DNA of 25,077 nt from a virus: the IMG/VR virus record IMGVR_UViG_3300021168_000081, positions 1 through 25,077 of that record. One strand, written 5' to 3'. The translations under genes were made by a program, and so were the position numbers. The notes beneath the pieces were generated by a model, which had not been told where the DNA came from, did no database searches, and saw only the letters and a list, made by a program, of their open reading frames with translations. Shown here in pieces: positions 1 through 25,077 of this stretch. How positions within the stretch are numbered: position 1 is the stretch's first letter; the number at the start of each line of letters is the position of its first letter.

Positions 1-32
1 GTTTTACGATTATGTATCGCGTCCAAATACAT
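1..32 (-). CDS. Start of an unidentified gene that runs off the left edge
   Basis: An ATG at 32-30 overlaps the stop codon of the preceding gene in a TAATG arrangement. A good ribosome binding site (GGGAGA) lies about 8 bases upstream. Ten codons are visible (MYLDAIHNRK) before the window ends. The coupling and the ribosome site make a real gene likely. The product cannot be assigned from ten residues; in T4-like phages a replication gene would be plausible here, but that is only a guess. Confidence 0.55.
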   Translation of the reverse strand, partial: MYLDAIHNRK

Positions 33-319
33 TATACTGTTCTCCCTACAGTCACTAAGATATTTTCTAGCGTCAAATGATCTTCATCTAGTTCAGTAAA
101 TTTACCTTTTTGTGCTGTTTTGATTGCTTTTTTAAGAATTGATGGTTTAATTTCCAATTCTTCTGCGATAGATTTGATTGTGTCGTTTAATCCGCCCTTC
201 AAATCTTCGATTTCTTTCTCAACTTCAATTCCGTCTGAGATTACAGAAATCAGTTTGTTGCGTTGCTCCGAAGTGAAAGTCCTTTCATGCGCCGGAACAA
301 ATTTTTTATTGTCACTCAT
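32..319 (-). CDS. Small helical phage protein, possibly DsbA-like
   Basis: A 95-residue charged, mostly helical protein with no membrane segment. ATG at 319 follows a strong AGGAGAG ribosome site. The middle (about residues 45-75, with AEELEIKPSILKKAIKTA) recalls the small dsDNA-binding late-transcription protein DsbA of T4-like phages, where a short helical core is followed by a basic helix. That link is a recollection of family style, not an alignment, so it stays tentative. The gene ends in a TAATG overlap with the next gene and lies 2 bases after the 81-residue gene upstream, so the three probably share the promoter at 587-615. If it is DsbA-like, it would bind DNA and assist late transcription. 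Confidence 0.6.
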   Translation of the reverse strand: MSDNKKFVPAHERTFTSEQRNKLISVISDGIEVEKEIEDLKGGLNDTIKSIAEELEIKPSILKKAIKTAQKGKFTELDEDHLTLENILVTVGRTV

Positions 320-321
320 TT

Positions 322-567
322 TTACTCTCCTAATTTTCCTTTGAATAGATCATCAACTGATCTACTAGCATCTATGCTAGATAATACTGTTTCTGCAATG
401 TCTTTTCCTGCATAGCAGATTTTTGTCACAAGATTACATGTATTTGCATGCCATTCTTGATTGTCCATATGAGAAATAATTTCTTCTGGATTTTCCCGAA
501 GCTCTGTGTGAATGTTTTCTAGAATGGTTAATGCTTCTATCAATGCTTCTTGTAGTTTAGTTTTCAT
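322..567 (-). CDS. Small phage protein of unknown function
   Basis: 81 residues, acidic and helix-rich, with a cysteine in NTCNLV and another in KICYAG. No family recognised. The frame stays open to 615, but the ATG at 567 is preferred. It sits 6 bases after a TGAGG ribosome site, while the longer start would lie on top of the promoter -10/-35 at 587-615. It is the first gene behind that promoter and probably belongs to an early or middle unit with the DsbA-like gene. Function unknown. Confidence 0.65.
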   Translation of the reverse strand: MKTKLQEALIEALTILENIHTELRENPEEIISHMDNQEWHANTCNLVTKICYAGKDIAETVLSSIDASRSVDDLFKGKLGE

Positions 568-586
568 AAAATGCCTCAGTTGAATG

Positions 587-615
587 ATTGTAGAGTATTG
601 TATCTTAGTAGTCAA
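587..615 (-). promoter_or_regulatory. Sigma70-type promoter (early class)
   Basis: Read on the minus strand: -35 TTGACT (615-610), 17-base spacer, -10 TACAAT (592-587), about 20 bases before the ATG at 567. It sits just after the terminator at 629-654, so it starts a new transcription unit for the genes from 567 leftward. Confidence 0.7.
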
Positions 616-628
616 TACTATTAAAAGA

Positions 629-654
629 AAAAGGCTATGTCTCCATAGCCTTTT
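629..654 (-). terminator. Rho-independent terminator
   Basis: An 11-bp perfect stem (AAAAGGCTATG / CATAGCCTTTT) with a 4-base loop. On the minus strand it is followed by TTTTTCTTTT. It lies 20 bases past the stop of the gene ending at 675 and closes the late unit 675-4320. Confidence 0.85.
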
Positions 655-674
655 ATATATTGCGATAATTTAAA

Positions 675-1691
675 TTAGTTCAAGCGGTTGATTAGGATAC
701 GCATAGATTCTGAGACAGAATATGGAGCCTTAGATTCAGATTCTTCTTCACCAGAGTCAGAGTCACCTGATCCTGAATCACTGTCAGATTCTTCCGAATC
801 ACTAGAGCCAGAATCTCCTTCCTCATTACCATAGTCAGGACTTTCATGATCTTCTTGTCCAGCTTCTGAATTAGCACCTACTTCTTGGCCACCGTCATGA
901 TTCATGCAGCAAATTTCTTCGAATTTTTCCATTGTGATAGTTTCGCCTTCACTACAACATTGAACTAGCTTTTCAGCAAGTTCGTGGAGTTCGTCATCAC
1001 CAGTTGAATCTTCTCTCGCGAATTCTAAGAACTTGATGAACGTTGGCACATCGATCTTCAATACATCTTCGTGTTCATTGCTATCATCACTAGAGCTTTC
1101 TTCATCATGCTCATGACCATTTCCCAATGGGGATTCACCACCTTCTTCACTTGATCCCATACTTGAACTTCCGCCGTCTTGGGAACCATCTTCTTCACCA
1201 CCCCAGAAATTTTCGGCAAGCATGCGATCAATTGCAGTTTCTAGATCAAATGATTCTTTAACTACCTTCGCTTTCTTAGCTGGTTTGTTTTCTTTTGATT
1301 CAGCTTTACCCCAATCATTCTTTGCACGTAACGCAAATGTCAGTTCGCTGAATTTAGTTCGCAGAGCCTTAGGAACTTTCTTACCAGAATCTTCGATTGA
1401 CTTCATGCGTGCTTTGACGCTTGCAAGCTCTTTACGAATCTCAGATTTAGGTTTGCCTTTAAACATACCTTTTTTGCTGTCTGGAGTAGGCTTCATCTTG
1501 AATTCATCGATCTTCTCTTTCTCGCCCTTTGCTTTCACTTCAGCATCCTTACCACGAGGAGTAAAATTCATTTGATCTGCATCCTTTTCTAACCATGGTG
1601 CAGTTTTCTTTTCTTTTTTGTCATCCTTCTTCGTGTCTTTGCCTTCGAAAAGCTTCATTGAGCGAAGAATATCATCGTTATTATTTGCCAT
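675..1691 (-). CDS. Low-complexity acidic phage protein, possibly head-associated
   Basis: 338 residues in three parts. Residues 1-75 are very rich in Lys/Asp/Glu. About 75-165 form a basic helical part. About 165-338 form an acidic Ser/Gly/Asp/Glu region with SDS and SGD repeats, ending SESMRILINRLN. The ATG at 1691 follows an AAAGGA ribosome site and overlaps the previous stop by 11 bases. Residues 14-17 read LFEG, which fits the (L/I)xE cleavage rule of the T4 prohead protease gp21. Charged, low-complexity make-up and placement in a late unit fit a scaffold, prohead core or internal head protein, but no homology is recognised and this is inference. Confidence 0.75.
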   Translation of the reverse strand: MANNNDDILRSMKLFEGKDTKKDDKKEKKTAPWLEKDADQMNFTPRGKDAEVKAKGEKEKIDEFKMKPTPDSKKGMFKGKPKSEIRKELASVKARMKSIEDSGKKVPKALRTKFSELTFALRAKNDWGKAESKENKPAKKAKVVKESFDLETAIDRMLAENFWGGEEDGSQDGGSSSMGSSEEGGESPLGNGHEHDEESSSDDSNEHEDVLKIDVPTFIKFLEFAREDSTGDDELHELAEKLVQCCSEGETITMEKFEEICCMNHDGGQEVGANSEAGQEDHESPDYGNEEGDSGSSDSEESDSDSGSGDSDSGEEESESKAPYSVSESMRILINRLN

Positions 1692-2565
1692 TACTGGATC
1701 CTTTAAAATTTAAATATTGATTCATAAGTGATGATTCACTTACTCGTTTGCCTTTCGGCGTCTTAGATTCGAGATTTGTTTGTTGCTGTGCAAGATTTTG
1801 ACCATTGCCACCAGCCTTAAACTGTGTCCCGATATTATTTTGTGCTCCTAACGAATTCGGATTAGCACTTAATGTTGAGCTAGTTGTTGGATTATTCGGA
1901 TTCGTCGGGTTTGCAGCTTGTTGATTCTTTTGTTGCTGTTGCATTTGCTGTTGTTTTTGAGCATTAACTTTTGCCATATTGATAGCACCAGCACGTTGAG
2001 CAGTTGATCTAAACTGATTTGCTGAGTTTGGATCATCAACAACATTTCCCATGGTGTTTAAAATTGGCTGTAATACTTTTTGATCTGTGGTTGTTAATGT
2101 TGCACCAGCCTGTGCTTTATTAAGTGCATTACCTACTTGCGTTCCAGAAAAGGTTGATCCAGTAACGCCTTTCAAGTTATTGATGGCAGTAGTTTCATCA
2201 TTAGTGACAGGTTCAATTACACCCATATCTTCTTTAACCTTAGACTTCTTCATCTGCTTGCCATTTTTATCAACAGGAATCATCTTGGGATTAGTTGAAT
2301 ACTCATCCATGCGTTTGATTGGCTTTGAAGGCCCACCACTTACAACCGTAGCAATTGATCCGGCAGAACTTGCGCCTGCTGTAGCATTTTCCCAAAGGTG
2401 TTGTAGCTCAGCACTCTCTTTCAACGTATCGATATACGATTTGATCTGAGATAAGCGAGCAACTTCAGCTTCAGTAAGAGTAAATTTACCGTTTTTGATT
2501 TGTTCAACAACTGCCATAGCATCTTTAGCGATGGAATGTAGTTCTGTAATTGATTTCTTAGACAT
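1681..2565 (-). CDS. Unknown phage protein with Gln-rich linker
   Basis: 294 residues. Residues 1-60 are helical (starting MSKKSITELH). Around 65-115 is a Gly/Ser/Lys-rich stretch. About 200-265 is a Gln/Asn/Pro/Thr-rich linker with KQQQMQQQQKNQQ. The C-terminal tail contains RVSESSLMNQYLNFKG. The tail's SES motif resembles the tail of the next gene (SESMRILINR), which suggests the two products share a targeting or assembly role. No family recognised. The ATG at 2565 has only a weak ribosome site (AGG about 14 bases upstream). Probably a late, head- or structure-associated protein, by context only. Confidence 0.7.
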   Translation of the reverse strand: MSKKSITELHSIAKDAMAVVEQIKNGKFTLTEAEVARLSQIKSYIDTLKESAELQHLWENATAGASSAGSIATVVSGGPSKPIKRMDEYSTNPKMIPVDKNGKQMKKSKVKEDMGVIEPVTNDETTAINNLKGVTGSTFSGTQVGNALNKAQAGATLTTTDQKVLQPILNTMGNVVDDPNSANQFRSTAQRAGAINMAKVNAQKQQQMQQQQKNQQAANPTNPNNPTTSSTLSANPNSLGAQNNIGTQFKAGGNGQNLAQQQTNLESKTPKGKRVSESSLMNQYLNFKGSSNGK

Positions 2566-2578
2566 AATACATATTTAC

Positions 2579-2839
2579 CTATATAGTAAAGCTTGTCCCT
2601 ACTAGAACGTCATCAATTTTAATTCTACTCAAATTAAATGTTGCATTCTCGCTTAATGATTCTAATCGTAATTCATACGAACCTAACAGCAAATCTAGTT
2701 CGCATGTTTCATGTAGAACTTCATATTCATTGCTGCAAATGTATGTTTGTTCTAAAAGCATTTTGTTATTCAACCAAATGCGAAACTTTGGTTTGTTTAA
2801 ATTATTACTACTAACGATACAAGAAAAATTAATTTTCAT
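2579..2839 (-). CDS. Small beta-rich phage protein
   Basis: 86 residues, alternating hydrophobic/polar pattern of a beta sandwich (FRIWLNNKMLLEQTY, then LGSYELRLES, then IKIDDVLVG). This pattern resembles small carbohydrate-binding-like or virion-decoration proteins seen in T4-superfamily phages, but no named family can be given. The ATG at 2839 overlaps the end of the nucleotidyltransferase gene by 11 bases, suggesting translational coupling. No obvious ribosome site is present. Part of the late unit starting at the promoter at 3726-3733. Confidence 0.6.
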   Translation of the reverse strand: MKINFSCIVSSNNLNKPKFRIWLNNKMLLEQTYICSNEYEVLHETCELDLLLGSYELRLESLSENATFNLSRIKIDDVLVGTSFTI

Positions 2840-3704
2840 TTTTAGAAAATTGTTGGCTTTTATATTTGACAGCGTTTCTTTTTATTGCAGCTTCTCGTTC
2901 CTTCTTCATATTTTCTCTACGTTCTGCTTCTTTGTATCTAAAATATAATGGATTTACAGGAACATCTGGTGCCTTTGTTGCCTGCGGACTTGCACCCATT
3001 GCAGCCATTGCAATAGACGCACCTGCTGCTACTTTTCTTGCATTTCGTTTAAGTCCTTCAATATCGAAACCTTCTTCCACCTGCGGAGCTAATTTGCACT
3101 GAACTAATGCAAATAGCTTAGGATCAAATCGACCATACAGTTCAGTAAAGATTTGTTTTTGTTCTTCTGCAGATGCTTCCGAAAATAATTTTCTGATTTG
3201 TGTCGCACCTAAAATCTGTTGGCCACCTAGTTCAAATTTGAAATTAGGAATTGGAACAATATATGCATGCTTGTCAAAAGTTTCTAGTTTGCCTTTATTT
3301 GCAGCATATGGTTGAAAGTAACTCGGTGATCCGTCTTTCTTAGGCTTAAAATTGAATCGTGGGTCCTCTTCCATATCCTTTTGTCCAACCGCAAAAATGA
3401 GCACTGTTGATGCTGGATCAAAGTGCTCTGTAATTTCTCTTGCCATATATGGCGATTTTGTATTTACGATATGGTTTGCGGGAATGCCAGCGAATGAAAG
3501 TAGTTCTTTCTTTTCTGCGAAATTGAAGGGCGACCGCGGAGGATCTACCTTATCGCTGGTTGCAACATATACATTATTGGCACCATACGTCTTTGCCAAA
3601 TACTTATATACATTCAAATGATTTTTAGTTGGAGGACTGAACCTACCAGGGTATATTACTAAATTTTGATGTGAAATATCTTCGAACAAATGGAAAAGAC
3701 GCAT
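2829..3704 (-). CDS. Cytidylyltransferase-like (HIGH-type) nucleotidyltransferase
   Basis: 291 residues. Residues 15-29 hold LVIYPGRFSPPTKNH, the nucleotide-binding start of the cytidylyltransferase/NMNAT superfamily, with T26 and H29 in the (H/T)xGH position. Residues 166-172 read GATQIRK, matching the second signature (ISTRKS-like). The fold transfers an NMP to a small phosphorylated substrate, as in NAD synthesis or CDP-alcohol formation; the substrate here is unknown. After about residue 205 comes an unusual tail: an Ala/Gly/Met-rich segment (about 224-242), then a very basic helix to the end. The N-terminus MRLFHLFED carries LFE, a possible prohead-protease site. A late-type promoter sits 22 bases upstream, so it is expressed with structural genes rather than with metabolism. 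Confidence 0.8.
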   Translation of the reverse strand: MRLFHLFEDISHQNLVIYPGRFSPPTKNHLNVYKYLAKTYGANNVYVATSDKVDPPRSPFNFAEKKELLSFAGIPANHIVNTKSPYMAREITEHFDPASTVLIFAVGQKDMEEDPRFNFKPKKDGSPSYFQPYAANKGKLETFDKHAYIVPIPNFKFELGGQQILGATQIRKLFSEASAEEQKQIFTELYGRFDPKLFALVQCKLAPQVEEGFDIEGLKRNARKVAAGASIAMAAMGASPQATKAPDVPVNPLYFRYKEAERRENMKKEREAAIKRNAVKYKSQQFSKNEN

Positions 3705-3725
3705 AAAAACCCTATTTCAATAGAG

Positions 3726-3733
3726 TATTTAGC
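3726..3733 (-). promoter_or_regulatory. Late-type promoter element GCTAAATA
   Basis: Matches the 3' six bases of the T4 late consensus TATAAATA. It lies 22 bases before the ATG at 3704 and is followed by AGGG as ribosome site. One of seven similar sites in the window. Confidence 0.5.
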
Positions 3734-3757
3734 GTCTTTGGGGTTTAGCTGCAAAGC

Positions 3758-4159
3758 TTAGTAATTGACTTGAACTTTGACTATATTACCACTTGAAAAA
3801 TTGCTAACTTTTATACGAAGGTAGGTAAAGTTTCCTGTAGTATTCATACTAGTGGCTATAGGGGTGGCATTAGTAGGATTTAAATTTCCCACTAACGTAC
3901 TGGAAATATCGACCCAATCTGAAGCCTGAGGATTTTGTGCTAAAGTTCCTTGGAGATTCATATCGCCTACAAATGCTTGAGTGATATTGCTAATAAACGC
4001 ACTTGCATAATATGCAACAGTTACCAATCCTGGACTATAACCATAGTATCCTGGACCATAAATCGGGTTGCTATACCATGTTGTGCTGAACCCATCATAT
4101 ACTCCACTAGGAGTTCCGAAAGATACAGTCTGAATAAGGGTAGAGGTTGGGAGACTCAT
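3758..4159 (-). CDS. Putative small virion protein, beta-rich
   Basis: 133 residues, rich in Thr/Ser/Tyr/Asn/Gly with few charged residues, the usual look of an extracellular beta protein of a virion. A Tyr/Gly/Pro patch (GPGYYGYSPG) lies near residues 36-45. The C-terminus (FTYLRIKVSNFSSGNIVKVQVNY) looks like strands of a beta sandwich. Its ATG at 4159 overlaps the stop of the 54-residue gene upstream by four bases (ATGA), so it is translationally coupled and under the late promoter at 4344-4351. No family recognised; a decoration or fibre-associated protein is a reasonable guess. Confidence 0.7.
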   Translation of the reverse strand: MSLPTSTLIQTVSFGTPSGVYDGFSTTWYSNPIYGPGYYGYSPGLVTVAYYASAFISNITQAFVGDMNLQGTLAQNPQASDWVDISSTLVGNLNPTNATPIATSMNTTGNFTYLRIKVSNFSSGNIVKVQVNY

Positions 4160-4320
4160 TCTGCTTTGATAACCTCTACCAAATGAGCATCACCAACCAA
4201 TTCTTGTGCGATTGCCTCTAGACTAGTTTCAAAATCATCTACACTAACAGAATCGTTAGAATCATTTTTAACCATTTTGCTAACAGTGATTACGTAACTT
4301 ACAGATGCGATTTGTGCCAT
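4156..4320 (-). CDS. 54-residue acidic small phage protein
   Basis: Reads MAQIASVSYVITVSKMVK, an acidic middle with two Asn-Asp-Ser repeats, then LVEVIKAE and a TGA stop. The stop overlaps the ATG of the next gene (ATGA). A late-type element lies 24 bases upstream of the ATG and an AGGA ribosome site precedes it. The overlap, ribosome site and promoter together support a real gene. Function unknown. Confidence 0.65.
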   Translation of the reverse strand: MAQIASVSYVITVSKMVKNDSNDSVSVDDFETSLEAIAQELVGDAHLVEVIKAE

Positions 4321-4343
4321 AATAAATTCCTACTTAATAGTAG

Positions 4344-4351
4344 TATTTATT
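4344..4351 (-). promoter_or_regulatory. Late-type promoter element AATAAATA
   Basis: Lies 24 bases before the ATG at 4320 and overlaps the stop codon (4352-4350) of the upstream gene. This placement lets a late unit start with no spacer after an early-class operon. Followed by CTACT-ATTA-AGTAG, a small inverted repeat. Confidence 0.55.
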
Positions 4352-4592
4352 ACATACTCTTTTCTTGACAATAGTTACAATGTTTGCAATATCTACGTTG
4401 GAAGAAATATCCTGCACTCATTTGCCATTTACCATATTCATGCCTTCCCTTTTCACATAACTCATATTGAGTTATCGTTCTAGGACCCGGTGGAAGTGGT
4501 ACCTTATCTCTAGTTGCTGCCTCTACTACTTGAGGATCATATGCAACTTCGGTATCAATAGATTTAAACCAATTCTTTATCTTTTCTAGCAT
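4350..4592 (-). CDS. Small zinc-ribbon-like protein in the chaperone operon
   Basis: 80 residues. Cys46, His51, Cys69 and Cys72 (C-x4-H-x17-C-x2-C, with YCKHC) form a likely zinc-binding site; Cys75 is an extra candidate. The N-terminal 30 residues are an amphipathic helix plus linker, followed by a Pro-rich stretch. The ATG at 4592 lies inside the end of the previous gene (29-base overlap), 9 bases after GAAGG. It is the last gene of the dnaJ-clpA unit. Function unknown; a small zinc adaptor or protein-binding module is possible, but only its position next to clpA suggests it. Confidence 0.7.
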   Translation of the reverse strand: MLEKIKNWFKSIDTEVAYDPQVVEAATRDKVPLPPGPRTITQYELCEKGRHEYGKWQMSAGYFFQRRYCKHCNYCQEKSM

Positions 4593-5451
4593 TTTTTCTA
4601 GCCTTCTTAACTCTGTTTAATTTAACTATTTGATGTTGACTTGGATCCATCAACATTTTTTCTACTTTCTTTGTCAAAGATGAATCAATTAATGCAAACA
4701 ATGCAATGTCATGCTCACTTTTAAAGTAGATATTGCTTGAACTCATACGAACGCTATCACTAACCGCAGTAGAATTAGTCCAGACATTATTAGTATACCA
4801 ACTTTTATACAAACCAGCTGCTTTATTTTTAAACCAACCAGACACTGCATACCTGTCAGGTGACAATTCTACTTGACGGACAACTTTCTCTAAGCTTGCT
4901 TTCTTAATATAGCCTGCTTGCGTTTTTGCACGATATGGCATTTTAGGTTCAGTCTTTGTGAGAATATATCCGTCTCTAATTAGCTGTTCAGCTTCATCAG
5001 AAGATGGCATAGTAATCACACTTACATATTTTGCAAGATCAGGTATTGCTGTAAGCAATGCAATTAAATCTTGCTCAGAACCCCACACCTTTCCACCATA
5101 ATATCCAAATTGAAAACTTAGTTCTGGATGAGTTTTCTTATAGTTGATGACAGAATCAACAAATCTATTTTGTTTAGCAACATAAGAGCTTTTGGTTTTT
5201 CTCCATGGGCCCCATTCTAACTGTCGGTTGTTATAAGAATTGCCCCACTTCTCAGCATAAAATTCATTTTCAAGGATAGTATTAATAATATCTGATCTAT
5301 CACTTTTTCTCTCATATAAGCAACAATATATCCAACGATCATCAAGGCGTAAAGAGGAAGTAAAACCCTTACTCAGAGTTTTACTTCCTTCGAACTTGAT
5401 TTCGTTGTTATTGGCCTTGAGGTTTGTCCAAAACAACGTATCCATTTTCAT
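4564..5451 (-). CDS. Unknown protein coupled to clpA
   Basis: 295 residues, no family recognised. The first ~60 residues look beta-rich (LRLDDRWIYCCLY). The middle, to about 190, has MPSSDEAEQLIRDGYIL and many aromatic residues. The C-terminus is strongly basic (LNRVKKARKNARKDKE). Its start overlaps the 3' end of clpA by 44 bases in another frame; ATG at 5451 is the first usable start but has no clear ribosome site, so expression probably depends on reinitiation after clpA. Such tight coupling to an unfoldase gene makes an adaptor, regulator or substrate plausible, but this is inference. A basic tail could also mean nucleic-acid binding. Confidence 0.7.
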   Translation of the reverse strand: MKMDTLFWTNLKANNNEIKFEGSKTLSKGFTSSLRLDDRWIYCCLYERKSDRSDIINTILENEFYAEKWGNSYNNRQLEWGPWRKTKSSYVAKQNRFVDSVINYKKTHPELSFQFGYYGGKVWGSEQDLIALLTAIPDLAKYVSVITMPSSDEAEQLIRDGYILTKTEPKMPYRAKTQAGYIKKASLEKVVRQVELSPDRYAVSGWFKNKAAGLYKSWYTNNVWTNSTAVSDSVRMSSSNIYFKSEHDIALFALIDSSLTKKVEKMLMDPSQHQIVKLNRVKKARKNARKDKELV

Positions 5452-7738
5452 CCAAAATTTGATTGAAACCTAAACCATCGATACTCACAGAGGAAACAAC
5501 ATCAAACTTAAATTCATCCTCACGGTAATCAACAGTCACCATACTACCTGCACCCAATTGATCGAACAGAATCTTACGACCAAGAGGCACCTTGATAAGT
5601 TCATGAATCTTGCGTTCTAGTGGACGCGCACCCATCATCGGATCAAAACCCTTGTCGATCAATACACTAACTGCTGCATCCGTCAAGCGAATCTTGATAT
5701 CCTTTTCTGCAAGAGAATTAGCAAGCACGCCAACAAACTTAGCAACGATTTCGACCATGCTTTCCTTGGAGAGCTTTTCGAATTTGCATTGTGCATCGAT
5801 ACGATTACGGAATTCTGGGCGGAAGAATTCTTTAACAGCTTTGTCATCTTCACCGGTTTTCTTAAGATCGCGACCAAAACCGATAGTATTACCTTCTGCT
5901 GCACGCGCACCCAAGTTGGACGTCATGATGATAATGCAGTTACGAGCATCCGCCTTCTTACCGCTGCTACCAGAAATGTAACCCTCATCAAGCAAATTCA
6001 ACATTACATTGAATACATCTGGGTGAGCCTTTTCGACTTCATCAAGCAAAATAATAGAATTTGGATGCTTTTCAATGTCATTGACAATCAATCCGCCAGA
6101 AACATTGCTATCTTCGAATCCGACATATCCAGGAGGAGCACCAATCAACTTAGCAACTGCATGCTTCTCTTGGTATTCAGACATATCATAGCGAAGCAAC
6201 TTCATTCCCAATGCTTGAGCAAGCGCTTTAGCTGTTTCAGTCTTACCGACACCAGTGGGGCCAGTGAACAAGAAAGAACCCATCGGCTTCGTCGGCGATT
6301 GCAAACCAGCCTTAGCAACATAAATCGCATCAAGAACAGTTTCAATTGCTTTATCTTGACCCTTAACGATAGCCTTAATTTGCGATTCAAGGTTAATAAC
6401 GCTGCTAGTGTTATTATCAGCACCAGAGATTTGTTCTACAGGAATCTTTGTTGCCTTGCTAACTTGCTTGATGATATCTTGACGAGTAACCATAAAATCA
6501 ACAGTTTCTTTGACTTTGTAAATTGCGCATGCAGCATCAATCAAATCAAGTGCCTTATCAGGCAAACGCTTATCAGCTTGATAACGGACAGACAAATCGA
6601 CTGCCGCATCAATTGCTTCTTGAGAGATTTTTCCGTTGTGGAATTCTTCGAAATTCTTACGCAAACCAGTAAGAATTTCCTTCGCCACTGCAGGTGTTGG
6701 TTCATCAACAGCAAGGCGATAGAAACGACGCATTAGCGCTGCATCCTTTTCGAAAGATTCAGTGAATTCTTTCCAAGTCGTGGATGCAATAACCTTGATT
6801 TGTCCCTTTGCAAGTGCAGGCTTAATCATGTTAGAAAAATCAACAGAGCTATTTGAACTTGCTCCTGCACCCTTCATTTGGTGCGCTTCGTCAATAAAGA
6901 GAATAACCTTACCCTTCGTCTTAAGTGCGTTAATAACATCCTTAAGTTTTTCTTCGAATTCACCACGATACTTGCTACCAGCAAGCAAAGAGCCGATATC
7001 CAGATTATACATTGTATAACCCTTCAAGTAATTGGGAACATCATTTTCAGCAAGTCGCTTTGCGAGACCTTCTGCAATTGCAGTCTTACCAGTTCCAGGA
7101 TCGCCAACAAGCAAAACATTGCTCTTAGAGCGCTTTGCCATAATATGGACAATCTCAGAAATTTCTTCTTCCCGACCGATAACAGGATCGATCTTACCTT
7201 CTTGGGCCTGTACGTTGAGGTTTTCGCAATATTCTTTCAAAATTGCGTCTGCTTTGTCCTCAGTGAGGTTTTTCTTCCCACCAGCAGTATTATTAGGTTT
7301 ATTGGTTTCCACGTATCTTCCATTAAAAAATTGGACCAGCTCGTTTTTCTCTACACCATACTTTTTAAGGAAGTATAGTGCATGACTTGCTTTTTCTTCA
7401 GTCAATGAAAGGTAGATATCAATTGTTTGGACAGTAGTGCGTCCAGAAAACAATACTTGAGTGAATGCACGATTGAATACGCGTTCAAGACTTACCGTTT
7501 TCTTCGGTGCCTTTCCGTGTTCCAATTCTAGATTCTTTTGATTTTTCAAATGCTGTTCAACGTCAGCTTTCAAGCTTTGGGTGTCAGTGCCAAATTCAGT
7601 TAGCAAAGAACCAAATTCTTGTGCAGAAACCATTGAGTGTAGCAAATGCTCTAAAGTCACGTATTCATGATTCAGTGACTTTGCGAGCGCACTAGCGTTT
7701 TCAATAATTTGTTCGATTTCTGGTGTGTATCCGATCAT
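5408..7738 (-). CDS. clpA: ClpA-type AAA+ unfoldase, phage-encoded
   Basis: 776 residues, close to E. coli ClpA (758). Residues 1-145 are a Clp N-domain. D1 AAA+ module: Walker A GDPGTGKT 212-219, pore loop KYRG 256-259, Walker B ending IDEA 282-285, sensor ASTT 318-321, Arg pair 337-338. D2: Walker A GPTGVGKT 493-500, pore loop GYVG 537-540, Walker B LLDE 564-567, RNRID 644-648, sensor-2 GARPL 703-707. Residues 619-621 are IGF, where ClpA/ClpX carry the tripeptide that docks onto ClpP. ClpB-type coiled-coil M domain is absent. All catalytic motifs are intact, so it should unfold substrates by ATP hydrolysis and feed host ClpP. No clpP or clpS is in the window. The ATG overlaps the dnaJ stop (ATGA), so both are co-translated. 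Confidence 0.95.
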
Positions 7739-8553
7739 TTTTCTTTCCTTTCAAAAATATTTAACGAAGAATTTAACTTCTCAATATACTGCTTCAATGA
7801 ATCATCTGTAACTAAAGTGGGAACTTCGATGAGAATTTGGACAAGAATGTTCTTTCGAACATTTCCAATTTTGATGCCTTGACCTGCTAGTGATAAAATT
7901 GCACCATGCTGCGTGCCAGGTGGGACCCGTACTTCAAACACTTTCTTGTCAATGCCTGTGACTTCGATGCTAGTTCCAAGCGCAGCATCAAAGCAATCGA
8001 TTTTGCGTTGAATACATATATCGCCTGAGTGAAGAATTTGAGTTTCTTCTGGAGCATTTAGAATAACTGTAACATATAAATCACCCTTGGGCAAGTCTGA
8101 AATTGCATCATCTCCTAGATTTGGATATTTTAGTTTCTGACCATGAAACGTGCCAGCAGGAATATCCAAACGAACGTATTCTGGTTCTTTCGTAGTTTTC
8201 TTAATTTGAACGTATTTTACTTGATTAGTTAAAGTATCTTCCAACTCTAACATAATATTAACGTGCAATGAATGATTTGCTTTTTGAGGTTGTTGCGCTT
8301 GAAAATTTCCCCATTGATTTCTCATATGGGCAAAAATTTGTGACAAATCAATATCTTGAAATTCAGTAAATTGTTTCTGATTCAGATTTTGATTTTTATT
8401 TGTAAGGAGTTCGTAAGCCTCTTTGATTTCTTTGAATTTGGTTTCGTCGCCGCCCCTATCGGGATGGTGTTTCATCGCAAGCTTTTTGTAGGCTTTTTTG
8501 ATTTCCTCTTCCGAAGCGGATGGGCCGACGCCCAATATTTCATGTGGAGTCAT
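7735..8553 (-). CDS. DnaJ/CbpA-like co-chaperone, zinc-finger-less
   Basis: 272 residues. Residues 1-60 are a J domain with HPD at 30-32, the motif that stimulates DnaK ATPase. There is no Gly/Phe-rich repeat and no CxxCxGxG zinc finger. After a Gln-rich linker (about 75-95), the rest matches the C-terminal substrate-binding beta domains ([18 protein letters not shown], then [18 protein letters not shown]). This architecture is that of CbpA/type II J proteins. It should deliver clients to host DnaK, since no DnaK is visible. It is the first gene of the unit and is coupled to clpA by a four-base ATGA overlap, which suggests client handover from a Hsp70 system to the unfoldase. The promoter at 8579-8607 drives it. 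Confidence 0.93.
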
Positions 8554-8578
8554 AGTGAAAATGTGTATGTATGAATTA

Positions 8579-8607
8579 ATTGTAGCTTAAACTACAGCAG
8601 AAAGCAA
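8579..8607 (-). promoter_or_regulatory. Sigma70-type promoter of the dnaJ-clpA operon
   Basis: Minus strand: -35 TTGCTT (8607-8602), 17-base spacer, -10 TACAAT (8584-8579), about 26 bases before the dnaJ ATG. No late-type TAAATA element is present, so expression is probably early or middle. A perfect hairpin (8611-8634) abuts the -35 box. Confidence 0.65.
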
Positions 8608-8610
8608 CCA

Positions 8611-8634
8611 AAATGTTGTATTTTTACAACATTT
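8611..8634 (-). repeat. Perfect inverted repeat between lysis genes and dnaJ promoter
   Basis: AAATGTTGTA, four T, TACAACATTT: a 10-bp stem. It lies 11 bases past the holin stop and 3 bases before the -35 of the dnaJ promoter. The stem is AT-rich and no T-run follows on the minus strand, so it is a poor terminator. It could be a weak terminator, an RNA processing or stabilising hairpin, or an operator. Confidence 0.55.
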
Positions 8635-8644
8635 CAATTAGCTT

Positions 8645-9133
8645 TCATTGAATTTGATTGCCTTGCCAATCCGTCTGATTATCTGGTCCTGCAAATATAT
8701 TTGGATCATATTTGGATGCAAGTGGGTGAACAGGTTCAGGTGAATAATTTTGTTCTAGTTGCTGATAGTATCCTCGATTATCATTTCCAGATTGTGCTGC
8801 GTTGGCAAATGATTGTGAGAATCCCTGTTCTCTCCATGCAGTAACACCTAATATAGCACCAAATGACATATGAAATAGACCACCATTACTAGTTGTCAAA
8901 GGTTTCCATTCAAGGGGTGGCGTTCCAGGATGAAGTGCAGGCAATAGAACAGCAAACATAATAGGAAATAGTATAAAGTCAAAAATGTTTATAGTCAAGT
9001 AAGTTATGCCAGCAATAATCTTCCAATCCTTTTTTAGCCAAGAATTGACAACCGTATCATGAACTTTATCAATGTTGCTTTTATTGAGTTTGGACATTTG
9101 TGCTTGGTGTTGTGCAAGTAGTGAGGGCTGCAT
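8645..9133 (-). CDS. Putative holin-like membrane protein
   Basis: 162 residues from ATG 9133, preceded by GAG. About residues 35-70 read as long hydrophobic helices (IIAGITYLTINIFDFI then FPIMFAVLLPAL), with a third weaker segment near 87-100. A basic KKDWK precedes the first helix. The C-terminal third is hydrophilic, Gln/Asn-rich. The pattern recalls phage 3-TM holins, which make membrane holes at lysis. The adjacent spanin genes make this role likely. The start is uncertain: GTG 9145 and ATG 9097 are alternatives, and all overlap the end of the o-spanin gene. No endolysin is seen nearby, so the murein hydrolase must lie elsewhere. Confidence 0.65.
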   Translation of the reverse strand: MQPSLLAQHQAQMSKLNKSNIDKVHDTVVNSWLKKDWKIIAGITYLTINIFDFILFPIMFAVLLPALHPGTPPLEWKPLTTSNGGLFHMSFGAILGVTAWREQGFSQSFANAAQSGNDNRGYYQQLEQNYSPEPVHPLASKYDPNIFAGPDNQTDWQGNQIQ

Positions 9134-9368
9134 CCAACTCTGCACTGTAAATTTGATATAACTTAAGTTCAGCCAAGACAGCGTTACCTTTAGTTAAAAT
9201 AGAATCAGTTGGTTTCAATCCAGACAATAAATTTTTTGGTTTATCTGGATGTTGGACAGTACAGGTTACAGCTACGGGTACTTTAACTGGAACTGAAGTT
9301 ACAACAGGTGCTTGTGTGGCACAACCACATACCAGAATTGCTGAGGCGATAATAGTTAATAATTTCAT
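9081..9368 (-). CDS. Outer-membrane lipoprotein spanin (Rz1-like)
   Basis: 95 residues. The N-terminus MKLLTIIASAILVCGC is a lipoprotein signal peptide with a lipobox ending at Cys16, giving a mature protein starting CATQAP. The next 25 residues are Pro/Val-rich, typical of o-spanins. The ATG overlaps the stop of the i-spanin by four bases (ATGA). It would sit in the outer membrane and reach across the periplasm to the i-spanin, fusing the membranes in the last lysis step. Unlike lambda Rz/Rz1, the genes are arranged one after the other, not nested. A small unrelated lipoprotein is the alternative, but context argues against it. Confidence 0.82.
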   Translation of the reverse strand: MKLLTIIASAILVCGCATQAPVVTSVPVKVPVAVTCTVQHPDKPKNLLSGLKPTDSILTKGNAVLAELKLYQIYSAELDAALTTCTTPSTNVQTQ

Positions 9369-9751
9369 TGTGGTAATCCCAATTCAGCGTTCAAGTTTTG
9401 TTCAAGCAATGAACAATCTTGTGCTTTGTTTCCTGTTGCTTTTTGTGCAAGTAATTGAGAAATCTTTTTCTGTTGTGCAACTGATTGTTGTTGAACTTGC
9501 TGCATTGCAGCTTTTGCTTCTGATGAACGCTGTGCTTCTTGATTTTGTAATTGTGTTACTGCGTCATTACTTGCTTTGATATTTGCTTCATCAGTTTTGT
9601 TTGCAACTGTTAATGTTGCATTTTGTGCAATCAGAGTTGCCACTTCAGAGTTTAAGTGATCTAACCGCAACTTAACACCCACTACTGTTCCTATTAGTGA
9701 TAATACTATCACTGCAATTGCAACTAGTTTTACGGTTGATAATCCAAACAT
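9365..9751 (-). CDS. Inner-membrane spanin (Rz-like)
   Basis: 128 residues. One N-terminal membrane helix (about 8-26: KLVAIAVIVLSLIGTVVG), then a long Gln/Ala-rich coiled coil (about 30-112), then a short tail with one Cys (QDCSLLEQ). This is the usual i-spanin architecture. An AAAGG ribosome site precedes the ATG. The protein is anchored in the inner membrane and would pair with the lipoprotein spanin encoded next, with a four-base overlap. Belongs to the late unit that starts at 10946. Confidence 0.82.
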   Translation of the reverse strand: MFGLSTVKLVAIAVIVLSLIGTVVGVKLRLDHLNSEVATLIAQNATLTVANKTDEANIKASNDAVTQLQNQEAQRSSEAKAAMQQVQQQSVAQQKKISQLLAQKATGNKAQDCSLLEQNLNAELGLPQ

Positions 9752-9761
9752 ACTTATACCT

Positions 9762-10307
9762 TTATTCTAAACCACTAAGTCTTTTCAAAAAGTTGATATC
9801 TTCATTCGTTGATTTAGTGGTGTCATCAACGTTTAATCCTGCAGCATGTTTCATAGCATTCAACTGGTCTTGTAATAGACGATATGCATGAGGCGATAGA
9901 GGAATTTTTGATTCTAAGTATTTAACCTCTAGAGGATAGGACTCACTATCTTTTCCATATTTAAATTTCCATTCATTAGATTTTTGACCAGTTAAATTCT
10001 TCATTTCTGTGACTAGTCTCATGATGTTTTTTGGAACATCTGTCCTACGTTCCATTTCGACAAACACAAGATAATAGTTATTCCCTAATTCACCTGAGCT
10101 AGAATCTGAATCCAGGATCCAATCATATCCTTTTTCAAAGAAATTTGCTAATTCTTTAGCGGGTTCTTCGCCCTTTATTGTAAAGCTAAGAACAATAACA
10201 TCATCATCCTCACCCAATTTACTCTTGTATTCATCTACGTGTAAAATAGGACGAACCAACCTCTTCAAGTCTAGTGGCTCAAGACCTTCATTGATTTTTT
10301 TAGACAT
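9762..10307 (-). CDS. Unknown conserved phage protein
   Basis: 181 residues from ATG 10307, which follows GGAG and overlaps the previous stop by 8 bases. The open frame extends upstream to 10466, but that part is a basic, low-quality translation opposite the acidic tail of the neighbour and has no better start. Mixed alpha/beta: IVLSFTIKGEEPAKELANFFEKG near 45-70, then LGNNYYLVFVEMERR. C-terminus ends INFLKRLSGLE. No family recognised. Late promoter and neighbours suggest a structural or assembly role. Confidence 0.75.
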   Translation of the reverse strand: MSKKINEGLEPLDLKRLVRPILHVDEYKSKLGEDDDVIVLSFTIKGEEPAKELANFFEKGYDWILDSDSSSGELGNNYYLVFVEMERRTDVPKNIMRLVTEMKNLTGQKSNEWKFKYGKDSESYPLEVKYLESKIPLSPHAYRLLQDQLNAMKHAAGLNVDDTTKSTNEDINFLKRLSGLE

Positions 10308-10917
10308 TTGGTGCTCCCATACCTGGTCCAGGCATTCCACCTGGGTTGCCGCCTGGCAATGCCATTTCTTCTTGGCCACCCTCTTGATTTCCGTTATCCT
10401 CATCGCTACCTTCCTCGTCCTCTTCATTTTCCTCTTCATCCATACCTTCAGAATATGCTTCTTCAATATCCTCTAGATCAAGCTGTTCATTTTCTAATTC
10501 AACAGTTCCCTTTTGAATATTGGAAATCAAATCTTTTGGCATAGTGATAGTTACGAGCCAAACTTTTATAAATTTGTGCTTAGCAAATTTAGTGCCAGGT
10601 TTGTAATCATACGGCGATTTAATCTTTACTGGAACTTCTAATCGATCTAGGTTATATTCAACTTCTATATCATATTGAAGTAATCGCTTTGCTGCATCTG
10701 GATCAGGCATTTTTGTATATGGCCACATGAATGTGCAAGTGACAAAATATTTTTCAAACACTGGACCTTCAACTAACTCACCAAATTGCCAGTTAGCATA
10801 CGCATACATGTCCATTTCGTCCAAGACACGTTCAAAGTCAATAATGGCTGCCACCATTGATGGCGATTCAGTTACAGTCTTGATGTTTTCGATAATCGAT
10901 TTTAAATTCGCTGCCAT
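10300..10917 (-). CDS. Unknown phage protein with acidic tail
   Basis: 205 residues. Residues 1-130 are a globular alpha/beta part (WQFGELVEGPVFEKYFVTC, VKIKSPYDYKPGTKF). About 140-185 is an Asp/Glu-rich stretch (EEENEEDEEGSDED), and the end is Gly/Pro/Met-rich (GGNPGGMPGPGMGAP). A late-type element lies 22 bases before the ATG at 10917, so it opens the late unit leading to the spanins and holin. The gene is divergent from phoH. Function unknown; likely a virion or assembly protein. Confidence 0.75.
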   Translation of the reverse strand: MAANLKSIIENIKTVTESPSMVAAIIDFERVLDEMDMYAYANWQFGELVEGPVFEKYFVTCTFMWPYTKMPDPDAAKRLLQYDIEVEYNLDRLEVPVKIKSPYDYKPGTKFAKHKFIKVWLVTITMPKDLISNIQKGTVELENEQLDLEDIEEAYSEGMDEEENEEDEEGSDEDNGNQEGGQEEMALPGGNPGGMPGPGMGAPNV

Positions 10918-10938
10918 AAAATATTTCTCTAATACAGA

Positions 10939-10946
10939 TATTTATC
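10939..10946 (-). promoter_or_regulatory. Late-type promoter element GATAAATA
   Basis: Seven of eight bases match the T4 late consensus TATAAATA, 22 bases before the ATG at 10917. It faces away from the phoH promoter, giving a late/early divergent pair in one short intergenic region. Confidence 0.6.
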
Positions 10947-10990
10947 GAACGAAGAAACATAGAGAATTTTGCCAATTGGTTTATTTATGA

Positions 10991-11019
10991 TTGCAGATTA
11001 AGAAATTTAAGCGTATATT
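10991..11019 (+). promoter_or_regulatory. Sigma70-type promoter of phoH
   Basis: -35 TTGCAG (10991-10996), 17-base spacer, -10 TATATT (11014-11019). It leaves a leader of about 110 bases before the phoH ATG, containing the short ORF and inverted repeat at 11050-11074. Confidence 0.5.
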
Positions 11020-11049
11020 TGAAGAGGTAGGATAGTAGTAAATAAAAGT

Positions 11050-11136
11050 ATGAGCATTGAAAGTCTGTGCTCATCACAGAAAGATATGACTCATATTAGC
11101 CGCAGTAACCTTTTCTATTTTAAGGAAAATATTTGA
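11050..11136 (+). other. Possible leader ORF of 28 codons upstream of phoH
   Basis: Starts MSIESLCSSQKDM and ends FKENI with a TGA that overlaps the phoH ATG (TGATG). Its ATG lies in an inverted repeat, ATGAGCA (11050-11056) / TGCTCAT (11068-11074), and no ribosome site is at the right distance. It may be a coupled leader peptide or chance. Confidence 0.3.
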
Positions 11137-11933
11137 TGTCAAGAAGAAAAAACAGAGCAGTAGAGGACGAACATTACAATCAATACGATTCACACAACAA
11201 GAAAACAAATCGTAGTTCTCCACATCAAGATAACACAATCAATTTCAATAGCTATGTAAAGCAGAGAAAAACAGTGCAATTAGTAGCTAAAACTGATAAT
11301 CAGCAAGAATACATTTATCAATTGTTAGATCCATCATTAACTATCGTGTTAGCAACTGGTCCAGCTGGAGCAGGAAAGACACACGTAGCAATGTTGGCAG
11401 CAATTAAGGCGCTAAGAGAAGGCCGAGTTGATAAAATTATTTTGACTAGACCTAGTGTTGGCGCAGATGACGAGAAGATGGGATTTCTACCTGGCACACT
11501 CATGGAAAAGATGGCTCCATGGTGTATTCCTCTATTAGATGTTTTGAAGCAATATTACTCAGTTCCTGAGATTAATAAAATGATTGATGAGGAAGTTATC
11601 GAAATGACTTCAATGGCATTTATGCGTGGTCGTAACTTCAACAACGTATTCGTAATTTTGGACGAAGCACAAAATTGCTCAATCAATCAAATTAAAATGA
11701 TAACAACTCGTGTTTCTGAGAATTGCAAGTTAGTTATTACAGGAGATTTGAAGCAGCATGATAAGAAATACATTGCAGACAATGGTTTTCGTGATTTCAT
11801 CGATAGACTGCGTAATAGCAAGACACAATATATTTCCTTTGTTGAATTTGGGACAGATGATATTCAACGTTCGGAAACAGTAAAAGAAGTGTTGTGGTTG
11901 TATGGGGAAGAAGATCCTCAGAACGAGGAATAA
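11136..11933 (+). CDS. phoH: PhoH-family ATPase
   Basis: 265 residues. Residues 1-45 are a basic, Asn/Gln-rich extension without clear fold. The PhoH domain follows: Walker A GPAGAGKT 75-82, ILTRPSVGADDEKMGFLPG at about 102-120, Walker B VILDEAQN 173-180, and ITGDLKQ 201-207. These are the PhoH (RecA/SF1 helicase-like) ATPase motifs. phoH-like genes are frequent in marine and freshwater phages; the exact role is unsettled, with RNA or phosphate-stress links proposed. ATG 11136 is preferred over the TTG just before it, since AAGGA lies about 10 bases upstream. It is the only plus-strand gene between the left end and 16984, with its own promoter and a strong terminator. Confidence 0.93.
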   Translation: MSRRKNRAVEDEHYNQYDSHNKKTNRSSPHQDNTINFNSYVKQRKTVQLVAKTDNQQEYIYQLLDPSLTIVLATGPAGAGKTHVAMLAAIKALREGRVDKIILTRPSVGADDEKMGFLPGTLMEKMAPWCIPLLDVLKQYYSVPEINKMIDEEVIEMTSMAFMRGRNFNNVFVILDEAQNCSINQIKMITTRVSENCKLVITGDLKQHDKKYIADNGFRDFIDRLRNSKTQYISFVEFGTDDIQRSETVKEVLWLYGEEDPQNEE

Positions 11934-11935
11934 GA

Positions 11936-11962
11936 AAAAGGGGCTGACTCAGCCCCTTTTTT
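11936..11962. terminator. Bidirectional Rho-independent terminator
   Basis: GGGGCTG / CAGCCCC stem (11940-11956) with ACT loop, followed by six T on the plus strand and preceded by AAAAA, which gives a U-run on the minus strand. It ends both phoH and the convergent unit finishing at 11965. Confidence 0.92.
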
Positions 11963-11964
11963 AT

Positions 11965-12537
11965 TTAAAACGTTTTAAGCCATCTAGCAATATCTTTCCA
12001 ACTATCTATTCGTGTTGCCTTTGTTTCTTGTCCGACATTATGCGGTTGAGTAATCAAGAAACTATGAATACCTAACTCAACACCAGCATCGGCATTTTTC
12101 GGATGATCCTCTACCCAACACAATGCGTCAGTGTATTTTGCTAATGTCTCTGTTTTGTTTGCACCAGTTTTTAGGCAGATGATATCAATGAAACTATCAC
12201 CAAAATATGTTTGTAAATTTGCAGTTCGATTAGCTAAAGCAATCGGATTGTCAGACAAACTCGTAATAGCAATAAATTTGTAACCATCAGCATTTAATGA
12301 ATTAATCACTTGATGACTGTCATTTGTTGGAATGAGCCTTGCTATGATTTCGCTATGATTGAATTCCTCGATGCAAGCAAATACTTGCTTAGGTTCAAGC
12401 TTCGGATATTTTACAAGTAAATCGAAGGATTGAACTTCAGACATGACTTCACCATGCTCTTTTTCCATCCAATATTTGAATGCATTAAGCCATTCGGACG
12501 TACATCCATCGATATCAGTTAAAATAATATTACTCAT
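11965..12537 (-). CDS. HAD-superfamily phosphatase, 5'(3')-deoxyribonucleotidase-like
   Basis: 190 residues. Residues 6-11 (LTDIDG) supply the HAD nucleophile D8 and acid D10. AITSLSDN near 94-101 is the second motif and KTETL near 127-131 the third-motif Lys region. WVEDHPKNADAG near 141-152 is the magnesium-binding fourth motif. This arrangement fits small HAD phosphatases of the NT5C type, which dephosphorylate nucleoside monophosphates and may tune dNTP pools during replication. Substrate specificity is not shown. The ATG overlaps the end of the preceding gene by 8 bases, and it is the last gene of the clamp-loader unit. Confidence 0.8.
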   Translation of the reverse strand: MSNIILTDIDGCTSEWLNAFKYWMEKEHGEVMSEVQSFDLLVKYPKLEPKQVFACIEEFNHSEIIARLIPTNDSHQVINSLNADGYKFIAITSLSDNPIALANRTANLQTYFGDSFIDIICLKTGANKTETLAKYTDALCWVEDHPKNADAGVELGIHSFLITQPHNVGQETKATRIDSWKDIARWLKTF

Positions 12538-12991
12538 TCGTTGGTTGTTCCATTTTAATTGGAGTAAAGTCAGTAAAATCTTCTACTTCTGGTTTAACTT
12601 CGAAATCCTCAGCCTTTGGGAAATGGAATGTAGTAGGATCTGTGTTCGTATCTTTCATTTCTGCCATCGCTTCTTCTACCGCGCGAGCAACAATATCTTC
12701 AGCTTGTTTGACACGATCAAGATAATCTTTGTAACCATTGTTGTAGAAGTAATTATACAATTCGTCAAAGGTTGCAGCAGGATTCATTGAGGAACGAATA
12801 ACTTTCTTTTGATGAAGACCTAGAATAACAGCAGCAGAAACATTGTCCTTTTTGCTAATTTTTTGTTTGAAAGAAACTTCTTCATTCCATTGCCAACCAG
12901 CTTCATTTTTTCCGAAGTCTTTCGCAGCAGTATGAGCACCTGGGCGTGCTGTCTTATACAAGTGAGAAATGAGGTAGATATCTTTTTTCAT
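12530..12991 (-). CDS. Unknown protein between clamp loader and nucleotidase
   Basis: 153 residues from ATG 12991, which has a strong AAAGGA ribosome site. The frame is open back to 13072, but this overlaps the clamp-loader gene and lacks support. Residues 1-35 read MKKDIYLISHLYKTARPG and GKNEAGWQWNEEVSF. A helical middle (about 85-115) is followed by an acidic/Pro-rich tail. In T4 the gene after 44 is 62, the small clamp-loader subunit; this protein shares the position but I see no resemblance to T4 gp62, so that identity is not claimed. Function unknown. Confidence 0.75.
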   Translation of the reverse strand: MKKDIYLISHLYKTARPGAHTAAKDFGKNEAGWQWNEEVSFKQKISKKDNVSAAVILGLHQKKVIRSSMNPAATFDELYNYFYNNGYKDYLDRVKQAEDIVARAVEEAMAEMKDTNTDPTTFHFPKAEDFEVKPEVEDFTDFTPIKMEQPTNE

Positions 12992-13001
12992 TTTGTTTCC
13001 T

Positions 13002-13922
13002 TTAATTAATTTGTGAGAGTTCGACCAACATTGCAGAAATAAGAATTTCTGTGTCGGCCGCGAGTGAGACATTTACTAATGTGTTACGTATAATAAGAAT
13101 TGCTTGATCTTTTCCTTCTTCAGTATTAGACCATAAATCTAAATTATCATAACTCCATCTGATGAAGTCATCCATTTCTTCAGTTTTGACTTGAGAACAT
13201 AGCAATTGCCTTGCTTCTCTGATTTTTCCAGATTTAATCATATCTACTACAGCCAACTTATAATCAAGTGTGGCTTTATCAGATTTGTTCGGTTCTCTAA
13301 GTAGTCCAGAAACGCTATTTGCTTGAAGCAAATTCAAGCATTTACGCAAATCTGGATATGATGCAGTTACATACGTATCTAAAACATCAAGATCGAATTC
13401 TACACCCTCTTCTAGTAAAATAGTTGCTGTTCGGGCAGTAAATTCAGTTTTATCCAAACTATCTATATGAAATCCTTGACACCTACTATGAAGTGCCGGA
13501 ATGATCTTATGTGGATAGTTACAAGTGAGTATAAATCGTGCATTTTCATGATATGATTCCATCAGATTACGCATTGCAGCCTGGCCATTTGCAGACATAT
13601 AATCAGCTTCATCCATAAGAACTATCTTAAATGAACCGAATGGCATTGTGCTTACAAAGTTGGATAACCGTTCTCTGACAGTATCAACACTATTTTCTTT
13701 GGATGCATTAATTTCAAGAAAATCATATGGATCAATCCCTAATTCATTAACTAATGCTTTGGCTAGAGTCGTCTTACCAGTTCCAGCTGCACCACTAAGA
13801 ATAATGTGTGGGATGCTTTTTTCTTTTACCCAATATTCAACTTGTTCTCTTTGATTTTCATCTTTGAATACGTAATTGTCGATTGTGTTTGGTCGCCATT
13901 TCTCAACCCATAATTCCTTCAT
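13002..13922 (-). CDS. Sliding-clamp loader ATPase, gp44-like
   Basis: 306 residues (T4 gp44 is 319). WVEKWRPNTIDNYV at 5-18 is the N-terminal signature of clamp-loader subunits. Walker A is GAAGTGKTT 44-52, Walker B DEAD 104-107, sensor 1 near TCN 133-135, and SRC 146-148 carries the trans-acting arginine finger. The C-terminal collar domain follows from about 220. It opens and loads the gp45-type sliding clamp for replication, and in T4 also supplies clamps for late transcription. The clamp gene itself is not in the window. It is first in its unit, behind a strong promoter at 13951-13980. Confidence 0.93.
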   Translation of the reverse strand: MKELWVEKWRPNTIDNYVFKDENQREQVEYWVKEKSIPHIILSGAAGTGKTTLAKALVNELGIDPYDFLEINASKENSVDTVRERLSNFVSTMPFGSFKIVLMDEADYMSANGQAAMRNLMESYHENARFILTCNYPHKIIPALHSRCQGFHIDSLDKTEFTARTATILLEEGVEFDLDVLDTYVTASYPDLRKCLNLLQANSVSGLLREPNKSDKATLDYKLAVVDMIKSGKIREARQLLCSQVKTEEMDDFIRWSYDNLDLWSNTEEGKDQAILIIRNTLVNVSLAADTEILISAMLVELSQIN

Positions 13923-13950
13923 AAAAACCTTTATATGTTTAACTTGAGTG

Positions 13951-13980
13951 ATTATACGTGATTGTTGATGCAGAAGTCAA
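13951..13980 (-). promoter_or_regulatory. Sigma70-type promoter of the clamp-loader unit
   Basis: Minus strand: -35 TTGACT (13980-13975), 18-base spacer, -10 TATAAT (13956-13951), 29 bases before the ATG. The -35 box directly follows the T-run of the terminator at 13984-14008. Confidence 0.8.
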
Positions 13981-13983
13981 AAA

Positions 13984-14008
13984 ATATGGGACACTAAATG
14001 TCCCATAT
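13984..14008 (-). terminator. Rho-independent terminator of the mazG-groES unit
   Basis: ATATGGGACA / TGTCCCATAT stem of 10 bp with a 5-base loop; on the minus strand it is followed by TTTTTT. It lies 22 bases past the stop at 14031. Confidence 0.88.
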
Positions 14009-14030
14009 AAATTTGTTGTATGAATTATTT

Positions 14031-14396
14031 TTATGCGTTAGGGGAGCTAATACCATCACGCACAGTTTCATCATTTGGTCTAGTATCAGATACCATAAGA
14101 ATATCTTTGTGATCTACGCGACGAATAGTATGAATTTGCCCATCAGGAGTTTCAATCTTAACACCTCTAGTCCATCTACCGTGGTCGATCAAAACCCACT
14201 GACCAATCGTAACATCTTTCTGTTCATGCCCAATTGCATAAACTTTTCCCCAACGTGGGCGAACTCCTTGGGATTTCCCGTCATCTTTCAACAAGATAAT
14301 GTTATTGACTATACGTTGATCAAATTCCATGTCAGTTACGATAACATGGTCTCTAACTGGCTTAATGCCTTTAACTTTGATTGGATTGAGTGCCAT
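14031..14396 (-). CDS. GroES-like co-chaperonin (gp31-type)
   Basis: 121 residues from ATG 14396, with AGGGAG 8 bases upstream. The opening IKPVRDHVIV at about 11-20 matches the GroES start (PLHDRVIV-like). A mobile-loop-like stretch with IVNNIIL lies near 29-35, then WGKVYAIG about 50-57 and VTIGQWVLIDHG about 62-73 match the GroES barrel. KDILMVSD near 98-105 matches the final strand. A Pro/Asn/Asp tail extends the C-terminus. It should cap host GroEL, as T4 gp31 does for capsid protein folding. Last gene of its unit; its start overlaps the 46-residue gene by 26 bases. Confidence 0.85.
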   Translation of the reverse strand: MALNPIKVKGIKPVRDHVIVTDMEFDQRIVNNIILLKDDGKSQGVRPRWGKVYAIGHEQKDVTIGQWVLIDHGRWTRGVKIETPDGQIHTIRRVDHKDILMVSDTRPNDETVRDGISSPNA

Positions 14397-14511
14397 TGGG
14401 TATCTCCCTATTCTTAAATTCAAAAAATAAACTTTCTAGATATGCTTGTGCAACATTTGGTTCCATATCACCTACATCAACATAGAACACCCTTCTTTCT
14501 GTAGATTCCAT
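14371..14511 (-). CDS. 46-residue conserved-looking small phage protein
   Basis: Reads MESTERRVFYVDVGDMEP, then AQAYLESLFFEFKNRE. The VFYVDVG then helix pattern is one I recall in tiny ORFs of T4-superfamily phages, which supports reality. Its ATG overlaps the preceding stop by one base (TAATG) and its 3' end overlaps the groES-like gene by 26 bases. Function unknown. Confidence 0.7.
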   Translation of the reverse strand: MESTERRVFYVDVGDMEPNVAQAYLESLFFEFKNREIPNGTQSNQS

Positions 14512-14738
14512 TATTTGTTTCCTTTGTTTATAGGGGTTGCGTTTGGTAGCGCTTCTGTGCTGTAACGTTCTTTCATAACTTCGTCGCGTGATTTGATAAT
14601 TTTTCCACCAGGACCCAATACATCACCGCGTGCATTAACTGATTTATTACCAACTGCAATGGTTGTTTCATTTTTTAGCTTAAGTTTGTCCATATCGACA
14701 ACCTTGCCCTTTGCTGATTTGTAAATATTTTTTGCCAT
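14511..14738 (-). CDS. Conserved small T4-superfamily protein, function unknown
   Basis: 75 residues, basic. It starts MAKNIYKSAKGKVVDMDKL and carries VNARGDVLGPGGKIIKSRDE in the middle. This layout is one I recall from small conserved proteins of T4-like phages. TAAGGA precedes the ATG, overlapping the stop of the gene upstream. No catalytic motif. Function unknown. Confidence 0.8.
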   Translation of the reverse strand: MAKNIYKSAKGKVVDMDKLKLKNETTIAVGNKSVNARGDVLGPGGKIIKSRDEVMKERYSTEALPNATPINKGNK

Positions 14739-14740
14739 TT

Positions 14741-15262
14741 TTATTCCTTAAAGAATTCTGATACATCTAAATCAAATTTTATTGAATCTATTTTGTGGAT
14801 ACCTAACTTGAAAAGCACATAAGATGCAGATGCACTTCCTCGACCAACACCCCAAACTATTTTATTTTTACGCATAGTATCTACGAGATATTTAATATAT
14901 CGTAAGAGAGGTAAAAGATTCCTCTCCTCATAGACGCCAATTTCATAGGCAATTCTGTTCAATTCTTTATCATTTTTGCACGAATCTACCAGAAATTGAT
15001 GAATATCGAAGCACTTATATTCGTCTGGCATAAACCATGTATCTTGATTGCTTTTATGATATTCTTCTGTTGAAATATTTGGCGTTTTCCCATTGTATGT
15101 TGCTCTCTTATTAGTAACATACAATTTACATGCGTGATTATACTGTTCTTGAATTTCTGGTTCGCTGATAGCTAAAGAGATATCGACTGTTGGATTTGCC
15201 CACAAGCTATCCAACAGTTCTTGTTCAGTTCTACAAAAGATTCCGTATTCATTAACCTTCAT
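14741..15262 (-). CDS. DNA polymerase III alpha-like fragment protein
   Basis: 173 residues from ATG 15262 (a TTG at 15289 would add 9). The C-terminal 70 residues align by eye with bacterial PolIII alpha (DnaE) around its GPGRGS motif: a helix (ELNRIAYEIGVYEER), RYIKYLVDTMRKNKI, then VWGVGRGSASASYVLF and GIHKIDSIKFDLDVSEFF. In DnaE the next segment is PDFDVDF with the catalytic aspartates. Here the protein stops just before it, so it cannot be a polymerase. The N-terminal 90 residues are unrecognised. Similar short proteins are, from memory, found in marine T4-like phages with unknown role. Overlaps the previous gene by 11 bases. Confidence 0.72.
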   Translation of the reverse strand: MKVNEYGIFCRTEQELLDSLWANPTVDISLAISEPEIQEQYNHACKLYVTNKRATYNGKTPNISTEEYHKSNQDTWFMPDEYKCFDIHQFLVDSCKNDKELNRIAYEIGVYEERNLLPLLRYIKYLVDTMRKNKIVWGVGRGSASASYVLFKLGIHKIDSIKFDLDVSEFFKE

Positions 15263-15884
15263 TTTTAGGCATAATACTTTTGAAGTCAATGATATCAGTA
15301 TCCTTGCTTTCTGTCACTGCCTTATTATTCCGATCCCAATTTAATTCCAATTCTTCCCAAGAACTATATTCAAGTGGAAATTCAATGATATTTTTATTTT
15401 CAAGTTGGAAACTATCAGTAAAACTAATATCATTTCTTAAGAACCAAGGTGCAACAGTGGAATTAGTATTCTGTAAGAAAATTGGAAGAGGATGTTCATG
15501 TGAAATTGAATATTCTATACCGGATCCGCGTGAAGAAACAATCGTGATTTCTTCCATAATAATTTTACCTTCAGCTACAGCATTGCATTTTGTGTAAAGC
15601 AATCCACAAAGAATATGATCGGTGGGTTCGCATGGAACTGCCACCACATTATTACTAAATGCATACGGTAGTTCTGCTGCAAATTCGTTCATAGTGCAAA
15701 TTAATGACCCACTAAAGAAGCTTTCTGCAACAGTTTGTATTCTTTCTAATGCGATATCCTGTTCCTCGAATGCCTCTGATACGATTTGCATTCTTAGTTC
15801 TAATTCAAAATTGACCGGAACAAGCATATCTTCAGTCAATAGAATACTTGTGAAGGCAGGCCTCCATGTAATTACATTTCGCAT
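15252..15884 (-). CDS. Unknown phage protein, mixed alpha/beta
   Basis: 210 residues. It starts MRNVITWRPAFTSILLTED. Helices at about 25-70 (ELRMQIVSEAFEEQD) are followed by strands (VVAVPCEPTDHILCGLLY, KIIMEEITIVSS), and the tail is acidic. No family recognised. It lies between an 80-residue helical protein (2-base gap) and the DnaE-fragment protein (11-base overlap), so it is part of one polycistronic unit from the MazG promoter. The overlap with the DnaE-like gene may mean the two act together, but that is inference. Confidence 0.78.
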   Translation of the reverse strand: MRNVITWRPAFTSILLTEDMLVPVNFELELRMQIVSEAFEEQDIALERIQTVAESFFSGSLICTMNEFAAELPYAFSNNVVAVPCEPTDHILCGLLYTKCNAVAEGKIIMEEITIVSSRGSGIEYSISHEHPLPIFLQNTNSTVAPWFLRNDISFTDSFQLENKNIIEFPLEYSSWEELELNWDRNNKAVTESKDTDIIDFKSIMPKNEG

Positions 15885-15886
15885 GT

Positions 15887-16129
15887 TTAATCCAATGTTA
15901 GATTTTTTTCTGGTGGTTCTTGTGGCGGCAAGCCCTTCTTTTCTCTTACTTTTTCTAGCAACTTTTCTTGATTGATACGATATCGTTCTTGAACTTCATA
16001 TTGATATTGTTCATAAAGAAGGTGAAGCTGATTCCAAAGAGACATATTACCGTATGAGCCAGCATAATGCATGCGGCTCATTAGTAATCCGATTTTCTCT
16101 TGTAATTGTGCATCAGACAGTTTTGACAT
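15887..16129 (-). CDS. Small helical phage protein
   Basis: 80 residues, almost all predicted helical: LSDAQLQEKIGLLMSRMHY, then NMSLWNQLHLLYEQYQYEVQER, then a basic/Pro-rich end (KGLPPQEPPEKN). The two-helix pattern resembles short conserved proteins of T4-superfamily phages recalled from other genomes. No clear ribosome site before ATG 16129. Function unknown. Confidence 0.75.
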   Translation of the reverse strand: MSKLSDAQLQEKIGLLMSRMHYAGSYGNMSLWNQLHLLYEQYQYEVQERYRINQEKLLEKVREKKGLPPQEPPEKNLTLD

Positions 16130-16155
16130 GTCTATGGTGTGAAGTGGATGAATGA

Positions 16156-16368
16156 TTATTCTCCTAGACCTAGATGGGTAGTCTCTTTTTCGAAATATTC
16201 TTTCTGTTTACCCATCTCGAATTGTTCTGCAAGTTGTTTATATACTTCTTGCAAATCTGATTCTTCTGTATATGTTACAATGGTTCCGTTACAAAACCTG
16301 ACGATACAACGAGTTTCGTTGGTTGTTACATCTACATCCTCAAATTTTGCTTCTGCGATTAATTCCAT
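16156..16368 (-). CDS. Small phage protein of unknown function
   Basis: 70 residues: a short beta start (AKFEDVDVTTNETRCIVRF and GTIVTYTE) followed by a helix (LQEVYKQLAEQFEMG). A strong AGGAG precedes the ATG. Lies 14 bases after mazG and 26 bases before the 80-residue gene. No family recognised. Confidence 0.72.
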   Translation of the reverse strand: MELIAEAKFEDVDVTTNETRCIVRFCNGTIVTYTEESDLQEVYKQLAEQFEMGKQKEYFEKETTHLGLGE

Positions 16369-16382
16369 TTCTGGCTCCTAAA

Positions 16383-16799
16383 TTAAAGGTCACCTTCCTT
16401 ACGATTTTCGCTGCAATGAACATCGAATTTTCCGCCTGGATAACGACTCTCAAGCTTATTTACATTCTCTGCGATAATGTCTTCTGGTTTAAATCCTAAT
16501 GCACGACACATATTTGTCCAATACCAAATTACATCACCGAGTTCCCTTTTAAGATGAAACACTGTTTCTTCATTTAGTTCTTTACCTTGCCAAATTACTT
16601 TCTTGATTACCTCCTCTACCTCGCCACCTTCGCTACCTAAGCCAATCGCACTGTTCATCATAAGGCTGATATTGAGGTTTGGGTAATTGTTTGCTAGTTC
16701 AGTAATGCGATTGATCATTGCATCTACATTATTGGTTGGTTCGCTAGATACTGCTTTAACGAACTCTGTATATTTGTTGAAGTCGATTTGCTTAGACAT
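16383..16799 (-). CDS. MazG-like nucleoside triphosphate pyrophosphohydrolase
   Basis: 138 residues. EGGEVEE at 57-63 and KRELGDVIWY at about 84-93 give the ExxE...ExxD metal-binding pattern of the all-alpha NTP pyrophosphohydrolase family. It should convert an NTP or dNTP to NMP and pyrophosphate. Phage MazG proteins are proposed to hydrolyse (d)NTPs or alter the ppGpp response; the substrate here is unknown. A GG-rich ribosome site (AAGGA) precedes ATG 16799. First gene of a unit running down to the GroES-like gene, with its own promoter. Confidence 0.87.
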   Translation of the reverse strand: MSKQIDFNKYTEFVKAVSSEPTNNVDAMINRITELANNYPNLNISLMMNSAIGLGSEGGEVEEVIKKVIWQGKELNEETVFHLKRELGDVIWYWTNMCRALGFKPEDIIAENVNKLESRYPGGKFDVHCSENRKEGDL

Positions 16800-16821
16800 A
16801 CTTAATCCTTGTTAGAACTGA

Positions 16822-16851
16822 AGTATAGAGGAAATGATGAGGCAAAGTCAA
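16822..16851 (-). promoter_or_regulatory. Sigma70-type promoter of the mazG unit
   Basis: Minus strand: -35 TTGACT (16851-16846), 18-base spacer, -10 TATACT (16827-16822), 23 bases before the ATG. A plus-strand extended -10 (TGGTATAAT, 16858-16866) lies close by and could feed the fibre gene at 16984, but has no clear -35. Confidence 0.7.
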
Positions 16852-16894
16852 GGAAGTTGGTATAATATCACCATATAATTCCGCAATGCTAGAC

Positions 16895-16902
16895 ACTAAA
16901 TA
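16895..16902 (+). promoter_or_regulatory. Late-type promoter element ACTAAATA
   Basis: Matches six of eight bases of the T4 late consensus. A T4-like start about six bases downstream would fall near 16908, the first base of the hairpin. The 5' leader would then be about 76 bases. Confidence 0.55.
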
Positions 16903-16907
16903 TTAAT

Positions 16908-16932
16908 CCATACTTGCACAATGTAGGTATGG
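16908..16932 (+). promoter_or_regulatory. 5' leader hairpin of fibre mRNA, copy 1
   Basis: CCATAC (16908-16913) pairs with GTATGG (16927-16932). The inside (TTGCA/TGTAG) continues the pairing with two G-U wobbles to an 11-bp RNA stem with loop CAA. It is the likely 5' end of the late mRNA and may protect it from decay. The second copy is at 23064-23088. Confidence 0.6.
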
Positions 16933-16983
16933 AAATAGCAACACATTTGAATAGTATTAAATTTTATATAAAAGGAGAAAATT

Positions 16984-17853
16984 ATGTCTACTTCAAATCT
17001 CATTGGTTCAGCTTTACTTTCAATTCCAGCAGTTGTGGATCTACCATCAGCAACAAATGATGTATTGGGTGGTGTCATGGTTCAAGCTAATTCTGGTATC
17101 TTAGTCGATAGTAACGGTAATATCTCAGTTGATACTACTGAATTTCTATCTACATCTCAAGCAGCATCAACTTATGCAACACAATTGTCTTTGTCTAATT
17201 ATCTGACAATTTCAGATGCAACAACTACGTATGCAACACAAACAGCATTGAATAATTATGCATTGCTTAGTGGTGTAAATTTTAGTGGTCCTGTTGAAGT
17301 TCCTACAGTAGCAAATGGTGATAGTTCTAATAATGCAGCTTCTACTCAATTTGTTGCTGAAGCAATCTCTGGTAGTAGTGGATATACATTGCCTATAGCA
17401 ACAACTTCTACTTTGGGAGGCATTAAAGTGGATTCAGGGTTAGAAGTCGATGGATCAGGTAATGTATCAACTGTAAATAAATTGACCAATACAAAAACGT
17501 ATTATCTTCAAATGGTTAATGTTGTAGGAGGAACAGTTGAATTTTTGATTGATTCTTATACTGTACCTAGTGATGCTAGGTATGTAATATTTTATGGTGA
17601 TACTAATAGTTTTAATGCTGGTTCTCCACCTAATAATAGCACTTGGACTCTAACGTTTCCAATACCAACCGGTGACGGGCATACATTTACTTATAGCGTA
17701 GGAAATCTACAATATGGGAATTTGGCAACTTCAGACGGATCTACTATCTATCCCACAAATGAAGGTGGATCTAGTTTTAGACAATATAGTGCTGGAGCCA
17801 GCACTTGGGTGTATTTTGAATCTGTAAATGCATGGCTACCAGGTGGCTATTGA
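16984..17853 (+). CDS. Short tail-fibre-like protein A
   Basis: 289 residues. Two copies of a fibre repeat are visible: ATNDVLGGVMVQANSG, followed by ILVDSNGNISVD, near 20-50, and STLGGIKVDSGLEVDGSGN near 140-160. Between them lie coiled, Thr/Ala/Tyr-rich repeats (TYATQ twice). The C-terminal ~120 residues form a beta-rich knob with TFPIPTGDGHTF and SDGS. The protein is paralogous to 23140-23658 (shared start, LGGVMVQ, P.GxGH and SDGS motifs). A strong AAAAGGAG precedes the ATG. Likely a fibre or adhesin tip that contacts the host; exact position in the virion is unknown. It converges on 17890-19314. Confidence 0.8.
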   Translation: MSTSNLIGSALLSIPAVVDLPSATNDVLGGVMVQANSGILVDSNGNISVDTTEFLSTSQAASTYATQLSLSNYLTISDATTTYATQTALNNYALLSGVNFSGPVEVPTVANGDSSNNAASTQFVAEAISGSSGYTLPIATTSTLGGIKVDSGLEVDGSGNVSTVNKLTNTKTYYLQMVNVVGGTVEFLIDSYTVPSDARYVIFYGDTNSFNAGSPPNNSTWTLTFPIPTGDGHTFTYSVGNLQYGNLATSDGSTIYPTNEGGSSFRQYSAGASTWVYFESVNAWLPGGY

Positions 17854-17859
17854 TGTGGT

Positions 17860-17890
17860 AAAGAAAAAGCCCCGGCGGGGCTTTTTCTTT
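17860..17890. terminator. Strong bidirectional terminator
   Basis: A 14-bp stem (AAAGAAAAAGCCCC / GGGGCTTTTTCTTT) with loop GGC, flanked by A-run and T-run, so it ends both convergent genes. Its last base touches the stop codon of the minus-strand gene. Confidence 0.93.
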
Positions 17891-19314
17891 TATGCTATTT
17901 GATTCCAATTTGTTCCATCTGATATGTATGAGGCACGTAATGTATTTGTAGCAAATGATGTACCAGACAATGCCTGGAGCCCATTGATAGCTCCAGCGCT
18001 AGTCGCAATAGTAATATTATTTGTTGAAGTTTCTGTCTTAGCAACTTGAATAACTTTTCCAGTAAATCCAACAGGAGTATGTAATGTTACTGAGAATGCG
18101 CCGCCTGTTGCACTGCATAAAATGACAGAATCTGTTGTTGCAGCAACATATGTAGTAGTTTTACTTACTACGTTTTCAATATAATATTGACCAGATATTG
18201 CGCCAGCTACTCCCATACCGCCAGTTACAACCACTGTTCCAGTTGAGGTTGATGTACTTGCCACGCCACCTGTAACAGTTAATACACCAGTACTACTCAA
18301 GCGCATTTTTTCAGCTTTAGTTATTGAGCTAGTCGGTGTAACTTCAAATATAAGCGCAGTTGGCATTGAAGTATCAGTAAATGCACCTTCTGATATCACA
18401 CCAAATAGACCAGTGGAAGCTGCACCGAATCCTGTTGCACCATATCCATGCCCAGTAAATGTAGCTAGTAAGTCAGTCGTTTGTGTTGCAGTTGGGCCGG
18501 CTGCCGTTCCTCGTGCCTGTCTAGCAGAAATACCTGGCGCCTGATTTGTACTGTTGTATGTTTCAATTAATGCACGGCAACCACTAGCATCAAGATTAAC
18601 TAAACGTAGCAATGTACCAGGCAGTGCAGCTGGTTGAGAAGCCAATGGTGTCACGTTTGCATTCACATTAACGTTTGATCCACCAGTAAGAGAACCAGTT
18701 GCAGAAATGTTACCAGTAATGCTTAGATTACCATTCAATGTTGTGCGTGATTGTAATAGATCAACAATGAAGAAACTTCCTGAGCCATCAAACGTGCTAA
18801 ATTCATACAGATAATTGCCTACTGTAGGGAATGTGATGACATTCGCAGACAACCCATTGATTCCTGTAGTTCCTAATGTGACTGTCGCTGGAATTGTTAG
18901 TGTATATGCAACGTTAGTGACAACAACTTCTAAACGAAGCCTACCATAATTACCAGCTGCTGGAAAGCCAGCAAATGAAATAGTTGTTGATCCACCAGTC
19001 GTAATGCGTTGGAATGATGCAGTAGTTGCATTGATACTTACAGCACCACTTACAACGCCAAGATCAAGAATCAAATCTGCGAAACCAGCAGTAACTGCAT
19101 TTGAAAGAAGCGCACCTTGAAAGTTATTGTTTAATGTGCCACCAGTCAAAGCCGATTTAAGAATTGCTTTATTTTGCAAGTCAGTAATTTCTGCTGCCGC
19201 AAACGTAAAATTGGTTGCAGTATTTGCAAAATTGTCACGAAATCCCTGAGAATTGTTGTCTTGACCAGCAACAGGGAACGTGATGTTAATAGAATTAGGA
19301 TTAATGTTACTCAA
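17890..19314 (-). CDS. Tail-fibre-like repeat protein A
   Basis: 474 residues. The start INITFPVAGQDNNSQGFRDN then FTFAAAEITDLQ is a head typical, from memory, of T4-superfamily phage fibre-type proteins. The rest is Thr/Gly/Ala/Ser-rich beta repeats (GVASTSTSTGTVVVTGGMGV), ending in a C-terminal domain finishing YISDGTNWNQIA. Paralogous in the C-terminal ~200 residues to 23706-25077. The start is TTG at 19314: no ATG is in frame before it, and AAAGGA lies about 12 bases upstream. A late-type element (19344-19337) sits 23 bases upstream. Likely a virion fibre. Confidence 0.82.
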   Translation of the reverse strand: MSNINPNSINITFPVAGQDNNSQGFRDNFANTATNFTFAAAEITDLQNKAILKSALTGGTLNNNFQGALLSNAVTAGFADLILDLGVVSGAVSINATTASFQRITTGGSTTISFAGFPAAGNYGRLRLEVVVTNVAYTLTIPATVTLGTTGINGLSANVITFPTVGNYLYEFSTFDGSGSFFIVDLLQSRTTLNGNLSITGNISATGSLTGGSNVNVNANVTPLASQPAALPGTLLRLVNLDASGCRALIETYNSTNQAPGISARQARGTAAGPTATQTTDLLATFTGHGYGATGFGAASTGLFGVISEGAFTDTSMPTALIFEVTPTSSITKAEKMRLSSTGVLTVTGGVASTSTSTGTVVVTGGMGVAGAISGQYYIENVVSKTTTYVAATTDSVILCSATGGAFSVTLHTPVGFTGKVIQVAKTETSTNNITIATSAGAINGLQALSGTSFATNTLRASYISDGTNWNQIA

Positions 19315-19336
19315 AATGAAGTGTCCTTTATTTTAG

Positions 19337-19344
19337 TATTTATG
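19337..19344 (-). promoter_or_regulatory. Late-type promoter element CATAAATA
   Basis: Seven of eight bases match TATAAATA. It covers the stop codon (19342-19340) of the upstream 1002-aa gene and lies 23 bases before the TTG start at 19314, a no-spacer arrangement like that at 4344-4351. Confidence 0.65.
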
Positions 19345-22300
19345 CCAAGATATTATACTTAGGAAACTCTAAGAACGTATCTCCATCACCAAATGCCATG
19401 TAAGTATCTTTATTGTCATAGAATCTAGTTGTATGCATATCGAATGTCGTTTCGTGTCCAAGAATAACTGAAAGGTTAATATCATATTCTGGAACATTTG
19501 AGCCAGACTCAATTATGGGATTGTAGAACAAGTTCTTTCCAGCATAAGTATTTCCATTCAACACATTAACGGATTGATTTGTCTTGACATTTATTTTATA
19601 AGCCAACGTGACAATTTCTGTTATTGGGTTTATACTAATTTGCCACACACCTGAACGCATATTTACTAGCGATTGACCTAATTGAACCTGTGTATAACCA
19701 GGAATTACAAATGCTGACGTAGAAACTTCTTTATACACCATATCATATGTGAATAAAGTTGAATCAAATGTGATATTGCTAGTGTCAAGAGACAAACTTA
19801 GTGCTTCCTGACCATTCGAATACCATCCAAAATTTGGATCCAAAATACCGTCATAGAATTCTTGTTTAGCAAAAATGATTGTATTATTATCATTGGCACT
19901 GGAAATCATACTGCCATCCAATCCACCATTTGCATTGATGGATGAGATTGTTTGGCCATTGATAGAGTTGTAAGATGTTGATACAGCATAATTTACTGTC
20001 GTTACAATAGGGAGCGTGCTTGCAACAGTTGTAAATTTATCAAATGTTGTTTCTGCACTAGGTAAGAATGATCCTGTGCTTGTGTTGTAATTAATACTTA
20101 ACGCATCGTCTAGAACATACTTATCAACTAAGAAATAATTTTCTTGGAAATCATAATTTGATTGTTGAATATTATACACAATACGAGAGCTTTGTCCAGG
20201 ATTTGTATAACAGATAACAAATGCTTGTGTGAATCCCAAAATACTGCCATTGGGTTGAATACTAGTCATCCATAATGGCAGTTGAGCATAAGTTTCTAGA
20301 CCTATGTTTGTTGTAATACCCTCCGGCGGAGTGGCATCAGCAGTATTATTTGTGTCATCAGCAGTAAATGATACACCATCAGCACTTACTGGTGTGATTG
20401 CATTCAGATTGAGATTACCAAATGCAATTTGATCACGCATTGCCTCAATACTATTCGGATATACTGGACCAATCACAGTCTCAACTACAGCATATTTGCT
20501 TAGAGCCTGAGGCGTAGGAACGTTCAATCCTGCTGCTGAACTTGCATTAATCAACGGATCAACAGCTTCAACATAAACGACTTCATACAATGGATTGCCG
20601 TTGCTATCAGTTGCCATTGCTGTTTTTACATTACCCATCCATAATTGTTTTCTGTAATGATTTTTTTGCATGGCAGCAAGATACACATCAGAATCTACGG
20701 GATTAATACCGCTCAGCACTAGCATATTCAAATTTTGTGAGACACCAAAAAATGTATCGTTAAATCTATAGATAGAAGATTCAGGGAATATTGTAGGATT
20801 ATTAATGAAGTTAGTAAAATCATTGCGTGGATTTGTGTCTTGATATGCAAATAGATACAAATCATCATATGGTCTCAAATATGTGGGCTTTACTGTAATA
20901 ACAAATTCCCTAGTGCTTATTGCTGTTTGAGTTGAATCAGTTGCTTGAATAACAAACGTATAAGTAGCATCAAATGTAGTCACACCACCATCAATAGTTG
21001 TAGTTGCGTGATCTAAAGTAAAAATTTCAAAGCTTGCACGTCCAACAATCAAGCCATCCTGTTGCAATTGTAATCCATCTGGTAGTTTGCTTGCAGAGTC
21101 AGGAGCAATAGAATATGATAAGCCAGCACCAGAACTAGAAACAGCTTGAATAGAGAACATACTAGTGTCTCCGTTGTTCATTGATCCTAAGTTACTCGGA
21201 GTTATCCAAGATATAATATTGGCATTTGTTCCCTCAATGACAAGATTATACGTTACGGGTAAACTAATATATGATGGGAATTGGGTTTTATAAACCACCA
21301 TAGTGAAATTAAATGTGACCGTTCCGATTGTTAAAGGAGGAACGAGACCATATACCCATCCAGTCTGAGAATCAAGTTTCAAGCCTGGCGGCAAATTAGA
21401 GTTTAATTCAGATGCATCACAAGTGTATTTTGTGCTATCACATGTTATATGAGTTGTGTTTATGTATAAGAATGTACCGACTTGAAATGTTATAGCATCA
21501 CCATCTGGATCAGTTGCGTGAAATTGGAATGCGAAATAATCACCGCTAACGCTAGTGCCGATATTTGGGCCAATTGTAGTTAGGAACGGAATACTTAGTG
21601 TATCTTCATCTGCCGTAGGAATACCTGCATCATCTGCTGTGAGTTGTGTATTGTCTGCTGTGAGTGAATTTTTTGCAACTACTAAGAAGTAATACGTTGC
21701 ATATACATTTTGAATTCCATCAGTAACAGCAATAGTAAATTTATAGTTTGCATCAGCATTGACACTATTGAAATCAAATAAACCTTTATCGTATGGAGTT
21801 TCATCCCATCCTTGAATTAATCCAGAAGCAGGTGGATTTTCAATAATGTGTCCTGATATAAGACCTGTTGTTTCATTTAAAGTGACACCTGCAGGAAGTG
21901 CGCCATTGACGATACTATATGTTAAAATTGCACCTGGGATACTATCAGCAGCTACAATTTGAATACTTATAAATTCACCAGTATAAAATTGTCCTAATGA
22001 ACCTTGTGTGGGTGCAGTAATTATTGGAGCAACTTCACCAGTAACTGTAACAGAGAATGATTGATCTGCAACATTATTGGTTGTTGTTTTTGCTCTGACA
22101 GTAAATCTACTGCTTACATCACTATTGAATGTTGTTTGATTTGAAGAATTTGATGTTACTTTAGTTGGAACACCTGACAATGTGCCAGCAGAATTTAGTC
22201 GGATACCAGGTGGAAGCGCACCAGACACAAGACTATACGTAATAGTTTGATTGTCTGGATCTTGTGCTACTAAGTTTAGTGTGTAAAAAACATTCTCAGC

Positions 22301-22348
22301 GATGACACCGAGATTACCAGCTAGTGTTTGCCATACCGGTTGTGCCAT
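19340..22348 (-). CDS. Large Ig-like-repeat virion protein
   Basis: 1002 residues. It opens with AQPVWQTLAGNLGVIAEN and then carries about four He_PIG/cadherin-like beta domains. Each has the pattern DPDNQTITYSLVSGALPPG then GTLSGVP or close to it (about 1-105, 108-230, 240-370, 380-490). The second half is beta-rich with no recognised domain and ends FPKYNILA. These are extracellular adhesion-type folds and the gene lies in the fibre region, so it is probably a tail or baseplate-attached protein. ATG 22348 follows AGGA (about 10 bases) and a late-type element at 22378-22371. The gene ends on the late promoter of the next fibre gene. Confidence 0.85.
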   Translation of the reverse strand: MAQPVWQTLAGNLGVIAENVFYTLNLVAQDPDNQTITYSLVSGALPPGIRLNSAGTLSGVPTKVTSNSSNQTTFNSDVSSRFTVRAKTTTNNVADQSFSVTVTGEVAPIITAPTQGSLGQFYTGEFISIQIVAADSIPGAILTYSIVNGALPAGVTLNETTGLISGHIIENPPASGLIQGWDETPYDKGLFDFNSVNADANYKFTIAVTDGIQNVYATYYFLVVAKNSLTADNTQLTADDAGIPTADEDTLSIPFLTTIGPNIGTSVSGDYFAFQFHATDPDGDAITFQVGTFLYINTTHITCDSTKYTCDASELNSNLPPGLKLDSQTGWVYGLVPPLTIGTVTFNFTMVVYKTQFPSYISLPVTYNLVIEGTNANIISWITPSNLGSMNNGDTSMFSIQAVSSSGAGLSYSIAPDSASKLPDGLQLQQDGLIVGRASFEIFTLDHATTTIDGGVTTFDATYTFVIQATDSTQTAISTREFVITVKPTYLRPYDDLYLFAYQDTNPRNDFTNFINNPTIFPESSIYRFNDTFFGVSQNLNMLVLSGINPVDSDVYLAAMQKNHYRKQLWMGNVKTAMATDSNGNPLYEVVYVEAVDPLINASSAAGLNVPTPQALSKYAVVETVIGPVYPNSIEAMRDQIAFGNLNLNAITPVSADGVSFTADDTNNTADATPPEGITTNIGLETYAQLPLWMTSIQPNGSILGFTQAFVICYTNPGQSSRIVYNIQQSNYDFQENYFLVDKYVLDDALSINYNTSTGSFLPSAETTFDKFTTVASTLPIVTTVNYAVSTSYNSINGQTISSINANGGLDGSMISSANDNNTIIFAKQEFYDGILDPNFGWYSNGQEALSLSLDTSNITFDSTLFTYDMVYKEVSTSAFVIPGYTQVQLGQSLVNMRSGVWQISINPITEIVTLAYKINVKTNQSVNVLNGNTYAGKNLFYNPIIESGSNVPEYDINLSVILGHETTFDMHTTRFYDNKDTYMAFGDGDTFLEFPKYNILA

Positions 22349-22370
22349 GGACGGTTATTCCTAATACTAT

Positions 22371-22378
22371 TATTTATT
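22371..22378 (-). promoter_or_regulatory. Late-type promoter element AATAAATA
   Basis: Seven of eight bases match TATAAATA, 22 bases before the ATG at 22348. Only 9 bases from the divergent extended -10 of the homing endonuclease. Confidence 0.55.
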
Positions 22379-22387
22379 GAAATTTTG

Positions 22388-22396
22388 TGATATAAT
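22388..22396 (+). promoter_or_regulatory. Extended -10 promoter of the endonuclease gene
   Basis: TGATATAAT: an extended -10 (TG, one base, TATAAT at 22391-22396) 24 bases before the ATG at 22420. No convincing -35 is seen. It is divergent from the late-type element at 22371-22378. Confidence 0.5.
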
Positions 22397-22419
22397 CTGT
22401 ATGTATTGAGAATATAAGA

Positions 22420-23034
22420 ATGGACATTTATTACGTTTATATGTATTTGAGGGACAAGGATACAAAGAATGGTCCTAAGGGATCACCTTACTATATCGGT
22501 AAAGGAAAAAACAATAGGGCATACGAACCTCATATGAGAATAAAAGCAAATTTTCGACCTAAAGATAAATCAAGAATACGTTTTATCAAAGAAAATTTAT
22601 CAGAGGACGATGCATACATGTGGGAGGCATTTTGGATTGCAGAATTTGGCCGTATTGATCTGGGAACTGGTTGTCTGAGAAATTTAACTGACGGAGGCGA
22701 AGGTAATAAAGGCATATCAGATAAATCAAGAAAACAAAAACAAGAATGGATGTTGAATCCCAGTAACAATCCCATGTATAATGCTTCTAGCGTAGAAAAA
22801 CTCAAGAAAACATTGACTGGAAGAACACAAACTGAGGAAACAAAAGCTAAAATAAGCAATACATTGAAAGGATTTGTTGTTACTGAAGAAGCTAAGAAAA
22901 ATCTCAGCAAAGCACTTAAAGGAAAAATTAAGAAGAAAACTCCTTGTATATACTGTGGCAAATTAGTGGATGGCGGAAATATGAAATTGCATCATGGAGA
23001 TAGATGCAAATATAAAGATAATAGCACGATATAA
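22420..23034 (+). CDS. GIY-YIG homing endonuclease
   Basis: 204 residues. The catalytic domain (1-95) has IYYVYMY at 3-9, PYYIGKGKNNRAY at 23-35 with Arg33, WIAEFGR near 72-78, and NLTDGGEG near 87-94. Then comes NPSNNPMYN, and NUMOD3-like repeats (GRTQTEETKAKISNTLKG and VTEEAKKNLSKALKGK). The end holds a zinc finger-like CIYCGKLVDGGNMKLHHGDRC. This resembles Seg-type free-standing homing endonucleases of T4-like phages, which cut a homologous phage genome to spread themselves and nearby DNA. It sits between two fibre modules. The ribosome site is weak. It carries its own promoter and probably arrived as a mobile gene. Confidence 0.9.
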   Translation: MDIYYVYMYLRDKDTKNGPKGSPYYIGKGKNNRAYEPHMRIKANFRPKDKSRIRFIKENLSEDDAYMWEAFWIAEFGRIDLGTGCLRNLTDGGEGNKGISDKSRKQKQEWMLNPSNNPMYNASSVEKLKKTLTGRTQTEETKAKISNTLKGFVVTEEAKKNLSKALKGKIKKKTPCIYCGKLVDGGNMKLHHGDRCKYKDNSTI

Positions 23035-23050
23035 TTCCTGTAAATTTAAT

Positions 23051-23058
23051 ACTAAATA
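23051..23058 (+). promoter_or_regulatory. Late-type promoter element ACTAAATA, copy 2
   Basis: Second copy of the element at 16895-16902, 82 bases before the ATG at 23140, and followed by the same hairpin (23064-23088). Its high identity to copy 1 suggests either recent duplication or selection on the leader. Confidence 0.55.
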
Positions 23059-23063
23059 TTAAT

Positions 23064-23088
23064 CCATACTTGCACAATGTAGGTATGG
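23064..23088 (+). promoter_or_regulatory. 5' leader hairpin of fibre mRNA, copy 2
   Basis: Identical to the hairpin at 16908-16932: CCATAC pairs with GTATGG around a wobble-containing inner stem, loop CAA. Confidence 0.6.
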
Positions 23089-23139
23089 AAATAGCAACAC
23101 ATTTGAATAGTATTAAATTTTATTTAAAAGGAGAAAATT

Positions 23140-23658
23140 ATGTCTAATTCAAATCTCACAACAGTTTTAACTGCAGTTCTTCCCTCAGCAACAGATACAG
23201 TATTGGGCGGTGTCATGGTTCAATCTGGGTCCGGCCTCGCCGTCGATTCAAGCGGCAATCTTTCTGTAACAAATTCAAATCCATTAACAAATAGTGATAT
23301 AGAAATTGTGCAAGTAACTTCAGCTACAGCACAACTATTGACTTCATATTCTATAACACAAAATTCAAAATATGTTTGGTTAAACGCTATGGATTTTACT
23401 CCACCTGGAGATGTCGGTCAGTGGCCAACAGGTTTTACATTAACAATGCCAATGCCACTCGGTAACGGACATATTGTTAATGTGAGGATTAGCGGTAATT
23501 TCAATTCTATTGAAATTAATACATCTGATGGATCAATATTTTTTCAACCATATGCTAGGACATACGTACCAATATTAAACACAAATGGTGGCGGATTTTA
23601 TACATTTGTATATAGTGAAAGCGATACTTGTTGGTATGAGATACAAGCAGGAGTGTAA
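23140..23658 (+). CDS. Short tail-fibre-like protein B (paralogue of A)
   Basis: 172 residues, shorter than its paralogue at 16984 (289). The N-terminus MSNSNLTTVLTAVLPSATDT, then VLGGVMVQSGSGLAVDSSGNLSV, matches repeat 1 of A. The middle of A is absent. The C-terminal knob aligns by eye (LTMPMPLGNGHIV and TSDGS against TFPIPTGDGHTF and TSDGS), then diverges to the end. A GC-rich patch (about 23227-23262) differs from its AT-rich surroundings. Shares the duplicated leader and converges on 23706-25077. Likely host-contact fibre or adhesin variant. Confidence 0.8.
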   Translation: MSNSNLTTVLTAVLPSATDTVLGGVMVQSGSGLAVDSSGNLSVTNSNPLTNSDIEIVQVTSATAQLLTSYSITQNSKYVWLNAMDFTPPGDVGQWPTGFTLTMPMPLGNGHIVNVRISGNFNSIEINTSDGSIFFQPYARTYVPILNTNGGGFYTFVYSESDTCWYEIQAGV

Positions 23659-23659
23659 T

Positions 23660-23686
23660 AAAAAAGCCCCTTTAAGGGGCTTTTTT
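23660..23686. terminator. Bidirectional Rho-independent terminator
   Basis: AAAAAAGCCCC / GGGGCTTTTTT stem of 11 bp with loop TTTAA, 1 base after the stop of fibre protein B, and 20 bases before the stop of the convergent gene. Position matches the terminator at 17860-17890 in module A. Confidence 0.93.
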
Positions 23687-23705
23687 AAATTCTACTAATA
23701 TAAAA

Positions 23706-25077
23706 TTAGTTAGCCATCATCACAATCCAGTTTGTACCATCAGACTGAAGCATTGCAAACTTGCCGGCCGCAGACAAAATCTGTGCTTGCGCGGCGCCGC
23801 CACCGAGAGCAACCACATTGGATGCTGAACTACTAACTACACCTGCAGCAGTAGATTTCACGTACAGAATCTGTCCAGGCACAGTTGACGGTGTCAATAA
23901 TGTCACAGTTACGGCTGACGCAGAGTTGAAAATGATTGAATTGTCGGTTGCAAGTTGTGTATAAGTTGTTGTTGCGTTTGTTACAGGAGCTTTTGCAGCA
24001 TAGTTACCAGAAGTAACAACGTTGCCACCAACATAGGCCGCGCCACCCACGCCGACGCCACCAGTAACAACTAATGCACCTGTTCCAGTCGTTGTGCTTG
24101 CTGTTCCTGATGTTAGTTTAGTAACACCACCGACAGTCATTGTTCCGCCGATACCAACACCACCAGTAACAACTAATGCACCTGTTCCAGTCGTTGTGCT
24201 AGTTGTATTGTTTGTTACCGAAGTAATACCAGCAAGCCCCACAGTACCAGTTACGTTCATTGCACCACCAACACCAACACCACCAGTAACAACTAATGCA
24301 CCTGTCCCTGCTGTTGTGCTTACAGTCGCACTGCTCAAAGTCAATACACCAGCAGAAGTCAAACGCATTTGTTCAGATGGGGCAACAGAACCAGACGCAG
24401 TAACTTGGAATGAAATTGCAGTTGGTTGAGAAATTGCAGTAAATGCACCGACTTCAGCAACGAAATTCACTTGTCCTGTCGCGGTTCCTAGGAAACTTGT
24501 GCCATAACCTTCGCCACCAATACCACCAATTACGTCACCACTCTGAATTGCAGTTGGGCTTGCACCAGTGCCGCGAGCACCACGCAATGTGAGTTTAGAG
24601 TTTGGATTACCAGCATTTACATATGATGATAACAATGCAACAGATGAAGTTCCATCTACGTTATCCAAGCGTAACAATGTGCCAGTGTCAGATGCTGGCA
24701 AACCACCTACAGCAATAGTATTTGCATTGACAGTTTGTAATGCTAAACTACCACCAATATTTACTGCACCAGTTACACCCACGCCACCAGAAGAAACAAT
24801 AGTTCCTGTTGTTGCATTCGTAGATGCAACAGTACCTAGCACACTCAATACACCAGATCCACTCAAGTGCATTTGTTCTGATTTAGCAATTGAGGATGAT
24901 GGTGTTACCTGAAATGTGATACCTGTGGGTTGTGAAGAATCAGTAAATGCTGCTAGTGATGTTCCTTCTGCGACGAAGCCGATCAATCCAGTTGAAGTTG
25001 CTTGGAATGAAGTTGCACCAAAGCCGTGTGCTGTCACAGTTCCAATTAAATCTCCTTGCACAATTGCAGCAGGAACA
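23706..25077 (-). CDS. Tail-fibre-like repeat protein B, 5' end outside the window
   Basis: At least 457 residues are visible; the frame stays open to the right edge (VPAAIVQGDLIG) and no true start is seen, so it is partial. Gly/Thr/Ala-rich beta repeats dominate: four versions of STTTGTGALVVTGGVGVGG lie in the middle, and the end holds TYTQLATDNSIIFNSA, then LQSDGTNWIVMMAN. Paralogous to 17890-19314 (same AAFTDSSQPTGITFQVTP-type block, GGVGV repeats, and DGTNW end). Two 41-bp DNA repeats are identical at 24058-24098 and 24160-24200. Likely a fibre whose repeat number can change. Confidence 0.82.
   Translation of the reverse strand, partial: VPAAIVQGDLIGTVTAHGFGATSFQATSTGLIGFVAEGTSLAAFTDSSQPTGITFQVTPSSSIAKSEQMHLSGSGVLSVLGTVASTNATTGTIVSSGGVGVTGAVNIGGSLALQTVNANTIAVGGLPASDTGTLLRLDNVDGTSSVALLSSYVNAGNPNSKLTLRGARGTGASPTAIQSGDVIGGIGGEGYGTSFLGTATGQVNFVAEVGAFTAISQPTAISFQVTASGSVAPSEQMRLTSAGVLTLSSATVSTTAGTGALVVTGGVGVGGAMNVTGTVGLAGITSVTNNTTSTTTGTGALVVTGGVGIGGTMTVGGVTKLTSGTASTTTGTGALVVTGGVGVGGAAYVGGNVVTSGNYAAKAPVTNATTTYTQLATDNSIIFNSASAVTVTLLTPSTVPGQILYVKSTAAGVVSSSASNVVALGGGAAQAQILSAAGKFAMLQSDGTNWIVMMAN
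24058..24320 (-). repeat. In-frame direct repeats in fibre protein B gene
   Basis: The 41-bp unit at 24058-24098 recurs identically at 24160-24200, 102 bases away, and with a few changes at 24280-24320, 120 bases further. Both distances are multiples of three, so gain or loss of a unit keeps the frame. A fourth, more diverged version begins near 24777. Confidence 0.9.

Follow-up and report, generated by a model that had tools for sequence, protein, structure and literature searches.

The leader of gene 32, the gene for the single-stranded DNA (ssDNA)-binding protein gp32, has been studied in phage T4. A pseudoknot in this leader serves gp32 autorepression (PMC535899, PMC3014915); binding of free gp32 starts at the pseudoknot and extends along an A/U-rich stretch (PMC3014915). 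The linker of T4 gene 32 contains UUAA(A) units (PMC535899, PMC3014915), and UUAAA units are required for repression by gp32 (PMC535899). According to an account from 2010, the gene-32 pseudoknot is possibly the sole viral pseudoknot in translational autoregulation (PMC3014915). It has been proposed that the frame of the T4 gene segG was extended into the region of the gene-32 pseudoknot leader (PMC535899). Homing endonucleases initiate localized gene conversion around their sites (PMC2988022).

The stretch analysed in this study (the window) comprises all 25,077 bases of its virus record. Judged from its ClpA-like protease, it is evidently a fragment of a jumbo-phage genome. Along its full length, this protease shares up to about 62% identity with proteins encoded on contigs that reach 374 kb; its identity to those of jumbo phages, among them Phosso, Atu_ph07, and RaK2, is 38-43%. 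For a short open reading frame (14741-15289, minus strand), the match covers only a part of the DNA polymerase III alpha family (phrog_11127, 171 aa), which suggests a split polymerase.

Two nearly identical leaders and a neighbouring predicted homing endonuclease

The following features were identified around two genes of the window, here called A and B.

16895..17002 (+), leader copy A: late promoter, 5' untranslated region with the predicted pseudoknot, ribosome site, and first six codons
23051..23158 (+), leader copy B
16862..16883 (+), upstream block A
23018..23039 (+), upstream block B, overlapping the last codons and stop of the endonuclease gene
16984..17853 (+), gene A, 289 aa, probable fibre-like virion protein (phrog_9625, LGGV repeat)
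23140..23658 (+), gene B, 172 aa, probable fibre-like virion protein (PHROG match)
17860..17890 (+), terminator 3' of gene A
23660..23686 (+), terminator-like hairpin 3' of gene B (AAAAAAGCCCC TTTAA GGGGCTTTTTT)
22420..23034 (+), free-standing GIY-YIG/NUMOD3 homing endonuclease, 204 aa, directly upstream of copy B (phrog_314, PF07460)

The original prediction described a 108-base leader present twice with two differences and no gaps, in which promoter, hairpin, ribosome site, and the first six codons were all retained. Both statements were confirmed. The copies are identical at 106 of 108 positions, ungapped, and differ at 16968 (A; T at 23124) and 16991 (C; A at 23147), with exact-match runs of 73, 22, and 11 nt; the hairpin scored z = -2.7 to -3.7 relative to shuffles. 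The match of the tract within the genome (E = 1.6e-50) is far beyond chance, and upstream of the ATG 88 of 89 bases are equal. The homology had been taken to consist of the 108-base tract; the tract itself stands, but the homology reaches further upstream, where past an unrelated spacer of 11 nt (3/11 matching) the two upstream blocks agree at 19 of 22 positions. Mismatches between A and B amount to 2/108 in the leader, 3/22 in the block, 8/11 in the spacer, and 32/99 in the N-terminal coding region, i.e., 98% identity in the leader versus 86%, 27%, and 68% in the flanks (Fisher p 0.03 to 6e-10). These counts establish the identity of the two leaders and the limits of the mosaic.

A third copy of the leader was absent from the window, 29 records of relatives, and the collections searched, and exact and gapped pattern searches of viral and genome contigs with the leader gave no match. 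Other duplicated leader pairs with at least 68% identity were absent from 80 relative loci. Among the few pairs detected in three full-length relatives, most were either recurring TTGAC/TATAAT early-promoter regions or coding sequence of paralogues. In the relatives G002, G003, and G005, several probable early genes of one genome have similar TTGAC..TATAAT promoter regions (63-79% over 80 bases).

Beyond the first six codons the two genes had been described as strongly diverged. The divergence is real (40% amino acid identity over 152 aligned residues, third-position identity 0.37), yet A and B are paralogous along their length. They share the N-terminal motif LPSAT..LGGVMV..G..VDS.GN.SV and a C-terminal domain, and bear the LGGV..V..G..VD..G..S repeat of phage fibres, with a weak match to phrog_9625. 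From this repeat motif and the weak PHROG matches, we infer that both are fibre genes. Neither matched ssDNA-binding protein families; no close relatives were found, matches being limited to the widespread LGGV repeat, and no related locus with these genes was present in the collections searched. Exchange of fibre genes through the leader homology, a possibility raised by the original prediction, was accordingly not seen in these collections. Structure prediction of both proteins gave a pLDDT of 35 and was unusable.

The predicted endonuclease has the N-terminal motif IYYVY..YYIGKGK. With a GIY-YIG domain, a NUMOD DNA-binding motif, and an intergenic position, the gene is assigned by its sequence features to the Seg type. 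Its C-terminus (RCKYK-DNSTI*) is extended by five residues, DNSTI, compared to a homologue in L255 (RCKFK*), and the extension reaches into the block that is common to the region upstream of copy A. No uninterrupted allele of the endonuclease site was found. L223 has a GIY-YIG gene immediately in front of its gene-32 leader, with 39% identity over 151 residues to the window endonuclease. In this locus (797-3194), gp32 stands between two GIY-YIG-like genes: one follows it directly, and the other stops about 22 bases short of the late promoter. Because of the extension into the shared block, the T4 segG precedent, and the arrangement in L223, endonuclease-driven spread of the leader is, by analogy, plausible.

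The most serious alternative is a plain recent segmental duplication, or replacement of the leader by ordinary phage recombination, in which the endonuclease took no part; it fits either function of the leader, and we place it somewhat short of even odds. T4-type phages recombine freely, the tract is short, and both of its neighbours are paralogues. Such recombination leaves unaccounted for a predicted DNA-cutting gene immediately next to one copy, its frame continuing into the shared block, and the presence of genes of this kind next to gene-32 leaders in T4 and L223.

Late promoter, predicted pseudoknot, and likeness to gene-32 leaders

The leaders contain the following elements.

16896..16902 (+), T4-type late promoter core CTAAATA of copy A, 88 nt before the ATG
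23052..23058 (+), T4-type late promoter core CTAAATA of copy B, 88 nt before the ATG
16907..16947 (+), predicted H-type pseudoknot A: stem 1 16907-16915/16925-16933, loop 1 16916-16919, stem 2 16920-16924/16943-16947
23063..23103 (+), predicted H-type pseudoknot B: stem 1 23063-23071/23081-23089, loop 1 23072-23075, stem 2 23076-23080/23099-23103
16948..16983 (+), A/U-rich linker A with one UUAAA and Shine-Dalgarno sequence AAGGAG at 16972-16977
23104..23139 (+), A/U-rich linker B with two UUAAA and Shine-Dalgarno sequence AAGGAG at 23128-23133

The most strand-biased 7-mer upstream of genes in 80 relative loci is ATAAATA (149 forward versus 11 reverse); CTAAATA is also strongly biased (75 versus 15), and both peak about 28 nt before the ATG. 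This is the T4-type late promoter, a single TATAAATA-like element upstream of late genes. The distance of 88 nt in leaders A and B compares with about 28 nt in most late genes of the relatives. ATAAATA was also observed 20-30 bases before several minus-strand genes of the window (10939-10946, 19337-19344, 22371-22378, and 4344-4351). A scan for sigma-70 promoters gave no excess relative to shuffles. The leader of a phoH-like gene (11136-11933) at 11038-11136 (+) has GTAAATA and a possible pseudoknot (ATGAGCA / TGCTCAT, TCTG:CAGA) with a score near that of shuffles.

The 5' end of the predicted message probably forms an H-type pseudoknot, TCCATACTT-GCAC-AATGT-AGGTATGGA-AATAGCAAC-ACATT. The descriptor score of pseudoknot A was reached by none of 20000 dinucleotide shuffles, and that of pseudoknot B, which has the same sequence, by 1 of 5000 shuffles. 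Alternatively, stem 1 may be extended to a 12-bp hairpin, which excludes stem 2. The A/U-rich part over the ribosome site is largely unpaired in A and less so in B (mean 0.67 and 0.47). An Rfam search of the leader gave no match at gathering score; the sub-threshold candidates SAM-V and freshwater-2 (E about 1) were dismissed as chance in A/U-rich sequence.

Among long late leaders with structured 5' ends in three 355-kb relatives, that of gene 32 (phrog_1192) stood out, with the promoter distance and the hairpin of the window leaders. A late promoter lies 70-90 nt before the ATG in about 70 of 84 gene-32 leaders. Many of them fit an H-type pseudoknot (for example, TATATAATT-GCACG-GTGC-AGTTGTATA-TCTAG-GCAC in L165), and a strict pseudoknot descriptor found 16 of 45 gene-32 leaders, a minority of them, where 0.8 were expected. 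The nine pairs of stem 1 align without gaps between the window and the gene-32 leaders. Covariation in this stem is 0.423 versus 0.192 in shuffles (0/500) for the window and gene-32 leaders together, and 0.382 versus 0.196 when the window rows are omitted. In stem 2, the GUGC:GCAC of gene-32 leaders is AUGU:ACAU in the window, two compensatory changes that keep the pairing. UUAA is enriched in the gene-32 linkers of the relatives (1.36 versus 0.49).

A covariance model was made from gene-32 leaders only, with the window left out. Leaders A and B are its two best hits in the window (26.2 bits, E 0.0056), and in 29 records of relatives all nine hits above 22 bits directly precede gp32 genes. Shared descent of the window leaders with gene-32 leaders, rather than convergence, is likely on these comparisons; it is not firm, because the model score is modest and an ordinary late promoter also reaches 22 bits. 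A third hit in the window (4350-4308, minus strand, 22 bits) is an ordinary short late leader before a 54-aa open reading frame. Hits of the model outside gp32 in relatives (L251-L254, all at or below 21.3 bits) were, on inspection, without a comparable pseudoknot leader. The window contains no gp32 gene.

The leader could instead be of a general high-expression late type, in which the 5' hairpin only stabilises the message, the likeness to gene 32 is convergent, and the tract was recently duplicated between the paralogues. We consider this unlikely, if still worth weighing. The hairpin of the leaders is by itself very stable, the dnaK, hsp20, and small structural genes of the relatives also have 5' hairpins behind late promoters, and the modest model score leaves room for convergence. 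However, the position at 88 nt and the lengths of stems and loops match gene 32 and not other structural genes, most of which have leaders of about 28 nt; the pseudoknot is preserved through compensatory change, and the UUAAA linker is present.

The dnaK leaders of the relatives (L007 2247-2320, L018 2078-2150, and near dnaK in L003 and L031) begin with a late promoter, behind which come a 5' hairpin with the loop UGCC..GGG and a CCAUUUG linker. An H-type pseudoknot is possible in those of L007 and L018 (AUGG:CCAU, UGGG:CCCA). A related UGCC..GGG hairpin was observed at Hsp20-like and other genes in G002, G003, and G005.

Age of the shared tract

Leader identity was calibrated against coding divergence in 84 gene-32 (ssDNA-binding protein, phrog_1192) loci of related jumbo phages. 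Gene-32 leaders average about 61% identity at a third-position identity of 0.45, and leader identity of at least 98% occurs only where gp32 identity is at least 90%. The leaders of A and B agree at 88 of 89 bases although third-position identity of the genes is 0.37. Since leaders so alike occur only between near-identical gene-32 genes, the leader appears to have been copied or converted recently, and the tract, as read from its sequence, is a mosaic insert that is recent relative to genes A and B. Recent gene conversion, one of two causes offered by the original prediction, is thus supported (as conversion or copying) both by the 98% leader between diverged flanks and by the calibration; the comparison of leader and coding divergence, which had been suggested as a check, upheld the contrast.

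The other cause, selection for equal expression, is unsupported as the sole one, because leaders of the same architecture differ freely between phages. Two old copies held identical by such selection alone would explain why all functional parts of the tract are conserved, but same-architecture leaders evolve quickly between phages, and unpaired loop and linker bases are identical as well; we regard this as very improbable. Structural selection by itself does not explain the identity of the leaders. An assembly artefact with one leader copy wrongly joined is scarcely credible, even for a single metagenome contig of which no second record was found. The copies have two differences and share no exact run of more than 73 bases; if the reads had the common length of 150 bases, they would be longer than the tract; and both copies are preceded by an older block of homology.

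Proposed mechanism and comparison with known systems

Our preferred reading, to which we give a probability of about 0.5, is that a late leader of the gene-32 kind, with a pseudoknot, passed from one paralogous fibre gene to the other, by copying or by recombinational conversion, when the two had long since diverged; we infer control by gp32 and a role of the endonuclease. The late RNA polymerase would start at CTAAATA and, if the spacing is that usual for T4 late promoters, the message would begin no more than a base or two from stem 1, where the pseudoknot may cap and protect its 5' end. The strong Shine-Dalgarno sequence would give high translation as long as no free gp32 binds; as in T4, the protein would nucleate on the pseudoknot and extend along the A/U-rich linker. 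If free gp32 represses translation in this way, fibre synthesis would therefore track the demand for ssDNA-binding protein. The GIY-YIG endonuclease may cut near leader sites, and repair that converts the flank would copy the leader. Both fibre genes would then be expressed late, equally, and in step with that demand; if gp32 did not bind, the leader would act simply as a stable high-expression leader. A bolder version, in which the gene-32 operator spread to the fibre genes as cargo of a homing endonuclease and gp32 controls fibre synthesis in trans, i.e., an RNA regulon built by a selfish endonuclease, strikes us as distinctly improbable.

What appears to be new here is a gene-32-type leader on virion genes together with an endonuclease at the leader edge. 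The original prediction mentioned neither the T4 type of the late promoter, nor the pseudoknot and its likeness to gene-32 leaders, nor the endonuclease gene next to copy B. If our preferred reading is true, the gene-32 architecture, which is the rule on gene 32 in dozens of jumbo-phage contigs and occurs on two virion genes in one, would be a portable regulatory module, and virion protein synthesis would be tied to DNA replication. The mosaic beside a homing endonuclease would provide a concrete route by which a regulatory leader moves between genes.

The T7 gene 10 leader resembles the window leaders in its 5'-terminal stem-loop, A/U-rich spacer, and strong Shine-Dalgarno sequence before an abundant virion protein, but it has a different promoter, and to our knowledge no pseudoknot has been claimed for it.

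The gene-32 leaders of the relatives (phrog_1192 loci L152-L240) share with the window leaders the position of the late promoter, a stem 1 of 7-9 bp (9 bp in the window) with a GCAC-type loop 1, a stem 2 of 4-5 bp with 0-1 nt between the stems, and an A/U-rich linker with a Shine-Dalgarno sequence. They differ in loop 3 (9 nt in the window versus about 5 nt) and in stem 2 (AAUGU:ACAUU in the window versus GUGC:GCAC), and the window leaders lack the GGCAC and GACCA(U/A)CUUAA motifs found in most gene-32 leaders. A conserved GACCA(U/A)CUUAA or AUUAUGGCAC between pseudoknot and Shine-Dalgarno sequence was observed in L152-L240; it is not described in the T4 papers (PMC535899, PMC3014915).

As in the gene 32 operator of T4 and RB69, the window leaders have a 5' pseudoknot, here a predicted one, followed by a less structured A/U-rich part with UUAA(A) over the ribosome site. 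They stand before two fibre-like genes and not before gene 32, and their sequence is not comparable with that of T4. Copy B, like T4/RB69 gene 32, is also preceded by a GIY-YIG gene with a frame that enters the conserved leader region. Like T4 SegG, the window endonuclease is encoded directly upstream of a (predicted) pseudoknot leader and has a C-terminal extension into recipient sequence; its neighbour, however, is a fibre-like gene, its similarity to SegG is of a general family kind, and its activity is predicted.
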